Below are positions 1 to 64,000 of a DNA stretch of 64,000 nt, piece by piece. The notes beneath the pieces are model-generated. The model was not told the origin of the DNA. It made no database searches and saw nothing but the letters and a program-made list of their open reading frames with translations. The translations under genes were made by a program, and so were the position numbers. Source of the stretch: Phytohabitans maris (lineage in GTDB: Bacteria; Actinomycetota; Actinomycetes; Mycobacteriales; Micromonosporaceae); the NCBI RefSeq assembly GCF_031085175.1, contig NZ_JAVHUY010000002.1, positions 1 through 64,000 on the forward strand. The letters run 5' to 3'. Numbering within the stretch: the first letter of the stretch is position 1; every line of letters starts with the position of its first letter.

Positions 1-27
1 TAGATGATCTATTCCAAGGGTGGGCTC

Positions 28-88
28 GCTCAGCGGTACTGGAAGTACGTTATGAGGCCGCCATAACGTACTTCCAGTACCGCTGAGC
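28..88. repeat. 27-bp perfect inverted repeat, 7-nt loop
   Basis: Bases 28-54 are the exact reverse complement of 62-88, separated by AGGCCGC. The stem is less G+C rich than its surroundings and holds GTACTGGAAGTAC. No T-run follows on the plus strand, so it is not a classical intrinsic terminator. It could be a transcript-end hairpin, a regulatory dyad or the end of a small mobile element. No second copy was seen in this window. Confidence 0.75.
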
Positions 89-157
89 AGAGACTCGGTC
101 CTTGACCGACGGCCAGTGCCACCTGACGCCTCGGGCGGGCCTGTCGGGGCCGGGTGG

Positions 158-215
158 GTTGCGGTCGCCTAGCGCGGAGGCTGAGGTCGCGGGAGCAACG
201 GTCCGGACCCAACGC
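158..215 (+). repeat. R2 dispersed repeat, shortened copy
   Basis: This stretch (GCGCGGAGG...GAGG..GCGGGA then CAACGGTCCGGACC) matches the outer parts of the R2 copy at 54636-54750 in the same orientation. It lacks the middle part of about 55 nt that carries CACCCCAAGAAAACGCTCC. It therefore looks like an internally deleted copy. Confidence 0.5.
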
Positions 216-309
216 CAGTCAGCTTGAGTTGATCAAGGTCGGCCGACGGTGCATCCCGGGCGACCGCGACGATCCCATGATCGACACTTCGATCGGGATC
301 GTCCCAGTA

Positions 310-357
310 GATCGTGGTACGGATCGGCCCGCCTGAGGGCAGCTGCGTACCACGATC
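310..357. repeat. R3 hairpin repeat, copy a
   Basis: Arms GATCGTGGTAC (310-320) and GTACCACGATC (347-357) are perfectly complementary. The right part, GGGCAGCTGCGTACCACGATCT, is shared with the copy at 54373-54420 except for one base, while the left loop has diverged. Confidence 0.65.
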
Positions 358-521
358 TCGACGCCCGCCCGGTGCTGTCCCTGACCGATCGCGGGCCGGG
401 CCGGTCAACAGGCTGACACTGCCGACCGTGCCCAGCTCACGGCCTTGATCGAATCAGTATGAGTGGCGTTGGGTTCCGGACCACGACGGGCATCGCGGTA
501 CCTCATATTGGAATAGATCGT

Positions 522-1769
522 CTAAACCGACCACTCCGGGCCGGTCGGGGTGTCGCGGACCTCGACGCCCGCGGCGGCCAAGCGGTCGCGGATCTGGTCC
601 GAGGTGGCGAAGTCGCGGTCGGCGCGGGCCTTGGCACGCAGGTCGAGCAGGAGCGACAGGTACGGCCCGAGCACGTCGCGCGGGTCGCGGGCGCCGGCCT
701 GGGCGAGCTCACCGAGCCGGACCACCATCGAGCGGAGCACGGCGCGGGCCTGCTCGCCCTCGTCGGAGATGTTGGTGTCGGCGGCCCAGTCGACGATGAT
801 CTGCTCCAGGTCGAGGATCGCGGCCACGCAGCCGTCGGCGTCGCGGCCGGCCAGGGCGGCGTCGAAGCGGGCCGCCAGCGCGCCGGCGGCGGCCTTGAGC
901 GACGACTCGGGCGGCGGGTCGGGTGGCGGCGCGTCCGCCGGCGCGGCCTCGGTGGCGATCGCCCGGGCACCGCCGGACGCCAGCGTCGCGATGCCGATCA
1001 CCGAGCCGGTCGGGTGGATGGTGCTCTCGCCGCCGCGCCGGATCGTGAAACGCCCGTTGCCCAGCACCGAGGCCGTGCCGGCCGCGAGGTCGAAGAGGAC
1101 CGCCGTGTGCTCGTCGACGCCGAGGATCAGCGTCTCCTCGGGAAGCTCGGCCTCCATCGCGGCCAGCCGACCCTCGCCGAGGTAGCAGAAGCGGGTGTCG
1201 TGGTGGCCGCCCTCGGCGTTGTCGTAGTGCGGGATGATCACGACGGGAAAGCCGAGCAGCGGTGCGAGAACGTCGAGCCCGGGCACCCAGTGCGGCTCGA
1301 CGCCGGCCTTGTAGATCTCGTACACCGGGATGGCGTGGCTGCCCAGCGTCAGCGCGGCGGCGCTGGCGAAGCAGACCACGCCGCCGTCGCGCAGCTTGCC
1401 CGCGATCAGATCGGGCACCGGGGTGTCGCGCCACTGGCGCAACGCGTACGTGGGGCTGCCCGGCCCGGCGAACACCCAGCCCGCCTCGCGGAACGTGGTC
1501 AGCGCCCGCTCCCGCTCCAGCGTGTCGGCGGGCGGCCGGCGCCAGGAGAGCACCTCGATCTGCCGCCCGACGCTGGCCGCGAAGTAGGCGACCGCGCGTG
1601 CCGAGATGTCGTCGGCGTTGGACTGGAAGCCGTACGGCGTGTCGAGCAGCACGGCCCGCCGCTCGCCGACCCGCTCCAGGATCGCCCGGTGCGGCTTGAC
1701 CATCGTCGGCGCGGTCTCGCCCGACCCCATGATCACAAGGAGCCCGCCCGCCTGGTGGAGGCCGCTCAT
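522..1769 (-). CDS. fusion of peptidase-E/cyanophycinase-like domain with CysS/YqeB C-terminal domain
   Basis: A 415-aa protein starting at the ATG at 1769, whose ATGA overlaps the stop of the upstream hydrolase. Residues 1 to about 270 resemble a class I glutamine-amidotransferase-like / peptidase S51 fold: GSGETAP near the start, then GPGSPTYAL and a small-residue elbow CFASAAALTLG. The last 85 or so residues match the C-terminal anticodon-stem helical part of cysteinyl-tRNA synthetase (DFATSDQIRDRLAAAGVEVR). The HIGH and KMSKS catalytic motifs are absent, so it is not a synthetase. Its biochemical role is unknown. The coupled hydrolase gene suggests a shared process. Confidence 0.8.
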   Translation of the reverse strand: MSGLHQAGGLLVIMGSGETAPTMVKPHRAILERVGERRAVLLDTPYGFQSNADDISARAVAYFAASVGRQIEVLSWRRPPADTLERERALTTFREAGWVFAGPGSPTYALRQWRDTPVPDLIAGKLRDGGVVCFASAAALTLGSHAIPVYEIYKAGVEPHWVPGLDVLAPLLGFPVVIIPHYDNAEGGHHDTRFCYLGEGRLAAMEAELPEETLILGVDEHTAVLFDLAAGTASVLGNGRFTIRRGGESTIHPTGSVIGIATLASGGARAIATEAAPADAPPPDPPPESSLKAAAGALAARFDAALAGRDADGCVAAILDLEQIIVDWAADTNISDEGEQARAVLRSMVVRLGELAQAGARDPRDVLGPYLSLLLDLRAKARADRDFATSDQIRDRLAAAGVEVRDTPTGPEWSV

Positions 1770-2596
1770 GCCAGCCTCAGCAGGTCGGCCGCCAGCTCCC
1801 GCGGGTGCTGCGCGTGCAGGTCGTGGTCGCCTCCCGGGTACTCCCGGATGGCGGCGTCGGCCAGCGCCCGCGCCGCGGCCTCGACCCGCGCCCGGCTCCG
1901 CGCCGCCCGCTCGGGGTCGGCGGGCACGGCCGGCACGATCAGCACCGGCATCGCGAGTGCCGGGTAGAACCGCTGCGGCGGGTCCTCCCACATGTCGCGG
2001 ACGATCTCCATGTGCCGCGGGATCGGCAGCCGCCGGCTCATCGTGCCGTCGGGGTTGACCCGCAGGTTGGCCACCGTCGCCTCGACCGCCGCCGCGGACC
2101 AGTCGGGGTGCGCGCGCCGCAGGTAGCCCCGCATCTGGTCGACCCGCAGCCCGTCGACGTCCGGCGGGCGCAGCGCCGCCGCGCACTCGTCCCAGGTGGC
2201 GAACTGCGTGGACAGGTCCATCCACCCGCCGTCGACCAGCGCGAGCGCCCGGACCAGCGCGGGGTGCTCGGCGGCGAGCCGGACCACGACGTTGCCACCC
2301 CACGACTGCCCGGCCACCACCAGGTCGCGCAGCTCCAGCGCGGTGGCGACGGACTCCAGATCGGCGGCCGCGGTGGCCGCGTCGTAGCCGGTGTCGGGCA
2401 GGTCGGACTCGCCGTGGCCGCGCAGGTCGACCGCGTAGGACCCGTGGCCGGCCTTGGCCAGCTCGGCGGCCACCTCGTCCCAGAGCAGCGCATTGGACGC
2501 GAGGCCGTGCACGAGCAGGAAGGACGGCTCGCGCGCGCCGTCGTGCCGGCGCACCCGCAGATGAACGCCCTCACCCACCGCTACACGCAGGTCCAC
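1766..2596 (-). CDS. alpha/beta hydrolase
   Basis: A 276-aa alpha/beta-hydrolase fold protein. The oxyanion HG motif is in LLVHGLASN, the nucleophile elbow is GQSWGG (Ser near residue 95), and the catalytic His is in GGDHDLHAQ close to the C-terminus. It has no signal peptide or membrane segment, so it is probably cytoplasmic. Its stop overlaps the start of the downstream CysS-like gene by four bases, which implies translational coupling. The substrate cannot be deduced. It starts 57 nt after galT ends and may be in the same transcript. Confidence 0.85.
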   Translation of the reverse strand: MDLRVAVGEGVHLRVRRHDGAREPSFLLVHGLASNALLWDEVAAELAKAGHGSYAVDLRGHGESDLPDTGYDAATAAADLESVATALELRDLVVAGQSWGGNVVVRLAAEHPALVRALALVDGGWMDLSTQFATWDECAAALRPPDVDGLRVDQMRGYLRRAHPDWSAAAVEATVANLRVNPDGTMSRRLPIPRHMEIVRDMWEDPPQRFYPALAMPVLIVPAVPADPERAARSRARVEAAARALADAAIREYPGGDHDLHAQHPRELAADLLRLA

Positions 2597-2653
2597 GCAC
2601 CGAATCTAGGCTGCGAGTACGACAACATTCCAGCGGTTACCCACCGCCACGGG

Positions 2654-3700
2654 TCAGAGGGCTTCGCGGAGTTGTTTGGCGGCGTCCTCGGGGACGATGT
2701 CGTTGATGAAGACACCCATGGCGGACTCGGAGCCGGCCAGGTACTTCAGCTTGTTGGCGGCCCGCCGGATGCTGAAGAGCTGCAGGTGCAGGTGGCTCTC
2801 CTCGCGCCCGCTGCGGACCGGGGCCTGGTGCCACGCGGAGATGTACGGCATCGGCAGGTCGAAGAGGGCGTCGAAGCGGCGCAGCACGTCCAGGTAGAGC
2901 GGGCCGAACGCGTCACGTTCGGCGTCGTCGAGGGCGGGCAGGTCGGGCACGCGGCGGTGCGGCGCGACGTGCACCTCGAACGGCCACCGCGCGGCCACCG
3001 GCACGAACGCGGTCCAGTGCTCGTTGGCCGCCACCACCCGTACGCCGGCCGCGCGCTCGCCGGCCAGCATCTCGGAGTAGACCGGGCGGCCGCGGAAGGC
3101 GGCCAGCATCGCGCGGGTGCGCGGGGTGACGAAGGGGTACGCGTAGATCTGGCCGTGCGGGTGGTGAAGCGTCACGCCGATCTCGACGCCCCGGTTTTCG
3201 AAGCAGAACACCTGCTCCACACCGTCCAGCGTGGATAGTGCCAGCGTGCGGTCGATCTGTGCCTCCAGCACCGTGCGCACGCGCGACGGCGGCAGCGTGG
3301 CGAACGACGCGCTGTGGTCGGAGGTGAAGCAGACCACCTCGCACCGCCCGTTGGCCGGCCGGGCCACGATGCCCTCCGGCAGGTCCACCGGGCGGTCACT
3401 GAACGACGGAAACCTGTTTTCGAAGACCACCACGTCGTAGTCGGAGGCGGGGATCTCGGTCTGCCGCCCGTCCCGCGACGGGTCGAGCGGGCACTCGTCG
3501 GGCGGCGGCAGGAAGGTGCGGGTCTGCCGGTGCGCGGCGATCGCCACCCACTCGTCGACCAGCGCGTCGTACCGCAGCTGGGAGGCGGGCGGCGGGGGCG
3601 GCAGGTCGCGCTTGTCCACGGACTCGCGTACGACGTCGTCGCGCTCGTCGTAGTAGATCAGCTCGCGGCCGTCGGCCAGCCTGGTGGACACCTTCCTCAC
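2654..3700 (-). CDS. galT: galactose-1-phosphate uridylyltransferase
   Basis: A 348-aa GalT of the HIT superfamily, which transfers UMP between UDP-glucose and galactose-1-phosphate in the Leloir pathway. The active-site stretch HHPHGQ lies at about residues 179-184, His182 being the expected uridylylated nucleophile. The later ESHLHLQ motif is also present. The GTG start at 3700 overlaps the deoR stop (GTGA), and upstream in-frame codons lie inside deoR. Together with deoR and the GH42 gene it forms a galactoside-use operon. galK and galE are not in the window. Confidence 0.93.
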   Translation of the reverse strand: MRKVSTRLADGRELIYYDERDDVVRESVDKRDLPPPPPASQLRYDALVDEWVAIAAHRQTRTFLPPPDECPLDPSRDGRQTEIPASDYDVVVFENRFPSFSDRPVDLPEGIVARPANGRCEVVCFTSDHSASFATLPPSRVRTVLEAQIDRTLALSTLDGVEQVFCFENRGVEIGVTLHHPHGQIYAYPFVTPRTRAMLAAFRGRPVYSEMLAGERAAGVRVVAANEHWTAFVPVAARWPFEVHVAPHRRVPDLPALDDAERDAFGPLYLDVLRRFDALFDLPMPYISAWHQAPVRSGREESHLHLQLFSIRRAANKLKYLAGSESAMGVFINDIVPEDAAKQLREAL

Positions 3701-4467
3701 GGGACGATCACCAACTCCTCGACGTGCTCGGTCAGGGTGGCCCGGGCGGGCGCGGGCAGCCCGCCGTCGCTCACCACGACGTGGGCCTCGGACAGCTCGG
3801 CGATGGACGAGATGCCGACGGTTCCCCACTTGGTGTGGTCGGCCAGCACCACGAGCCGCTCGGCGGCGGCGACCAGCGCGCGGTTGGTCTCCGCCTCCAT
3901 GAGGTTGGGCGTGGTGAAGCCGGCGCGCTCGCTCATCCCGTGTACCCCCAGGAAGAGCACGTCCAGGTGGAGCGAGCGGATGGCGGTGAGCGCGACCGGG
4001 CCGACGAGCGCGTCGGAGGGGGTACGCACCCCGCCGGTCAGCACCACCGTCTGGTCCGGCCGGCCGGCGCGGTAGAAGACGTCGGCGACCGGGATCGAGT
4101 TGGTCACCACGGTCAGCTCGGGCACGTCGACCAGGCGCTGGGCGAGCTCCGCGGTGGTCGTACCCGCGGAAAGGGCGACCGCCGTGCCGGGAGTGACCAG
4201 CTGCGCGGCCCGGACCGCGATGGCGGCCTTCTCCGCACGCTGCCGGATGGACTTGGCCGCGAAGCCCGGCTCGTCGGTGGAGCCGGGGTGCATGGACGTG
4301 GCGCCACCGTGCACCTTGGCGAGCAGGCCACGGTCGGCGAGCGCCTCCAGGTCGCGGCGGATCGTCATGTCGGAGACGCCGAACTCGGCGGCCAGGTCGC
4401 TGACCCGTACCCCGCCGGCTGCTCGCACCCGGTCGAGGATCGCGGCCTGGCGCTGTGGCGCGAGCAT
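3697..4467 (-). CDS. DeoR-family transcriptional regulator
   Basis: A 256-aa repressor. The N-terminal DeoR winged helix-turn-helix is VSDLAAEFGVSDMTIRRDL, followed by LLAKVHGGA. The C-terminal DeoRC phosphosugar-sensing domain includes LSAGTTTAEL and VVTNS. It is sandwiched between the beta-galactosidase and galT genes with a one-base overlap on the upstream side and four on the downstream side, so it probably autoregulates this operon in response to a galactose-derived sugar phosphate. A candidate operator lies upstream of the beta-galactosidase gene. Confidence 0.92.
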   Translation of the reverse strand: MLAPQRQAAILDRVRAAGGVRVSDLAAEFGVSDMTIRRDLEALADRGLLAKVHGGATSMHPGSTDEPGFAAKSIRQRAEKAAIAVRAAQLVTPGTAVALSAGTTTAELAQRLVDVPELTVVTNSIPVADVFYRAGRPDQTVVLTGGVRTPSDALVGPVALTAIRSLHLDVLFLGVHGMSERAGFTTPNLMEAETNRALVAAAERLVVLADHTKWGTVGISSIAELSEAHVVVSDGGLPAPARATLTEHVEELVIVP

Positions 4468-6428
4468 CAGCCCTCCCGGAGGACGGCGACGCCGCCGGCG
4501 TCGAGCGAACCGGTCCAGGTCGCGCCGGTCAGCAGGTCGAGGCCGGCGGCCTCGACCTGGGCGGGGGCGTCGGCGTGGTTCATCAGGAACAGGTACGTGC
4601 GGCCGTCGGCGTGCCGGCGGCGGACCGCCTCGATACCGGACGGCACCGGGTGGGTGGGCGCGACACCGGCCGTATCCGCCACGGCGCCGAGCCAGCGGGC
4701 CAGGTCGGGGTCGGCGAGGCGGGTGCTCGCGTACCAGGCGGTGCCGTTGCGGGTCAGCGCGGCGCCGCCGGCGAGCGGGCCGGCCGCGTACCGGGCGAGC
4801 ACCTCGGCGCCGGCCGCGTGGACCGCCTCCGTCCACAGTGTCCCGGTCGAGCCGTCGTCGAGCGGCACCGGCTCGGCCGTCGGGTAGAACTCCTCCACCC
4901 GCACGCCGAGCAGGCCGGCGAGCGCGCCGGGCAGCGGTGCCGGGTGGACGCGGTCGTGCTCGTCGACCAGCCCGCTGTACGGCCCCACGGCGAGCGTGCC
5001 ACCACCCTCCACATAGGAGCACAGGTTGCCCGCGGCCGCGGCGGTGAGCAGGTAGAGGGCGGGGGCGAGCACCAGCCGGTACCCGGAAATGTCGGCGCCG
5101 GGGTGGGCGAGGTCGGCGCTGACGCCGGCCCGCCACAGCACCGCGTGCCACCGCATGATCTCGGCGAACGCGGCCATGTCGACGCTTGGCTGGTTGCGCG
5201 CCTCCTGCGCCCACGCGCTGGAGTAGTCGAGCAGGAGCGCCACGTCCGCGACGGTGCGCGAACCCTCCACTTCGGACAGGTTGGACAGGTGGGCACCGAG
5301 CCGCACCACCTCGCGCCAGATCTTCGAGTCGGTGCCGGCGTGCGGCAGCATCGCCGAGTGCCACTTCTCCGAGCCGGCCCAGCTGGCCCGCCACTGGAAG
5401 AACATCGCGCCCTCGGAGCCGCGCGCCACGTTGCCGAGGCTCTCCCGGATCAGCTGACCGGGTCGCTTGGCGAGGTTGCGCGGCTGCCAGTTGACCGCGC
5501 TCGTGGAGTGCTCCATCAGCAGCCACGGCGCGCCGCCGCCGAGCGAGCGGGTCAGGTCGGCCGCGTACGCGGACTGCGCCGGCGGCTCGCGAGGGTCGTC
5601 GCCGACCAGGTAGTGGTCGTTGGAGACCAGCCGGTCCGGCCCGGTCATCTCCCGGCCCCAGGCCCAGTAGTCGAGGTCGAAGCAGGCGGCGGTCATCAGG
5701 TTGGTGGTGACCGGCACGCCCGGCGAGAGCTTGTGCAGCAGGTCGCGCTCGGCGGTGAAGTTGGCCAGGTGCTCGTCCGAGCTGAACCGCTTGAAGTCGA
5801 GCACCTGTCCCGGGTTGGACGAGGTGACCGTCGCGCGGGGCGGCTGCACCTGGGCCCAGTCCGTGTACGTCTGCGACCAGAACGCGGTGCCCCACGCCTC
5901 GTTGAGCGCGTCCAGGTCGCCGTACCGCCCGCGGAGCCACTCGCGGAACGCCCCGGCGGAGGCGTCGCAGTAGCAGTGGGCGTTGTGGCACCCGTACTCG
6001 TTGTGGACGTGCCACATGGCCAGGGCGGGGTGGTCGTGGTAGCGGCGGGCCAGCTGCTCGGCGAGCCGGGCGGCCGCCTGCCGGTAGCGGGTCGAGCTGG
6101 GGCAGAACGCCTGGCGGCTGCCGTACGTGAGGCGCCGGCCGCCGGCGTCCACGGGGAGGGTCTCCGGGTAGGCGTGGGAGAACCAGGCCGGCGGCGACGC
6201 GGTGGCGGTGGCGAGGTCGACGCGGATGCCGCCGGCGTGCAGGCCGTCGAGGACGCGGTCGAGCCGGTCGAACGCGTACACCCCCTCGGCCGGCTCCAGC
6301 CACGCCCAGGCGAAGACGCCGACGGTGGCGAGGTTGACACCCGCCTCGCGCATGAGGCGCACGTCTTCCGGCCACACGCTCTCCGGCCACTGCTCGGGGT
6401 TGTAGTCCCCGCCGAACCAGAGCGCCAC
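4467..6428 (-). CDS. beta-galactosidase, GH42
   Basis: A 653-aa glycoside hydrolase family 42 enzyme hydrolysing terminal beta-galactosides. The N-terminus has the family signature GGDYNPEQW. The acid/base Glu is in HVHNEYG (about residue 144) and the nucleophile Glu is in LLMEHST (about 306). Cysteines at about 109, 147, 152 and 154 match the zinc cluster of trimeric GH42 enzymes. The GTG start at 6428 is preceded by GAGGAGG, whereas an open frame reaching 6572 has no good ribosome site. There is no signal peptide, so it acts on imported oligosaccharides. Confidence 0.92.
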   Translation of the reverse strand: MALWFGGDYNPEQWPESVWPEDVRLMREAGVNLATVGVFAWAWLEPAEGVYAFDRLDRVLDGLHAGGIRVDLATATASPPAWFSHAYPETLPVDAGGRRLTYGSRQAFCPSSTRYRQAAARLAEQLARRYHDHPALAMWHVHNEYGCHNAHCYCDASAGAFREWLRGRYGDLDALNEAWGTAFWSQTYTDWAQVQPPRATVTSSNPGQVLDFKRFSSDEHLANFTAERDLLHKLSPGVPVTTNLMTAACFDLDYWAWGREMTGPDRLVSNDHYLVGDDPREPPAQSAYAADLTRSLGGGAPWLLMEHSTSAVNWQPRNLAKRPGQLIRESLGNVARGSEGAMFFQWRASWAGSEKWHSAMLPHAGTDSKIWREVVRLGAHLSNLSEVEGSRTVADVALLLDYSSAWAQEARNQPSVDMAAFAEIMRWHAVLWRAGVSADLAHPGADISGYRLVLAPALYLLTAAAAGNLCSYVEGGGTLAVGPYSGLVDEHDRVHPAPLPGALAGLLGVRVEEFYPTAEPVPLDDGSTGTLWTEAVHAAGAEVLARYAAGPLAGGAALTRNGTAWYASTRLADPDLARWLGAVADTAGVAPTHPVPSGIEAVRRRHADGRTYLFLMNHADAPAQVEAAGLDLLTGATWTGSLDAGGVAVLREG

Positions 6429-6451
6429 CAGCCCCTCCTCGACGTCGGCAC

Positions 6452-6538
6452 GCAAGCGACCCGGCGTCCGCCACGAGCAGCTCCCCGGGCGCGGGCAAGC
6501 GGCCCGGCGTCCGCACGCAAGCGAACAGAATTGAACAG
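6452..6538 (-). promoter_or_regulatory. candidate operator region of the GH42-deoR-galT operon
   Basis: Upstream of the beta-galactosidase start there is a 20-nt near-perfect direct repeat, GCAAGCGACCCGGCGTCCGC (6452-6471) and its one-mismatch copy at 6495-6514. Beside it is a pair of GAACAG hexamers spaced 10 nt apart (6523-6528 and 6533-6538). On the minus strand this reads CTGTTCAATTCTGTTC, an A+T-rich direct repeat of the kind DeoR-family repressors bind. A further dyad GGACGTG/CACGTCC lies at 6602-6623. No clear -35/-10 pair was identified. Confidence 0.35.
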
Positions 6539-6704
6539 TACCGCACGCCTGCGTTCCGCGCCGAGCCGTCACCCGGGATCGAAGGAGTCGTTAGTACGTG
6601 TGGACGTGGTGCCAGTCACGTCCGGTGAGATCGCCGGTCAGGGCCGCCCACCGCGCCGGCCGTCGGTCTTACGGCTGTGGCGAACAGCCTGCCGTCCCTT
6701 CCCA

Positions 6705-6732
6705 GCGGGGGGCCCTGTCCCGGGCCCCCCGC
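6705..6732. terminator. G+C-rich hairpin
   Basis: GCGGGGGGCCC (6705-6715) pairs perfectly with GGGCCCCCCGC (6722-6732) over a 6-nt loop. It lies between the beta-galactosidase promoter region and the 3' end of icd and has no U-run. It probably helps stop read-through from icd. Confidence 0.45.
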
Positions 6733-6763
6733 GCCCCACTTCTCGCGTACTGCGGCACGGAAA

Positions 6764-6802
6764 TGCCCCCCTCCGGCCGCCTCAAACGGCCGAAGAGGGG
6801 CA
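6764..6802 (-). terminator. terminator hairpin of icd
   Basis: On the minus strand, starting about 10 nt after the icd stop, TGCCCCTCTTCGGCCG pairs with CGGCCGGAGGGGGGCA around a short TTTGAGG loop, with small mismatches. It lacks a long U tract, as is usual in this phylum. Confidence 0.55.
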
Positions 6803-6812
6803 CACCGGAAAC

Positions 6813-8027
6813 TCAGGCGAGCTTCTTGGACAGGTTCTGGTCCAGCGCGTTCATGAACTCGTCCGTGGTCAGCCACGGTGCGTCGCGCGAGATGAGCAGG
6901 GCCAGGTCCTTGGTCATCTGGCCGCCCTCGACGGTCTCGACGCAGACCTGCTCGAGCTTGTCGGCGAACTCGGTGACCGCCGGCGTGCCGTCCAGCTTGC
7001 CCCGGTGGGCCAGGCCCCGGGTCCAGGCGAAGATCGAGGCGATCGGGTTGGTCGAGGTCTTCTCGCCCTTCTGCCACTGCCGGTAGTGCCGGGTGACCGT
7101 GCCGTGCGCCGCCTCGGCCTCGACGGTACGGCCGTCGGGCGTCATCAGCACCGAGGTCATCAGCCCCAGCGAGCCGAAGCCCTGCGCCACCGTGTCGGAC
7201 TGCACGTCGCCGTCGTAGTTCTTGGCGGCCCACACGAAGCCGCCCTCCCACTTCAGCGCGGCCGCGACCATGTCGTCGATCAGGCGGTGCTCGTAGGTGA
7301 GCCCGGCCGCCGCGAACTGGTCCTTGAACTCGGCCTCGAACACCTCGGCGAACAGGTCCTTGAAGCGGCCGTCGTACGCCTTGAGGATCGTGTTCTTGGT
7401 GGAGAGGTAGACCGGGTAGTTGCGGTCCAGGCCGTACCGGAACGAGGCGCGCGCGAAGTCGCGGATCGAGTCGTCGAAGTTGTACATGCCCATGGCCACG
7501 CCGCCGCCGGGAAACTTGGCGACCTCGAACTCCACCGGCGCCGAGCCGTCCTCGGGCGTGAACGTGATCGTCACCGTGCCCGGCCCGGGCACCACGAAGT
7601 CGGTCGCCTTGTACTGGTCGCCGTGGGCGTGGCGGCCGATGATGATCGGCTTGGTCCAGCCGGGCACGAGGCGCGGCACGTTCGCCATGATGATCGGCTC
7701 GCGGAAGACGACACCGCCGAGGATGTTACGGATCGTGCCGTTGGGCGAGCGCCACATCTTCTTGAGGCCGAACTCCTCCACCCGCGCCTCGTCGGGCGTG
7801 ATGGTGGCGCACTTGACGCCCACGCCGTGGCGCTTGATGGCGTTGGCCGAATCGACGGTGACCTGGTCGTCGGTCTCGTCGCGGTACTGGATCGAGAGGT
7901 CGTAGTACTCGAGCTCGACATCGAGGTAGGGCAGGATCAGCTGCTCCCGGATCTGCTTCCAGATGATCCGGGTCATCTCGTCGCCGTCGAGCTCGACAAC
8001 GGGGTTCGCTACTTTGATCTTCGCCAT
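6813..8027 (-). CDS. icd: NADP-dependent isocitrate dehydrogenase
   Basis: A 404-aa homodimeric, eukaryote-type NADP isocitrate dehydrogenase of the TCA cycle, converting isocitrate to 2-oxoglutarate and CO2. Family landmarks are [10 protein letters not shown] near residue 18, the substrate loop with [11 protein letters not shown], the metal-binding stretch [16 protein letters not shown], and [11 protein letters not shown] in the cofactor region. The ATG at 8027 follows a GGAGAGGA ribosome site, so longer frames are not needed. It is transcribed away from the MBL-fold gene. Confidence 0.95.
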
Positions 8028-8114
8028 CGAGCCGGCGCTCCTCTCCGGGCAGTTATTAAGCAGTACGAGCGTACTGCACAGCCAGGACAGCTTTCGGAGT
8101 CGGGGTGAACGGCC

Positions 8115-8168
8115 GTGATCAAGGCTCCCGCCAAGCCGTTCTAGCGACTTGACGGGAGCCTCGATCAC
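8115..8168. repeat. R1 hairpin repeat, copy a
   Basis: A 54-nt near-perfect inverted repeat starting GTGATC, ending GATCAC, with apex TTCTAG. One arm position is changed from A-T to G-C on both sides relative to the consensus, keeping the pairing. This is the only R1 copy in a divergent intergenic region, between the icd and MBL-fold starts. Confidence 0.85.
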
Positions 8169-8204
8169 AGGAGGCCGACCCGGAAGCTGCCTAAACTGCC
8201 CAGC

Positions 8205-8978
8205 ATGCCAGTCACCCGCACCCTCGGTCCGGCGACGGTCGTCGCCCTGCACGACGGGGAAGGCACCTTCTTCCAGCCGCGCGAAGAGGCGTTCGCGCAG
8301 GTCAGCCCCGAGCTGTGGGCGCGGGCCGACGAGCGGGACCGGGGCGCGGTCACGGCGGACGGCCAGTGGCTGCTGCGCTTCCGGTGCTTCGCGATCCGGC
8401 ACGGCGACCGCGTCACGCTGGTCGACACCGGCATCGGGCCGGCCGACTCGCTCGCGGCCAGCTGGGCCCCCGTCCCCGGCCGCCTCCCGGCGGAGCTCGC
8501 CGCCGCCGGCATCGACCCCGCCGAGGTCGACACGGTCGTCCTCAGCCACCTGCACACCGACCACATCGGCTGGGCCGTCGTCCAGACGCCGTACTTCCCG
8601 AACGCGACGTACCTGCTCCAGCGCGCCGACGCCGCGGCCCTCGGCCGCCCGGAGCTGGACGAGCGCCTCTTCGCGCCACTCACGCAGACCGGCCAGCTGC
8701 GGCTCGTCGACGGGGACGTCCCGATCTCCGCGGGGGTCACCGCGATCGCGACGCCCGGCCACACGCCGGGGCATCAGTCAGTGCTCGTCGAGTACGGCGA
8801 GCGGCAGCTCCTCGTCACGGGCGATCTTTTGGTGCACGTGGTCCAGCTCGTGGCGCCCGAGACCCCGTACGCGCACGAGATGGACCCGGAGACGGCGCGG
8901 GACTCCCGGACGAAGCTGTTGAAAGCGGGCATCACTCTCGCCACACCACACCTGAGCGAGCCGTTCGTCCTGGTGTAA
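8205..8978 (+). CDS. metallo-beta-lactamase-fold hydrolase
   Basis: A 257-aa cytoplasmic MBL-fold protein. The metal-binding signature is [10 protein letters not shown] (about residues 113-122), with later ligands in TPGHTPGH and in TGDLLVH. The wide N-terminal region with EGTFF and DTGIG matches the lactonase/quorum-quenching-like branch of the superfamily, but the substrate cannot be fixed from sequence. It is a single gene, divergent from icd and 34 nt before phoD. Confidence 0.85.
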
Positions 8979-9012
8979 GGGGCGATTCACCGGCATCTAC
9001 GAGTGTCAGTGC

Positions 9013-10587
9013 ATGGCTAACCCGTACCCCTTAAGCCGGCGACGCTTCGTCGCCGCAGGCGCTGGCCTCGTGGTCGGACCCATGCTGCTCTCCCCCGACG
9101 GCGGCGTCGAGGCGCACATCCCCTCGACCGCCGGCGGGCCGCTCCCGTCCGGCCTCTTCACGCTCGGCGTCGCCTCCGGCGACCCGCTTCCGGACGCCGT
9201 CGTCATCTGGACCCGCCTCGCCCCGCAGCCACTGGCCGGGGGTGGTATGCCGGCACGCTCGGTGCTGGTGCAGTGGGAGGTCGCCGAGGACGAGCGCTTC
9301 CACCGCGTACGCCGGCGCGGCGTCGCGCTCGCCCACCCGGACCTCGGCCACTCGGTACACGTCGACGTGCGCGGCCTGCGCCCGGACAGCGTGTACCACT
9401 ACCGCTTCCGCGCCGGCAGCGAGATCTCGCCGGCCGGCCGCACCCGTACCGCACCGGCCGAGCACGCCCGGCCGCGCGAGCTGCGCTTCGCGTTCGCCAG
9501 CTGCCAGGACTACCAGGCCGGGCTCTACACCGCCCACCGCCACCTGTCCGAAGAGGACCTGGCGTTCGTCGCCTTCCTCGGCGACTACATCTACGAGGGC
9601 CCACCCAACCCGGCGGCGTTCCGGGTGCACGAAGGCACCGGCGAGCCGATCACGCTCACCGACTACCGCAACCGGCACGCACAGTACCGCTCGGACGCCG
9701 ACCTGCAGCGCTCGCACGCGGCGTTCCCGTGGATCGTCACCTTCGACGACCACGAGGTCGACAACAACTGGGCCGACGAGATCCCGCAGGACCCCGACCA
9801 GCAGTCGCCGGAGGCGTTCCGGGCCCGGCGGGCGGCGGCCTTCCAGGCGTACTACGAGCACATGCCGCTGCGCCGGGAGTCCACGCCGCGCGGGCTGGAC
9901 ATGCGCCTGTACCGGCGGCTGCGCTTCGGCGGGCTGGCCAGCGTGCACGTGCTGGACACCCGGCAGTACCGCAGCGACCAGCCGGCCACGATCGAGGCGG
10001 CGAACGACCCCGCGCTCAGCATGACCGGCGCCGAGCAGGAGCGGTGGCTGGTGCACGGGTTGCGCAGCTCGGGCAGCACCTGGAACATCCTGGCCAACCA
10101 GGTCATGTGGGCTTCCAACGACCGCCGGGCCGGGCCGGAGAAGGTCTACGACCTGGACAACTGGGACGGGTACCGGGTGCAGCGGCGGCGGCTGCTGGAG
10201 TTCTTCGGCTCGGGCCAGGTGGACAATCCGGTGGTGCTCACCGGTGACCGCCACTGCACGTGGGTGTGCGACCTCAGGCCGGACTTCGACGACCCGACCT
10301 CGCCGGTGGTGGGCGCCGAGATCACCGGTACGTCGATCACCTCGGGCGGCAACGCGGACCCGGTGCCGTTCCACCAGACGTACGACCCGATCATGGCGGA
10401 GAGCCCGCACTGGAAGTACATCGACAACCAGCGCGGCTACGTGGTCTGCGACGTCACGCGCGAGCGCATGCTCAGCTCGCTGCGCCTCGTCGACACCGTG
10501 CGCGCCGAGGAGTCGACGGTGCGAACGGCCGCCCAGTTCCTGGTGGAAGCCGGGCGGCCGGGCATTTCAGTGGTAACCCGATCGTGA
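9013..10587 (+). CDS. phoD: alkaline phosphatase D, Tat-exported
   Basis: A 524-aa PhoD-family phosphomonoesterase/diesterase. The N-terminus has a twin-arginine signal, SRRRFVAAGAGLVVG, so it should be exported folded with its metals. Next is the PhoD N-terminal domain (FTLGVASGDPLPDAVVIWTRL) and then the metallophosphatase core: ASCQD, FLGDYIYEG, TFDDHEVDNNW and LTGDRHCTW. The stop codon lies inside repeat R1 copy b. It most likely scavenges phosphate outside the cell. No Pho box was identified. Confidence 0.93.
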   Translation: MANPYPLSRRRFVAAGAGLVVGPMLLSPDGGVEAHIPSTAGGPLPSGLFTLGVASGDPLPDAVVIWTRLAPQPLAGGGMPARSVLVQWEVAEDERFHRVRRRGVALAHPDLGHSVHVDVRGLRPDSVYHYRFRAGSEISPAGRTRTAPAEHARPRELRFAFASCQDYQAGLYTAHRHLSEEDLAFVAFLGDYIYEGPPNPAAFRVHEGTGEPITLTDYRNRHAQYRSDADLQRSHAAFPWIVTFDDHEVDNNWADEIPQDPDQQSPEAFRARRAAAFQAYYEHMPLRRESTPRGLDMRLYRRLRFGGLASVHVLDTRQYRSDQPATIEAANDPALSMTGAEQERWLVHGLRSSGSTWNILANQVMWASNDRRAGPEKVYDLDNWDGYRVQRRRLLEFFGSGQVDNPVVLTGDRHCTWVCDLRPDFDDPTSPVVGAEITGTSITSGGNADPVPFHQTYDPIMAESPHWKYIDNQRGYVVCDVTRERMLSSLRLVDTVRAEESTVRTAAQFLVEAGRPGISVVTRS

Positions 10588-10637
10588 TCGAAGCTCCCGC
10601 CAAGTCGTTCTAGCGACTTGGCGGGAGCTTCGATCAC
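10584..10637. repeat. R1 hairpin repeat, copy b
   Basis: This is the consensus copy. Its 24-nt arms are perfectly complementary around the TTCTAG apex. It sits between the convergent ends of phoD and mdh and contains the phoD stop codon. It would form a very stable hairpin in either transcript and probably serves as a bidirectional transcript end. Confidence 0.9.
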
Positions 10638-10642
10638 GGGAG

Positions 10643-11593
10643 CTAGAGCGTGGCTACGTCGGCCTGCTTGGCGCGGACCGCCTCGGCGGCCTCCTTCAGG
10701 CCGGCCAGCTCCGACTCGGTGAGGTCGGTCTCGACCACGCGGTTGACGCCGTTGGCGCCGATCGCGGCCTCGACGCCGAGGTAGACGCCGGAGATGCCGT
10801 ACTCGCCGTCGACCCACGCGCAGACGGGGAGTACGGCGCCGGAGTCCTCAGCCACGGCGCGGGCCATCCGGGCGGCGGCCGCGGACGGCGCGTAGTACGC
10901 CGAGCCGGTCTTGAGCAGCGCCACGACCTCGGCGCCGCCGTTGCGGGTACGGACGACCAGCTCCTCGATCTTGTCGGCGGGGAGCAGCTCGGCGAGCGGC
11001 TTGCCGTTGACCGTGCACTTCGACGGCACCGGCACCATCGTGTCGCCGTGCGAGCCGAGCGTCAGCGTCTTCACCGAGGCCACCGGTACGGCCAGCGTCT
11101 CGGCGACGAAGTGGGTGAAGCGGGCGGTGTCGAGCATGCCGGCCTGGCCGAGCACCCGGTTCTTGGGGAAGCCGGTGGCGATCTGGGCGAGCGCGGTCAT
11201 CTCGTCCAGCGGGTTGGATACGACGATGACGACGGCGTTCGGGGCGTACTTCGCGACGTTTTCGGAGACCTGCCGCACGATCTTGGCGTTGACGCCGAGC
11301 AGGTCCATCCGGCTCATGCCGGGCTTGCGGGGCAGGCCGGCGGTGATCACGACGACGTCCGAGCCCTCGATGGCCTCGTACCCCTCGCCGTTCGGCCCGG
11401 TGGTCTGCCCGACGACCTTGGTCTCGAAGCCCTCGATCGGCCGCGACTGGTTCATGTCGAGCGCGAGGCCCTCGGGCTTGCCCTCGACGATGTCGGTGAG
11501 CACAACCGTGTCGAAGATGTCGTATTCGGCTAGCCGCTGCGCCGTCGTGGAGCCGTAGAAGCCGGCGCCGACGACGGTGACCTTCTTGCCCAT
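10643..11593 (-). CDS. mdh: malate dehydrogenase
   Basis: A 316-aa NAD-dependent malate dehydrogenase of the LDH-like group, catalysing malate/oxaloacetate interconversion. It shows the Rossmann glycine motif VGAGFYGSTTA, the loop Arg residues in LPRKPGMSRMDLL, the motif VVSNPLDEMT and the catalytic His in LTLGSHGDTMVP. The ATG at 11593 has AAGGAG eleven bases upstream; an in-frame start at 11623 would lie upstream of this site. It is grouped with icd as a TCA-cycle pair. Confidence 0.95.
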   Translation of the reverse strand: MGKKVTVVGAGFYGSTTAQRLAEYDIFDTVVLTDIVEGKPEGLALDMNQSRPIEGFETKVVGQTTGPNGEGYEAIEGSDVVVITAGLPRKPGMSRMDLLGVNAKIVRQVSENVAKYAPNAVVIVVSNPLDEMTALAQIATGFPKNRVLGQAGMLDTARFTHFVAETLAVPVASVKTLTLGSHGDTMVPVPSKCTVNGKPLAELLPADKIEELVVRTRNGGAEVVALLKTGSAYYAPSAAAARMARAVAEDSGAVLPVCAWVDGEYGISGVYLGVEAAIGANGVNRVVETDLTESELAGLKEAAEAVRAKQADVATL

Positions 11594-11648
11594 GGTCGTC
11601 TCACTCCTTGATCCGGACGGCACTCTTTTCCGGACCGTATCAGCCGTG

Positions 11649-12773
11649 CTAAGTGCAGTTTCCGTTGACCGGTGACCCTGTGCCGGTCCACACGTACGCG
11701 TCGCTGACCCAACTGCCGTCGGTCAGCCTGTTCCATAGATCGGTGGTGTAGCTGTTCCGGCCGGTGTGCCGGGTGCCGCGGGCCGAGCAGGCGATCGTCA
11801 CGGTGTCGCCGTCGGCCAGCTTCCCGACGATCCGGTTGTTGGTGCCGGGCCCGGAGCGGCGGTTGAGCCGGGCGCCGCCGTCGGTGTCGACCACACCCTG
11901 GGTGAGGCCGAGCGCGCCGTAGTTGTACAGGCCGCCGCCGACCGCCACCCGCTTGGAGCCGTGCAGCGCCGCCCCCTCGTACGCCGCGCCGGTGGAGAGG
12001 ATCACCCATTTGCCGAACGCATACCTGTCGATCGCCACGTACGCGCCGTCCCGCCGCAGCGAGAAGTGCACGTGCTTGCCGGTGGAGCGGCCGCCGCAGG
12101 AGACGTCGTTGCCGATGTTGCCGAGGAACGTACCTTCCGCCACCCGCTGACCGTCCACCTTGATGTTGCCTTCGAGGTGGTAGTAGTCGGTGGCGAAGCC
12201 CCGGTCGTGCACCACCCGCACCCAGCCCTTGCCGGACTTGCACATCGTGTACGCCACTCCGGCCCGGGCCGCCAGCACCTTGCCGTCGCCGCCGGCCATG
12301 TCGATCGAGCTGCGCACGCTGCCGTTCATCGGGTGCGGGCCGCCGGTGTACCGCCAGGTCTGCCCGAGCGCGAAGGGGAGGCGCATCCCGGTACGCCGGT
12401 CGTTGGCGGCCTGGGCCGCGCGCCGGTCGAGCTTGGCGGTGCCGAGCGTGCGCCGCTCGTCGCCGCTCAGGATCGAAGCGCTCGCGCCCAGCGTGGCGAA
12501 CTCCGCCTCGCCCTCCAGCGCGACCCGCCACCCGCCGCCCTGCCGCTTGGCGACGAAGAGCCAGCCCTCCGGGTACGCGTGCTCGGCCGCCGGCGCCGGC
12601 CGCACCGCCGTGCCGAAGCCCCACTGGCTGGTGCTCCGGGCCGCGACGCTGACCTGCACACCCTTTCCGAGCCGTGCGACGACCGCCGCCACGAGCCCGT
12701 CGGTAGGCGCCGCTGTTGCCGGTACTGGTACGACTACCAGGGACAACGCCAAAATTGCGATAGGGAGCCGCAT
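11649..12773 (-). CDS. exported M23 metallopeptidase-like protein with SH3-like domain
   Basis: A 374-aa secreted protein. Residues 1-23 form a signal peptide (MRLPIAILALSLVVVPVPATA). The middle holds an M23/LytM-type fold with the H...D ligand region in GPHPMNGSVRSSIDM and the HxH pair in GKHVHFSL. The C-terminus carries an SH3b-like region with NRRSGPGTNNRIVGKL, common in wall-binding modules. It probably acts on or binds peptidoglycan outside the membrane. The ATG at 12773 is chosen because it starts the signal peptide. Confidence 0.82.
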   Translation of the reverse strand: MRLPIAILALSLVVVPVPATAAPTDGLVAAVVARLGKGVQVSVAARSTSQWGFGTAVRPAPAAEHAYPEGWLFVAKRQGGGWRVALEGEAEFATLGASASILSGDERRTLGTAKLDRRAAQAANDRRTGMRLPFALGQTWRYTGGPHPMNGSVRSSIDMAGGDGKVLAARAGVAYTMCKSGKGWVRVVHDRGFATDYYHLEGNIKVDGQRVAEGTFLGNIGNDVSCGGRSTGKHVHFSLRRDGAYVAIDRYAFGKWVILSTGAAYEGAALHGSKRVAVGGGLYNYGALGLTQGVVDTDGGARLNRRSGPGTNNRIVGKLADGDTVTIACSARGTRHTGRNSYTTDLWNRLTDGSWVSDAYVWTGTGSPVNGNCT

Positions 12774-13029
12774 GTTACGATCATGGGCAAAAGGTAAGAT
12801 TTGGTCACGTCGCCGCGCCGTGCCCCGCACCGCGGAGTATCTGCCCCGCTCCCGGCCCGTGTGGGCGGGGAGAGATCGACAGTTGTCGTAGGGGCCCAAC
12901 AACTTTTCCGGACCGCGACTGTCCTTGGCGATGGTGACTCGTTACCCGCGGGAGCCTAACCTGTTAGGTTGAGGGGGCCCTCCGGTTGTGGCTCGAGGTA
13001 GTTCCCTTCTCGATCGAAAGGGAGGCGTA

Positions 13030-14019
13030 GTGGCCTCGGCGCAGCCGACCCCGACGGTGGTCAAGACCTCCGACGGCCGCAGATTGGCCGTTGAGGTTAC
13101 CGGCGCACCACACGGGTTGCCCGTCTTCCTTCTGCACGGCACGCCGGGGAGCCGCAGCGGGCCCAAGCCCCGCGGCATCGTGCTGTACCGGATGGGTGTG
13201 CGGCTGATCTGTTACGACCGTCCCGGATACGGTGGCTCCGACCGCCACGAGGGGCGCAGGGTGGCCGACGTCGCCGGTGACGTGGCGGCGATCGCCGACC
13301 ATCTGGGCTTCGACCGCTTCGCCGTCGTCGGCCGCTCCGGTGGCGGCCCGCACGCCTTGGCCTGCGCCGCGCTGCTGCCCGACCGGGTCACCCGCGCCGC
13401 GGCGATGGTGAGCATCGCGCCGGCCGACGCGTCCGATCTGGACTGGCACCAGGACATGACCAACCTCAATACCGAGGAGTACCGGTCGGTCGACGCCGAC
13501 GGCTCGGCGTATGCGGCCCAGCTCGCCGCGAGAGCCCGCGTCACCCGCAAGAATCCGCGGAGCCTCGTCGAGCACCTGCGCCCCGCGCTCTGCGACATGG
13601 ACCACCGCGTGATCGACGACATCGCGATCCGGCGGCAGCTGACCGCCAGCTACCGGGAGGCGACCCGGCCCGGCCCGGGCGGCTGGATCGACGACGTGAC
13701 CGCGTTCCGCAAGGGGTGGGGCTTCGACCTCTCGACGATCCGGGTGCCGGTCCGCCTCTGGCACGGCGACGCCGACACCTTCTCGCCGGTGCAGCACACC
13801 GAGTGGCTCGCGGCCCGGATCCCCGGCGCCGAGATGCAGGTGCAGCGGGGCGCCGGCCATTTCACCGCGGTCGAGTTCCTCCCGCTCATCCTGGCCTGGC
13901 TCGCCGAGGCCCGACCGGCCACTGTAGACAGCGGTCGGCCAGGCGACGGCTCGACGCCCGAGGCCCCGTCAGAATGGGTGCGGGTCCAGCACCCGGTGCA
14001 CCAGCTTCCCGTCCTGTAG
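13030..14019 (+). CDS. alpha/beta hydrolase
   Basis: A 329-aa alpha/beta hydrolase with oxyanion motif FLLHGTPGS, nucleophile elbow GRSGGG (Ser near residue 100), acid in WHGDADTF and catalytic His in GAGHFTA. The GTG at 13030 is preceded by GGGAGG, a better ribosome site than that of the GTG at 12988. The last 17 codons overlap the 3' end of fxsT on the opposite strand, so the low-complexity tail may be a recent extension. A dyad CTAAC-CT-GTTAG lies upstream at 12957-12968. The substrate is unknown. Confidence 0.82.
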   Translation: MASAQPTPTVVKTSDGRRLAVEVTGAPHGLPVFLLHGTPGSRSGPKPRGIVLYRMGVRLICYDRPGYGGSDRHEGRRVADVAGDVAAIADHLGFDRFAVVGRSGGGPHALACAALLPDRVTRAAAMVSIAPADASDLDWHQDMTNLNTEEYRSVDADGSAYAAQLAARARVTRKNPRSLVEHLRPALCDMDHRVIDDIAIRRQLTASYREATRPGPGGWIDDVTAFRKGWGFDLSTIRVPVRLWHGDADTFSPVQHTEWLAARIPGAEMQVQRGAGHFTAVEFLPLILAWLAEARPATVDSGRPGDGSTPEAPSEWVRVQHPVHQLPVL

Positions 14020-17000
14020 CGTCCGGACTGTCGGGTGGTGGCGCCCGATCGTCTCGATCAGCCGCGCGATCGTCGGCGCCGGAGCGGTGCTGGACGCGGC
14101 CGGTCCACGCCACCCGCCGATGATCCCGACGTGTGACTCGCAGCAGAGCGTGTCCGGATGCTCCACGCCGAGCGCCTTCGCCATCCGCGCGCCGACCTCT
14201 CGCATGCGGCTGTATGCCAGTTCGAGGTCGCCCGCCTCGGCGTGGCAGCTGGCCAGGTTCATCGCGGCCGCCAGCGTGTACGGATGCTCGTTGTCGAGGG
14301 CACGCTCGAACTCGCGGCTGGCCCGCTGGGCGAGGTCGAGCGCGCGCTCCAGGTCGCCCGTGGCGCTGGCCGCGGCGGAGAGGTTCGTGACGCAGACGAG
14401 CGTGTGCGGGTGGTTCTCGCCGAGGTACCTCTCGTACGCGTCGGCCACCTCCTCCATCTCCACCAGGGCCCGGTCGACGTCCCCGATCGCCAGGAGGTTT
14501 GCCGACCGGCTCAGCCGGCAGGCCAGGGTGTCCGGATTGGACGGACCGAAGCGCTGCTGGAACCGGTCGTACGCGTCGTCGAGCAGGGGTGCCGCCGCCG
14601 CCGCGTCGCCGGCGCTGCGCAGGGAGACGGCGAGGTTGGCCTTCGTCCGGAGGGAGTCCGCGGCTTCCGGCCCCAGTACCCGGTGCAGGCTGTCCAGCAC
14701 CTCCCGGAGCAGCTTCACCGAGTTCTCGTACTCCCCGGCCTCGCGCAGGTCGCGGCCGAGACACGAGGCCGACTGGAGCGTGCTCGGGTGGTCGATGCCG
14801 CGCACGATCTGAAACCGTGCGTAGACCTTCTCGTCGCGGCTGCGGGCGTCCCGGAAGTTGCCCACCGCGCGGTACGAGACGGCCAGGTTGTTGGCGGCGA
14901 CCAGCGTCTGCGGGTGCAGCTCGCCGAACTGGTCGACCCAGTCCCGGTAGGCCTTCTCGTCCATGCCCAGCGCCTCGCTGTAGCTGCCGAGGCCGCGCAG
15001 GTCGGCGGCGAGGCCGCGGGCGGTCATGAGCGTGTGCGGATGCTGCGGGCCGAGCAGCTCCCGCTGGGCCTCCAGGACGTCCTCGTTGACCTTCTTGGCC
15101 TCCTCGAAGCGGCCCTGCGAGCGGAGGATGTTGCCGATGTGGAAGCGCAGGAACAGCAGCAGGCGGCGGAGCACGTGGGCCTCGTCCGTGTCCGGCCAGC
15201 GGTCGAGCTGGGCCTGCCACGCCGCCTCCACCTGGCGGCCGAACTTCTCCCCCTCGGCCAGGTCACCGGCCAGCCACAGGTATCGCACGCGGGTGACGAG
15301 CAGCTGCCACATCTTCTCGTCGGTGCTGTCGAGCGCGCGGGATGCCTCGAGGTGGGGCCAGAGCGTCCGGTACCGGGGCCAGGTCGACGGGTTGTCGACC
15401 TCGCCGTCCGGCCGTGACGCGTAGAGCACCCGGTGGCTCTGCCGGCGGGCCTCCTGCAGCTCCTGCTCCGACATCCGCTCCCGGACCACCGCCTGCAGCA
15501 GCCGGTGGACCGCCATCTGCTGGTTGTGCGGGTCGAGCTTGATCAGGGCCAGCCGGTTGGTGCGCTGGATCAGGGCCGCCCGCACCATCGGCTCGGTGAC
15601 CGACGGGTCGAACGGCGCCAGCGCGGCCGCCATCTCGTCGCTGTTGACCAGGTCCAGCGCGATCTCGGGCGCCATCACCGAGCAGAGCTGCAGGAGCCGG
15701 TACGCCGCCTCGGACTGCGACCGCAGCCGGCTCAGCGACAGGTCCCACGTCGCCTCCACCGCCGAACCGCTCGTGGCGTCCGCGGTGCCCGCCAGGGCCC
15801 GCGGGCCGTGCCGCTCGATCTGCCGCAGGTACTCGGCGACCGGTGTGAGCGTCTCCGCGAGCCAGGCACCCGCGGTGGCGATCGCGATCGGCAGGTCGCC
15901 GAGGACCTCGGCCACCTGCTCGGCCTCCGGCCCGGTCATGCCCGCGACCCGCTGGCGGAGGTGCTCGATGCTCTCCGCCCGCCGGAAGACGTCGACCTGG
16001 ATCCCCCGGGCGTGGTTGGTCCAGGCCGGGTTTCGGGAGGTGATGATGATGTGCCCGTTTCCCTCGGGCAGGAACCGCTTGACGTGGTCCAGGTCTTCGG
16101 CGTTGTCGAGGACCACCAGCCAGCGGCCGAACGGCTCGCCCCGACGCAGCGTCTGTAGCGCCCAGCGGGCCTTGTCGGCGGTCTTCGACTCCTCCGGTAC
16201 GCCGAGCCGGTCGGCCAGGTCCGCCAGCGAGGTGTCGATGAACTGGGCCGGCTCGGCCGTGACCCACCACACGATGTCGTACGCGGTGCGGAACCGGTGC
16301 GCGTACTCCAGGGCGAGCTGGGTCTTGCCGACACCACCCATCCCCTGCAACGCGACCGGGAGCGTCGCCGACGTCTGGCGCGGCTGCAGGACCACGGTGG
16401 TGCCGAGCGAGCGCAGGTTTGCCCGCAGCTGCAGCAGCTCCTCTTCCCGGCCGGTGAACATCGCGTTGCGGGTCGGCGCGGAGAAGATCCGCGGCTCGCT
16501 GCCGGGGAAGCGGGCGCCGGCCGGCGAGGACCCCTCGGCCACCGGCCCCTGCCGGCCGAGCAGGCGCAGGATGCGGTCCGCCGCGATCTTTTCAGAGAGG
16601 CCGAAGATGCTGGTGGACGTCTCGGGCGGAAACTCCGGCAGCGGGCGCAGGTCGCTGACGTATATCGCCAACGGCGACGGCGTGCCGGGCTGCTCCCGCG
16701 CCGGTGGGGAGTCGTCCGCCGCGACGAACGCGCCCGACACGATGACCAGCCGGCGCGGCCTCGCCCGCCGGGCCTCCGCCGGGGCGTCGCTGGCCGCACG
16801 GTCGCGGACCCGTACCCCCGCGTCGTGCAGGACCAGCTCGATCCACTCGGCCCAGAGCTGGTCCGCCGGGGCGTGCTCGAGGACGACCTCCTCGTCCAGG
16901 TACTCCGGGATCTTGCGAACGAAGCGCGCCTTCTGCTGGAGGCGCACCGACTCCTCCAGCGGCGGCAACGACCGGATCTCGCCGCCGGTGACGTAGCCGG

Positions 17001-17886
17001 TCAGCGTCTCGAACGCGGCCAGCAGCGAGGTGCGCGACCCGGGCTCGTCGGCGAACGTGGCGAGCGTCTCCTCGTAGGCGTAGTAGGCCTTGTAGGGCAC
17101 CTCGACCGCCGCCCAGTACGCGTCGCGCTCCTCCTCGTTCATGCCGGAGGGGAGGCCGCCGAAGCTCCGCTTGGCGAAGGCACGGCCGGCGTCGACCTTC
17201 TCCTTCTCGGCCGTGTCGACCCGCATGGGCACGGGCAGGATCTGGATCGCGCGCCGGTTGTAGCTGCGGACCCGGCGGGCGACCCGGGCCGCGCCCTCGA
17301 TGCCCTGGTCGCTGAGGGTGAAGCAGTCGACCAGCAGGTCGGGCAGGTGCATCGTGCAGATGTCCGCCACGTCGCTCAACCCGGTGCGGCTGTCGATCAG
17401 CGTGTAGTCGTACTTGCTCTTCATGTGGGCGCGCAGCGCGTCGAGGAACTGCCCGCCGCCCAGCCGGTCGTAGAAGGTGTCCCAGTCCAACCCGCTCAGC
17501 GTGGCCGCGTAGTCGCCGTTTTGCCGGCCGGCGGAGAGGAAGTCGAGCGAGCCGCCGCCGGGGAAGGACCAGCTGACGGTGAACGCGCTGCGGATCCTCG
17601 CGTACTCCTCGTACCACCCGTCGGGGCGTTCCCGGTACTTCGCCGTCTCGTCCTCGTAGGCCCGGATGAGGTCGATGATGCCCTCGGTGCCGTCGACGAC
17701 CTTCTGGTCGAGGAACGGCCGGAAGAACCGGTGCAACCCCGGCGACTCCAGATCCCAGTCCGCGACCAGCACCCGCTTGCCGTTCGCCGCCAGGATCCAG
17801 GCGGTATTGGCGACCGCCATGGTGCGGCCGGTGCCTCCCTTGTAGGAGTAGAACGTGACGATCTGACCCGCACGTGTATCAGTCAT
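13969..17886 (-). CDS. fxsT: FxSxx-COOH system tetratricopeptide repeat protein (MinD-like / NB-ARC / TPR)
   Basis: A 1305-aa cytoplasmic multidomain protein. Residues 10-300 form a MinD/ParA-like domain whose Walker A variant is KGGTGRT at 16-22. About 340-440 is a degenerate TIR-like segment (LWAEWIELVLHDAGVRV). About 470-800 is an NB-ARC/STAND ATPase with P-loop GMGGVGKT at 515-522 and Walker B LVVLDN near 590-595. About 860-1260 is an array of TPR units of the kinesin-light-chain type (repeated HP.TL...NLA). This is the known architecture of the TPR protein of FxSxx-COOH RiPP loci. The role is unknown; signalling or scaffolding is an inference. It starts 48 nt after fxsC. Confidence 0.9.
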   Translation of the reverse strand: MTDTRAGQIVTFYSYKGGTGRTMAVANTAWILAANGKRVLVADWDLESPGLHRFFRPFLDQKVVDGTEGIIDLIRAYEDETAKYRERPDGWYEEYARIRSAFTVSWSFPGGGSLDFLSAGRQNGDYAATLSGLDWDTFYDRLGGGQFLDALRAHMKSKYDYTLIDSRTGLSDVADICTMHLPDLLVDCFTLSDQGIEGAARVARRVRSYNRRAIQILPVPMRVDTAEKEKVDAGRAFAKRSFGGLPSGMNEEERDAYWAAVEVPYKAYYAYEETLATFADEPGSRTSLLAAFETLTGYVTGGEIRSLPPLEESVRLQQKARFVRKIPEYLDEEVVLEHAPADQLWAEWIELVLHDAGVRVRDRAASDAPAEARRARPRRLVIVSGAFVAADDSPPAREQPGTPSPLAIYVSDLRPLPEFPPETSTSIFGLSEKIAADRILRLLGRQGPVAEGSSPAGARFPGSEPRIFSAPTRNAMFTGREEELLQLRANLRSLGTTVVLQPRQTSATLPVALQGMGGVGKTQLALEYAHRFRTAYDIVWWVTAEPAQFIDTSLADLADRLGVPEESKTADKARWALQTLRRGEPFGRWLVVLDNAEDLDHVKRFLPEGNGHIIITSRNPAWTNHARGIQVDVFRRAESIEHLRQRVAGMTGPEAEQVAEVLGDLPIAIATAGAWLAETLTPVAEYLRQIERHGPRALAGTADATSGSAVEATWDLSLSRLRSQSEAAYRLLQLCSVMAPEIALDLVNSDEMAAALAPFDPSVTEPMVRAALIQRTNRLALIKLDPHNQQMAVHRLLQAVVRERMSEQELQEARRQSHRVLYASRPDGEVDNPSTWPRYRTLWPHLEASRALDSTDEKMWQLLVTRVRYLWLAGDLAEGEKFGRQVEAAWQAQLDRWPDTDEAHVLRRLLLFLRFHIGNILRSQGRFEEAKKVNEDVLEAQRELLGPQHPHTLMTARGLAADLRGLGSYSEALGMDEKAYRDWVDQFGELHPQTLVAANNLAVSYRAVGNFRDARSRDEKVYARFQIVRGIDHPSTLQSASCLGRDLREAGEYENSVKLLREVLDSLHRVLGPEAADSLRTKANLAVSLRSAGDAAAAAPLLDDAYDRFQQRFGPSNPDTLACRLSRSANLLAIGDVDRALVEMEEVADAYERYLGENHPHTLVCVTNLSAAASATGDLERALDLAQRASREFERALDNEHPYTLAAAMNLASCHAEAGDLELAYSRMREVGARMAKALGVEHPDTLCCESHVGIIGGWRGPAASSTAPAPTIARLIETIGRHHPTVRTLQDGKLVHRVLDPHPF

Positions 17887-17892
17887 CGATTT

Positions 17893-17933
17893 TTCCTTGG
17901 CTTGCGGAAGGTCTCTTCCTTGGCTTGCGGAAG
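17893..17933. repeat. 18-bp tandem duplication in the fxsC-fxsT junction
   Basis: TTCCTTGGCTTGCGGAAG occurs at 17893-17910 and again at 17916-17933, with a 23-nt period. On the coding strand each unit ends in CAAGGAA, so the duplication copies the fxsT ribosome-binding site and places one spare site between the fxsC stop and the real one. Confidence 0.85.
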
Positions 17934-17934
17934 C

Positions 17935-19104
17935 TCAGGGTGTCGGATCGGTCAGCCTCGCCCGCTCGGTCGGTTTCCCGTCCGACGGAAACACGGGCGC
18001 GTTCTTCAGGTACTGGCGGCGCGCCTTGGCGACGAGGCTCGGCATGATGCGCACGAACTCGCTCACCTGCCCCACCCGCTCCGGTCGCCGCGCGTCGGCC
18101 GCGAAAAGGATAGCGGCCGCTTCGTCGGCGAGCCCTTCGCCGCGCGCCGTGTGCTGCGCGTCGTCCTCGTTGACGACGATGAGCGGGACGACCCAGTCGG
18201 GCAGGTCCTGCGCCACGGTGCGCAGCGCCTGGGCACCGCCCGAGCCGGCGATCACCCACGGATCGATGAGCAGCACCGCTGGGCGGCCGGCCACCGGCCC
18301 GCCCGCCTCGGTGAAGCTGACGATCCGGGTCGGCAGTCCGAGCCGCTCGGCGGTGCTCGCCGCGTCTTCCGCGATGGGCAGCGCCTGCCGGGTGCTGAAC
18401 GGGCGCCACTGCGCGCTCGTCTCGCCGTAGCTGTCGCCGGTGCGGTCGGGGGGCAGGTCGGCCTTGGTCGGGGCCAGGACGGTCACCTCGAAGGCGACTT
18501 CCCGCTCGACCGGGAGGCGGTCGTCGTGCGGGTCGGGCGCCAGCGAGGGCGCGAGCGGGTGCCGCTCGGCCAGGTCGACGATCCGGCCGGCCAGCCGCTC
18601 CAGGACCACCTGGTACGGGCCGTCGTAGTAGCTCAGCATGCGCAGGGCACGCATGCCGTTCTCGGCGTACTCCGGGATGCCGGTCCCCAGCTCGCGGGCC
18701 CGCTCGACCTCCACTTTGGTCTCCCAGGAGGGGAACGGCACCCAGAGCACCGGGATGACCCGGTCGGACGGCGAGCCGGCGGCGGCCGTCCGGGTGCGGA
18801 ACGACTCCTGCTCGCGCATGGACCACGAGTTGCCGAAGTAGCCGGGCGAGTAGAGCGGCACGAAGACCTGGGCCGCACCGAGCGCGGCGGCGAGCGCGGC
18901 CCGCGAGTCGGAGCCGGGCGGCACCTCCAGGTCCAGGAATCCGATCTCGACACCCGGCTGCTGGCGGGCTCGCTGCCGCACCTCCTGCGACAGATCCCGG
19001 AAGAACTCCCGGACCCACGTGTCGGTGTCGGTCCGCGCGTTGTCCGTGGGCGGCGCCGCGCGCGCGTAGCTGAGGAAGAAGTACGTGCCCTTCGTCGGGC
19101 TCAT
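17935..19104 (-). CDS. fxsC: TIR-like protein FxsC
   Basis: A 389-aa protein. Residues 1-190 are a TIR-like domain starting YFFLSYARA, with VFVPLYSPGYF and SWSMREQESF, where a Glu sits in the usual TIR catalytic position. Residues 210-370 match the C-terminal domain specific to FxsC proteins, with a Rossmann-like core (AVLLIDPWVIAG, VVPLIVVNEDD). The ATG overlaps the stop of the upstream TIR gene by four bases. The family is known only from FxSxx-COOH loci, and its function is unproven. Confidence 0.9.
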   Translation of the reverse strand: MSPTKGTYFFLSYARAAPPTDNARTDTDTWVREFFRDLSQEVRQRARQQPGVEIGFLDLEVPPGSDSRAALAAALGAAQVFVPLYSPGYFGNSWSMREQESFRTRTAAAGSPSDRVIPVLWVPFPSWETKVEVERARELGTGIPEYAENGMRALRMLSYYDGPYQVVLERLAGRIVDLAERHPLAPSLAPDPHDDRLPVEREVAFEVTVLAPTKADLPPDRTGDSYGETSAQWRPFSTRQALPIAEDAASTAERLGLPTRIVSFTEAGGPVAGRPAVLLIDPWVIAGSGGAQALRTVAQDLPDWVVPLIVVNEDDAQHTARGEGLADEAAAILFAADARRPERVGQVSEFVRIMPSLVAKARRQYLKNAPVFPSDGKPTERARLTDPTP

Positions 19105-19742
19105 GTCACCTCCTCGTCAAAGACGTTGCGCAGCTCTTCGGGGCCGGACGGAATCTGCGCGGTCACCCAGTGGGAGCGGAAGATCCCGACCACATGCTGC
19201 GCGAGCCACCAGACGACTGCCCGGTACTCCCGGTCGAGGCCGAGCTTGAGCAGGCCGTAGAGCCCCGCCTGCTCGTACAGCGCGGGAAGCTTCGGGTCGG
19301 GAAGCCGGCCGGGCGAAAACCACTGGATCTTTTGCACGACGGCGGGCAGGTCGACGAGCTCGGTCGGCGACCACCGCACGGGGACGATCCCGGTCGCGTT
19401 GTCGGCGCGGCGGTCCTGCCGCCGCACCCGCTTGCGGCGGGCGAAGGCGTCCCACTCCATGCCGCACCACGAGCTGCGCACCAGCGAGGCGGAGATGAGC
19501 GGCACGAAGACCTGGCAGGTGCCGGTGGCCCGGAGCAGCTCCGGGGACCAGTGCTCGCCACCGCTCATGACGCTGTCCATGAACCCCGGGTCGGCCCCCA
19601 CCGACCTGCCGACGAGCTCGTTGACGTCGGTCGACAGGTCTTCGAAGAAGCGGTTTACCTCGCCGCGGGTGGCGTTGACATGCGCGTAGCTGAGGAAGAA
19701 CAGCGGCATTCCCGGCTCGAGCTCGAACTCGTCGCCGTTCAC
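19101..19742 (-). CDS. additional TIR-like protein of the Fxs locus
   Basis: A 213-aa TIR-like protein, related to the N-terminal domain of FxsC (LFFLSYAHVN, CQVFVPLISASLV, SSWCGMEWDAF). The SWCGME motif puts a Glu at the TIR NADase position. The GTG start at 19742 has AGGGAG ten bases upstream. A longer frame to 19862 would run into fxsB and lacks a ribosome site. The stop overlaps the fxsC start (ATGA), so the two TIR proteins are co-translated and might associate. Its C-terminal half has a helical region with no recognised family. Confidence 0.82.
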   Translation of the reverse strand: MNGDEFELEPGMPLFFLSYAHVNATRGEVNRFFEDLSTDVNELVGRSVGADPGFMDSVMSGGEHWSPELLRATGTCQVFVPLISASLVRSSWCGMEWDAFARRKRVRRQDRRADNATGIVPVRWSPTELVDLPAVVQKIQWFSPGRLPDPKLPALYEQAGLYGLLKLGLDREYRAVVWWLAQHVVGIFRSHWVTAQIPSGPEELRNVFDEEVT

Positions 19743-19815
19743 TGTGACGCTCTCCCTGCCGACCGGGCGTGTCGCGTTCCACCATCGTAGGTACTCCCTA
19801 CAAGCATCGTGCAGG

Positions 19816-22092
19816 TCACCAGGACTCCGCGTACTCGCGCATCCGGCCGACGAAGCGCTCACCCTCGGCGGTCAGCGCGCCGGTGTCGACAAGGGAGTCG
19901 AGCGCCGACCGGACCCAGCCCTGGTAGCGGCGGAAGTGGGCGCCGCCTTCGTCGCGGGACCGCCAGATGTCGGCGACGGCCAGGTGCGCGTACGTGCCCT
20001 GGAGCGCCGCTTCGAGCGGTCGCGGATCGTCGCGCCAGCCGACCTCCAGCTGGAGCCCCGCGGCCGGGTCGACCAGGTCGCAGAGGTCGAGCACCGCGCC
20101 GAGCTTGAGGTGCTGGACCTCGTGGACCAGCAGGACGGCCAGGGCGTCGCCGTCCGGCACGCCGGCCACGCCCACCGCGCCGAACGCGTGCCGGCTCGTC
20201 GCGCTGCGCTGGAGCCCGGTGCCGTCCGGACGCAGCGGCGTCAGCGCCCGCAACGCCACCCGCAGCCCGGGAACGTGCCCAGGCGCGTACTTCCTGACGC
20301 TGTGCCAGGCGCCGTCCCGCAGGCGCCGCCACGACTCGACCGCCGCGGGGTCCAGCCGGGCGGCGACGGGCTCGTCGTAGCAGTCCCGGTACGGGTCGAC
20401 GTCTTCGAGCTCGACCGTCAGGCCGTCGCCGTCGAGGCGCCGTACCGGCTGCCAGCCGGGCGCCACCGCCGCACCGTCCACCGTGGATACCGTGTGGACG
20501 GTGCCGCCGGCCCGCACCTCGAAGCCGCCGGGCGTGGTCGTGAGGGCGACGGTCGGCCCGGCGTCCGGGCTCAGGAGCAGCCGGCCGAACGTCGGCAGGT
20601 GCAGCATCCCGTCCCGCACCGGGACCGCCACCTCCAGCGGCTCGCCGGCCCACACGGCGGCCGCGGCCGCGAGGCTGGCGAGGTACCCCACGTCGGCCTC
20701 GCCCCGCAGGCACCGCACCGCCCAGGCCCGGACGTACGGATGGGCGAACACCCGGGCCACGGCCGCGGGCCGCTCGGCGTCGAGCCGCCCGAGCAGCTGC
20801 CACCCCTCGACGGCGACCGGTGCCTCGGTGGCGGAGCCCAGCGCCGCCACCAGCGCCCGGGTGATGGAGACCTGCGCGGCCGCCAGATACTCCATCGTGG
20901 ACACGTCGCCGTACCCGGAGCCCAGCTCGTCCAGGACGGTCGCGGGCACCGAACCGTTCGCATGTGGGGGTGTGCTGTCCATGCGGGCGATGAACTCCTT
21001 GAGATCTGCGCAGTAGACGGAGGGGTTGTCGTACCCACTGCCGGACCTGTACCGGTGCGCGAAGAGCCCGCCACCGCACCGGTGCACCACCTGGCAGTTG
21101 CGGCAGGTATCGCTGACCCCTCCGATCCCGAGCTGGCGGACCGCGATGCCCGGGTGGCGGGCCGCCTCGTCGACCGCGTGCCGAAACACGTCGAGCCCGG
21201 TCGCGGCGGCACCGTCGAACGCGGTCTTCAGCGAGTCGGCCTGCTCCCACGACCCGTCGGTCTCGATGACGGCGACGTCGGCGGGGTCGAGGCCGACCGC
21301 CTCGGTGAAGCTCGGCCCGCCGACCGCCGTCGACAGCAACGAGTCGAAGAGGCGGATCGGCACCGGCCGCCCGTCGTGGACCCAGCGGTCGTAGACCCGG
21401 CCGAGCCAGGTCGCGTACGGCGTCGGGTCGGTGCCGGGGCGCGGCGGCGGGTTGTCCCACGTGCCGTGCGGCAGCAGCAGGTCGATCCGGGGCGGCTCCT
21501 CGGCGAGCAGCGCCTCGTACACCCGGATGGGGTCGGCCTCGACGTCGATCGTGCAGAGGATCCCCGCGTAGATCTGCCGGTGCCGGCGCAGCAGCGCGAG
21601 GGCGCGCAGGGTCTGCGGATGGCTGCTCGCACCGCTGGCGAAGCGGCGGTGCCGGTCGTTGGCCGCCCGGTCGCCGTCGAGCGAGATGCCCACCCCGACC
21701 CGGAACTCCGCGAGGACCTCGCAGAACGCCGGCGACAGCAGCACGCCGTTGGACTGCATGTGCAGCCGCAGGTCGGTGACGGGATCGATCGCGGCCCGGA
21801 GCGTCGCGAGCACCTCGCGCAGCCGGCCGGCGCCGAGCAGCAGCGGCTCGCCGCCGTGCAGTACGACGTGGACCTGGCTCAACCGGTGGGTTGCCGCGTG
21901 CTCGGCGATCCGCCGCGCGGACGCTCGCACGGTGCGTGGCGCCATCGCGTGTGGACGCTTGCGCCAGCCACGGTCGGCGTGCTGGTAGACATAGCAGTGA
22001 TCGCAAGCAAGATCACAGCGGCTGTGCACCTTGAGTACGTAGTTGGTCAAGGCCGGGGGCCGCAACGGCTGGCCGGCGCCCACCATCGACAC
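19816..22092 (-). CDS. fxsB: radical SAM/SPASM cyclophane-forming maturase FxsB with HExxH extension
   Basis: A 758-aa enzyme. The radical SAM cluster ligands are Cys26, Cys30 and Cys33 (CDLACDHC), with GGEP at about 80-83 as the SAM-binding motif. SPASM cysteines follow at about 330, 333, 339 and 361. Residues 400-758 form the HEXXH-type extension, with intact HEVQH at 657-661. FxsB enzymes crosslink aromatic residues to neighbouring side chains in the FxsA core, making cyclophanes. In the named family the extension is described as inactivated, so the complete motif is unusual. The GTG at 22092 is 8 nt after fxsA, indicating coupling. Confidence 0.93.
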   Translation of the reverse strand: MSMVGAGQPLRPPALTNYVLKVHSRCDLACDHCYVYQHADRGWRKRPHAMAPRTVRASARRIAEHAATHRLSQVHVVLHGGEPLLLGAGRLREVLATLRAAIDPVTDLRLHMQSNGVLLSPAFCEVLAEFRVGVGISLDGDRAANDRHRRFASGASSHPQTLRALALLRRHRQIYAGILCTIDVEADPIRVYEALLAEEPPRIDLLLPHGTWDNPPPRPGTDPTPYATWLGRVYDRWVHDGRPVPIRLFDSLLSTAVGGPSFTEAVGLDPADVAVIETDGSWEQADSLKTAFDGAAATGLDVFRHAVDEAARHPGIAVRQLGIGGVSDTCRNCQVVHRCGGGLFAHRYRSGSGYDNPSVYCADLKEFIARMDSTPPHANGSVPATVLDELGSGYGDVSTMEYLAAAQVSITRALVAALGSATEAPVAVEGWQLLGRLDAERPAAVARVFAHPYVRAWAVRCLRGEADVGYLASLAAAAAVWAGEPLEVAVPVRDGMLHLPTFGRLLLSPDAGPTVALTTTPGGFEVRAGGTVHTVSTVDGAAVAPGWQPVRRLDGDGLTVELEDVDPYRDCYDEPVAARLDPAAVESWRRLRDGAWHSVRKYAPGHVPGLRVALRALTPLRPDGTGLQRSATSRHAFGAVGVAGVPDGDALAVLLVHEVQHLKLGAVLDLCDLVDPAAGLQLEVGWRDDPRPLEAALQGTYAHLAVADIWRSRDEGGAHFRRYQGWVRSALDSLVDTGALTAEGERFVGRMREYAESW

Positions 22093-22100
22093 GATGGGGG

Positions 22101-22310
22101 TCAGATACCGGATTGGAAGCGCGTCGGCTCGCTGTCGTCGACGAGTCTGCGGCAGACGGCCGCCATCAGCTTCGGGTGCTCACTGGCGATCTGGGTCAAC
22201 GGCGTCTGGCTGAGGTGTGCCAGCCGGGTGGGATCGAGGCCTGGTGGACCGAACCCTTGTGGGCGCGAGTCAACACGGTTCACGACGGTTCCCCTTAGTT
22301 CAAGCAGCAT
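22101..22310 (-). CDS. fxsA: FxSxx-COOH RiPP precursor FxsA
   Basis: A 69-aa precursor ending F-Q-S-G-I, the exact F-x-S-x-x-COOH signature that defines FxsA. The preceding region (RLAHLSQTPLTQI then RRLVDDSEPTRFQSGI) matches the usual leader pattern of these short proteins. The Phe of the FxS motif is the expected crosslink site for FxsB. The ATG at 22310 has AGGGGG four bases upstream. A GTG at 22283 (60 aa) with AAGGGG seven bases upstream is an equally credible start. It is first in the operon, so it should be the most abundant product. Confidence 0.88.
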   Translation of the reverse strand: MLLELRGTVVNRVDSRPQGFGPPGLDPTRLAHLSQTPLTQIASEHPKLMAAVCRRLVDDSEPTRFQSGI

Positions 22311-22334
22311 CGATCCCCCTGGTCAGGATAGGCA

Positions 22335-22355
22335 ATACTAGCCGTGATGTCACGG
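22335..22355 (-). promoter_or_regulatory. candidate fxs promoter with overlapping dyad
   Basis: Reading toward fxsA, TAGTAT (complement of 22335-22340) is a fair -10 element about 25 nt before the ATG. Directly upstream lies the dyad CCGTGA-TG-TCACGG (22342-22355), placed where a repressor would block the spacer. No good -35 hexamer was found, which would fit activator-dependent or tightly controlled expression. Confidence 0.4.
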
Positions 22356-22488
22356 TTGCAGGTCGGTCAGCTTCGGTAGCGATCGATGCCCGCGACGGGG
22401 AAAGACCGGAGAAATTCCGCCGGAACAGCGGCTTGCGAGGAAGGATTGGGGTCCGGGCTCCGGGGCGTCCCGCGCCGCTCCCCCGCCC

Positions 22489-22542
22489 GTGATCAAAGCT
22501 CTTCTCAAGTCGTTCTAGCGACTTGGCGGGAGCTTTGATCAC
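22489..22542. repeat. R1 hairpin repeat, copy c
   Basis: A 54-nt copy between the folD stop and the fxsA promoter. The seventh pair is A-T instead of G-C, with both sides changed. The left arm has CTCTTCTC, which pairs with GGCGGGAG mainly through G-U wobbles on the plus strand. It is probably the folD transcript end. Confidence 0.85.
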
Positions 22543-22552
22543 GCTGAGCTGG

Positions 22553-23413
22553 CTAGCCGCGCTCGGCCCGTTCGACCACATTGGTCAGGAGCATCGCCCT
22601 GGTCATCGGGCCGATGCCGCCGGGCACCGGGGCCAGCGCGCCGGCCACCTCGGCCACCTCCGGGGCGACGTCGCCGGTGTAGACACCCTTGCCGTCCGGT
22701 CCGACGACGCGGGTGATGCCCACGTCGACCACGACCGCGCCAGGGCGGACCATATCGGCCGTGACCAGGCCCGGCACGCCGGCCGCGGCGATCACGACGC
22801 CGGCGGAGCGGGTGTGCGCGGCCAGGTCGCGGGTGCCGGTGTGACAGAGGGTGACGGTCGCGTTTTCGCTACGCCGGGTGAGCAGCAGCCCGAGCGGGCG
22901 CCCCACCGTCGTGCCACGGCCGACCACGGTCACCTCGGCGCCGCGCAGCTCCACCCCGTACCGCCGCAGGAGCGCCACGATCCCCCGCGGCGTGCAGGGC
23001 AGCGGTGCCTCGTACCCGAGCACGAGCCGGCCCAGGTTGACCGGGTGCAGCCCGTCGGCGTCCTTGTCCGGGTCGATCAGCTCCAGCACCCGCTGGGTGT
23101 CGATCTGCGGCGGCAGCGGCAGCTGAACGATGTAGCCGTGGCAGGCGGGGTCGGCGTTGAGCTCGGCGACCACGGCCTCGACCTGCTCCTGCGTGGCGTC
23201 GGCGGGCAGCTCGCGCTGGATCGAGGCGATGCCCACCTCGGCGCTGTCGCGGTGCTTGCCCCGCACGTACGCGTGTGACCCCGGGTCGTCGCCCACGAGG
23301 ACGGTGCCCAGCCCCGGAACTATGCCCCTTTCGGCAAGAGCCTTGACCCGCGCCCGCAGTTCGTCCTTGATTGCGGACGCCGTTGCCTTACCGTCCAGGA
23401 GTGTCGCGGTCAC
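22553..23413 (-). CDS. folD: bifunctional methylene-THF dehydrogenase / methenyl-THF cyclohydrolase
   Basis: A 286-aa FolD of one-carbon metabolism, interconverting methylene-, methenyl- and formyl-tetrahydrofolate. It shows the catalytic region [11 protein letters not shown] with the essential Lys, the folate motif [10 protein letters not shown], the Rossmann motif [11 protein letters not shown] and the C-terminal [15 protein letters not shown]. The start is the GTG at 23413. Formyl-THF made here feeds purN and purH nearby. The gene is divergent from the binding protein that begins at 23460, so the two promoters share 46 nt. Confidence 0.95.
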
Positions 23414-23459
23414 GCCGCAAATGGTCTCATAGGTAGCCGAAGCAAGAGTGAGGGACGTT

Positions 23460-25100
23460 ATGCAGGTACGCACGATCGCCGTCTGTGCGGTCCTCCCGGT
23501 GGCCGGAGTGCTGGCCCTGACCGCGTGTGACCCGCTCGGCGGCGACTCGGCGAGCGGCACCGGCCCGCGCTCGGTGAGCGTGCAGATCGCCCAGCCGCGG
23601 CACCTGCTGCCGACGAACGCCAACGACGCGGACGGCGCCCAGGTGCTCTCCGCGCTCTTCGCGCCGCTGGTCCAGTACGACGGCGAGCGCCGGCCGCGCG
23701 AGCTCGCCGCCGAGTCGATCAAGTCGACCGACCACAAGGTATGGACCGTCACGCTCAAGGACGGCTACACGTTCCACAACGGCGAGAAGGTGACCGCCGA
23801 CAGCTACATCAACGCCTGGAACTACGGAGCGTACGCGCCCAACGAGCAGAGCAACGGCTACTTCTTCGCCAAGATCGCCGGGTACGCCGACACGCAGGCC
23901 GCCGATCCCGACGGCCCCGGACCCCGGCCGGTCGCGGAGCCGAAGGCCAAGACGCTCTCCGGCCTCAAGAAGGTGGACGACCGTACCTTCCGGGTCACGC
24001 TCTCGACCCCGTTCACCGAGTTCAAGGCGATGCTCGGCGACGTCGCCTTCTACCCGCTGCCGAGCACGGCGTGGAAGGAGCCGGGCGTGCTCGCCGACGG
24101 CTTCGAGGACGCGCTCGTGGGGCAGGGGCCGTTCAAGCTCAAGGGCGGCTGGCGAGACAAGTCGACGATCGAGGTCGAGCGGTACGACGCGTACCCGGGT
24201 GACAAGCCCAGCGTCGACAGCGCCGCCTTCCGGATCTACGACAACCTCACCAAGGCGTACGAGGAGGTGCGCGACGGCGACCTCGACGTGATCCGGACGA
24301 TCCCGGCCGAGAAGGTCGGCCAGGCGGCGAAGGACCTCGACGGCCGGGCCGGCGGCAGCCCCGACTCGACGATCCAGTTCCTCGCGTTCCCGGCCTTCAT
24401 GCCGGAGTTCTTCAAGGGGAGCGTGCGCCGGGCGATCTCGATGGCGATCGACCGGGACGCGATCGTGAAGTCGGTCTTCCACGGCGCGCAGCAGCCGGCC
24501 CGCTCGTTCGTCGCGCCGGTGGTGAGCGGCTACCGGGAAAACAGCTGCGGCGCCTCCTGCCAGTTCGACCCGGCCGAGGCCAAGCGCCTGTACACCGAGG
24601 CGGAGGGGCCGGCCACGCTGCAGATCAGCTACAACGACGACGGCGGCCACAAGGCCTGGGTCGAGGCGACCTGCGCGCAGCTCCAGGCCAACCTCGGGGT
24701 CCAGTGCACGGCGGTTGCCGAGCCTCGCTTCGGCGACGTGCTCGCCAAGGTCGAGGAGCGCAAGGCCGTGGGCATGTTCCGGATGGGGTGGCCGATGGAC
24801 TACCCGTCGATGGAGAGCTACCTCAACCCGCTGTACTCGACGGCCGGCTCGTCCAACTACGCCGGCTACCGCAACGCCCGCTTCGACAACCTCGTCAACG
24901 ACGCCATGCAGGCGCCCAACGAGGGCGAGACGATCAAGAAGTACCAGGAGGCGGAGGACATCCTCGCCCGCGACATGCCGGTGATCCCGCTCCGCTTCGG
25001 CCAGCTCAACTACGGGTACTCGGCCCGGGTCAAGGGGCTGGAGCTGGACGTCTACGGCCGCGTCGACCTGACGAAGCTGACGGTCAGCGCCGCCGCCTGA
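23460..25100 (+). CDS. orphan peptide/nickel-type ABC transporter substrate-binding lipoprotein
   Basis: A 546-aa SBP_bac_5 family lipoprotein. The lipobox LALTAC puts the lipid-anchored Cys at about residue 23. The mature part has the family motif [23 protein letters not shown]. It is clearly paralogous to the OppA at 45678-47333, sharing IAGYAD..A.DPDG and the [11 protein letters not shown] block. There are no permease or ATPase genes beside it, so it may share another permease such as the opp one in this window. The ATG at 23460 has AGGGA upstream. Confidence 0.88.
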
Positions 25101-25120
25101 TGGCCGCGGCCCGCCCCGCC

Positions 25121-25174
25121 GTGATCGAAGCTCCCTTCAAGTCGTTCTAGCGACTTGAAGGGAGCTTCGATCAC
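25121..25174. repeat. R1 hairpin repeat, copy d
   Basis: A perfect 54-nt hairpin between the convergent ends of the binding-protein gene and purH. Relative to copy b, two adjacent positions in each arm are changed together (CCCTTC pairs with GAAGGG instead of CCCGCC with GGCGGG). These are paired compensatory substitutions that show selection for the stem. Confidence 0.9.
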
Positions 25175-25182
25175 GGGCGTCG

Positions 25183-26742
25183 TCAGTGGAAGAAGTGGCG
25201 GGTACCGGTGAAGTACATGCTGATGCCGGCCGCGTTCGCCGCGGCGACGACCTCTTCGTCGCGGACCGAGCCGCCAGGCTGGACGACCGCGCGGACGCCC
25301 GCCTCGGTCAGCACCTGCAGCCCGTCCGCGAACGGGAAGAACGCGTCCGAGGCCGCCACCGCGCCGGCCGCCCGCCCGCTGGAACGGGTCACCGCGAGCC
25401 GCGCCGAGTCGACCCGGTTGACCTGGCCCATGCCGACGCCGACGGTGGCGCCGTCCGCGGCGATCAGGATCGCGTTCGACTTCACCGAGCGCACCGCCCG
25501 CCAGGCGAACGCGAGGTCGCGCAGGTCGTCGAGTGGCTCGCCGGCCACGAGGCGCCAGGTGGCCGGGTCGTCGCCGGGCGCGTCGATCCGGTCGCTGATC
25601 TGCACCAGCACGCCGCCGCCGACCGGCCGCCACTCGGCGGGCAGCGGCTGCCACGGCGGGGCGACGAGGATACGCAGGTTCTTCTTGGCGGAGAGGACCT
25701 CGACCGCGCTGTCCTCGTAGGACGGCGCCACGATCACCTCGGTGAAGATGTCGGCCACCTGCTTGGCCAGCTCCACGGAGACCGCGCGGTTGACCGCGAT
25801 CACCCCGCCGTACGCGGAGACCGGGTCGCAGGCGTGCGCCTTGCGGTGCGCCTCGGCGACGTCACCCGCGATCGCGATGCCGCACGGGTTGGCGTGCTTG
25901 ATGATCGCAACCGCCGGCTCGGCGAAGTCGTTGGCCGCCCGCCAGGCCGCCTCGGCGTCGACGTAGTTGTTGTACGACATCTCCTTGCCGTGCAGCTGCC
26001 GCGCCTGCGCCAGCCCGGGCGGCGAGTCCGGGTTGAGGTAGAGCGCGGCCTGCTGGTGCGGGTTCTCCCCGTACCGCAGGACGTCCGCGCGGCGCAGCGC
26101 CAGCCCGGCGAAGGCCGGCCACCCCCGCGGATCCGGGTCGAGCGCCGCGGCGGTCCACTGGGCCACCGCCACGTCGTACTCCGCGATGTCCGCGAACGCG
26201 CGAGCCGCGAGGGACTTGCGCTGCGCCAGCGTGAAGCCACCGCCGCCGAGAGCGTCCAGGATCATCGGGTACAGGGAGACCGAGGTGACCACCGCGACGG
26301 TGCCGTGGTTCTTCGCGGCCGCCCGCACCATCGCCGGCCCGCCGATGTCGATCTGCTCGACGCACTCGTCTTCGCTCGCGCCCGACTCGACCGTCTCGCG
26401 AAACGGGTAGAGGCTGGAGACGAGCAGGTCGAACGGGCGTACGCCCAGCTCGGCCAGCTGCGCCTCGTGGGCCGGGAGCCGCAGGTCGGCCAGCAGGCCC
26501 GCGTGGATCGCCGGGTGGAGCGTCTTCACCCGGCCGTCGAGGGTCTCCGGAAAGCCGGTCACGTCTTCGACCCGGGTCACCGGCACACCCGCCGCCTCGA
26601 TGACCGCGGCGGTGGAGCCCGTGGAGACCAGCTCGACGTCGGCCCCGTGCAGCGCCTTGGCCAGCTCGGGCAGGCCGGTCTTGTCGTACACGCTGATGAG
26701 CGCGCGCCGGATCGGCCGCCGCCCCTCCTCCGCGGACCTCAC
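25183..26742 (-). CDS. purH: bifunctional AICAR transformylase / IMP cyclohydrolase
   Basis: A 519-aa PurH catalysing the last two steps to IMP. The N-terminal cyclohydrolase domain (1 to about 195) shows VYDKTGL, STGSTA and DGRVKTLHP. The C-terminal transformylase has [11 protein letters not shown], the catalytic Lys-His in IKHANPCG, and DAFFPFADG. It starts at the GTG at 26742. It follows purN with a 76-nt gap containing a TGAGGC/GCCTCA dyad and a TTCGCTCGCTTCGCTCGCTC tract. The purN-purH order is the usual one in actinobacteria. Confidence 0.95.
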
Positions 26743-26818
26743 GGCCGTCCTCGCTTCGCTGCGGGCGACCCTGAGGCACTTAACGCGCTGAGCCTCACGA
26801 TTCGCTCGCTTCGCTCGC

Positions 26819-27430
26819 TCATGGAATTGAGACCTTTCTTCCGGTGATGGTCCAGCCCTCGCGGACCAGGCGGCCGACCGACTCGACGAGCTGGCGCCGC
26901 TCGGCCTCCTTGATCCGCTCGGTGAGCGTCTCTTCCGTGTCGTCGGGGAGCACGGGCACCGCGACCTGGGCGATGATCGGCCCGGTGTCGACGCCGGCGT
27001 CCACGAAGAACAGCGTCGCGCCGGTCACCCGCACCCCGTAGGTGAGCGCGTCGCGCGGGCCGTGCATGCCGGGGAACGCGGGGAGCAGCGAGTTGTGCGT
27101 GTTGATGTAGCGGTCGCCGAAGGCGCCCAGGAACGCGGCACCGACCAGCTTGAGGAAGCCCGCGGAGATGACCAGGTCGGGCTTGTGCTCGGCGACGTGC
27201 CCGGTGAGCGCGGCGTCCCACTCCTCGCGGGTCGGGTAGGCGCGGACCGGGTCGACGAAGGTCGGTACCCCCGCCGCGGCGGCCCGGTCGAGGCCCGCGA
27301 TGCCGGCGCGGGCGCCGCCCCCCGCCACCACCCGGGCGCCGTACGCCGGGTCGGCGGCGGCGTCCAGTAGGGCCTGCAAGTTGCTGCCCGAGCCGGATAC
27401 CAGGACGACGAGGCGAGCGGGTTGCGGCAC
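26819..27430 (-). CDS. purN: phosphoribosylglycinamide formyltransferase
   Basis: A 203-aa GAR transformylase using formyl-THF in purine synthesis. The substrate-binding loop is [14 protein letters not shown] near the start. The catalytic Asn-His-Asp set is seen in [15 protein letters not shown] and [11 protein letters not shown]. The start is the GTG at 27430, since upstream codons give no family residues. It is the first gene of the purN-purH pair and is divergent from the proline/glutamine-rich membrane protein. Confidence 0.95.
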
Positions 27431-27538
27431 GTCGAAACCCTACCGGGACCTCGCGGAGTGGTGTTGACCAGGTACGCTGCCGGTCGCCGTGGGTCACCCG
27501 ACAGGAGGACCCTGCACTCTCGTCACCAAGGAGCTCCG

Positions 27539-28093
27539 ATGCAGCCCGGCTATCCAGGCCAGGACCCGTACGGCCAGCAGCCCCAGGACCCGAACGCGCA
27601 GCCACCCTACGGCCAGCCCCAGTATGGTCAGCCGCCCACCTCCGGCCAGCCCTATGGGCAGCCGACCTCGGGCCAGCCGTACGGGCAGCCGACCTCCGGG
27701 CAGCCGTACCAGGACCCGTACGCCGCTCAGCAGCCCTACCAGGACCCGTACGGGCAGCCCGCCTCGGGCCAGCCGTACCCGCAGGCGCCGATCTACCCGG
27801 GAGCGGGTTACGGCGCGCCGGCGCCCACCGGGCAGAGCAACACCCAGGGCCTGGTCGGCATGATCCTCGGCATCGCCTCGATCCCGCTCGCCCTGTGCTG
27901 CGCGTTCGTCGGCCTGGGCCTGGGCATCGCCGGCGCGGTCCTCGGCTTCATGGGCCGCAACAAGGCCGACCAGGGTCTGGCGAGCAACCGCGGGCAGGCG
28001 CAGGCCGGTTTCATCTGCGGCATCATCGGCGCGGTCATCGGTGTCGCCAATGGGATCCTCGGCCTGGTCCTGAACATTGGTTACAACTTCTAG
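27539..28093 (+). CDS. Gln/Pro/Tyr-rich DUF4190-like membrane protein
   Basis: A 184-aa small membrane protein. Residues 1-100 are a disordered region of GQP/DPYG repeats, including three near-identical PTSGQPYGQ-type units that are also repeated in the DNA. Two hydrophobic segments follow (about 105-135 and 155-180, [17 protein letters not shown] and [17 protein letters not shown]) with GRNKADQG between them, the DUF4190 pattern. AAGGAG precedes the ATG. The function is unknown. Similar proteins adjoin perM/sucCD loci. Confidence 0.8.
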
Positions 28094-28193
28094 CGATTTG
28101 CGCGGTTGATGGGCTTGACGGGCAACTGATCAAAGGCGAGCATCGTCCAGCTACGTAAAACCGACAGAGAAACAAATTGGGGAGGAACAGAAA

Positions 28194-28424
28194 GTGTCAT
28201 ACCCGCCGCCCGCCGCACAGCCGGCGAACGACAAGACGACCCTCTGGGGGGTCCTGGGCATCGTCATCGGCCTGATCTGCTGCTGGCCCGCCGGCATCGT
28301 CTTCGGCATCCTCTCGCTGCAGGAGGCGAAGAAGTCTGGCAAGTCGCCGACGCTGGCCTACATCGCCTTCGCCGCGTGCGCGCTCAACCTGCTCGGTTCG
28401 GTCTTCTACTGGACCTCTCGCTGA
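28194..28424 (+). CDS. small two-helix membrane protein, paralogue of 29951-30187
   Basis: A 76-aa protein with a short Pro-rich N-terminus (YPPPAAQPAND), a first membrane segment with GIVIGLICCWPAGIVFGIL, a charged loop QEAKKSGKS and a second segment. The GTG at 28194 is preceded by GGGGAGGAACAG. It is about 65% identical by eye to the protein at 29951-30187, from which it is separated by perM on the other strand. The family is unnamed here and the function is unknown. Confidence 0.75.
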   Translation: MSYPPPAAQPANDKTTLWGVLGIVIGLICCWPAGIVFGILSLQEAKKSGKSPTLAYIAFAACALNLLGSVFYWTSR

Positions 28425-28433
28425 GTGATCGGT

Positions 28434-28476
28434 GTTCGGGGCGTTCCGGGACAACCGGGGCGCCCCGAACCGTTTT
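28434..28476 (+). terminator. rho-independent terminator
   Basis: GTTCGGGGCG (28434-28443) pairs perfectly with CGCCCCGAAC (28461-28470), followed by CGTTTT. It lies between the small membrane gene and the convergent perM. Confidence 0.75.
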
Positions 28477-28486
28477 CGCGGGCCGC

Positions 28487-29788
28487 TCAGGGTCCGGTGA
28501 ACGCTCTCGTCCCCGCGGCGCCGATCACCGCGCCCACGGCCACCACCACCGCTGACATCGCCGCCACCTGCCACGCGACCGGCCCGATCTCCGCCATCCG
28601 CCCCCCGCCGAGCGGGCCGCCGGAGACCAGCGCGCCGGCGCCCAGCACCAGGCCGGCGACCGGCCCGGAGAGCAGCGCGGCCCCGAGCACCATCCGCCAC
28701 CGGGCCGACGGGTCGGCCCGCAGCATGCGGCGGGCGAGCAGCCAGCCCGCGGCCATCCCGGCCACGACCGGCACGGCGAGCAGCGCGGCACCGGCCCCGC
28801 CCAGCGGCCCGTCCGGCAGGCCGGCCAGCAGCGGTACCGCCGGCAGCGCGCCGACCGACACCTCGGTGGTACGCACCACCGTCTCGGTGCCGACCGCGAA
28901 CCCGGGGCCGAGCAGGTAGGCGGCGGACCAGACGGCGGCGTTCGGCGCGTACGCGACGCAGACCAGCGTGATGCCGGCCTGGCCGGTCACCCCGGTGCGG
29001 TACGCACCGAGCATGTCGGTCGCGTTGCCCGCGCCCAGCGCCACGGCCAGCCCGGCCGCGCCCGCCCCGGCGCCGAGCACCAGGAACGCGGCCACCACAC
29101 CGGTGCGCAGCCCGTCGCGCAGCACTCCGGGCATCCGGCGGGCCACGAGGCGCAGCGCTCCGGTCGTGCGGAGCGCCCCGACCAGCGCGGCGGCGGCCCC
29201 GAACGCGGCGAGCGTCAGGCCGGCCCGGGGTGGCGAGGCGGAGACGCTTCCGGTGTTGAGGATGGCGGCGGCGAGCAGGCCGATCACCCCGTACCCGAGG
29301 CCGACCGTGCCCGCGACGGCGAGTGCCTGGGCCGGTGTGCCGCGGTGGCGCGCGCCGATGGCCCGGCTGACGTGTACGCCCGCGCGGGACACCCGCCAGG
29401 CCGCGAGCGCCGCGAGCGCCAGCGGGGCGAGGCCGAGCGGGCCGGTCGGGGTGTCCAGCGGCACGCCGTGCCCGAGCAGCCAGCCGGCCAGGCCGAGGCG
29501 GGCCGCGCCGGGCAGCGAGCCGGAGTCCTCGGCGAACTGGGCCATGGCCAGGACGGCGGCCACCGGCAGGTACGACAGCAGGGCGGCCCAGAGCGTGGCC
29601 ACCGCGACGGCCAGCGGGAGCGGGGCACGGCGCGACCGCCGGGCGGAGCCACCAGGGCGGGCGCCGCGGGCCGGGCCGGAGCGCTGGCTGGGCAGCCGGA
29701 CGGTTTCCTGCTCCCGGACCGTGATGCGCACAGTCTCCCTGTTGGCCGGGTCTTCCGGCTCGGGCTGGTCAGGGGTGGTGGCTGGCAT
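28487..29788 (-). CDS. perM: DUF6350 polytopic membrane protein, PerM-like
   Basis: A 433-aa membrane protein with a charged N-terminal tail of about 55 residues and roughly ten hydrophobic segments rich in Ala, Gly, Leu and Val. DUF6350 includes mycobacterial PerM (Rv0955), needed for cell division under stress. The match rests on topology, size and position: M. tuberculosis also has sucC-sucD, perM, purN and purH in this order. There are no catalytic motifs. The gene symbol is inferred by synteny, and a division role in this organism is untested. Confidence 0.75.
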   Translation of the reverse strand: MPATTPDQPEPEDPANRETVRITVREQETVRLPSQRSGPARGARPGGSARRSRRAPLPLAVAVATLWAALLSYLPVAAVLAMAQFAEDSGSLPGAARLGLAGWLLGHGVPLDTPTGPLGLAPLALAALAAWRVSRAGVHVSRAIGARHRGTPAQALAVAGTVGLGYGVIGLLAAAILNTGSVSASPPRAGLTLAAFGAAAALVGALRTTGALRLVARRMPGVLRDGLRTGVVAAFLVLGAGAGAAGLAVALGAGNATDMLGAYRTGVTGQAGITLVCVAYAPNAAVWSAAYLLGPGFAVGTETVVRTTEVSVGALPAVPLLAGLPDGPLGGAGAALLAVPVVAGMAAGWLLARRMLRADPSARWRMVLGAALLSGPVAGLVLGAGALVSGGPLGGGRMAEIGPVAWQVAAMSAVVVAVGAVIGAAGTRAFTGP

Positions 29789-29950
29789 CAGGCCCTACTC
29801 TGACACGCGGCGGGCCCGGCTCGATGGCGACACCACCGTCGATCATGGCGTTCTCAGGGCAATATGCGGGCATATCGGGACGTTTTAGCGTTAGCCTCAG
29901 CCGAGGACCGCGATCATCGGGGGTCGCGGACGTGACCCGCGGAGATCAGC

Positions 29951-30187
29951 ATGAGCGCACCATATCCGCCCCCCGCGGCGGCGCCGTCCAACGACCGGAC
30001 CACGCTCTGGGGCGTACTCGGCATCGTGATCGGTCTGATCTGCTGCTGGCCCCTCGGCCTGCTCTTCGCGTTCCTGTCGTTCCGCGACGCGCGCAGGTTC
30101 GGCAAGCAGCCGACGCTGGCCTACATCGCGTTCGCCGCCTGCGCGATCGGCATCATCTGGAACATCATCTACGCGGCGAACCGCTGA
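29951..30187 (+). CDS. small two-helix membrane protein, paralogue of 28194-28424
   Basis: A 78-aa protein with a PPPAAAPSNDRTTLW N-terminus, a first membrane segment GIVIGLICCWPLGLLFAFL, a basic loop RDARRFGKQ and a second segment ending IIYAANR. The ATG at 29951 follows GGAGATC. Conserved TLWGVLGIVIGLICCWP and PTLAYIAFAACA show it is a duplicate of the gene at 28194. The function is unknown. Confidence 0.75.
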   Translation: MSAPYPPPAAAPSNDRTTLWGVLGIVIGLICCWPLGLLFAFLSFRDARRFGKQPTLAYIAFAACAIGIIWNIIYAANR

Positions 30188-30191
30188 GACG

Positions 30192-30225
30192 ACGGAAGGG
30201 CTCCCCGCGCGGGGAGCCCTTCCGT
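30192..30225. terminator. bidirectional terminator hairpin
   Basis: ACGGAAGGGCTCCCCG (30192-30207) and CGGGGAGCCCTTCCGT (30210-30225) form a perfect 16-bp stem. It lies four bases after the small membrane gene and 14 before the sucD stop, serving both convergent genes. Confidence 0.85.
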
Positions 30226-30239
30226 GCCGGATCGCTGGT

Positions 30240-31121
30240 TCAGCTCATCAGCTCGCGCATGAGCCGCGCGGTCTCGCTCGGGGTCTTGCCGACCTTGACG
30301 CCGGCGGCCTCCAGCGCGACCTTCTTCGCCTCGGCCGTGCCGGAGGAGCCGGAGATGATCGCGCCGGCGTGCCCCATGGTCTTGCCGGGCGGCGCGGTGA
30401 AGCCGGCGATGTAGCCGACCACCGGCTTCGTGACGTTGGCCTTGATGAACTCGGCCGCCCGCTCTTCGGCGTCGCCGCCGATCTCACCGATCATCACGAT
30501 CGCGTCGGTGTCGGGGTCGTCCTGGAACGCGGCCAGCGCGTCGATGTGCGTCGTGCCGATCACCGGGTCGCCACCGATGCCGACGCAGGTGGAGAAGCCG
30601 ATGTCGCTCAGCTCGTACATCATCTGGTAGGTGAGCGTGCCGCTCTTGCTCACCAGGCCGATCCGGCCGGCGCCGGTGATGTCGGCCGGGATGATGCCCG
30701 CGTTGGCGGCGCCCGGCGAGGCGATGCCCGGGCAGTTGGGGCCGATGATGCGCGTCTTCTGCCCCTTGCCGACGTTGTACGCCCACGACGACGCGGTGTC
30801 GTGCACCGGGATGCCCTCGGTGATCACCACGGCGAGCGGGATCTCGGCGTCGATCGCCTCGATGACCGCGGCCTTGGCGAACGCCGGCGGCACGAAGATC
30901 ACCGTGACGTCCGCGCCGGTCTCCTTCATGGCGTCGGCCACCGTCGCGAAGACCGGCAGCGCGGTGCCGTCGAAGTCGACCGTCTGACCCGCCTTGCGCG
31001 GGTTGGTGCCGCCGACCACGTGGGTGCCCGCGGCGAGCATCCGCCGGGTGTGCTTGGAGCCCTCGGAACCGGTGATGCCCTGGACGATGACCTTCGAGTC
31101 CTTGGTCAGCCAGATTGCCAT
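30240..31121 (-). CDS. sucD: succinate-CoA ligase, alpha subunit
   Basis: A 293-aa alpha subunit of succinyl-CoA synthetase (TCA cycle, substrate-level phosphorylation). The CoA-binding Rossmann domain starts with [17 protein letters not shown]. The phosphorylated catalytic His lies in [11 protein letters not shown] (about residue 248). [15 protein letters not shown] and [14 protein letters not shown] are family blocks. The ATG at 31121 lies two bases after the sucC stop, so the subunits are coupled. Confidence 0.95.
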
Positions 31122-31123
31122 GA

Positions 31124-32302
31124 TCAGACTCCTGCCGCGGCGAGCTCGGCGGCGCGCTTGGCCGCCCCATCCATAGTGTCCACCCGTTCGACCAGCGCAT
31201 TCGCCGCTCCGTCGAGGATGGCCCGGCCAGCCTCGGCGTTGTTGCCGTCGAGCCGTACGACCAGCGGCTTGGTGACCCGCTCGCCGCGCTGCTCCAGCAG
31301 GCCGAGGGCGTGCACGATGCCGTTGGCCACCTCGTCGCAGGCGGTGATGCCGCCGAAGACGTTGACGAACACGCTCTTCACGGACGGGTCGGAGAGCACG
31401 ATCTCCAGGCCGTTGGCCATCACCGCCGCGCTCGCGCCGCCGCCGATGTCGAGGAAGTTGGCCGGCTTGACCCCGCCGTACTCCTCCCCCGCGTACGCCA
31501 CCACGTCGAGCGTGGACATGACCAGGCCCGCGCCGTTGCCGATGATGCCGACCTCGCCGTCGAGCTTGACGTAGTTGAGGTCTTTTTCCTTCGCGCGCTG
31601 CTCCAGCGGGTCGACCGCAGCCTGGTCGACCAGCTCCTCGTGCTCCGGGTGGCGGAAGGTCGCGTTGGCGTCGAGCGTCACCTTCGCGTCGAGGCACAGC
31701 ACCTGGCCGCTGTCGGTCTTGGCCAGCGGGTTGACCTCGACCAGCGTCGCGTCCTCGGAGACGAACGTCTCCCAGAGCTTCACCGCGATGTCCACGACCT
31801 GGTCGGCCACGTCCGCCGGGAAGGCGGCGTGGGCCACGATCTCGCGGGCCTTGGCCTCGTTGACGCCCACGCTCGCGTCGATCGCGACCTTGGCCACCTT
31901 GTCCGGCGACTCCTCGGCGACCTGCTCGATCTCCATGCCGCCGGCCACGCTGGCGATGCAGAGGAAGGTACGGTTCGCGCGGTCGAGCAGGTACGAGAAG
32001 TAGTACTCCTCGGCGATGTCCGCGGTCACCGTCAGCATGACCTTGTGGACCGTGTGACCCTTGATGTCCATGCCGAGGATGTTCGTGGCGTGGGCCACCG
32101 CCTCCCCGGCGTCATCGGCGAGCTTGACCCCGCCGGCCTTGCCCCGGCCCCCGACCTTTACCTGGGCCTTGACGACCACGCGTCCGCCAAGGCGCTCGGC
32201 GATCGCGCGGGCCTCCTCCGGGGTCGTGGCGACGCCACCGGCCAGCACGGGCAGCCCATGCCGGTCGAACAGCTCGCGCCCCTGGTACTCGTACAGGTCC
32301 AC
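31124..32302 (-). CDS. sucC: succinate-CoA ligase, beta subunit
   Basis: A 392-aa beta subunit with an N-terminal ATP-grasp domain ([36 protein letters not shown]) and a C-terminal CoA-ligase domain ([19 protein letters not shown]). It pairs with SucD for ADP- or GDP-dependent succinyl-CoA conversion. The GTG start at 32302 follows GAGGGTGCTAC. The 132-nt region upstream should hold the operon promoter, though no clear consensus was seen. Confidence 0.95.
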
Positions 32303-32434
32303 GTAGCACCCTCAGCGTGAGAAAACGGTTGACGCCTGTCATCGGAAAGAAACAGGCCATTGGGCGCAGCCTAGCGACACGCGTACGCCTGGCAACCGAG
32401 CGGGCGACCGGTGTGCGGTACTGCACACCCGGCC

Positions 32435-33154
32435 TCAGGTGACGTGCACCCGGCCCGCGGAGAAGTGGGCGACCGCGCCGATGATCTCGGCCTCCGGCCG
32501 GTCGGCGAAGTTGAGCGGCGCGGTGAAGCCGGTGCCGAAGACGAGCTGCTGCATGCCGGAGTCGAGCGCGGTGAAGGCGCCGAGGTTGGTGCCGGTACGC
32601 GGGTCGCGTGGCTTGACGCAGAGCATCTTGTCGAACGCCCAGCGCCGCCGGTACACCCGCTCGATCGCCTCCCAGGGCAGCCAGATCGCCTGGCCCCGGG
32701 TGGGGCGGGTCTTGATCCAGAGCCCTGCCGGGCCGATCGCGAGCACCGGGCCGCCGGAGGCGAGCAGCCAGATCTGCAGCCCGAAGATGAGGCCGAACAT
32801 CACCGCGAAGCAGCCGAACACGCCGAGCGCGGCGAGTGGCTCCCCCGAGCCGGCACCGATGAGCGCGGCGAAGACGAGCGAGACGCCGCCGCCGATACCG
32901 CCGAAGAGGAGCACGCGCTTCTTGACGCTGTGCCGCGCGATGAACGGCTGGTCCTCCGGGATCCGCTTCGTCACCGGTAGCGGTTGCGGTGGCGGCTGCT
33001 GCGGGTAGCCCTGGGGATGTGGCGGGTACGGCTGGTAGGGCGGCTGGCCGTACTGAGGGTGAGGGTGAGCCGGGTATGCGCCGGGCGGCGGCGGGTATCC
33101 ACCCGGCGGTGGCGGCTGCCAACCGCCGGGAGGTGGCTGCGGAGGGACGGTCAC
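32435..33154 (-). CDS. proline-rich N-terminus, two-helix membrane protein
   Basis: A 239-aa protein. Residues 1-60 are a Pro/Gly/Tyr/Gln-rich disordered tail (PPPPGGYPPPPGAYPAHP). Two hydrophobic segments follow at about 80-145 (LLFGGIGGGVSLVFAALIGAG, FGCFAVMFGLIFGLQIWLL). The C-terminal 95 residues form a PH-like soluble part (WLPWEAIERVYRRRWAFDKMLCV). The GTG at 33154 is the most likely start: the tail begins there, and the region upstream has no ribosome site. The function is unknown. Its position beside sucC resembles proline-rich Rv0954 near sucCD. Confidence 0.7.
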   Translation of the reverse strand: MTVPPQPPPGGWQPPPPGGYPPPPGAYPAHPHPQYGQPPYQPYPPHPQGYPQQPPPQPLPVTKRIPEDQPFIARHSVKKRVLLFGGIGGGVSLVFAALIGAGSGEPLAALGVFGCFAVMFGLIFGLQIWLLASGGPVLAIGPAGLWIKTRPTRGQAIWLPWEAIERVYRRRWAFDKMLCVKPRDPRTGTNLGAFTALDSGMQQLVFGTGFTAPLNFADRPEAEIIGAVAHFSAGRVHVT

Positions 33155-33243
33155 GAGCGCACAGGGTACGCCGGAATCTTTTTGCGGGGCCTGCGTAACC
33201 CCCTGTGAAGGGCGTCGTTGATTCAAGTGTCTGAGCGATACAG

Positions 33244-33359
33244 CAACGACGAAGACGGCCGATGCCCTGTCGGTCGAGGGGTGGCGGCGGGGCATCGTGC
33301 ATAGAGAGGCCGGACGTGTGAGGGGTGCGTCCGGCCTCTCCCTTTATCCATCGTCGTTG
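33244..33359 (+). ncRNA. candidate structured RNA, three-stem junction
   Basis: Three nested or adjacent stems can form: P1 CAACGACGA (33244-33252) with TCGTCGTTG (33351-33359); P2 CGATGCCC (33260-33267) with GGGCATCG (33290-33297); P3 GAGAGGCCGGAC (33304-33315) with GTCCGGCCTCTC (33329-33340). The loops of P2 and P3 both contain GAGGGGTG. P3 is followed by CCTTTAT, a weak terminator on the plus strand. No coding potential was seen here. The direction of transcription is not certain; on the minus strand the two loops would be C-rich (CACCCCTC). Confidence 0.45.
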
Positions 33360-33396
33360 TCCAGTGTGGAACGACTAACGACAACGGTGCGTAATG

Positions 33397-33801
33397 CTAT
33401 GCCACCGGTTGCGTGACGTTCGCCCGCACCCATTCGACGATCGCCTGTGTTGTCGCACCCGGAGTAAATATCTTCGCGACACCGAGTCGCTCTAGTTCTG
33501 GAATGTCGGCGTCCGGAATGATGCCGCCGCCGAAGACGACGATGTCGGTCGCGCCCCGCTCGGCCAGCAGGTCCAGCACCCGCCGGAAGAGCGTCATGTG
33601 CGCCCCGGAGAGCACGGAGAGGCCGACAGCGTCGGCGTCCTCCTGGATCGCGGTCTCGACGATCTGCTCCGGCGTCTGGTGCAGCCCGGTGTAGACGACC
33701 TCCATGCCAGCGTCGCGCAGCGCCCGCGCGACGACCTTCGCGCCGCGGTCGTGGCCGTCCAGACCCGGCTTGGCGACGACGACCCGTATCCGAGAACCCA
33801 T
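33397..33801 (-). CDS. cobalamin B12-binding domain protein (mutase small domain)
   Basis: A 134-aa stand-alone B12-binding Rossmann domain, as in the C-terminus of methylmalonyl-CoA mutase. The cobalt-ligand motif is DGHDRG (His near residue 17), followed by [10 protein letters not shown] and [10 protein letters not shown] that wrap the nucleotide tail. The ATG at 33801 is used; a GTG two codons earlier is also possible. No mutase large subunit is nearby, so it may partner with one elsewhere, as in split acyl-CoA mutases. Confidence 0.88.
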
Positions 33802-34221
33802 CAGCACTGCACCTTCCCGACCGCGTAGCTCACCTGAACGAACGGTAACCCCACGGACGCGCAGCGGAAACATGAGGACCACCACGGGCCACCGAGCGCA
33901 TCGCGAGACCGTCCTTTGAGGAGAGCAAGCATTTACCGCTGTTGAACAGATCACATAACTATCAGTATTATTCGATGTGACTGAACGCTACTAACGAGTG
34001 GGCTCACAAATAGTAACGAATTCCGGCATTCCACAACGGACAGTACGGGGTTCTGTAGGGAATTTGCCCGTTCGGGTTGTGACACGCCTATGGGCTTAGT
34101 TACGGTGTCCCACGGCTGTCATCCCGGCCCCCACGGGACGACAGCGCGGCAAACCGAGCGTTCACCCCCCTCACTCGAGACGCTCGTTCGCCGCCAGCCT
34201 GACGGATACCGGAGGATGTGC
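33802..34221. other. gene-free leader region before the tandem M23 genes
   Basis: Bases 33930-34030 are noticeably A+T richer than the rest and probably carry promoters for both flanking genes. Nearer the M23 gene there are two possible transcript hairpins: GCTGTCATCCCG with CGGGACGACAGC (about 34115-34144, one mismatch) and CGAGCGT with ACGCTCG (about 34157-34185). They suggest a structured 5' leader. No known riboswitch core was recognised. Confidence 0.4.
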
Positions 34222-34935
34222 GTGCGCCAGCGCTTGTCGTCTGAGCCCGACCGCTACCGCGGTCGACGACGCGTCCCCACACCACCGCGCAGTCGCTACG
34301 CGGCAGTTGTCACCACCGCGTTCGTCGGCGCCGGGATCGTGGCGCTCGGTGCGGGCGCCATGCCGGACGCGAAGACGGTCGACCCGTCGGCGATCGCCGA
34401 CCTCGACCAGGCATCTACCCAGCAGGACCTCGCCGAGCGCGCGGAGGACGCCAGTAGGGCGTCCCGCGACGGGCGGTCCGACACCGCCGCGCAGCCGGCG
34501 TCCGACGACGTCTGGATGCTCCCGCTGCACGGCTACGAGTTCACCTCGGCCTACGGCATGCGCTGGGGCCAGCTCCACGCCGGCGTCGACCTGGCCGCGC
34601 CGGAGGGCACGCCCTACGTCGCGGCGCACGCCGGCACGGTAAAGCTCGCCGGCTACTACGGCGGCTACGGCTACGCGGTGATCCTCGACCACGGCAACGG
34701 CGTCGAGACCATCTACGGCCACTCTTCGCAGGTCGCCGTCAAGGCGGGCCAGAAGGTGAAGGCCGGCGAGACGCTCGGCTACGTGGGCAGCACCGGCCAC
34801 GCGTACGGCAACCACCTGCACCTTGAGGTGCATGTCAACGGCCAGCCGCGCGACCCTATCCCGGTCTTCCGCGACCACGGAGCGGACATCAAGCTCGAAG
34901 TCGAGGCAATTGCCACCGATGTAGCCGCCTCCTGA
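34222..34935 (+). CDS. exported M23 family endopeptidase (LytM type), first of tandem pair
   Basis: A 237-aa secreted or membrane-anchored peptidase. The basic N-terminus is followed by a hydrophobic segment (YAAVVTTAFVGAGIVALGAGA), a low-complexity linker, and a C-terminal M23 domain with the zinc ligands in QLHAGVDLA (HxxxD) and HLHLEVHV (HxH). M23 enzymes cut peptidoglycan cross-bridges. The GTG at 34222 lies six bases after GGAGG; the ATG at 34216 is too close to it. The gene is followed by a strong terminator. Confidence 0.88.
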   Translation: MRQRLSSEPDRYRGRRRVPTPPRSRYAAVVTTAFVGAGIVALGAGAMPDAKTVDPSAIADLDQASTQQDLAERAEDASRASRDGRSDTAAQPASDDVWMLPLHGYEFTSAYGMRWGQLHAGVDLAAPEGTPYVAAHAGTVKLAGYYGGYGYAVILDHGNGVETIYGHSSQVAVKAGQKVKAGETLGYVGSTGHAYGNHLHLEVHVNGQPRDPIPVFRDHGADIKLEVEAIATDVAAS

Positions 34936-34955
34936 CCCTGCGTATTGTCCTTCCG

Positions 34956-34988
34956 ACCGCCCGTGCCTCCCGGCATGGGCGGTTTTTT
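34956..34988 (+). terminator. rho-independent terminator
   Basis: ACCGCCCGTGCC (34956-34967) pairs with GGCATGGGCGGT (34972-34983), with one G-U, followed by six T bases. It ends the first M23 gene. Confidence 0.92.
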
Positions 34989-35046
34989 CATGCCCCTGAC
35001 CAGGCAAAGTTTCCCTGGTCACAGCGGCATTTGTGACCGACGCCAC

Positions 35047-35204
35047 TGCTGAGCCGGGCGGGGCTACCGGGTGGTAGCCCGCAAATCCGGGCAAAGCAGC
35101 GCGCGCTCCGGAGAACCCCCGTCGATGGCTTCTCCCACCCCTTCCCGTGGTGAACGGCCGGCAAACAAACATTTCCCGGTCCGACAAACCACGGAGGTCC
35201 CCCC
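35047..35204 (+). promoter_or_regulatory. structured leader before second M23 gene
   Basis: GGGCTACC (35060-35067) pairs with GGTAGCCC (35072-35079), enclosed by short CTGCT/AGCAG complementarity, then an unpaired stretch before the GGAGG that serves the GTG at 35205. It could be a cis-regulatory RNA for a wall hydrolase. The cyclic di-AMP riboswitch conserved core was looked for and not found. Confidence 0.3.
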
Positions 35205-36011
35205 GTGCAGAGCACGCCCCCCTACGTACCGACCCACGCCCGCCCCCGCGGTGGTGAGGTCGTCCGGCACCGGGTACGCACCCGGTTCACCGGTCGCGGC
35301 CGCTTCGTCGTACCCGCTGCGGTCCTGCTCCTCGGTCTGCCCGTCGCCGCCGTATCCGCGGCGGTGAACGGCGGCGGTTCCGGACCGGACACCACGCTGG
35401 CGGTCACCGCCGGCCAGGAGGCGCGCGCCGACTCGGCCGACCGCGCGGACCGGGCGCAGCGCGAGTCGTCACCCACCCCGTCGGCCGCGGCCACCACCAC
35501 GGCTCCCGCCCAGGCGAATGCGCAGGCGCAGGCGAAGGCCGCTCCGGAGGCGACCAAGACGCAGGCGGCCACCCCGGCCCCGAAGGCGACCACCGCCAAG
35601 CCCAAGGCGACCCCTGCCTGGGTCACCCCGATGCCGGGCGGCGAGATCACGTCGTGCTTCGGGCAGCGCTGGGGGGTACTGCACGCGGGCATCGACCTCG
35701 CCGCCGACGAGGGCACCCCGATCCACGCCGCGGCCGCCGGCACCGTCCTGGCCGCCGGCTGGATCTACTCCGGCTACGGCATCTCGGTGATGATCGACCA
35801 CGGTGGCGGCGTACAGACCCACTACGCCCACCAGTCGCGCACCATCGTCCAGCCCGGCCAGAAGGTCAAGGCCGGCCAGGTCATCGGCTACGAGGGTTCC
35901 ACGGGCGACTCCACCGGCCCGCACCTGCACTTCGAGGTGCACATGGGCCTGTGGAACCAGATCAACCCGGCTCCGTTCATGCGGGCGCGGGGCGTCAACC
36001 TGGGCTGCTAA
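35205..36011 (+). CDS. exported M23 family endopeptidase (LytM type), second of tandem pair
   Basis: A 268-aa protein with the same layout as its neighbour: a basic N-terminus, an export/anchor segment (FVVPAAVLLLGLPVAAVSAAV), a long Ala/Thr/Pro/Lys/Gln-rich linker (about residues 75-145) and a C-terminal M23 domain. The zinc ligands are in VLHAGIDLA and HLHFEVHM. Two Cys residues (SCFGQ and the C-terminal LGC) may form a disulfide outside the cell. GGAGG lies seven bases before the GTG start. M. tuberculosis has an M23 gene (Rv0950c) in the same place. Confidence 0.9.
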   Translation: MQSTPPYVPTHARPRGGEVVRHRVRTRFTGRGRFVVPAAVLLLGLPVAAVSAAVNGGGSGPDTTLAVTAGQEARADSADRADRAQRESSPTPSAAATTTAPAQANAQAQAKAAPEATKTQAATPAPKATTAKPKATPAWVTPMPGGEITSCFGQRWGVLHAGIDLAADEGTPIHAAAAGTVLAAGWIYSGYGISVMIDHGGGVQTHYAHQSRTIVQPGQKVKAGQVIGYEGSTGDSTGPHLHFEVHMGLWNQINPAPFMRARGVNLGC

Positions 36012-36056
36012 CGGCACTTGTGCACTACTTGTCCATTTCTATGCACGCAGCGAGCC

Positions 36057-36200
36057 ATGAAGACCTGGCTGATCACGGGAGCATCGCGCGGCCCCGGTCA
36101 GGGCCGCGCTCGGCCGCGGTGCCAACGTCGCCGCGACCGCGCGGGACGTCTCGGCCCTGCGCGACGAGATGGCCGCTCGCTGGCGTCGACCCGGGCTGTG
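36057..36200 (+). pseudogene. fragment of a short-chain dehydrogenase/reductase
   Basis: The ATG at 36057 begins MKTWLITGASRG, the typical SDR N-terminus with the TGxxxGxG cofactor motif. After GPGQGRA the frame is lost; another frame continues with LGRGANVAATARDVSALRDE, which is the next strand and helix of the same fold. Only about 45 residues remain before the sequence runs into the R1-like element. It is a truncated and frameshifted remnant with no intact gene. Confidence 0.75.
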
Positions 36201-36227
36201 ATCGAAGTTCTCTAGATTTTTTCGATC
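36198..36227. repeat. R1-like element, degenerate short copy
   Basis: GTGATCGAA at 36198 and TTCGATC ending at 36227 match the outer ends of R1. The inner part is collapsed to GTTCTCTAGATTTT. It contains the pcrA stop codon (36212-36214) and may act as its transcript end. Confidence 0.55.
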
Positions 36228-38647
36228 GGGGCGTGGCGGAGCACGATCCACATGATCTGGTCGCCGAAGTCGACCTTGGCTTGGGCTCGGGCGCCGTAGC
36301 CCTCGACCTCGACCACGCGGCCCATGCCGTAGCGCTGGTGGTTGATGCGGTCGCCGGCGCTGACGCTCGGGACCTGGGGCAGGTCGCTGGCCGTCGCCAG
36401 CTTGGCGCCGTCGACGCCGAGGCGCTCGGCCAGGCGGGCGGCCTTGGCGGTGCCGCCGGTGAATGTGCCACGGCTCGCCGTGCCGGACCCGGAGGAGCGG
36501 CCGCCGATGCCGCCGCCGGTGCCGGACCACGACGTGTACGCCGCGTCGGTGCGCTCCCAGCGCACCAGCTCGCTGGGGAGCTCGGCGAGGAAGCGGGAGG
36601 CCGGGTTGTACTGCGGCTGACCCCACGCGCCCCGCGTCATCGCCCGGGAGAGGTACAGGCGCTGGCGGGCGCGGGTGATCCCGACGTACGCCAGGCGGCG
36701 CTCCTCCTCCAGCTCGTGGGTGTCGCCCAGCGAGCGCAGGTGCGGGAAGACGCCGTCCTCCAGGCCGGTCAGGAAGACGACCGGAAACTCCAGGCCCTTG
36801 GCGGTGTGCAGCGTCATCAGCGTGACCACCCCCTGATGGTCGGGGTCGTCGGAGGGCACCTGGTCGGCGTCGGCAACCAGCGCGACCTGCTCCAGGAAGC
36901 CGGCGAGCGTGGCACCGGCGCCGTCCTCTCCCGCCTCTTCGGCCTGGGCCTCGGCGCGCTCCGTGTACTCCCGGGCGACGCTCACGAGCTCCTGCAGGTT
37001 TTCCACCCGGCCGGCGTCCTGCGGGTCGAGGCTCTCCTCCAGCTCGGCCAGGTAGCCCGAGCGCTGCAGCACCGCCTCCAGCACCTCTTCGGGCGGGGCG
37101 GTCTCGGCCAGCTCGCGCACGGTGTCGAGCAGGGCGACGAAGTCGGCGATGCCGTTGACCGCGCGGGTGGAGATGCCCGGCGCCTCGGCGGCGCGGCGCA
37201 GTGCGGCGCCGAACGAGATGCGCTCGCGGCTGGAGAGCGCCTCCACGCACGCCTCGGCCCGGTCGCCGATCCCACGGCGCGGGGTGTTGAGGATGCGGCG
37301 GATGCTGACCGTGTCGTCGTCGTTGACGATCGCGCGCAGGTAGGCCAGCGCGTCGCGGACCTCCTTGCGCTCGTAGAAGCGCACGCCGCCCACGACCTTG
37401 TAGGGCAGGCCGACCCGGATGAACACTTCCTCGAACACACGGGACTGTGCGTTGGTGCGGTAGAAGACGGCCACGTCGCCGGGGCGGGCCTCGTCGGCGT
37501 CGCAGAGCCGGTCGATCTCGCGGGCCACCCAGTCGGCCTCGGCGTGCTCGGTGTCCGCGACGTACCCGACGATCTGCTCGCCCTGCCCCTGCTCGCTCCA
37601 GAGGCGCTTGGGCTTGCGGGAGCTGTTGCGGTCGATGACCGCGTTGGCCGCGTTGAGGATGGTCTGGGTGGAGCGGTAATTCTGCTCCAGCAGGATCGTG
37701 CGCGCGTCGGTGAAGTCGCGCTCGAACTCCAGGATGTTGCGGATCGTGGCGCCGCGAAACGCGTAGATCGACTGGTCGGCGTCGCCGACCACGCACAGCT
37801 CGGCCGGCTCCAGGCCGGGCGTGCCGGAGACCAGCTCCTTGATCAGCACGTACTGCGCGTGGTTGGTGTCCTGGTACTCGTCGACGAGCACGTGCCGGAA
37901 GCGCCGCCGGTAGGTTTCGGCCACGTGCGGGTGCGACTGGAACAAGTGGACGGTGGCCATGATGAGGTCGTCGAAGTCGAGCGCGTGCGCTTCCTTGAGA
38001 CGCCGCTGGTACAGCGTGTAGGCCTCGGCGACGGCGCGCTCGGCCGGCCCCTTGGCACGGTCGGCGAAGCTCTCCGGGTCGATCAGCTCGTTTTTCAGGT
38101 TGGAGATCTGGTGCGCGAGGCCGCGCGCCGGGTAGCGCTTGGGGTCGAGGTCGAGCTCGCGCGCCACCATCTGCATCAGCCGCCGGGAGTCGTCGGCGTC
38201 GTAGATGGAGAATGTGGACTTGAGCCCGGCGTGCTCGTGCTCGGCCCGCAGGATGCGCACGCACGCGGAGTGGAACGTCGACACCCACATCAGCCGCGCC
38301 CGCCCACCGACCAGCGCGGCCACCCGCTCCTTCATCTCGCCGGCGGCCTTGTTGGTGAACGTGATCGCGATGATCTGGCCGGGATGAACGTCGCGGGCGG
38401 CGAGCAGGTAGGCGATCCGGTTGGTGAGCACGCGGGTCTTGCCCGAGCCCGCGCCCGCCACGATCAGCAGCGGCGACCCGGCGTGCACGACCGCCTCCCG
38501 CTGCGGCCCGTTGAGCCCTTCGAGCAGCTTTTCCGGGTCGAGCCGGGGGCGTCGCGGGCGCTTGGGCTGCGCCTCCGGCTCCTGAGCGGCGGCATCGCCG
38601 CCCTCCGCCGGGGCGTCTGTATGAGGGGTGTGGAAGAGAGCATGCAT
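36212..38647 (-). CDS. pcrA: ATP-dependent DNA helicase UvrD/PcrA
   Basis: An 811-aa superfamily 1A 3'-5' helicase for nucleotide-excision repair and clearing of protein-DNA conflicts. All motifs are visible: Q-motif region LNGPQREAV, Walker A GAGSGKT, ITFTNKAAGEM, Walker B DEYQDTN, GDADQSIYAFRGA, the Arg motif LEQNYRS, TLHTAKGLEF and YVGITRAR. The C-terminal Tudor-like part (RINHQRYGMGRVV) binds RNA polymerase in homologues. The start at 38647 gives a 40-residue N-terminal tail rich in Ala, Glu and Pro. It is orthologous to mycobacterial uvrD1 by position. Confidence 0.95.
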   Translation of the reverse strand: MHALFHTPHTDAPAEGGDAAAQEPEAQPKRPRRPRLDPEKLLEGLNGPQREAVVHAGSPLLIVAGAGSGKTRVLTNRIAYLLAARDVHPGQIIAITFTNKAAGEMKERVAALVGGRARLMWVSTFHSACVRILRAEHEHAGLKSTFSIYDADDSRRLMQMVARELDLDPKRYPARGLAHQISNLKNELIDPESFADRAKGPAERAVAEAYTLYQRRLKEAHALDFDDLIMATVHLFQSHPHVAETYRRRFRHVLVDEYQDTNHAQYVLIKELVSGTPGLEPAELCVVGDADQSIYAFRGATIRNILEFERDFTDARTILLEQNYRSTQTILNAANAVIDRNSSRKPKRLWSEQGQGEQIVGYVADTEHAEADWVAREIDRLCDADEARPGDVAVFYRTNAQSRVFEEVFIRVGLPYKVVGGVRFYERKEVRDALAYLRAIVNDDDTVSIRRILNTPRRGIGDRAEACVEALSSRERISFGAALRRAAEAPGISTRAVNGIADFVALLDTVRELAETAPPEEVLEAVLQRSGYLAELEESLDPQDAGRVENLQELVSVAREYTERAEAQAEEAGEDGAGATLAGFLEQVALVADADQVPSDDPDHQGVVTLMTLHTAKGLEFPVVFLTGLEDGVFPHLRSLGDTHELEEERRLAYVGITRARQRLYLSRAMTRGAWGQPQYNPASRFLAELPSELVRWERTDAAYTSWSGTGGGIGGRSSGSGTASRGTFTGGTAKAARLAERLGVDGAKLATASDLPQVPSVSAGDRINHQRYGMGRVVEVEGYGARAQAKVDFGDQIMWIVLRHAPIEKI

Positions 38648-38842
38648 CGCGCACCGAGTCTATGCCCGAGCCCCGACGTTTCCGGACGCCGGCGGTCGCG
38701 ACGCGACCAACGAGGGACACGGTGGCCGCGCCGTATGGCTACTAAACCGTCACCCCGTGGGTCTGGTGCGATCATGCCGTGGCGAGAAACATGACCCCTG
38801 TTGTTCTCGCACATGCGCATATGCACATTAGGGAGAGACACC

Positions 38843-40723
38843 ATGACCCCATCGCGCTCGCGCGGCTGGGCGGTGCTGCGTAACCTCGCCGTACCCGCCC
38901 TCGCGCTGGCCGTTGTCGCAACCGTGCCGTTCAGTTCTCCCGACTCCGCCGAGTCCGACCAGGCGGCCGCGGCCTGGACGCCGATGTCCCCGGTCTCCGT
39001 GTCGTACGACCTGGCCGGCCACGGCAAGGGCGGCCAGGGTGGCAAGACCGTCAAGGGCAACCTGCTGGGCTTCAACGACTTCCACGGCGCGATCGACCCG
39101 CCCACCGGCAGCGGTGGCCTGGTCAACGGGACCCCGGCCGGCGGTGTGGAGTACCTGACGACTTGGGTCAAGAAGCTACGCGCCGAGGCCAAGTCGGAGC
39201 GGCGCGAGTCGATCACGGTTGGCGCAGGTGACCTGGTCGGCGCGAGCCCGCTGGTCAGCGCGGCGTTCCACGACGAGCCCTCGATCGAGCTGCTCAACAA
39301 CGCCGGCCTGCAGATCAGCTCGGTGGGCAACCACGAGTTCGACGAGGGTACGACCGAGCTGCAGCGCCTCCAGCGCGGCGGCTGCCACCCGACTGACGGC
39401 TGCCAGGACGGCGACGGCTTCAAGGGCGCGAAGTTCAACTATCTCGCCGCGAACGTGGTACGGAAGAACTCCGGCCTCCCGCTGCTGCTCCCGGTCGACA
39501 TCCGCCTCGTCGACGGCGTACCGGTCGGCTTCGTCGGCATGACGCTCGAGGGCACGCCCGGCATCGTCAACCCGGCCGGCATCACGTCGGTGCAGTTCCG
39601 CGACGAGATCGAGACCGCCAACAAGTGGGGTGGCCTGCTCCGCCTCGCCGGCGTCAAGTCGCTGGTGCTGCTGATCCACGAGGGTGGCGCGCAGTCCGCC
39701 CCGCCCAACCCGCAGCCGGTCGACGGGTGCGCCAACTTCGCCGGCCCGATCACCGACATCGTGGCGGGGCTCCGTCCCGAGTTCGGCATCGTGGTCTCCG
39801 GCCACACCCACCGCTTCTACTCGTGCCAGCTGCCCAACTCCTCCGGCGCGCCGTCGGTCGTGACCAGCGCCGGCAGCAACGGCGTGCTGGTCACCGACAT
39901 CGACTTCACGCTGGACAAGCGCACGGGCCGGTTCGCCGAGATCGCCGCGCGCAACGTCATCGTCGAAAACGGCGTCCGCAACCCGGACGGGAGCTGGCAG
40001 ACCGACAGCACCGGCGCGTTCGTGCGCAACCCGGCCCTGGTGGACAAGAGCGCCAAGAAGATCGCCGACAAGTACCGCACGGCGGTCGCGCCGATCGCCA
40101 ACCGGGTAGTGGGCAAGATCACGGCGGACATCACCAACGCCAACAACGCCGCCGGCGAGAGCGCGCTCGGTGACGTGATCGCGGACGCCCAGCTCGCGTA
40201 CACGACGGCGGCCGCCGGTGCCCAGATCGCCCTGATGAACCCGGGCGGCATCCGGGCCCCGCTGACGTTCGCCAACTCGCCCGGCGGCGAGCCGGCCGGC
40301 GACGTCACGTACGGCGAGTGCTTCACGGTGCAGCCGTTCAACAACCTGGTGGTCACCCAGACGCTCACCGGTGCCCAGCTCAAGGAGGTGCTGGAGCAGC
40401 AGTTCGTCGGGTTCGGCGGGCAGACGGTCCAGCGCATTCTGCAGGTCTCGGCCGGCTTCACGTACTCGTACGACTCGACCGCGGCGGCCGGCGCCAAGGT
40501 GAGCCAGCTGGCGCTCAACGGCACGCCGATCGACCCGGCCACCACGTACCGCGTCACGACGAACGACTTCCTGGCCAACGGTGGCGACGGGTTCACCCGC
40601 CTCACCGGCGGCACGGACCGGGCCACGGCGCCCGGGTTCGACATCGACGCGCTCGTGACGTACCTCGGCGGGGGCACCCCGGTGGCACCCGGCCCGCAGG
40701 ACCGCATCACGAAGATCGCCTGA
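38843..40723 (+). CDS. exported bifunctional metallophosphatase/5'-nucleotidase
   Basis: A 626-aa UshA/YfkN-type enzyme, dephosphorylating nucleotides outside the membrane. It has a signal peptide (LAVPALALAVVATVPF). The N-terminal calcineurin-like domain has NDFHGAID, GAGDLVGASPLV, VGNHEFDEG and VSGHTHRF metal motifs. The C-terminal 5'-nucleotidase domain shows NPGGIRAPL and FNNLVVTQTLTG. The ATG at 38843 follows AGGGAGA. It has no C-terminal wall-sorting motif, so it is probably released or held by other means. Confidence 0.92.
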   Translation: MTPSRSRGWAVLRNLAVPALALAVVATVPFSSPDSAESDQAAAAWTPMSPVSVSYDLAGHGKGGQGGKTVKGNLLGFNDFHGAIDPPTGSGGLVNGTPAGGVEYLTTWVKKLRAEAKSERRESITVGAGDLVGASPLVSAAFHDEPSIELLNNAGLQISSVGNHEFDEGTTELQRLQRGGCHPTDGCQDGDGFKGAKFNYLAANVVRKNSGLPLLLPVDIRLVDGVPVGFVGMTLEGTPGIVNPAGITSVQFRDEIETANKWGGLLRLAGVKSLVLLIHEGGAQSAPPNPQPVDGCANFAGPITDIVAGLRPEFGIVVSGHTHRFYSCQLPNSSGAPSVVTSAGSNGVLVTDIDFTLDKRTGRFAEIAARNVIVENGVRNPDGSWQTDSTGAFVRNPALVDKSAKKIADKYRTAVAPIANRVVGKITADITNANNAAGESALGDVIADAQLAYTTAAAGAQIALMNPGGIRAPLTFANSPGGEPAGDVTYGECFTVQPFNNLVVTQTLTGAQLKEVLEQQFVGFGGQTVQRILQVSAGFTYSYDSTAAAGAKVSQLALNGTPIDPATTYRVTTNDFLANGGDGFTRLTGGTDRATAPGFDIDALVTYLGGGTPVAPGPQDRITKIA

Positions 40724-40732
40724 AAAACGCTG

Positions 40733-40762
40733 GGAGGGGCCCCGCACACGTGGGGTCCCTCC
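40733..40762 (+). terminator. terminator of the 5'-nucleotidase gene
   Basis: GGAGGGGCCCC (40733-40743) pairs with GGGGTCCCTCC (40752-40762) with one G-U pair and an 8-nt loop. It lies just before the aroQ leader promoter. Confidence 0.7.
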
Positions 40763-40791
40763 TTGCACAGGTCGGGGGGCGCTGGCATACT
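40763..40791 (+). promoter_or_regulatory. promoter of the aroQ attenuator transcript
   Basis: TTGCAC (40763-40768) and CATACT (40786-40791) are separated by 17 nt. A start about 7 nt later falls on or next to the GTG at 40799, so the leader peptide mRNA would be leaderless. Confidence 0.55.
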
Positions 40792-40798
40792 TCAGCGC

Positions 40799-40867
40799 GT
40801 GATCCAGCAGGTGCGGCGTTACTTTAGCTACGGCTCCGGGAGTCCGGCAGCCGTGGGTCGCGCCTGA
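40799..40867 (+). CDS. aroQ leader peptide (Tyr/Phe attenuator)
   Basis: A 22-codon frame reading V-I-Q-Q-V-R-R-Y-F-S-Y-G-S-G-S-P-A-A-V-G-R-A. The cluster Tyr-Phe-Ser-Tyr (40820-40831) fits end-product sensing for a chorismate mutase gene, and the Phe codon is the rare TTT. GGAGTCCGG (40839-40847) can pair with CCGGGCTCC (40887-40895), the left arm of the following terminator, giving an antiterminator. A ribosome waiting at the aromatic codons would leave that segment free. The layout is that of classical transcription attenuation. The peptide itself probably has no other function. Confidence 0.72.
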   Translation: MIQQVRRYFSYGSGSPAAVGRA

Positions 40868-40880
40868 TCACGAGACCTAC

Positions 40881-40913
40881 AAAGCCCCGGGCTCCTGGAG
40901 CCCGGGGCTTTTT
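40881..40913 (+). terminator. attenuator terminator of aroQ
   Basis: AAAGCCCCGGGCTC (40881-40894) pairs perfectly with GAGCCCGGGGCTTT (40898-40911) over a 3-nt loop and runs into a T tract. It lies 13 nt after the leader-peptide stop and before aroQ. Confidence 0.9.
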
Positions 40914-40959
40914 GCGCTCTGGACTCCAGGTGACCGGACAAAGACCCAGGGAGTACCCG

Positions 40960-41274
40960 ATGGCCACCGATGTGGCGGAACAGCCCGGCATCCCGTCGAG
41001 CGGCGACGATACGGGCACGAACGCCCCAGACGCCGCGGAGAGCATCCTCGCCATGCGGGAGCGCATCGACGAGATCGACAACGCGCTCATCGCCCTCTGG
41101 CAGGAGCGCGCCCGCCTCTCCCAGCGCGTGGGCGCCACCCGCCTCGCCTCGGGCGGCACGAGGCTGGTCCTGTCGCGCGAGCGCGAGATCGTCGACCGCT
41201 TCCGCTCCGCCCTGGGAGCGGACGGCACCCAACTCGCCCTGCTCATCCTCCGCGCCGGCCGCGGCCCCCTTTAG
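40960..41274 (+). CDS. aroQ: chorismate mutase, AroQ class
   Basis: A 104-aa AroQ-type chorismate mutase converting chorismate to prephenate for Phe and Tyr synthesis. The core MRERIDEIDNALIALWQERARLSQRVG carries the first conserved Arg and helix 1. The later part, SREREIVDRFRS, matches helices 2-3. There is no signal peptide, so it is cytosolic, like Rv0948c, which also adjoins uvrD1. The ATG at 40960 has AGGGAG nine bases upstream. The gene is controlled by the attenuator in front of it. Confidence 0.88.
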   Translation: MATDVAEQPGIPSSGDDTGTNAPDAAESILAMRERIDEIDNALIALWQERARLSQRVGATRLASGGTRLVLSREREIVDRFRSALGADGTQLALLILRAGRGPL

Positions 41275-41289
41275 GGGGCCCACTTCCAA

Positions 41290-41387
41290 TTCGAGCTACC
41301 GCGACGCCCGCACCCGTTGCGCCCGGGGCCCCGGGGAAACGTGGAGCGTTTTCTTGGGGTGCATTCCCCCGGCCTCACCCTCCGCGC
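41290..41387 (-). repeat. R2 dispersed repeat, copy a
   Basis: The reverse complement of this stretch matches 54636-54750 over nearly its whole length: GGGTGAGGCCG, CACCCCAAGAAAACGCTCC, ACGTTTCCCCGGGG and CGCGGTAGCTC are shared. It lacks a 10-nt insertion present there. It lies downstream of aroQ. Confidence 0.75.
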
Positions 41388-41459
41388 CCGCAATCTCGGA
41401 GACTTCTCGCTGGGCGTTACCCGCTAAGCCCCAAGAGACGGACGACGCCGGACCACGTC

Positions 41460-41533
41460 AGTTTCTGGGCCAGGGTGACCCCCGCAGGGATCAAGCCTGA
41501 CCGCCCGGAGCGGGTCGCCCTGGCCCAGAAACT
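41460..41533. terminator. long bidirectional hairpin between aroQ and opp operon
   Basis: The 22-nt arms 41460-41481 and 41512-41533 (AGTTTCTGGGCCAGGGTGAC and complement) pair with one G-U. The 30-nt apical region can fold further. It abuts the oppF stop codon. Confidence 0.75.
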
Positions 41534-42579
41534 CACAGCGTGCGCGTAGGCAACTCCGTGAGCTCCCCAGCCTCGCGAGTGACCATGATCTCGCGCTTCT
41601 CCGCGAAGTGGCAGGCGCTCGGGTGGTCGGAGCCGCTCCGGACCTCCAGCAAAGGCACCTCGCGGGCGCAGACCTCCTGGGCCTTCCAGCAGCGCGTACG
41701 GAAGCGGCAGCCGGACGGTGGGTTCGTCGGGCTCGGCACGTCGCCGGTCAGGCGGATGATCGCCTTGTTCTTCCGGCTGTTGGGGTCCGGCACCGGCACC
41801 GCGGAGAGCAGGGCCTGCGTGTACGGGTGGGTGGGGCGCTCGTAGATCTCGTCTTCGGTGCCCAGCTCGACGATCTTGCCGAGGTACATCACCGCGACCC
41901 GGTCGGCGAGGTGGCGGACCACCGACAGGTCGTGGGCGATGAAGATGTACGACAGGCCGAACTCGTTCTGGAGCGTCTCCAGCAGGTTCATCACCTGGGC
42001 CTGGATCGACACGTCCAGCGCGCTCACCGGCTCGTCACAGACGATGATCTCGGGCCGCAGCGCCAGCGCGCGGGCGATGCCGATGCGCTGCCGCTGGCCG
42101 CCGGAGAACTGGTGCGGGTAGCGGTTGATGTGCTCGGGGTTGAGCCCGACCACTTCCAGCAGCTCCTGCACCTTTTGCCGGCGGCTGCCCTTGGGCGCCA
42201 CGTCCGAGTGGATCTCGAACGGCTCGCCGATCAGGTCGCCGACGGTCATCCGCGGGTTGAGTGACGTGTACGGGTCCTGCATCACCAGCTGGATGTTGCG
42301 GCGCAGCCGCCGCAGACCGGAGGCGCCCAGCTTGTAGATGTCCTGGCCGTTGAAGGTCACGCTGCCGCTCGTGGGGTGCTCCAGGTGCATCAGCACCTTG
42401 GCCAGCGTCGACTTGCCGCAGCCCGACTCGCCCACCACGCCGAGCGTCTCGCCCTTGTGCAGGTCGAACGAGACGCCGTCAACCGCCTGCACGTGCCCGA
42501 TCGTCTTCTTGAACAGGATGCCGCGGGTGACCGGGTAGTACTTGACCAGGTCGCGGACCTCGAGGATCGACTCAGTCAC
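41533..42579 (-). CDS. oppF: oligopeptide ABC transporter ATP-binding protein OppF
   Basis: A 348-aa ATPase with Walker A GESGCGKST, signature FSGGQRQR, Walker B IIVCDEP and switch His in IAHDLS. The C-terminal oligopeptide-transporter extension carries conserved cysteines (SGCRFRTRCWKAQEVC) typical of iron-sulfur-containing OppF/DppF subunits. The GTG start overlaps the oppD 3' end by eight bases. It works as a heterodimer with OppD to power uptake through OppBC. The gene is last in the operon. Confidence 0.93.
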   Translation of the reverse strand: MTESILEVRDLVKYYPVTRGILFKKTIGHVQAVDGVSFDLHKGETLGVVGESGCGKSTLAKVLMHLEHPTSGSVTFNGQDIYKLGASGLRRLRRNIQLVMQDPYTSLNPRMTVGDLIGEPFEIHSDVAPKGSRRQKVQELLEVVGLNPEHINRYPHQFSGGQRQRIGIARALALRPEIIVCDEPVSALDVSIQAQVMNLLETLQNEFGLSYIFIAHDLSVVRHLADRVAVMYLGKIVELGTEDEIYERPTHPYTQALLSAVPVPDPNSRKNKAIIRLTGDVPSPTNPPSGCRFRTRCWKAQEVCAREVPLLEVRSGSDHPSACHFAEKREIMVTREAGELTELPTRTL

Positions 42580-43609
42580 GGTTTACAAGCTCCTCGGCGA
42601 AGTGGCAGGCGCTGGCCCGGGTCGGCCCGAGCTGGAGCAGTGGCGGCAGCTTTTCCGGACACACCGGCTGCGCCATCGGGCAGCGCGGGTGGAACGGGCA
42701 GCCGGAGGGGATCTTCAGCAGGCTCGGCGGGAGCCCGCGGATGGTCCGGAGCTGCTGACCCTTTTCGTCGATGCGCGGGATCGACTCCAGCAGCCCGATC
42801 GTGTACGGGTGGGCGGGCTTGGCGTACAGCTCGTAGACGTTGGCTTCCTCGACGATGCGGCCCGCGTACATGACCGCGATCCGGTCTGCCACGTCGGCCA
42901 CGACGCCGAGGTCGTGCGTGATGAGGATCAGGCCCATCTGCCGTTCGCGCTGGAGCTCGCCGAGCAGGTCCATGATCTGGGCCTGCACGGTCACGTCGAG
43001 CGCGGTGGTGGGCTCGTCCGCGATCAGCACCTCGGGGTCGAGGGCCAGCGACATCGCGATCATCACGCGCTGCCGCATGCCGCCGGAGAACTGGTGCGGG
43101 TACTCGTTGACCCGCTGCTTCGCGTTGGGGATCTTGACCTGGTCGAGCATCTCCGCGGCGCGGATCTTGGCGTCGCGCCGGCTCATGCCGCGGCGGACCC
43201 GGAACTGCTCGGCGATCTGGAAGCCGACCGTGAAGACCGGGTTGAGCGCGGAGAGCGCGTCCTGGAACACCATGGCGATGCCCTCGCCCCGGATGCGGCG
43301 CCGCTCCTCGGCGGACATCTTGAGCATGTCCTTGCCGTGAAAGCGGATCTCGCCGCCGGTGACGAACCCGGGCGGGGTGTCGAGGATGCCCATGATGGTC
43401 TGCGCGGTCACGCTCTTGCCGGACCCGGACTCGCCGAGCACCGCGAGCGTCTCGCCGGCGTCGACGTGGTAGTTGACGCCGTTGATGACCTTGGCAACAC
43501 CGTCACGGGTGCGGAACTCCACCCGGAGGTCTTCGACTTCGAGGAGGCGGCCGCTCGGCCGCCCCTCACGCGCCGCCGATGGCTGGTCGGCTACGTAGAC
43601 GTTGGACAA
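42572..43609 (-). CDS. oppD: oligopeptide ABC transporter ATP-binding protein OppD
   Basis: A 345-aa ATPase with Walker A GESGSGKSV, signature FSGGMRQR, Walker B VLIADEP and switch His in ITHDLG. The C-terminal Cys-rich extension (SGCPFHPRCPMAQPVC) matches OppD/DppD. The likely start is TTG at 43609, with AGGAG about six bases upstream; no ATG or GTG fits better. The rare start may reduce translation relative to the permease genes. Confidence 0.92.
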   Translation of the reverse strand: MSNVYVADQPSAAREGRPSGRLLEVEDLRVEFRTRDGVAKVINGVNYHVDAGETLAVLGESGSGKSVTAQTIMGILDTPPGFVTGGEIRFHGKDMLKMSAEERRRIRGEGIAMVFQDALSALNPVFTVGFQIAEQFRVRRGMSRRDAKIRAAEMLDQVKIPNAKQRVNEYPHQFSGGMRQRVMIAMSLALDPEVLIADEPTTALDVTVQAQIMDLLGELQRERQMGLILITHDLGVVADVADRIAVMYAGRIVEEANVYELYAKPAHPYTIGLLESIPRIDEKGQQLRTIRGLPPSLLKIPSGCPFHPRCPMAQPVCPEKLPPLLQLGPTRASACHFAEELVNRD

Positions 43610-43618
43610 CGATGTCTC

Positions 43619-44608
43619 CTACCGCAGCTTCGGGTCGAGGGCCTCGCGGACCGCCTCGCCGAGCATCACGAAGCTCAGGACCGCGGTGACGAGGAACGCC
43701 GATGGGAACAGCAGCCAGTACGGCGCGACCCGGATGTACTGCTGAGAGTCACTGATCATGACACCCCACGACACGACCGGCGACTGGAGACCCACGCCGA
43801 GGAAGGAGAGCGTGGCCTCCGCGCCGATGTACGCACCGATGAGGATCGTCGCGTAGACCAGCACCGGGGCGAGGCAGTTGGGGATGAGGTGCTTGAAGAT
43901 GATCCGGGAGTTGCTGGCCCCCAGCGCGCGGGCCGCCACGACGTAGTCGGCATTCTTGGCCGCCAGGATGCTGGATCTCATGATCCGCATGGCCACCGGC
44001 CAGCTCAGCAGGCAGAGCGCCAGGATGACCAGCCCCATGATCTTCCACTCGTTGGAGCCGGCGCCCTCCGGGTTGAACGTGAAGAGGATGACGATCGCGC
44101 CGAGCACGAACGGGATCCCGAAGAAGACGTCGGCGATCCGGGACAGCAGCGCGTCGACCCAGCCACCCCGAAACCCGGCGAGCACGCCGACCGACGCGCC
44201 GAGCAGCACGGTGCCGAGTGTGGCCGCCACCGCCACGATGATCGAGGCGCGGGCACCGTAGATCGTCCGGGCGAAGATGTCGCGCCCCAGGATGTCGGTC
44301 CCGAACCACGCATCGCCGCTCGGGCCCTCCAGGCTCCGGCTGAGGCCGGTGCCGACGGGGTCGTTGGGGCTCCCGCTGGTGAAGAAGAACGGGAACGCCG
44401 CCATCACCACGAACAGCGCGATGAGCCCCGCCGAGATCCAGAACAGCGGCTTGCGGCGCAGGTCGTACCAGGCGTCGCCGAGCAGGCCGCGCGGCTGGTC
44501 CCGCTTGGTCTCGGGCAGGCCGGCACCGACCGGGGCGGTGTCGCCGACGACACCGGGCTGCTCCGGGGGCGGCGTCGTGACCAGGGAACCGGATGTCGGG
44601 TCACTCAT
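43619..44608 (-). CDS. oppC: oligopeptide ABC transporter permease OppC
   Basis: A 329-aa inner-membrane permease with six predicted membrane segments. The N-terminal cytoplasmic tail contains the OppC_N pattern DLRRKPLFWISAGLIAL. WFGTDILGRDIFAR and the EAA loop (YVVAARALGASNSRIIFKHLIPN) are typical of binding-protein-dependent permeases. The start overlaps the oppB 3' end by eight bases. It forms the channel with OppB. Confidence 0.93.
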   Translation of the reverse strand: MSDPTSGSLVTTPPPEQPGVVGDTAPVGAGLPETKRDQPRGLLGDAWYDLRRKPLFWISAGLIALFVVMAAFPFFFTSGSPNDPVGTGLSRSLEGPSGDAWFGTDILGRDIFARTIYGARASIIVAVAATLGTVLLGASVGVLAGFRGGWVDALLSRIADVFFGIPFVLGAIVILFTFNPEGAGSNEWKIMGLVILALCLLSWPVAMRIMRSSILAAKNADYVVAARALGASNSRIIFKHLIPNCLAPVLVYATILIGAYIGAEATLSFLGVGLQSPVVSWGVMISDSQQYIRVAPYWLLFPSAFLVTAVLSFVMLGEAVREALDPKLR

Positions 44609-45527
44609 AGCGGATCCTCGGGTCGAGTGCGGCGTAGAGCAGGTCGACCAGGAGGTTCATCAGCAGGTAGACCAACACCAGGACGACCACTATGCCGACC
44701 ACGGTAGCGCTCTCTTTGGTGGTGATGGCCCGGTAGGCCTCCCGGCCGATCCCGTTGATGTTGAAGATCCCTTCCGTGATGATCGCGCCGCCCATCAGGG
44801 ATCCGAGGTCGGTGCCGAGGAAGGTCAGAACGGGTATCAGCGAGTTTCGGAACAGGTGCACGCCCACCACCCGGCGCTGCGGCAGTCCCTTGGCGACGGC
44901 GGTGCGCACGTAGTCGGAGCGGGAGTTTTCCGCGATGCTGGTGCGGGTCAGCCGGGCCACGTACGCCATCGAGATGCTGGCCAGCACGAATCCCGGGACT
45001 ATCAGCTCGTGGAACGGCACCTCACTGGAGACCGTCGGGTTGATGATCTTAAACTGCGTACCCAGGATGAACTGGAGCAGGAAGCCGCTGACGAAGGTCG
45101 GGATGGCCAGCAGGAAGAGCGTGGAGACCAGCACCAGGTTGTCCAGGAAGCCGTTGCGCCGCAGGCCGGTGAGGATGCCCGCGGTGAGGCCGATCACCGC
45201 CTCGATGGCGAGGCCCACCAGCGCCAGCTTCAGCGTGTTCGGGTACGCCTGGGCGATGATCTCGCCGATGTCCCGGCCGCCGAACGTCTGGCCGAAGTCG
45301 CCGGTCAGCAGGTGACCCATGTAGTACAGGTACTGGAGCGGCCACGGGTCGTCCAGGTGGTACTTCTCGGTCATGAACTGGATGTAGTCCGGCGGGCAGG
45401 CGCGCTCGCCGCACTTTCCGGCGAAGGGGTCGCCCGGTACGGCCCAGACGAGTGCGTAGATCAACAGCGTCGTCCCGAAGAACACGGGAATGAGCTGGAG
45501 CAGCCGTCTCAAGACGTAACGGCCCAT
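44601..45527 (-). CDS. oppB: oligopeptide ABC transporter permease OppB
   Basis: A 308-aa permease starting MGRYVLRRLLQLIPVFFGTTLL, the classic OppB/DppB N-terminus, with six membrane segments and the EAA loop YVRTAVAKGLPQRRVVGVHLFRN. It carries the extracytoplasmic insert with two Cys residues (KCGERACPPD) seen in actinobacterial members. The ATG at 45527 follows GGAGG. It lies 150 nt after oppA, with a hairpin between them. Confidence 0.93.
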   Translation of the reverse strand: MGRYVLRRLLQLIPVFFGTTLLIYALVWAVPGDPFAGKCGERACPPDYIQFMTEKYHLDDPWPLQYLYYMGHLLTGDFGQTFGGRDIGEIIAQAYPNTLKLALVGLAIEAVIGLTAGILTGLRRNGFLDNLVLVSTLFLLAIPTFVSGFLLQFILGTQFKIINPTVSSEVPFHELIVPGFVLASISMAYVARLTRTSIAENSRSDYVRTAVAKGLPQRRVVGVHLFRNSLIPVLTFLGTDLGSLMGGAIITEGIFNINGIGREAYRAITTKESATVVGIVVVLVLVYLLMNLLVDLLYAALDPRIRYE

Positions 45528-45621
45528 GGGTCCTCCAGACGGGGCGTCCTGTTTGACGCCGGGACAGGGTGGGGGCGACGCACGAGGGGTGGCCGCACGT
45601 CACCGGGTGGAAAACCCCAGG

Positions 45622-45656
45622 GGGTCCGGCCTACCGCTTGATGGTAGGCCGGACCC
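45622..45656 (-). terminator. intercistronic hairpin oppA-oppB
   Basis: GGGTCCGGCCTACC (45622-45635) and GGTAGGCCGGACCC (45643-45656) form a perfect 14-bp stem just after the oppA stop. Such hairpins usually stabilise the binding-protein mRNA and cut read-through, giving more OppA than transporter. Confidence 0.75.
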
Positions 45657-45677
45657 TGAGGTGTTGATACTGGTGGA

Positions 45678-47333
45678 TCAGACGAGTTCGACCGTGGAGA
45701 GGTCGATCGAGCCGACCCAGTTGGTCTTGACGCCAGTCACCCGGTTTGAGACGCCGGACTGCTGCGTGACCGAGACGACGGGGATCGATGGCACCTCAGC
45801 GTCGACGATCTTGATCGCCTCGGCGAACTTCGCCTCGGCCGCCTTCTCGTCGGCCAGCCGCGAGCCCTCCTGGTAGAGCGCGTCGACCTGCGGGTTGCTG
45901 TACTTGCCGTCGTTCGAGCCACCACCGGTCACGTACAGCGGGCCGAGCCAGTTCTCACCGTTCGGGTAGTCGGCCTGCCAGCCGGCGCGGTACGGGCCGG
46001 TCATCTTCTGCCCGTCGATGTTCTGCCGGAAGACAGCGAACGTCGGCATACCCTCGGCGCGCACCTGGATGCCCAGCGTGGACGCGATGCTGGCGGCAGC
46101 CGCCTCCATCCAGTCCTTGTGGCTGGCGTCGGCGTTGTAGTACAGCACCATCTCGCCCTGGAAGCCGCCCGCCGCCTGGAGCGCGGCCTTGGCACCCTCG
46201 GGGTCGTACTTGCAGGTGGTGCAGTCGAAGCCGGTGGCACCCGGGGTACCCGGAGCGGCCCAGCTGGTGGACGGCTTACGGGTGTTGAAGAAGATCTTCG
46301 AAGCGATCTCCTCCCGGTTGATCGCGAGCGAGACCGCACGACGCAGGTCCTTGTTCTGGTACCGCTTGTCGTAGATCGGGAACGCGATCAGCTGCTGCAC
46401 CGGGATGTCGACGGTCATCGCCCGGTTGCCCAGGTCGGCCTTCCACTTCTCACCGGCCAGCGAGGACGAGGGCACCTGCTGCTGGAAGTCGAGGTTGTTG
46501 GCCAGCAGGTCGGCGTAGGCCGCCGTGTCCTCCTGGTACAGCTTGACCGTGACGTCCTTGATCTTGACCTTGTCGTCAAGCGTGTAGTCGTCGAAGCGGG
46601 TCAGCTTGATCTCGACGTTGTCGGTCCAGGAGACGAACTTGACCGCACCGTTGCCGATCGGCTTCTTGCCCCACTCGTCCTTGTTGGACGCGGCGAAGAA
46701 CGAGTCCGGCATCGGGTAGTACGCGCTGTAGCCGAGCTTCACCGGGAAGATCGAGTTGGCCGCGGCCAGCTTCACCGTGAAGGTGTAGGGGTCGACGACC
46801 GCCAGGCCGGACATGGTCTGAGCCTTCGGCGCCGGGGCCTTCTGCGGGCCCTCCTCGCCGTCCGGATCCTCGGCGTGGACGTCGGCGTAGCCCTCGATGT
46901 CGCTGAAGAAGCTCGCCTGCTGCTGGCCGTTGGCCGAGTTGGCGGTGAAGTTCCACGCGTCGACGAAGTTCTTCGCCTGCACCTCGGTGCCGTCGTGGAA
47001 CTTGATGCCCTTCTTGATCTTGATCGTGTATGTCTGCGCGTCGGTCGAGTCGATCGACTCGGCGACCGCGTTGACCGGGTCACCGCCACCCGGCGGGTAG
47101 TTGATCAGACCGGTCCACAGCCAGTCGAGGACGTCGCCGCCGCCGGTCTCACTGGTGTTGCTCGGCAGCAGCGGGTTTGCCGGCTGGGTGCCGTCGATGG
47201 TGATAGCGCCGTTCGCGGTCTTGTCCGCGTTGCCGCTGTTTTCCTCGCTGTCATCTCCGCCGCCGCAGCCTGCCGCGACGAGTGCGACAGCCGCGATTGC
47301 GGCCACCGCGCTCGCACGCTTCGAGACTCTCAT
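45678..47333 (-). CDS. oppA: oligopeptide-binding lipoprotein OppA
   Basis: A 551-aa SBP_bac_5 binding lipoprotein. The signal has lipobox VAAGC with the anchored Cys near residue 23, followed by a Gly/Asp-rich tether. The mature protein has the family block IKKGIKFHDGTEVQAKNFVDAWNF. It should capture peptides for OppBCDF encoded directly downstream. The ATG at 47333 follows GGAGG. Its paralogue at 23460-25100 has no transporter genes of its own. Confidence 0.93.
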   Translation of the reverse strand: MRVSKRASAVAAIAAVALVAAGCGGGDDSEENSGNADKTANGAITIDGTQPANPLLPSNTSETGGGDVLDWLWTGLINYPPGGGDPVNAVAESIDSTDAQTYTIKIKKGIKFHDGTEVQAKNFVDAWNFTANSANGQQQASFFSDIEGYADVHAEDPDGEEGPQKAPAPKAQTMSGLAVVDPYTFTVKLAAANSIFPVKLGYSAYYPMPDSFFAASNKDEWGKKPIGNGAVKFVSWTDNVEIKLTRFDDYTLDDKVKIKDVTVKLYQEDTAAYADLLANNLDFQQQVPSSSLAGEKWKADLGNRAMTVDIPVQQLIAFPIYDKRYQNKDLRRAVSLAINREEIASKIFFNTRKPSTSWAAPGTPGATGFDCTTCKYDPEGAKAALQAAGGFQGEMVLYYNADASHKDWMEAAAASIASTLGIQVRAEGMPTFAVFRQNIDGQKMTGPYRAGWQADYPNGENWLGPLYVTGGGSNDGKYSNPQVDALYQEGSRLADEKAAEAKFAEAIKIVDAEVPSIPVVSVTQQSGVSNRVTGVKTNWVGSIDLSTVELV

Positions 47334-47783
47334 TTCTCAGGGCCTCCCTTGAGTGATTCGCTGTCGTTCCTCAGTTTTTTCGCACAGCTACGGGTCGGTG
47401 CCGCCCGACAGTCCACGGCGTCACGCTGCCAACGGGGGCTATCGCCTGGTACTCGCGATGACCTGGCAGTTTGATGATCCGCTGAGATCGGCCGTCACCA
47501 CCGCCGACGCGCGGAACGCCAGGGAGGCTAGTGGATCGCGGACAGCCTTGGGTGCGGCGTCTGCGTGCATGACCATGCCTCCTGGGCGCTGGTGCGGGGC
47601 GGGTGAGGTGCTGACACTGTGACACCGCCCGCCCACCATCGTGAAGGAGCGTTATCAACCCGATATTCTGCCGGGACGCGGTCGATACTGTGTAAAGATC
47701 ATGTTTCGCCAAGATCATCAGGCTTTGACCAGGGGCTTTTCGGACGAACGGCCGACACCCGATCCGTCGTACCATCGGTTGTT
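47334..47783. other. intergenic region between oppA and PIG-L genes
   Basis: This region must contain the divergent opp and PIG-L promoters. An imperfect G+C-rich hairpin (about 47598-47634, GGGCGGGTG pairing with CACCGCCC) lies in the middle. TACCAT (47770-47775) is a possible -10 just before the PIG-L GTG, which would make that mRNA leaderless. No gene was recognised. Confidence 0.4.
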
Positions 47784-48521
47784 GTGACGTTCCCTGCCTC
47801 CGCTCCCGCACTCTCCGACGTTCGGCGCGTACTGGCCGTGTTCGCGCATCCCGACGATATCGACTTCGGTTCGGCCGGCACCGTGGCCGGTTGGGTGGAC
47901 GCCGGCATCGATGTGGCGTACCTCATCGTGACCCGCGGCGACGCCGGCGGATTCGACGACACGCCACGAGATCAAATACCGGTGATCCGGGAAAACGAGC
48001 AGCGCGCGGCGGCGGCCGCCGTCGGGGTCAAGCAGGTCGACTTCCTCGATGGGTACCGGGACGGCCAGCTCACACCCAGCTACGCGCTGCGCCGCGACAT
48101 CACCGCGGCGATCCGGCGGTTCCGGCCGGACCGCATCCTCACCAGCAGCCCGCTGCGCCGGTGGGAGCGCCTGGCCGGCCCGAGCCACCCGGACCACCTC
48201 GCGGTCGGCGAGGCCACCACGTGCGCGATCTACCCGGACTCCCGCAACCCGTTCGCCCACCCCGAGCTGCTCCAGTCCGGCCTCGAGCCCTGGGTGGTGC
48301 GCGAGGTCTGGTACGCCGGCGGCCCCAACCCCGACCACGCCGTGGACGTCACGGAGGCGTACCCGCGGAAGGTCGCCGCACTGCGCGCGCACGCCTCGCA
48401 GACCGCGCACCTGGACCTCGACGGCGGCTGGCTCCGCGACCGGATGGTCACGATGGCCGAGATGGCCGGCCTGCCCAACGGCCGGCTCGCCGAGGCCTAC
48501 ACCGTCCTGCGGACCGAGTGA
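47784..48521 (+). CDS. PIG-L family N-acetylglucosaminyl deacetylase
   Basis: A 245-aa zinc-dependent LmbE/PIG-L deacetylase. The metal motif AHPDD (about residues 20-24, VFAHPDDIDFGSAGT) and the second motif SHPDHLAVG are intact. Family members deacetylate GlcNAc-containing compounds or mycothiol conjugates; which substrate is used here cannot be told, and the neighbours do not help. The GTG at 47784 is favoured because family residues begin directly after it. An open frame reaching 47619 has no family similarity. Confidence 0.88.
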   Translation: MTFPASAPALSDVRRVLAVFAHPDDIDFGSAGTVAGWVDAGIDVAYLIVTRGDAGGFDDTPRDQIPVIRENEQRAAAAAVGVKQVDFLDGYRDGQLTPSYALRRDITAAIRRFRPDRILTSSPLRRWERLAGPSHPDHLAVGEATTCAIYPDSRNPFAHPELLQSGLEPWVVREVWYAGGPNPDHAVDVTEAYPRKVAALRAHASQTAHLDLDGGWLRDRMVTMAEMAGLPNGRLAEAYTVLRTE

Positions 48522-48646
48522 CGGCGGCCTCGCCCTTCGCGTCCCGCAATCCGACCCCGGCCCATGCGGGGAGCCAACGGCCTACAGCTGACCCGTCCTG
48601 TCCATAGAAACGCCGGGACGCACTTTCGCAGACGGGGTGCTGCTCT

Positions 48647-48701
48647 GTGATCAAAAGCTCCCCCCACGTCGCTAGAACGACTTGACGGGAGCTTCGATCA
48701 C
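48647..48701. repeat. R1 hairpin repeat, copy e (apex inverted)
   Basis: A 55-nt copy between the convergent PIG-L and response-regulator genes. The apex reads CTAGAA instead of TTCTAG, so the tip of the hairpin is flipped while the ends keep GTGATC/GATCAC. The left arm is less perfectly paired (CCCCCCACG). It contains the stop codon of the response regulator. Confidence 0.75.
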
Positions 48702-49366
48702 ACGAGGCGGCGGTCGGCGGCCCAGCGGGAGAGCTCGTAGCGGTTGGACATCTGGAGCTTGCGGAGCACGTTCGACACGTGGGTCTCCACCGTCTTGATG
48801 GAGATGAAGAGCTCCTTGGCGATCTCCTTGTAGGCGTAGCCCCGGGCGAGCAGGCGCAGCACCTCGCGCTCGCGGTTGGTGAGCTGGTCGAGCTCGGGGT
48901 CGGCCACCGGGGCGTCCGGCCGCGCGGCGAACGCGTCGAGCACGAAGCCGGCCAGCCGCGGGCTGAAGACCGCGTCGCCGTCGGCCACCCGGCGGATCGC
49001 GGCGGCCAGCTCGTCCGGGGAGATGGTCTTGGTGACGTAGCCGCGGGCGCCGGCCCGGATCAGGCCGATCACGTCCTCGGCCGCGTCGGAGACGGAGAGC
49101 GCGAGGAAACGGACCTGCGGGTGGGTACGGCGCATCGCGTCGAGAACCGCCCGGCCGCCGCCGTCGGGCATGTGCACGTCCAGGAGCACCACGTCGGGCT
49201 CCATCGCCGCGATCCGGGAGATCGCCTCGGCCACCGTGCTCGCCTCGCCGACCACGTCGACGTGCACGCCCAGCTCGGCGCGGACGCCGGCGCGAAACAT
49301 CGCGTGGTCGTCGACGAGGAATACCCGCAGCCGCCGCTGCTGATCGGTCTGGTCGGTGGTGGTCAT
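48698..49366 (-). CDS. LuxR/NarL-family response regulator
   Basis: A 222-aa response regulator. The receiver has acidic VDDH near residue 18, the phospho-acceptor Asp in VVLLDVHMPDGG (about residue 62), and the switch Thr/Lys in SVSD and GYVTKTIS. The C-terminal LuxR helix-turn-helix is LTNREREVLRLLARGYAYKEIAKEL. The start overlaps the kinase stop (ATGA), so it is the cognate partner of that kinase. Confidence 0.93.
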   Translation of the reverse strand: MTTTDQTDQQRRLRVFLVDDHAMFRAGVRAELGVHVDVVGEASTVAEAISRIAAMEPDVVLLDVHMPDGGGRAVLDAMRRTHPQVRFLALSVSDAAEDVIGLIRAGARGYVTKTISPDELAAAIRRVADGDAVFSPRLAGFVLDAFAARPDAPVADPELDQLTNREREVLRLLARGYAYKEIAKELFISIKTVETHVSNVLRKLQMSNRYELSRWAADRRLV

Positions 49367-50658
49367 GACGCGTCCTTCCCAGTGGTGACGCTCTCCCGCG
49401 TGGTCGGGAGGAACAGGCGTACCTCGGTGCCGTCGCCGGGCTCGCTGATGATCGTCGCGCGCCCGCCGTGCCGCCGCATCCGCCCGATGATGGAACCGCG
49501 GACGCCATGCCGATGATCCTCTACGGTGGACGGGTCGAAGCCGGCGCCCCGGTCGCGCACGAAGACGCTGAGCTGGTCGGGCTCGACCTCGGCGTAGAGG
49601 GACACGGTCTGCACCTTGGCGTGGCGGGCCGCGTTGACGAGGGCCTCGCGGGCGGCGGCCACCAGCGCACCGACCCGCTCGTCGGTCTCCCGGTCACCCA
49701 CCACGACCGTCTCCACCGTGATCGCATACGTATCCTCGACCTCGGCCGCCACCTGCTCCAGCGCGGCGGCGAACCGCTCGGTGGGCGAGGCGACCGGCTT
49801 GTACAGCCAGTTGCGCAGGCTCCGCTCCTGCCCGCGGGCCAGCCGCTGCACCGCCTTGACGTCTCCGGCGTTGCGCTGGATGAGCGCGAGCGTGTGCAGC
49901 ACCTGGTCGTGCACCATCGCGGCCAGCTCGGCCCGCTCCATCTCCCGGATGCGCCCCTCGCGCTCGGCGCGCAGCTGGTTGTACGTCCGCCAGAGCACCG
50001 GGCCGGCCACCACCGCCACGCCGGCGAGGCCGACGAGCGCGAAGATGATGCCGTTGACGACGGCGCCGAAGTTTTCCGCCGGGGAGTAGACGGCGACGAC
50101 GCCGATGATGCCCACCGAGACGAGCACGCCGCCGCCGATGAAGCGGAGCAGGAACGCCCGGCGGTCGCTCTCGTCGACCACCGCGCCCAGCCACGGCACC
50201 CGGGGCAACGTCTCGCTCCACTGGCGGCGCCGCTCCGGGTCGGACTCGTGCCAGATGATGCCGGCGCCGACCGCGATGATCGCGACCAGCCATCCGGCCA
50301 GGCCGGTGACGCCCATCGCGCCGAAACCGAACACGAGCGTCTGCACCAGCAGCAGGCCCAGCCCGATCGCCACGAACGGGAGCAGGTGCATGAAATTGCG
50401 CCGGGGCGGGGCGGCGGCGGTGCGCACCTGGAGCGGCAGCACCGCCCAGAACGCCGCGTAGAGGAGCAGCCCCAGGCCGCTGAGCGGGAGCAGGACCACG
50501 AACGCGATGCGCACCCGCACCACGGGAATGCCCAGATGGCGCGCGATGCCCGACGCCACTCCCGCCACGACGCGCTGGTCGCGGGAACGGGTGAGGCGGG
50601 GCTGCTGGGTCCCGACGGTGACGATGGCTCTGCGCTCCCTCGCTCGATGCCTGCTCAC
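49363..50658 (-). CDS. PspC-domain sensor histidine kinase
   Basis: A 431-aa membrane kinase. Residues 20-75 form a PspC domain (RDQRVVAGVASGIARHLGIP) with a membrane segment, followed by several more hydrophobic segments to about 225. The dimerisation region has the phospho-accepting His in MVHDQVLHTLALIQ. The ATPase domain shows the N box REALVNAARHA and the G region. PspC-type kinases respond to envelope stress. It is divergent from a PspC/LiaF-like gene, its probable target or modulator. Confidence 0.9.
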   Translation of the reverse strand: MSRHRARERRAIVTVGTQQPRLTRSRDQRVVAGVASGIARHLGIPVVRVRIAFVVLLPLSGLGLLLYAAFWAVLPLQVRTAAAPPRRNFMHLLPFVAIGLGLLLVQTLVFGFGAMGVTGLAGWLVAIIAVGAGIIWHESDPERRRQWSETLPRVPWLGAVVDESDRRAFLLRFIGGGVLVSVGIIGVVAVYSPAENFGAVVNGIIFALVGLAGVAVVAGPVLWRTYNQLRAEREGRIREMERAELAAMVHDQVLHTLALIQRNAGDVKAVQRLARGQERSLRNWLYKPVASPTERFAAALEQVAAEVEDTYAITVETVVVGDRETDERVGALVAAAREALVNAARHAKVQTVSLYAEVEPDQLSVFVRDRGAGFDPSTVEDHRHGVRGSIIGRMRRHGGRATIISEPGDGTEVRLFLPTTRESVTTGKDAS

Positions 50659-50786
50659 CGATCGTCACACGAGGAACGTCCCCCTGGCCACGGGGACGCC
50701 CCGGACATTGGCGCCGGAGATCTCAGGGTGGCGTCAGGGTTGGCGCCTGAGGCTGTTCGGGTGCGGTAGCGGCGAGGATCGAACAC

Positions 50787-52643
50787 ATGACGGATGAAGG
50801 TGCCCAGGCCCGCCGACCGGAGGGCGAAGAGACAACCCAGCCCTCGCCCACGCCCTCGGCGGCGCCCGCGCCTTCGGCGGCGGAAGCGGCCTCCACGACG
50901 GAAGCGGAAGCGACCCGGGCGGCGGGTGACGAGCCCACGGCCCACGTGGGGCCGGACGAGCCCACCGCGGAGGTGCGGCCGGACGAGCCCACGGCCGAGA
51001 TGCCATCGGCCGACCGGTGGGCCGCCGACCCGACGCTCCAGGACACCCCGGTAGGGAGCGGCGGCCAGGACGCGCCGCTGGGGAGCGCAGGGCAGGACGC
51101 GCCGCTGGGGAGCGGCCGGCAGGAGGCGCCGCTGGGGGGCGGCCGACAGGCACCGCCGCCTCCGCCACCGCCGCCGGGCGCGGGGGTCCCGCCGCCGGGT
51201 GCGCAGCCACCGCCGCCGGGTGCCGACGACCCCAGCATGGCGGCCTTCACCTCCCGGTACGGTCTGGTCCGTCCCCGCCAGGGCCGCTACATCGCCGGTG
51301 TCTGCGCCGCGATCGCCCGAGCCACCAACACCGACCCGGTGCTGTGGCGGGTGCTCCTCGCCGTGCTGGGCTTCTTCGGCGGCATCGGCATCCTCGTCTA
51401 CCTCGCCGCCTGGCTCGTCATCCCGGCCGAGGGCGACACGGCCTCACCGGTCGAGTCGATGCTGGGCCGCGGCCGGTCGAGCATGTCGCCGGTCATGGTG
51501 ATCGTGCTCGGCGTCCTGGTCGTGGTGATGTTCGGTCTGATCGTCACGGACGGCTTCCGGGCGGTGGTGCTGGGCGCCGCGGTGCTCATCGGTGGGGCAC
51601 TACTGCTCAACCGGAAGCCTGGCCGCTCCGCCCCGGCGGCACACAGCGGGGGTGAGGTGCCGTTCGGGGCGGGGCGGCCGTGGCAGCCGACCCCACCGCC
51701 GTACCCGCCCCCGCCGGGACCAGGCCACGCCCAGCCGGCTCGCTCCGGGCCGTACCCGTCGACGGCCACCTTCCCTCCCCCGCCCTCGGCACCCCCGCCG
51801 GTGCCCCCGACCCCTCCGGGGCCGCGCATGCAACCGCCCAGCCCGCCGCCGATGCCGCCGCGTCCGCCGCACCGGTCGGGCCCGCCCTTCCCGCCGGCAC
51901 CGCCCGCGCCGCCGCCGGGTGGATACCGCCCGCCGTTCGCGCCACACGGGCCGTACGCCGGACCGGGTCCCTACCCGCCCAGCTACAGCGGGCCACCGGC
52001 CCCACCGCCCAAGCCGCCGAAGCCGCCCAAGGAGCGCTCGCCGCTCGGCGCCGCGACGTTCTCGCTGATCTTCGTGGCGCTCGGCCTGGTGGCCGCGCTC
52101 GACCTGGCCAACCTCGTCAGCATCAAGCCCTCGACGTACTTCTTCGGCGTGCTCGCCACGATCGCGCTCGGCCTGCTGATCGGGGCCTGGTTCGGCCGGG
52201 CCCGGTGGCTGATCGCGCTCGGCTTCATCGCCGCGGCCGCGCTCGGCATCTCGACGATCGCCGAGAGCCAGGTCGGGCGGTACGAGACTTCGGGCCGCGA
52301 CGTCTACTGGCAGCCGGTGAACGTGCAGACCATGCCCGAGCGGTTCGAGCACAACTTCGGCAGCGCGGTCCTCGACCTGTCCAAGGTGGACTTCACCAAC
52401 CAGGACGAGGTGCTCACCGTGCATGTGAGCTTCGGCGACCTCAAGGTGATCGTGCCGCCCAATGTGGACACCACGGTGCACGCCGAGGTGAACGCGGGCG
52501 ACGCGCAGATCTTCGACAACAAGTCCAGTGGCTTCCAGACCTCGCCCGACGAGATCGTCAACTTCGGTGAAGACGGCGAGGGCGGCGGCAAGCTCGACAT
52601 CACCATCAAGGTCAACGCTGGCTCGGCGGAGGTGCACCGATGA
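50787..52643 (+). CDS. PspC-domain membrane protein with LiaF-like C-terminus
   Basis: A 618-aa protein. The N-terminal 150 residues are acidic then Pro/Gly-rich, with repeated DEPTAEV and GQDAPLGS units. The PspC domain follows (about 155-215, YGLVRPRQGRYIAGVCAAIA). After two further membrane segments comes a Pro-rich stretch (about 290-410), then more membrane segments. The C-terminal part is LiaF-like (VIVPPNVDTTVHAEVNAGDA). LiaF proteins hold stress kinases in check, which fits the divergent kinase/regulator genes. Confidence 0.85.
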   Translation: MTDEGAQARRPEGEETTQPSPTPSAAPAPSAAEAASTTEAEATRAAGDEPTAHVGPDEPTAEVRPDEPTAEMPSADRWAADPTLQDTPVGSGGQDAPLGSAGQDAPLGSGRQEAPLGGGRQAPPPPPPPPGAGVPPPGAQPPPPGADDPSMAAFTSRYGLVRPRQGRYIAGVCAAIARATNTDPVLWRVLLAVLGFFGGIGILVYLAAWLVIPAEGDTASPVESMLGRGRSSMSPVMVIVLGVLVVVMFGLIVTDGFRAVVLGAAVLIGGALLLNRKPGRSAPAAHSGGEVPFGAGRPWQPTPPPYPPPPGPGHAQPARSGPYPSTATFPPPPSAPPPVPPTPPGPRMQPPSPPPMPPRPPHRSGPPFPPAPPAPPPGGYRPPFAPHGPYAGPGPYPPSYSGPPAPPPKPPKPPKERSPLGAATFSLIFVALGLVAALDLANLVSIKPSTYFFGVLATIALGLLIGAWFGRARWLIALGFIAAAALGISTIAESQVGRYETSGRDVYWQPVNVQTMPERFEHNFGSAVLDLSKVDFTNQDEVLTVHVSFGDLKVIVPPNVDTTVHAEVNAGDAQIFDNKSSGFQTSPDEIVNFGEDGEGGGKLDITIKVNAGSAEVHR

Positions 52644-53041
52644 AGCCGCACCGTACTGATGGCGTCTCCCTGACGTTCGCCCTCCTCTTCCTGGCCATCG
52701 CGGCCTGGTGGTTCATCGCCCAGCTGCTCCACCTGTCGCTGCCGGCGGTGGGCTGGTTCGTGGCCGGTGCGCTGATCTTCCTCGGCGCGCTCGGGCTGAT
52801 GGGCGCGCTCCGCTCCGGTCGGGGCGAAGCACCCCCGCCGGCCGAGCCGGCACCCGCGCCGGAGCCGGCCCTCGCACCGGTCAGCGGCCTCCCCGCCGAA
52901 CTGCACGCCGACATCGTGCGGGAGCTGCTGGCCGGCCCGCAGACGCCGTACCTGCCGCCGGTCAGCGGGGCGCCTTCGCCGGCGAAGGCGCCGGAGACGA
53001 CAAAGGCTCCGGAGCCCAAGCGCGACAACAACCCGGGCTGA
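52640..53041 (+). CDS. small membrane protein, coupled to the PspC/LiaF-like gene
   Basis: A 133-aa protein with two membrane segments (SLTFALLFLAIAAWWFIAQL and VGWFVAGALIFLGALGLMGAL) and a Pro/Ala-rich cytoplasmic or external tail. The ATG overlaps the stop of the previous gene (ATGA), indicating coupled synthesis and a likely physical link. No family was recognised. Confidence 0.78.
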   Translation: MKPHRTDGVSLTFALLFLAIAAWWFIAQLLHLSLPAVGWFVAGALIFLGALGLMGALRSGRGEAPPPAEPAPAPEPALAPVSGLPAELHADIVRELLAGPQTPYLPPVSGAPSPAKAPETTKAPEPKRDNNPG

Positions 53042-53055
53042 GCCTGGACCGATCC

Positions 53056-53090
53056 TCAGGGCGTCCCGCGTGGCATGCGGGACGCCCTGA
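53056..53090. terminator. hairpin terminator
   Basis: TCAGGGCGTCCCGC (53056-53069) and GCGGGACGCCCTGA (53077-53090) form a perfect 14-bp stem shortly after the small membrane gene. Confidence 0.8.
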
Positions 53091-53121
53091 TGGCGTACCG
53101 GATGCCGCCTATGCTGGGCGC

Positions 53122-54342
53122 GTGACCCAGACCCGCACCGCGGCCCGCGCCGCGCGCACCCTCGCCAGCGAGCTGGCCCGCCACAACGGCCCCAAGTCGG
53201 GCCTCGTCGTCGGCGCGCACGGCCGCTCCGCCGTGCTGGCGGCCGCCATCGAGGGCATGCTGCCCGGCGACACACTCACCGTCGTTCCGGTGGCGGCGGC
53301 CGCGGTGGGCGCCCTCCGCGACCACATCGCGGCCCAGAGCCGGTGGGTGACCGAGCGGGTACGCGTGGCGGACTCGCTCGCCGAGGCGGATCCCGCCGAC
53401 GTGGTGATCGTCGCGGAGCCGCTGCGGGGCTCGGCCGAGGAGGCCCGGGCGACGGTCGAGGGCCTGACCAAGTACCTCGTGGACGGTGGTGTGCTCTCCG
53501 TGGCCACCGGGCTCAACGGTGGTGCCGCGGCCGAGCTCGACCGGCAGGCCGCGCTCTTCGGCGTCGGCTCCGACCTCGTGCTGCGCAACAACCCGCCGCT
53601 GCGCGTGCACCGGCTCCGCTTCACGGCGGCGGAGGCAGCGCTGGCCGGCCATGTCGCGCCGGCGTACCGGCCGTCGAGCGTGCCGCTGACCCGCACCATG
53701 CACATCGACTCCAACGGTGTGGCCGCCGCCGGCATCGCGCTCGGCCTGGCCGCGCTCACCCGGCTCGCCCGCCCCAAGTCACGCCTGTGGCTGGTACCGG
53801 CGCTGGCCGCGGCCCCGGTGGCGGCGTTCTTCCGCGACCCGCAGCGCGACGTGCCGGAGGACCGGTCGGCGGTCGTGGCGGCCAGCGACGGCAAGGTGCT
53901 CTCGGTCGAGCGGGTCCGCGACGACCGGTTCGGACCGGACGAGTTCCTGCGGGTGGCGGTCTTCCTGTCGGTGTTCGACGTGCACGTCAACCGCGCGCCG
54001 GTGGCCGGCCGGGTGGTCGACTACTTCGACACCGACGGCGGCTTCGCCGCGGCCATGCGGCCGGAGGCCGAGCACAACGTCGCGGCGTACACGGTGCTGG
54101 ACACCGCACACGGCACGGTGGTGGTCGCCCAGCGCACGGGCCTGGTGGCCCGCCGGATCGTGCAGCGCGCCCCGGTCGGCGCCCTGCTCGCCAAGGGCGA
54201 ACGCTTCGGCCTGATCCGCTTCGGCTCCAGGACCGACGTCTACCTGCCGGCCGGCGCCGCCGAGCCGCTGGTCGCCCCCGGCGATCGTGTACTCGGCGGC
54301 GCATCGGTCATCGCCCGCTGGACCCCTATCTCCGAGACCTGA
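53122..54342 (+). CDS. psd: phosphatidylserine decarboxylase with extra N-terminal domain
   Basis: A 406-aa protein. The C-terminal 220 residues are a Psd proenzyme: FFRDPQRDVP, AASDGKVLSVE, FLSVFDVHVNRAPV, and the self-cleavage site RFGSRTDVYLP, where the Ser becomes the pyruvoyl group. It makes phosphatidylethanolamine. Residues 1-170 resemble a Rossmann/methyltransferase-like fold (SGLVVGAHGRSAVLAAAIEG) not present in ordinary Psd. The GTG at 53122 lies 7 nt after TATGCT (53110-53115), so the mRNA is probably leaderless. Confidence 0.9.
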   Translation: MTQTRTAARAARTLASELARHNGPKSGLVVGAHGRSAVLAAAIEGMLPGDTLTVVPVAAAAVGALRDHIAAQSRWVTERVRVADSLAEADPADVVIVAEPLRGSAEEARATVEGLTKYLVDGGVLSVATGLNGGAAAELDRQAALFGVGSDLVLRNNPPLRVHRLRFTAAEAALAGHVAPAYRPSSVPLTRTMHIDSNGVAAAGIALGLAALTRLARPKSRLWLVPALAAAPVAAFFRDPQRDVPEDRSAVVAASDGKVLSVERVRDDRFGPDEFLRVAVFLSVFDVHVNRAPVAGRVVDYFDTDGGFAAAMRPEAEHNVAAYTVLDTAHGTVVVAQRTGLVARRIVQRAPVGALLAKGERFGLIRFGSRTDVYLPAGAAEPLVAPGDRVLGGASVIARWTPISET

Positions 54343-54372
54343 GCGACCGCGACGATCCCGCCCGAACCTGGT

Positions 54373-54420
54373 GATCGTGGTATTTGAGTGCCCCGCTGGG
54401 GGCAGCTACGTACCACGATC
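54373..54420. repeat. R3 hairpin repeat, copy b
   Basis: GATCGTGGTA (54373-54382) pairs with TACCACGATC (54411-54420). The right half, GGGCAGCTACGTACCACGATCT, matches the copy at 310-357 apart from one base. It lies 30 nt after the psd stop. Confidence 0.7.
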
Positions 54421-54635
54421 TGATTCCGCGACACGATGTCGATCACCTGCGGCTGGGGCTTACCCCTCGCTACCGCCGCGCGGGTTGTCCAGTGCCCCGT
54501 CTGTGCGTGCAGGTCGAGAGCTCCGCGCACGCATGACCGGGCCCGGCGGCGACAGCGCGAGGAACCCGGCGCGGACCCGGGCAGCGGAGAACGGTCGCGT
54601 GCGGGACCGACCTGGGCGGGCAGTGTGGTTGTGGA

Positions 54636-54750
54636 GCGCGGAGGGTGAGGCCGCGGGAACGCACCCCAAGAAAACGCTCCGCTGCGCTCCACGTTTCCCC
54701 GGGGACCCCGCGCAACGGTCCGGACCACCGCGGAGATCGCGGTAGCTCAA
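54636..54750 (+). repeat. R2 dispersed repeat, copy b
   Basis: This is the longest copy, running GCGCGGAGGGTGAGGCC to CGCGGTAGCTCAAAT, and is inverted relative to 41290-41387. An internal GCTGCGCTCC duplication makes it longer. It ends about 40 nt before the pssA stop. Confidence 0.75.
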
Positions 54751-54792
54751 ATATCAAATCGGAGCTGGGGTGGCGGGGGCCGCCACCCGCGG

Positions 54793-55758
54793 TCAGCTCG
54801 ACGAGACGGCGCCGGAGTGGCGCTGGCGGAGCCAGAGGACGGGGCCGCTGGCGACGTAGCAGACCACGATCGCGGCGAAGGTGAGGCGCGGGTCGACCAG
54901 GGCGCCCACGACCGGCAGCAGCCACAGCCACGGCGGCAGCTTGATCAGGCGGGCGATCTTGGCGTAGGGGAAGCTGGAGACCATCGCGAACGCCAGCAGC
55001 GTCACGCCGGCGAGCTGGGCGGCGCCCGACATGGGCAGCTCGATCAGCACGCCGACGGCGAGCACCGCCGCGACCATCGTGGTGGGCACGCCGCAGAAGA
55101 AGCGGCCGTCCTTGGGCGAGACGTTGAAGCGGGCCAGCCGGATCGCCGCGCACCCGGCGACCAGCGTGCAGCCGGCCGCCGCGGCAGCGGTGGGGACGGT
55201 GCCGGAGAGCGAGGCGTAGACGACCACGGGCGCGGCGAGGCCGAACGAGCACATGTCGGCCAGCGAGTCCATCTGCGCGCCGAACGGGCTGACCACGCCG
55301 AAGCGGCGGGCGAGCGCGCCGTCGAGGCCGTCGAACACCACGCAGGCGATCAGGCAGACGGCGGCCGTGCGGACGTCGCCCTGCATGGCCAGGAAGATGG
55401 CGAGCAGGCCGAGCGTGAGGCTGCTGAGGGTGCAGACGTTGACGATCACGAACTTGGCCCGGCGGGCGGGAGTGTGGTCGCCCGGCAGCAGCGGGATCGT
55501 CCCGCCGCTGGTGGCCGCGCCCGCGGGAGCCGGGCTCACCGGCAGGAGCGACTCGATCTCGTCGTCGGTCACCGGCTCGTAGTGGGTCGGCACGACAACC
55601 GTGGAGCCGGCGCTCGAATCCGGCCGGCGCCGGCCGACGCGGACCAGCAGCACCTGCCGGGCGAACGAGCCGCTGCGGCGCAAACGCCCTGCCCAGCGGC
55701 GCCCTCCGGGGCGTGGACTGTCTGTCGCACGACGCCGGCGCCAAGGGGCTCTCGGCAC
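54793..55758 (-). CDS. pssA: CDP-diacylglycerol-serine O-phosphatidyltransferase
   Basis: A 321-aa membrane enzyme making phosphatidylserine. The CDP-alcohol phosphatidyltransferase signature is complete: DGLDGALARRFG, then PFGAQMDSLAD. About seven membrane segments follow a 90-residue basic N-terminal tail. The GTG at 55758 with GGAGGG five bases upstream is chosen; ATG at 55770 and internal GTGs are alternatives. Its product is the substrate of Psd. In many actinobacteria psd and pssA form an operon, but here they converge. Confidence 0.88.
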   Translation of the reverse strand: MPRAPWRRRRATDSPRPGGRRWAGRLRRSGSFARQVLLVRVGRRRPDSSAGSTVVVPTHYEPVTDDEIESLLPVSPAPAGAATSGGTIPLLPGDHTPARRAKFVIVNVCTLSSLTLGLLAIFLAMQGDVRTAAVCLIACVVFDGLDGALARRFGVVSPFGAQMDSLADMCSFGLAAPVVVYASLSGTVPTAAAAAGCTLVAGCAAIRLARFNVSPKDGRFFCGVPTTMVAAVLAVGVLIELPMSGAAQLAGVTLLAFAMVSSFPYAKIARLIKLPPWLWLLPVVGALVDPRLTFAAIVVCYVASGPVLWLRQRHSGAVSSS

Positions 55759-56112
55759 GTATCCCTCCATGACCGGGTCGGTCTCCCCGCCGCCTCGACG
55801 GCCGCCCGGTCGCATGCGGCCTACACCATCGCACAGTCCGGCTGGCTTGGCGATAGCCGAGCGGATCTCCCGGAACGAACCCCTGGTAGGCGCGCCCGCG
55901 AAATTCGCAGCCTCACATTCTAGCCGGTGCCACCCAAACCGGTCGTCATACGCGACACCGCGGCGGCCGCCACGACGGTCAATGGCAGCGCGGCGGCTTC
56001 GTCCGGCGAGAACCACCTCGCCGCCACCGTCGAACCGCCGGCCGCTTCGGTCACGCGGGGAGGAGCACCCGCCCGACGCCGTCCCGGCAGACGCCGTAAG
56101 CGGCGATCCGCC
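55759..56112. other. intergenic region, pssA to Nudix gene
   Basis: Open frames on both strands here have no family pattern. The region should hold the pssA promoter on the minus strand. No strong hairpin or repeat was seen apart from short G+C-rich complementarity. Confidence 0.4.
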
Positions 56113-57057
56113 TCAAAGTCGGGCCGCGCGCATCGCTTCCGCCGTGACCTCGGTGAGCTCGTGCGCGGCCAGTGCGAACAGCTCGTCGCGGCCGAACCAG
56201 CGGGCCTCGGACGTCGAGCCGCCCACGTCTCCCACGCTGGGCGGGGCCGGTGCCTCGACGAGCACGCGATAGAACGCGCGCACGCCGTGCCAGTCGATCG
56301 GGTAACCCTCGGGGCCGAGCGAGGCGGCGTCGCGGTGGCTCGCCACGCCGAGCAGCTCGACCAGGCGCCCGGTCTGGCCGGTCTCCTCCAGCAGCTCGCG
56401 GATCAGCGCCGCGCCGGGCTGCTCGCCGTAGTCGGTGCCGCCGCCGGGCAGGTGCCAGCAGCCGGCGCCCGGGTAGCCCTCGGCGACCCTGGTGAGCAGC
56501 ACGCGGCCGGCCGGGTCGGTGGCCACCGCGTACGCCGCGAAGCGCTGCGCCCGGTGCAGCCCGTCCGGCCCGGGCACGGCGTAGAACGACGGGAAGTCGG
56601 GCGCCGCGTCCGGCCGCAGGTCGACCGCGGCTCCGGGCAGGCCCAGGGCAGCCGCGGTGAACGACCGGAGCGGAAGCCCCTTGGCCGCGTCGAGCGTCTG
56701 CCAGCGGGCCAGGTCGGTGGGCTGCCCGACGCGGTCGCAGAGCGTGCCGCCGCGGACGGTCACGTTGTAGATCAACCGGTCGGTGTGGATCGTGATGCCC
56801 CGGTGCGGCAGCGCCCGCATGTCGGCCAGCACGTCGCGCAGCCCGGTCACGCTCACCGAGAGGCCGGTCTCCGCGGCGGTCTCGCGGACGACCGTGTGGT
56901 TGGGATCCTCACCGTGGTCGACAGCGCCGCCGGGCAGCGACCACACCCCGGGGGTACCGGAGCGTGGCGAGGCGCGCACGAGCAGCACCTGCCCGTCGGA
57001 ATCGGACACGACGGCGTAGGCCGCGATCCTGCGAAGCGGCTCAAGTGCGGGGGTCAC
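56113..57057 (-). CDS. double-Nudix hydrolase
   Basis: A 314-aa protein with two Nudix domains in tandem. The second box is canonical (GGGTDYGEQ...RELLEETGQ, about residues 203-226). The first (GGAVDHGED...RETAAETGL, about 43-66) has Ala in place of one Glu of the REUXEE metal site, so it may bind metal weakly. Each half starts with an AAYAV...D..GRVLL strand pair, showing internal duplication. The substrate is unknown. The GTG start is at 57057. Confidence 0.85.
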   Translation of the reverse strand: MTPALEPLRRIAAYAVVSDSDGQVLLVRASPRSGTPGVWSLPGGAVDHGEDPNHTVVRETAAETGLSVSVTGLRDVLADMRALPHRGITIHTDRLIYNVTVRGGTLCDRVGQPTDLARWQTLDAAKGLPLRSFTAAALGLPGAAVDLRPDAAPDFPSFYAVPGPDGLHRAQRFAAYAVATDPAGRVLLTRVAEGYPGAGCWHLPGGGTDYGEQPGAALIRELLEETGQTGRLVELLGVASHRDAASLGPEGYPIDWHGVRAFYRVLVEAPAPPSVGDVGGSTSEARWFGRDELFALAAHELTEVTAEAMRAARL

Positions 57058-57201
57058 AGGGGGGCATTCTTCCCGAATGAGGTGACAAGTCTGTGACGCC
57101 AGTCAGATTCCTGACACATCACTGCCCATCCGGGAGGTATCAGGGTACTCATCCGGGCGCTCACCGAGGTCGCGGAACGTCTCCGGGCGGACCGTTGAGA
57201 C

Positions 57202-57444
57202 ATGACCGAAAACCCTCCTTACAAGCAGCTCAGGCGCCCCACCACCGACCGCGTCGTCGCGGGTGTGGCGAGCGGCCTCGGCCGGTACTTCAACGTGGAC
57301 CCGGTGCTCGTCCGCGTGGTCTTCGCGGTGGCGACCGTGCTCACCGCTGGGCTGGCCGCGCTCGCGTACCCGGTGATGTGGTTTCTGATGCCGGAAGAGC
57401 CCGCCGACGCGCCGGCCTGGCCGGCCCAGGGACCGACGCCCTGA
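57202..57444 (+). CDS. small PspC-domain protein
   Basis: An 80-aa protein that is nearly all PspC domain: LRRPTTDRVVAGVASGLGRYF, then VDPVLVRVVFAVATVLTAGLAALAYPVMWFLMP, which is one membrane hairpin or segment. Such stand-alone PspC proteins sit in the membrane and are tied to envelope stress. Its stop codon directly abuts the guaA stop with no gap between the convergent genes. Confidence 0.88.
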   Translation: MTENPPYKQLRRPTTDRVVAGVASGLGRYFNVDPVLVRVVFAVATVLTAGLAALAYPVMWFLMPEEPADAPAWPAQGPTP

Positions 57445-58998
57445 TCACTCCCACTCGATCGTGCCCGGGGGCTTGCTGGTCACGTCCAGCACCACGCGGT
57501 TGACCTCGGGCACCTCGTTGGTGATGCGGGTGGAGATCCGGGCGATCAGGTCGTACGGCAGGCGGGACCAGTCGGCCGTCATCGCGTCTTCGCTGGAGAC
57601 CGGGCGCAGGACGACCGGGTGGCCGTACGTGCGGCCGTCGCCCTGCACGCCCACCGACCGCACGTCGGCGAGCAGCACGACCGGAAACTGCCAGACGTCG
57701 CGGTCGAGCCCGGCCGCGGTGAGCTCCGTGCGGGCGATCAGGTCGGCGGCGCGGAGCACCGCCAGCCGCTCGGCCGAGACCGCGCCGATGATCCGGATCG
57801 CCAGCCCCGGCCCCGGGAACGGGTGCCGCCACACCATCGCCTCGGGCAGCCCGAGCGAGAGCCCCAGCTGCCGTACCTCGTCCTTGAAGAGCGTTCGCAG
57901 CGGCTCGACCAGCGCAAACTTGAGGTCCTCGGGGAGCCCGCCGACGTTGTGGTGCGACTTGATGTTGGCCGTGCCGGTGCCGCCACCGGACTCGACGACG
58001 TCGGGGTAGAGCGTCCCCTGTACCAGGAACTCGACGTCACCGGCCGCCGCGACCTCCCGCGCGGCGGCCTCGAACACCCGGATGAACTCCCGCCCGATGA
58101 TCTTGCGCTTGGCCTCCGGGTCGGTGACCCCGTCGAGCGCGGCGAGGAAGCGGCCGGCGGCGTCGACCACCTTGAGCTTGATGCCGGTGGCCGCCACGTA
58201 GTCCTGCTCGACCTGCTCGGCCTCGCCCGCGCGCAGCAGCCCGTGGTCGACGAAGACGCAGGTCAGCTGGTCACCGACCGCCTTGTGTACGAGCGCGGCG
58301 GCCACCGCGCTGTCGACACCGCCGGAGAGAGCGCAGATGACCTCCTTGTCGCCCACCTTCTCCCGGATGGCCGCCACCTGGTCGTCGATGATGTTGCCCA
58401 TCGTCCAGGTCGGCTCGATGCCGGCGATGTCGTACAGGAAGCGGGTCAGCATCGCCTGCCCGTGCGCGGTGTGCGCCACCTCCGGGTGGAACTGCACGCC
58501 CGCCCGCCGGCCCGCCACGTCTTCGAAGGCGGCCACGGGAGCGCCCGGCGACCCCGCGGTCACCGCGAAGCCCGCCGGTGCGCCGGTCACGCAGTCGCCG
58601 TGGCTCATCCAGACCGAGAGCTCGGCCGGCAGGTCGTGCAGCAGCACACTGGCCCCCGGGCGGACGGCGAGCGTCGTACCGCCGAACTCACGCTGCCCGG
58701 TGTGCGCGACGGTGCCGCCGAGCGCCTGCGCCATCGCCTGGAAGCCGTAGCAGATGCCGAGGACCGGCACGCCGGCGTCGAAGAGCTTGGCGTCGACCTG
58801 CGGCGCGCCCGGCTCGTACACGCTGGAGGGGCCGCCGGAGAGGATGATCGCCGCCGGGTCCTTGGCCAGCATCTCGGCCACGGGCATCGAGTGCGGCACG
58901 ATCTCCGAGTAGACCTTGGCCTCCCGCACCCGGCGGGCAATCAGCTGGGCGTACTGGGCCCCGAAGTCGACAACCAGTACCGGACGCGGTGTGCTCAT
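57445..58998 (-). CDS. guaA: GMP synthase, glutamine-hydrolysing
   Basis: A 517-aa GuaA converting XMP to GMP. The N-terminal class I amidotransferase domain has the nucleophile in GICYGFQAM and the His-Glu pair in [10 protein letters not shown]. The ATP-pyrophosphatase domain has the P-loop [11 protein letters not shown], and the C-terminal dimerisation domain ends with the conserved [13 protein letters not shown]. The start is the ATG at 58998. The DUF4276 remnant ends three bases upstream of it. Confidence 0.96.
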
Positions 58999-59001
58999 GT
59001 A

Positions 59002-59428
59002 TCAAGAGCGTACGTGCTCCTCCAGCCGAACCAACCAGGAGTCCAGGTGAGGGCACTGTGCACGGAGAACGGCCAGGCCGAGTTCTTCGATCACCAGGGG
59101 TCCATGAAGTGTCTTCGACGTGCGTCACCCGCTCGTACGCACCGGCCTCCGGCCGGTCCGACATGCCCGGCGCGTCCGACGGAAGTCCGTAGTAGTCGAT
59201 GAACGTCGTCACGACATCGAAGTTGGATCCCAGTAGAAGCCGCAGGTCGCGCTGGATACGTGGCCAATGGCTGACGCCGCCCCGGTACTTGCCCCCGCTC
59301 GCCGGCCGTTTGGTCTCCAGGATCGAAATGCTGACCGAGCCCCCCAGGGATTCGAGGTGTGGCCGCAGCACCCGGTCCGCGATGATCTCCTCGGTCTGGC
59401 CCTCGACCAGGAAGTGAACGCGGCGCAC
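59002..59428 (-). pseudogene. decayed DUF4276 family gene
   Basis: The first 80 or so codons from the GTG at 59428 read a good DUF4276 N-terminus (VHFLVEGQTEE, GGVSHWPRI, TTFIDYYGLPSDAPG, RVTHVED). The frame then runs on without family similarity. A different frame gives a typical DUF4276 C-terminus (PLVIEELGLAVLRAQC, LDSWLVRLEEHV) ending at the TGA at 59002. The middle, including the usual HEFE-type block, is missing. This indicates an internal deletion with a frame change. It was coupled to the AAA ATPase, whose stop is one base away. Confidence 0.75.
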
Positions 59429-59429
59429 C

Positions 59430-60479
59430 TCAGGCCACCTCGCGCCTGGGCCGCCCCCCGATGAGGTTCTTCTGCCACAGTTCACCGAGGGAGTACTCGT
59501 CGAGCCAGGCGGTGAGCCGATCCGGACTCGGACGGCGGAAGACCGAACTGCCATCCTCGCGCTCGACGACTATCAAATCTTCGAGCGACAGCTGGTCGAT
59601 CAGCGTCACCGACTGTGTCGCGACGACGACCTGGCTCTCCGCGGATGCGGCCCGGAGCATCTCGGCCAGCTGCACGATGGCGAAGGGGTGCAATCCCAGC
59701 TCCGGTTCGTCGAGCGCGACGAGGTGTGGCAGATCAGGGGAGAGCAGAAGGGTGGCGAGACAGATAAAGCGCAGCGTTCCGTCGGACAGCTGATGCGCGG
59801 AGAAGACCGTGTCCGAGTCGACCTGACGCCACCTGAGGCGAATCTCGTCCGTTCGCTCCGGTTCGAGTACGAAATCACGAAAGAACGGCGCGACTCGCCT
59901 GACCGACTCAGAGATCTCGCGATAGACCGCGGGCCGGTTTTCCTGCAGCCGCCAGAGCAGTGCGGCGAGGTTTCCAGCGTCCGACTGGAGACGAAGGTTG
60001 TCGGCCGTCGGCCCAAACTGCTTCACCGGCGCACTCGCGCTTGTGTCATGGAAGTGATAGACGCGAACTCCGCGAAGCAGGTGGACGACGTCCCCATCGT
60101 CCCGGGCGTCCAATATCGACTCGTAGTGACCACCGCCGGTACCAAGGGTCTCGTCCCGGTTCGTGATCCGTTCGTCCTGGAAGATCAGCCGTTCGTCGAC
60201 GGTGCGCCGAAGGACTGCTTCATATCGCACTCCCAGCGACTCCACCTTGAGCGTGAGCTTCTCGGCCCGGGGCTTGTGCAGGAGTGCGGATGGTCCCCCG
60301 TTGATTCCGACGTAAAGTTGCAGATCTTTGTCGACGATCCTGCCAAGCAACTCCAGCGCTCGTACGAAGTTGCTCTTTCCGGCGCCGTTGGCCCCGACGA
60401 GGACGTTCAGCGGGCGCAGCCGTACGTCTGCATCCCGGATGGAGGTGTATCCAGCAACGGTCACGGCGTCGATCCGCAT
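59430..60479 (-). CDS. AAA ATPase, RecF/OLD-like (AAA_21 type)
   Basis: A 349-aa SMC-like ATPase. Walker A is VGANGAGKSNF (about residues 32-42), the signature is in HQLSDGTLRF, Walker B is LVALDEPELGLHP and the switch is VVVATQSVTLID. Such ATPases are often encoded with DUF4276 or other Toprim-like partners, and several such pairs act in phage defence. Here the partner gene is broken, so the pair is probably no longer functional, though the ATPase frame is intact. Its base composition is slightly less G+C-rich than its neighbours. Confidence 0.85.
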   Translation of the reverse strand: MRIDAVTVAGYTSIRDADVRLRPLNVLVGANGAGKSNFVRALELLGRIVDKDLQLYVGINGGPSALLHKPRAEKLTLKVESLGVRYEAVLRRTVDERLIFQDERITNRDETLGTGGGHYESILDARDDGDVVHLLRGVRVYHFHDTSASAPVKQFGPTADNLRLQSDAGNLAALLWRLQENRPAVYREISESVRRVAPFFRDFVLEPERTDEIRLRWRQVDSDTVFSAHQLSDGTLRFICLATLLLSPDLPHLVALDEPELGLHPFAIVQLAEMLRAASAESQVVVATQSVTLIDQLSLEDLIVVEREDGSSVFRRPSPDRLTAWLDEYSLGELWQKNLIGGRPRREVA

Positions 60480-60515
60480 GCGCCCACTGTACGGGCGTCT
60501 TTGGCGCCCACTGCC

Positions 60516-62234
60516 TCACCGGCGCAGCGCGGCGGGGGCGTGTGCCGGCACGGCGGGTGTCGCCGGTGCCACTGGCGCGAGGCGCTCGTACGGCGCGCCG
60601 AGCGGGGGGCGGGGGTCGGGGTCGCCCTTGTTGGGCCAGAGCGACACCGCGCGCTCGGCCTGGGCCGTGATGGTCAGTGACGGGTTGACGCCCAGGTTGG
60701 CGGCGACCGCGGCGCCGTCGACGACGTGCAGGCCGGGGTGGCCGAAGACCCGGTGGTACGCGTCGACCACGCCGTCGGCGGGGGTGGCGCCGATCGCCGC
60801 GCCGCCGAGGATGTGGGCGGTCATCGGGACGTTGAACGCGTCCGTCACCGCGCCGCCCGGGATGCCGCCGATCTCCTCGGCCAAGAGTCGAACCGCCTGG
60901 TTGCCGGCCGGGATCCAGGTCGGGTTGGGCGCGCCGTGCCCCTGGGTCGTGCGGAGCCGCCCGCGTTTGTACTGGGTCGTCAGCGAGTTGTCGACCGACT
61001 GCATGACCAGCGCGATCACCGTACGGCTGGACCAGTCGCGGACGGAGAGCAGCCGCAGGTACGTGAGCGGGTGTGCGGCCATCGTGGCCAGCCACCGCAG
61101 CGGGCGGCGGGGGCCGCCGTCGACCAGCGCGGACTGGAGGAAGCCCATCACGTTCGAGCCGCGGCCGTAGCGCACCGGCTCGATGTGCGTCTGCTCGTCC
61201 GGGTGGAACGAGCTGGTGATCGCCGCGCCCTCGGTGAAGTCGAGCCCGCGCCGCCGCGCCGCCGGGCGCAGCACGCCGGCGCCGAGGATCGCCTCGGAGT
61301 TGGTACGGGTCAGTGCGCCGACCCGGTCGGAGAGGTGGGGCAGCGCCCCGGAAGCCTTCATCGCGTGCAGCAGCCGCTGGGTGCCGAGCGCCCCGGCCGC
61401 GAAGATCACCTGGTCGGCCTCGAAGACCCGCCGGCCCCGGCGCGGCCACGCCCCCGTGCGTACCGTCTCGATCCGGTAGCCCGACCCCGACGGCCGCACC
61501 GCTGCCGCGGTGGTCAGGGGGTGCACCTCGACGCCCAGCCGCTCGGCGAGCCAGAGGTAGTTCTTGACCAGCGTGTTCTTGGCGCCGTGCCGGCAGCCGG
61601 TCATGCAGGAGCCGCAGTGCACGCAGCCGGTGCGGGCCGGGCCGGCGCCGCCGAAATACGGGTCGGCGACCGTCTGCCCCGGCCGCCCGATGTGGACGCC
61701 GACGGGCGTGGCGTGGAAGGTGTGCCCGACCCCCATCCGCTCGGCCACCGCGCGCATCGCGCGGTCCGCGGCGGTCTCATGGGGGTACGTGGTGACGCCG
61801 AGCATCCGCTTGGCCTGGTCGTAGTGCGGGGCGAGCTCGGCACGCCAGTCGGTGATGCCGGCCCACTGCGGGTCGTCGTAGAAGGCGGGCATCGGCTCGT
61901 AGAGGGTGTTGGCGTAGTTGAGCGACCCGCCGCCCACCCCGGCGCCGGAGAGCACCAGCACGCCCGCGCCGGCCTGCCCGCGGGCCGAGCGGAGCAGCGT
62001 GATCCGCTGGATGCCGAAGCAGCCCAGTGCGGGGGCCCAGAGGAAGCGGCGGGCGCGCCACGAGGTCTGCGGAAACTCGCCGTCCGCGAAGCGCCGCCCG
62101 GCCTCCAGCACAGCGACCGAGTAGCCCTTCTCCGCGAGGCGCAGCGCGGCGACGCTCCCGCCGAAACCGGAGCCGATCACCACGACGTCGTAGCGCTCAG
62201 CCGCATCAAGGCCCATGGACGCATCATTACTCAT
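60516..62234 (-). CDS. GMC-family FAD oxidoreductase, cholesterol-oxidase-like (ChoD-like)
   Basis: A 572-aa GMC oxidoreductase. The FAD Rossmann motif is VVVIGSGFGGSVAALRLAE at residues 18-36. LSGAGVGGGSLNYANTL is the GMC signature. A Cys-rich segment CVHCGSCMTGCRHGAKNT lies near residue 205, and the C-terminal VVDGAAVAANLGVNPSLTI is conserved. M. tuberculosis ChoD (Rv3409c) belongs to this branch and is also in the gua gene neighbourhood. The true substrate, a sterol or other alcohol, is unknown. The ATG at 62234 is used, with 62216 as the alternative. Confidence 0.85.
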   Translation of the reverse strand: MSNDASMGLDAAERYDVVVIGSGFGGSVAALRLAEKGYSVAVLEAGRRFADGEFPQTSWRARRFLWAPALGCFGIQRITLLRSARGQAGAGVLVLSGAGVGGGSLNYANTLYEPMPAFYDDPQWAGITDWRAELAPHYDQAKRMLGVTTYPHETAADRAMRAVAERMGVGHTFHATPVGVHIGRPGQTVADPYFGGAGPARTGCVHCGSCMTGCRHGAKNTLVKNYLWLAERLGVEVHPLTTAAAVRPSGSGYRIETVRTGAWPRRGRRVFEADQVIFAAGALGTQRLLHAMKASGALPHLSDRVGALTRTNSEAILGAGVLRPAARRRGLDFTEGAAITSSFHPDEQTHIEPVRYGRGSNVMGFLQSALVDGGPRRPLRWLATMAAHPLTYLRLLSVRDWSSRTVIALVMQSVDNSLTTQYKRGRLRTTQGHGAPNPTWIPAGNQAVRLLAEEIGGIPGGAVTDAFNVPMTAHILGGAAIGATPADGVVDAYHRVFGHPGLHVVDGAAVAANLGVNPSLTITAQAERAVSLWPNKGDPDPRPPLGAPYERLAPVAPATPAVPAHAPAALRR

Positions 62235-62278
62235 GAGTAGCTAGCACACCAGAGCACGACCGGGCACGATGCCACTCT

Positions 62279-63391
62279 ATGACGCGGCGACGTTGGATCA
62301 TGCTCGGCGCGGCGGCCCTTGCGGCCGTCGTGCTGCTCGGCGGCGGCGCGTTGGCCGTGGGCTACGCCCTGCGCGACCGGTACGAGGTGCCGACCGCCGA
62401 CCTCTTCGGCACGCCCACGCCGTCGATCTCCATCTCTCCCTCGGCCACGCCCAGCCCGACGCCGCCGCCCGGCGCCGACATCACCGGCCCGCTCAACCTG
62501 CTCATCGTCGGCGTCGACACCCGCGAGGACGACCCGACCTGGGAGCCGCACGCGGACGCCGTGACGATCCTGCACGTGCCACGGGGGCTCAAGACGGGGT
62601 ACATGTTTTCGCTCCCCCGCGACCTCGTGGTCGACATCCCGAGGTTTCCCAAGTCCGGGTACCGGGGCGGGCGCACCAAGCTCACCCACGCGATGAGCGA
62701 GGGGAGCCGGCGCGGCGACGCCAAGCCCGACGTCGCGCAGGGTTTCCAGCTGCTGGCGCAGACGGTCAGCCGGTACACCGGGATCAAGCGTTTCGACGCG
62801 GGCGCGGTGCTCACGTTCACCGGCTTCCGCAAGCTCGTGGACGCGCTCGGCGGCGTGGACATCTACGTCGACCAGCGCACCCCGTCGCAGCACCTGCGCC
62901 CCGACGGGCGCGGCCGCTCGGCCGGCGGCGGGCCGGCCGGATACGGCGGCCCCCAGATGGTGTACGAGGTGGGGATGCGCCACCTCGTCGGCTGGCAGGC
63001 GCTGGACTACTCGCGGCAGCGCTACCTGCCCGGCGGCGACTACACCCGGCAGCGGCACCACCAGCAGCTCATCCGCGCGGTGCTGGCGAAGGCGTTCAGC
63101 CTCGACGTCGCCCGCAACCCGCTGGAGGTCGACCGGGTGCTGCGCGCGCTCGGCCAGACGCTGACGTTCGACGGGCGGGGGCGGCCGGCCCTCGACTACG
63201 CGTACGCGCTGAGCGGCCTGCGCCCCGCGGCGCTCACGCTGGTGACCCTGCCCGGCTCGGGCGTGGGCCGCGGCTCCGGGTACCAGGGCGAGCAGCTCAC
63301 GGCGGAGAGCCGCAAGTTCATCTCCGAGCTGGTGGCCGGCCGGGCGGACGCGTACCTGCGCGGCCACCCGGCCCTCGTCGTGCGTAAGTGA
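62279..63391 (+). CDS. LytR-CpsA-Psr (LCP) family protein
   Basis: A 370-aa membrane-anchored LCP phosphotransferase, attaching polymers to peptidoglycan. One N-terminal membrane segment (IMLGAAALAAVVLLGGGALAV) is followed by a Pro/Ser/Thr linker. The LCP core shows LLIVGVDTRED, the Arg motif LPRDLVVDIP, ITGFKLVDALGGVD-type block (FRKLVDALGGVDIYV) and DYSRQRYLPGGDYTRQRHHQQLI, with the phosphate-binding arginines. No strong ribosome site was seen, so it may be leaderless. Confidence 0.92.
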   Translation: MTRRRWIMLGAAALAAVVLLGGGALAVGYALRDRYEVPTADLFGTPTPSISISPSATPSPTPPPGADITGPLNLLIVGVDTREDDPTWEPHADAVTILHVPRGLKTGYMFSLPRDLVVDIPRFPKSGYRGGRTKLTHAMSEGSRRGDAKPDVAQGFQLLAQTVSRYTGIKRFDAGAVLTFTGFRKLVDALGGVDIYVDQRTPSQHLRPDGRGRSAGGGPAGYGGPQMVYEVGMRHLVGWQALDYSRQRYLPGGDYTRQRHHQQLIRAVLAKAFSLDVARNPLEVDRVLRALGQTLTFDGRGRPALDYAYALSGLRPAALTLVTLPGSGVGRGSGYQGEQLTAESRKFISELVAGRADAYLRGHPALVVRK

Positions 63392-63397
63392 TCGAGG

Positions 63398-64000
63398 TCA
63401 GCGGGGGATCGACGGGGCGGACGTCCCGATCAGCCAGTCGTCGAAGAAGCTGTCCAGCGACTCGCCGGAGACCCGCTCGGCGACGGTGATGAAGTCGGCG
63501 GTGGTGGCGTTGCCGTTGCGCTTTTCCGCGGTCCAGGTCTTGAGGATGCGGAAGAAGTCGCTGTCGCCGACCTCCAGCCGCAGCGCGTGCACGGCCAGCG
63601 CGCCGCGCTTGTACACCGCACGGCCGAAGAGACCCGCGCGGCCGGGGTCGGCGGTCGGGTTCTCCCAGTCCGTGTCGTCGTACTCGCGCTGGAAGCTCTC
63701 CCGCACCGAGAGCCCGCCACTCTCCTCGGTCCACAGCCACTCCGCGTAGCTGGCGAAGCCCTCGTTGAGCCAGATGTCCCGCCACTGCGCGATCGAGACG
63801 CTGTCGCCGAACCACTGGTGCGCCAACTCGTGCGCGACCACCTCGGTGAACGGGCCCTGGTTGAAGAAGATGCCGCCGTAGACCGGCCGGGACTGGGTCT
63901 CCAGCGCGTACCGGATGCGGTCGTCGTCGACCACCACGCCGCCGTACGCCTCGAACGGGTACGGGCCGAACTGGGTCTCCAGGAAGTCGGCGATCCGGGC
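63398..64000 (-). CDS. M1 family metallopeptidase, C-terminal part (cut by window end)
   Basis: The 200 C-terminal residues of an M1 (gluzincin) aminopeptidase. The zinc motif is [10 protein letters not shown] with the third ligand Glu in [12 protein letters not shown], 18 residues on. The upstream substrate-recognition motif (G.MEN-type) falls in the region near GGIFFNQG. The frame remains open to base 64000, so the N-terminal part lies outside the window. It ends seven bases after the convergent LCP gene. Confidence 0.92.

Follow-up and report, generated by a model that had tools for sequence, protein, structure and literature searches.

The window analysed here, a 64,000-nucleotide stretch of the genome of Phytohabitans maris, a member of the Micromonosporaceae (contig NZ_JAVHUY010000002.1, positions 1 to 64,000), contains an FxSxx-COOH locus with the following features:

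About 12821 to 22558 (approximate edges), no strand: segment missing in four same-genus genomes, from genome comparison.
13030 to 14019, plus strand: alpha/beta hydrolase gene, convergent with the STAND gene and conserved as the sixth member of the locus, from comparative genomics.
13969 to 17886, minus strand: STAND protein of 1305 aa with MinD-like (KGGTGRT), TIR-like, NB-ARC and TPR parts (NF040586, NF047398).
16561 to 16890, minus strand: TIR-like domain at residues about 333-442 of the STAND protein, apparently degenerate (TIR_2, below cut-off).
17935 to 19104, minus strand: long FxsC, in which a TIR-like part is joined to the FxsC C-terminal domain (NF040588, TIGR04276), with a structure model resembling TIR.
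19101 to 19862, minus strand: reading frame of the short FxsC, TIR-like only, with its domain at 19188-19706 (NF040588; WCGMEW motif).
19816 to 22092, minus strand: FxsB, 758 aa, a radical SAM/SPASM part fused to an alphaKG-HExxH-type domain (TIGR04269, TIGR04267, PDB relatives).
19819 to 20943, minus strand: HExxH part of FxsB, with HEVQH at 20110-20124 and its conserved positions matched.
20980 to 22050, minus strand: radical SAM/SPASM part of FxsB, from a profile match.
22101 to 22310, minus strand: probable FxsA precursor peptide, 69 aa, with the C-terminus EPTR-F-Q-S-G-I (TIGR04268, below cut-off).

The five minus-strand reading frames reported by the first-pass annotation are present where it placed them. 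The precursor ending in F-Q-S-G-I is borne out, with its motif in the expected place, and the radical SAM/SPASM protein, the two TIR-like proteins and the MinD/NB-ARC/TPR protein all score above curated profile cut-offs. Only 8 bp separate fxsA from fxsB, the frames of the short and long FxsC overlap by four bases, and a gap of 48 bp lies between the long FxsC and the STAND gene; the true start of the short FxsC is probably inside its 19101-19862 frame. That earlier list lacked three items: the HExxH domain within FxsB, the STAND protein's TIR-like domain and a hydrolase gene on the plus strand at 13030-14019. The description of the operon as complete is not supported: the convergent alpha/beta hydrolase is also part of the unit, and an AAC(3)-like gene found in 39 of the 88 loci searched is not in the window. 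The operon does not directly adjoin mdh, from which it is separated by the hydrolase gene and a gene for an M23 peptidase. The absence of a protease cannot be taken as secure either, given the zincin-like HExxH domain of FxsB and a hydrolase that passes the Pfam S33 model along with others.

The window holds a standalone FxSxx-COOH system as an accessory unit, and this family assignment is near certain, the family identities being established directly. Of 394 genomes belonging to the class, 79 have an FxsB match (E up to 1e-60). The gene set goes beyond chance, because a fused FxsB, an FxsC and a MinD-STAND gene occur together in 41 of the 45 named related loci; among the others, L037 and L046 have FxsB alone, and L036 and L047 show only a shorter FxsB frame within the stretch examined. 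PADLOC gave no family match for FxsA or for either FxsC. Its candidate family PDC-M28B was hit by the MinD-like part of the STAND protein, and the radical SAM part of FxsB has a weak match to viperin.

Standalone FxSxx-COOH systems have already been described computationally (Kaur 2020, PMC7159879). A role in signalling or conflict is a published prediction, section 24 of that source proposing a peptide toxin or signal. The window shares with this description the radical SAM/SPASM FxsB, the FxSxx peptide, the actinobacterial host and an AP-ATPase/TPR protein that also bears an inactive MinD-like domain, and the likeness of FxsC to the known system comes from NCBIfam. In the set of papers searched, no experiment on an FxSxx system was found. 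The available portion of PMC8195603 does not mention FxSxx, and that of PMC12734244 does no more than give the name 'FxSxx-COOH system tetratricopeptide repeat protein' as an entry in a table of fungal genes.

The crosslink made by the FxsB family is a three-residue cyclophane. FxsB of the window contains the CxxxCxxC motif and reaches 556 bits against TIGR04269 (cut-off 370); its relatives in the PDB are the radical SAM domain of ChlB (9gm3, E 1.1e-80) and, for the C-terminal domain, 22nu (E 3.5e-64). The HExxH domain scores 137.7 bits against TIGR04267 (cut-off 40), with HEVQH intact. Compared with 44 other intact relatives, it agrees at all 50 of the positions that at least 95% of them share. 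The intactness of these positions is directly established, and by its sequence the domain is assigned to the alpha-ketoglutarate beta-hydroxylase family. The FxsBH proteins with an inactivated hydroxylase extension (NF040587, lost HExxH) share the extension, but the window protein stays below their cut-off (197.1 against 225 bits) and retains HEVQH along with the remaining conserved positions; the proposal that FxsB is an inactivated form was rejected, as all conserved positions of the domain are kept. A leader-peptidase role was likewise rejected: Kaur 2020 (PMC7159879), in its accessible sections, takes the HExxH part for a metallopeptidase cleaving the precursor, whereas NCBIfam now files the family as alphaKG hydroxylases. 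The same two-domain fusion is found in ChlB/ChlH, and the radical SAM part of the window matches the ChlB structure. However, ChlH hydroxylates Asp and His, according to the available part of PMC12636437 (citing Morishita 2024), and EPTRFQSGI, the nine C-terminal residues of the window peptide, contains neither residue; the window locus also differs in carrying STAND and TIR genes.

The first-pass annotation had made its assignment depend on profile searches with both fxsA and fxsB. That for fxsB succeeded, while FxsA reached only 14.4 bits against TIGR04268 (E 0.034; cut-off 28), which, taken formally, speaks against this half of the assignment. The peptide is therefore called a probable FxsA, accepted by its C-terminal motif and position, while the system itself is classified through the four remaining genes. 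Across loci, a valine at -3 from the core Phe occurs in 93 of 110 FxsA peptides accompanying an intact HExxH and in 2 of 27 accompanying a lost one. The window is among the 17 of 110 HExxH-intact loci in which this valine is absent, so its FxsA lacks the V-x-x-F that goes with HExxH in most relatives. A test on five independent pairs (starred branches) gave two to four in the same direction and none in the opposite one, which is not significant (sign test p 0.125-0.5), so the link could partly reflect shared ancestry. These peptides were sought upstream of FxsB by an aromatic-x-S C-terminal pattern, which yielded none in 10 of 147 loci and misses cores of other shape.

In 65 of 73 related loci the alpha/beta hydrolase follows the STAND gene in convergent orientation; five loci that have the MinD-STAND gene lack it. 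In 60 other genomes, the ten best homologues (E at most 1.9e-97) are all located 7.7-9.0 kb from an FxsB match; further down, an unlinked homologue (G406, E 6.4e-70) is closer than a linked one that matched in part (G399, E 1.7e-68). The protein matches Hydrolase_4, the S33 serine aminopeptidase model, with 36.2 bits (cut-off 27) and Abhydrolase_1 with 77.5 (25.8), which fits a peptidase or an esterase, and its putative triad is kept in nearly all of 59 aligned sequences (S in 59, D in 58, H in 58). The hydrolase is a conserved member of the FxSxx unit. It is not mentioned for the FxSxx system in the available portion of Kaur 2020 (PMC7159879), and this sixth conserved gene, together with the predictions on mechanism, is what the present comparison adds. 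The AAC(3)-like gene shows no clear association with the state of HExxH, being found in 27 of 53 loci where it is intact and in 16 of 23 where it is lost.

The segment from about 12,821 to 22,558 is absent in four same-genus genomes, which upholds the earlier view of an accessory insertion. An insertion bearing the hallmarks of a mobile element was rejected: there is no tRNA, no Rfam match at gathering thresholds and no clear GC shift, and one quick comparison of the two edges found nothing in common above 8 bp. Among the window genes between the insertion edges there is no transporter, and an exported antibiotic cluster was rejected on this ground. Also improbable is a mature peptide that itself acts as a toxin or exported antibiotic, with the other genes controlling this peptide or protecting the cell. 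'Peptide toxin or signal' is offered by Kaur 2020 (PMC7159879, in the part available), and the AAC(3)-like acyltransferase could tailor a product or protect the cell; against this stand the missing transporter and the C-terminal core of FxsA, which is short and similar across genera.

Both FxsC proteins match NF040588 at their N-terminus (151.2 bits for the short and 152.5 for the long one; cut-off 130) and TIR_2 (35.9 and 29.3 bits; cut-off 28), and the long one also matches TIGR04276 at its C-terminus (88.8 bits; cut-off 55). The W-C-x-x-E motif of the FxsC profile aligns with the flax L6/L7 TIR. The best structure matches of the long FxsC model are TIR structures, though the likeness is modest: of 710 matches, the four with E up to 0.001 are all plant TIR proteins, at a target-normalised TM-score of at most 0.45. 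The TIR likeness of FxsC and its glutamate are directly established. The TIR-type glutamate is kept in 29 of 29 short FxsC proteins, while the 40 long ones have E in 30 and Q in 10, all ten in loci with a second FxsC. The alignments thus indicate that FxsC keeps this glutamate and that Q arises only where a second FxsC retains E. A TIR domain can serve for interaction alone, as it does in animal adaptors, and FxsC lies within the biosynthetic operon in 41 of the 45 named loci, both of which would suit FxsC proteins that aid peptide maturation, with a STAND protein regulating the biosynthetic genes. This reading is nevertheless judged quite unlikely, since a glutamate unneeded in a scaffold is kept in at least one FxsC per named locus examined, and none of 11 short-FxsB loci (L113-L123) has an FxsC match in stretches of about 13 kb.

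The STAND protein reaches 937 bits against NF040586 (FxSxx_TPR; cut-off 300), and its MinD-like part 138 bits against NF047398 (KGGVGR ATPase; cut-off 90). A TIR_2 match (E up to 0.5) is found in the linker of 19 of 21 family members; that of the window has E 0.039, below the Pfam cut-off. When the domain alone was searched against PDB profiles, the best match was a non-TIR protein (E 0.042), with two Toll-receptor-related chains at E 0.12-0.13. Parts of its model have a pLDDT under 50, and Foldseek with the MinD/TIR-like model returned P-loop ATPases (MinD/ParA, nitrogenase Fe protein and others) among the 50 of 1302 matches listed, so the TIR-like call rests on sequence and secondary-structure order. 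The domain reads as a decayed, putatively non-catalytic TIR. Kaur 2020 (PMC7159879), in the portion available, refers to a 'similar AP-ATPase', which may imply this TIR domain, and does not discuss its decay. TIR-NB-ARC receptors and TIR NADases are a comparison for the possible mode of working only: the window receptor has NB-ARC and TPR, and FxsC shares the TIR likeness and W-C-x-x-E. In contrast to those receptors, the TIR-like domain of the window protein lacks the catalytic segment, and the enzyme-like TIRs are separate proteins.

A role in development or the cell cycle has also been considered, in which the modified peptide and the STAND/MinD protein would regulate differentiation or division rather than immunity. 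The MinD-like N-terminal domain is present in 35 of 35 aligned STAND proteins, and among the named hosts are the filamentous genera Micromonospora, Streptomyces and Actinoplanes. However, the Walker lysine of this domain is Arg in all 35, and the patchy presence of the system (an FxsB match in 79 of 394 genomes), with the fused FxsB form at different places within one genus, is a poor fit to a core developmental role, which we consider unlikely.

The preferred reading is a modified intracellular peptide that is read by a STAND receptor deploying TIR effectors. The radical SAM part of FxsB would crosslink the C-terminal F-Q-S of ribosomally made FxsA, and its HExxH part would then beta-hydroxylate the crosslinked peptide. 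The alpha/beta hydrolase may free or trim the modified core, or act on another product of the pathway. Retained in the cell, the peptide could act on the NB-ARC/TPR STAND protein, either as its ligand or as an amplifying signal; the STAND protein, once activated, would recruit FxsC through its own non-catalytic TIR-like domain. FxsC would finally bring about growth arrest or cell death by working as a TIR enzyme whose substrate is NAD+ or a similar nucleotide. We infer all the steps of catalysis, recognition and outcome, and give the full mechanism an even chance. Counted against it were the sub-cut-off scores of FxsA and of the TIR-like linker in the window, the missing V-x-x-F, a MinD-like domain that would also fit development, and the lack of a PADLOC family for FxsA and FxsC.

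Rather more doubtful, and put forward tentatively, is a STAND-class immune receptor activated or locked by a peptide that the cell makes itself. This peptide would carry both a cyclophane and a beta-hydroxyl and be freed by a hydrolase dedicated to the task, and the receptor would use a dead TIR-like domain of its own as the adaptor for deploying separate TIR enzymes. The comparison raises several questions: whether the target of HExxH lies in the V-A-A stretch immediately before the crosslinked Phe, which is present in a relative with an FxsA C-terminus of V-A-A-F-N-S-S-I, whether the FxsC glutamate is catalytic, with one FxsC obliged to keep it, and whether the conserved hydrolase performs the processing formerly ascribed to the HExxH domain. 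FxSxx-COOH systems are found in many actinobacteria, and the comparison turns 'peptide plus immune-like genes' into tests. If the proposal is true, RiPP chemistry would make ligands for bacterial STAND receptors.

The five same-strand genes described by the first-pass annotation are present in the window, and membership of the locus in the FxSxx-COOH family is a near certainty. Curated-profile searches placed the radical SAM/SPASM protein FxsB at 556 bits (cut-off 370), the two TIR-like FxsC proteins at 151.2 and 152.5 bits (cut-off 130), the FxsC C-terminal domain at 88.8 bits (cut-off 55), the STAND/TPR protein at 937 bits (cut-off 300) and the MinD-like part of the latter at 138 bits (cut-off 90). 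The annotation had named failure of the fxsA and fxsB profile searches as refuting its assignment; the fxsB search succeeded, and for fxsA this outcome was formally obtained, as the candidate peptide scored 14.4 bits, below the cut-off of 28. This peptide ends in F-Q-S-G-I and lies 8 bp ahead of FxsB. A small frame ending aromatic-x-S-x-x occupies the same place in 136 of 146 other distinct fused-FxsB loci, the frames having been found by that same pattern. Judged from its C-terminal motif and position, the peptide is probably FxsA. The genome itself carries two more FxsB genes (loci L053 and L054, on contigs C78 and C45), three further FxSxx_TPR genes and one further FxsC gene, each above cut-off. 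In L054, the gene for a short FxsB precedes one for a stand-alone HExxH protein, and the opposite strand carries a MinD-STAND gene and one FxsC.

FxsB is, by its sequence, two enzymes in one chain: a radical SAM enzyme and a predicted alphaKG-HExxH hydroxylase, with the C-terminal half scoring 137.7 bits against the alphaKG-HExxH beta-hydroxylase domain profile (cut-off 40). Kaur 2020 (PMC7159879) reads the HExxH domain as a metallopeptidase. A solved relative of this domain is PDB 22nu (E 3.5e-64); both 22nu and the similarly close 22ob bear generic names. At all 50 positions with 95% or higher conservation among 44 other intact relatives, including H657, E658, H661 and H703, the window domain agrees, which rules out an FxsB of the inactivated type. 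In the radical SAM part, 114 of 120 positions conserved by the same measure match.

The state of the HExxH motif accompanies the residues ahead of the core Phe of FxsA. From 160 fused FxsB proteins, the removal of four divergent members (L108, L109, L110 and L112) and nine duplicates left 147, with the motif intact in 116 and lost in 31; FxsA was located for 137 of them (110 intact, 27 lost). Val at -3 was found in 93/110 intact vs. 2/27 lost loci, Ala at -2 in 88/110 vs. 4/27, and Thr at -1 in 2/110 vs. 13/27. On the tree of the radical SAM part, the motif requires seven changes, five of them forced by starred branches; five independent pairs, too few for significance, gave two to four in the same direction and none in the opposite one. 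Exceptions with an intact motif are the window (P-T-R-F) and the same-genus loci L128 (A-T-P-F), L129 and L130 (both F-S-P-F), while a fourth same-genus locus, L131, reads V-A-A-F. On these core sequences, the target of the hydroxylase may differ in the lineage of the window.

The inserted segment contains a sixth gene, which shares 51 bp with the STAND gene at the latter's end:

13030-14019, + strand, alpha/beta hydrolase

The hydrolase lies convergently behind the MinD-STAND gene in 65 of 73 related loci, at a median of 48 bp to the match edge. A locus from L008-L054 or L084-L136 was counted if it had a MinD-STAND gene together with a hydrolase match or, failing that, no less than 1 kb of sequence behind the STAND gene. 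One STAND gene was counted per locus; near-duplicates and the overlapping L106 and L107 were kept, and L045, which has no room, was left out. The hydrolase is 1650 bp away in L049 and at the other end in L096 and L097; among the 73, no match was detected in L008, L011, L012, L051 and L054. A search of 60 other genomes gave 20 homologues with E values of 1e-50 or lower. An FxsB match is present 7.7-9.0 kb from each of the 10 strongest (E <=1.9e-97); in the same-genus genome G398 it takes the form of two partial hits that miss the cut-off. Of the 10 weaker homologues, that of G399 has an FxsB match at 9.4 kb, and the other nine have none nearby. The putative catalytic triad is kept (S 59/59, D 58/59, H 58/59). 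Abhydrolase_1 is the top Pfam model, the S33 model also being above its cut-off, and a close solved structure, PDB 9wlv (E 1e-51), has a generic name. In the passages of Kaur 2020 (PMC7159879) consulted, alpha/beta hydrolases with caspases are named for other subsystems and not for the FxSxx system.

The proposal that the operon is an accessory insertion between mdh and folD is supported by short mdh-folD gaps in four same-genus genomes (1424, 1279, 181 and 1259 bp in G395-G398, vs. 10.96 kb in the window) and by the location of same-genus fused FxsB genes at other genomic places. In the fifth same-genus genome, G394, mdh and folD are on separate contigs. Among 60 relatives searched with both genes, 41 had an mdh match; folD lies 55-3446 bp from mdh in 28 of these, on a separate contig in nine, 17 kb away in G406 and 0.9-2.9 Mb away in three. 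Most of the distant cases have only a second folD type, 42-50% identical. By BLAST against the four same-genus sites, left homology ends at 12,820 (11,694 in G397; in G398, at 12,670 plus a short piece reaching 12,820) and resumes on the right at 22,552-22,575. An M23 peptidase gene (11649-12902, - strand) adjoins mdh; it probably predates the insertion, since three of the four genomes have its DNA where the insertion is missing. Elsewhere in G398, L217 (contig C1, ~6,506,000-6,516,000) has a close hydrolase homologue 8.8 kb from the two partial, sub-cut-off FxsB matches, and may be a copy of the unit in decay.

The window lacks the gene for an AAC(3)-like acyltransferase, which may add a third tailoring step. 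Of 88 loci searched, 39 have this gene, a count that includes the locus of the query; by coordinates it mostly lies directly behind fxsB. The two proteins checked fall below every NCBIfam AAC(3) cut-off. Examples are:

L088, 5153-5929, AAC(3)-like acyltransferase gene
L032, 11165-12112, AAC(3)-like acyltransferase gene

Both FxsC proteins exceed the Pfam TIR_2 cut-off of 28 bits (35.9 and 29.3). A search with the predicted model of the long FxsC (mean pLDDT 85.5) returned plant TIR proteins at the top, with SPARTA and AbTir further down, the match being modest. With the short FxsC profile, W-C-x-x-E lines up with the flax L6/L7 TIR; the glutamate at this position is catalytic in TIR NADases. 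It is present in 29/29 short FxsC of named loci. Among 40 long FxsC, one from the window and 39 from named loci, 30 have E at this position and 10 have Q, and each of the 10 Q-bearing proteins has a short FxsC with E in the same locus. E is also kept in 10/10 loci scored as single-FxsC, one of which (L027) actually has a second FxsC. In the STAND proteins, a TIR-like domain separates the MinD-like part from the NB-ARC part; 19/21 members are matched by TIR_2 with E no higher than 0.5 (best 9.9e-20, window 0.039), and no glutamate-bearing segment was seen in the window copy. Arg takes the place of the Walker lysine in the MinD-like part of 35/35 STAND proteins, and the NB-ARC P-loop GMGGVGKT is intact in the window. 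The combination of separate enzyme-like TIRs with a decayed TIR in the receptor suggests that FxsC would be recruited to the STAND receptor through TIR-TIR contact.

In the literature searched, outside which most subscription papers lie, no mention was found of the linked hydrolase, of the association between HExxH state and core motif or of the E/Q pattern in FxsC, and no priority is claimed. The locus adds another example to the FxSxx-COOH systems already described, and its mechanism is best read as that of a peptide-ligand STAND/TIR system, a reading to which we give an even chance.
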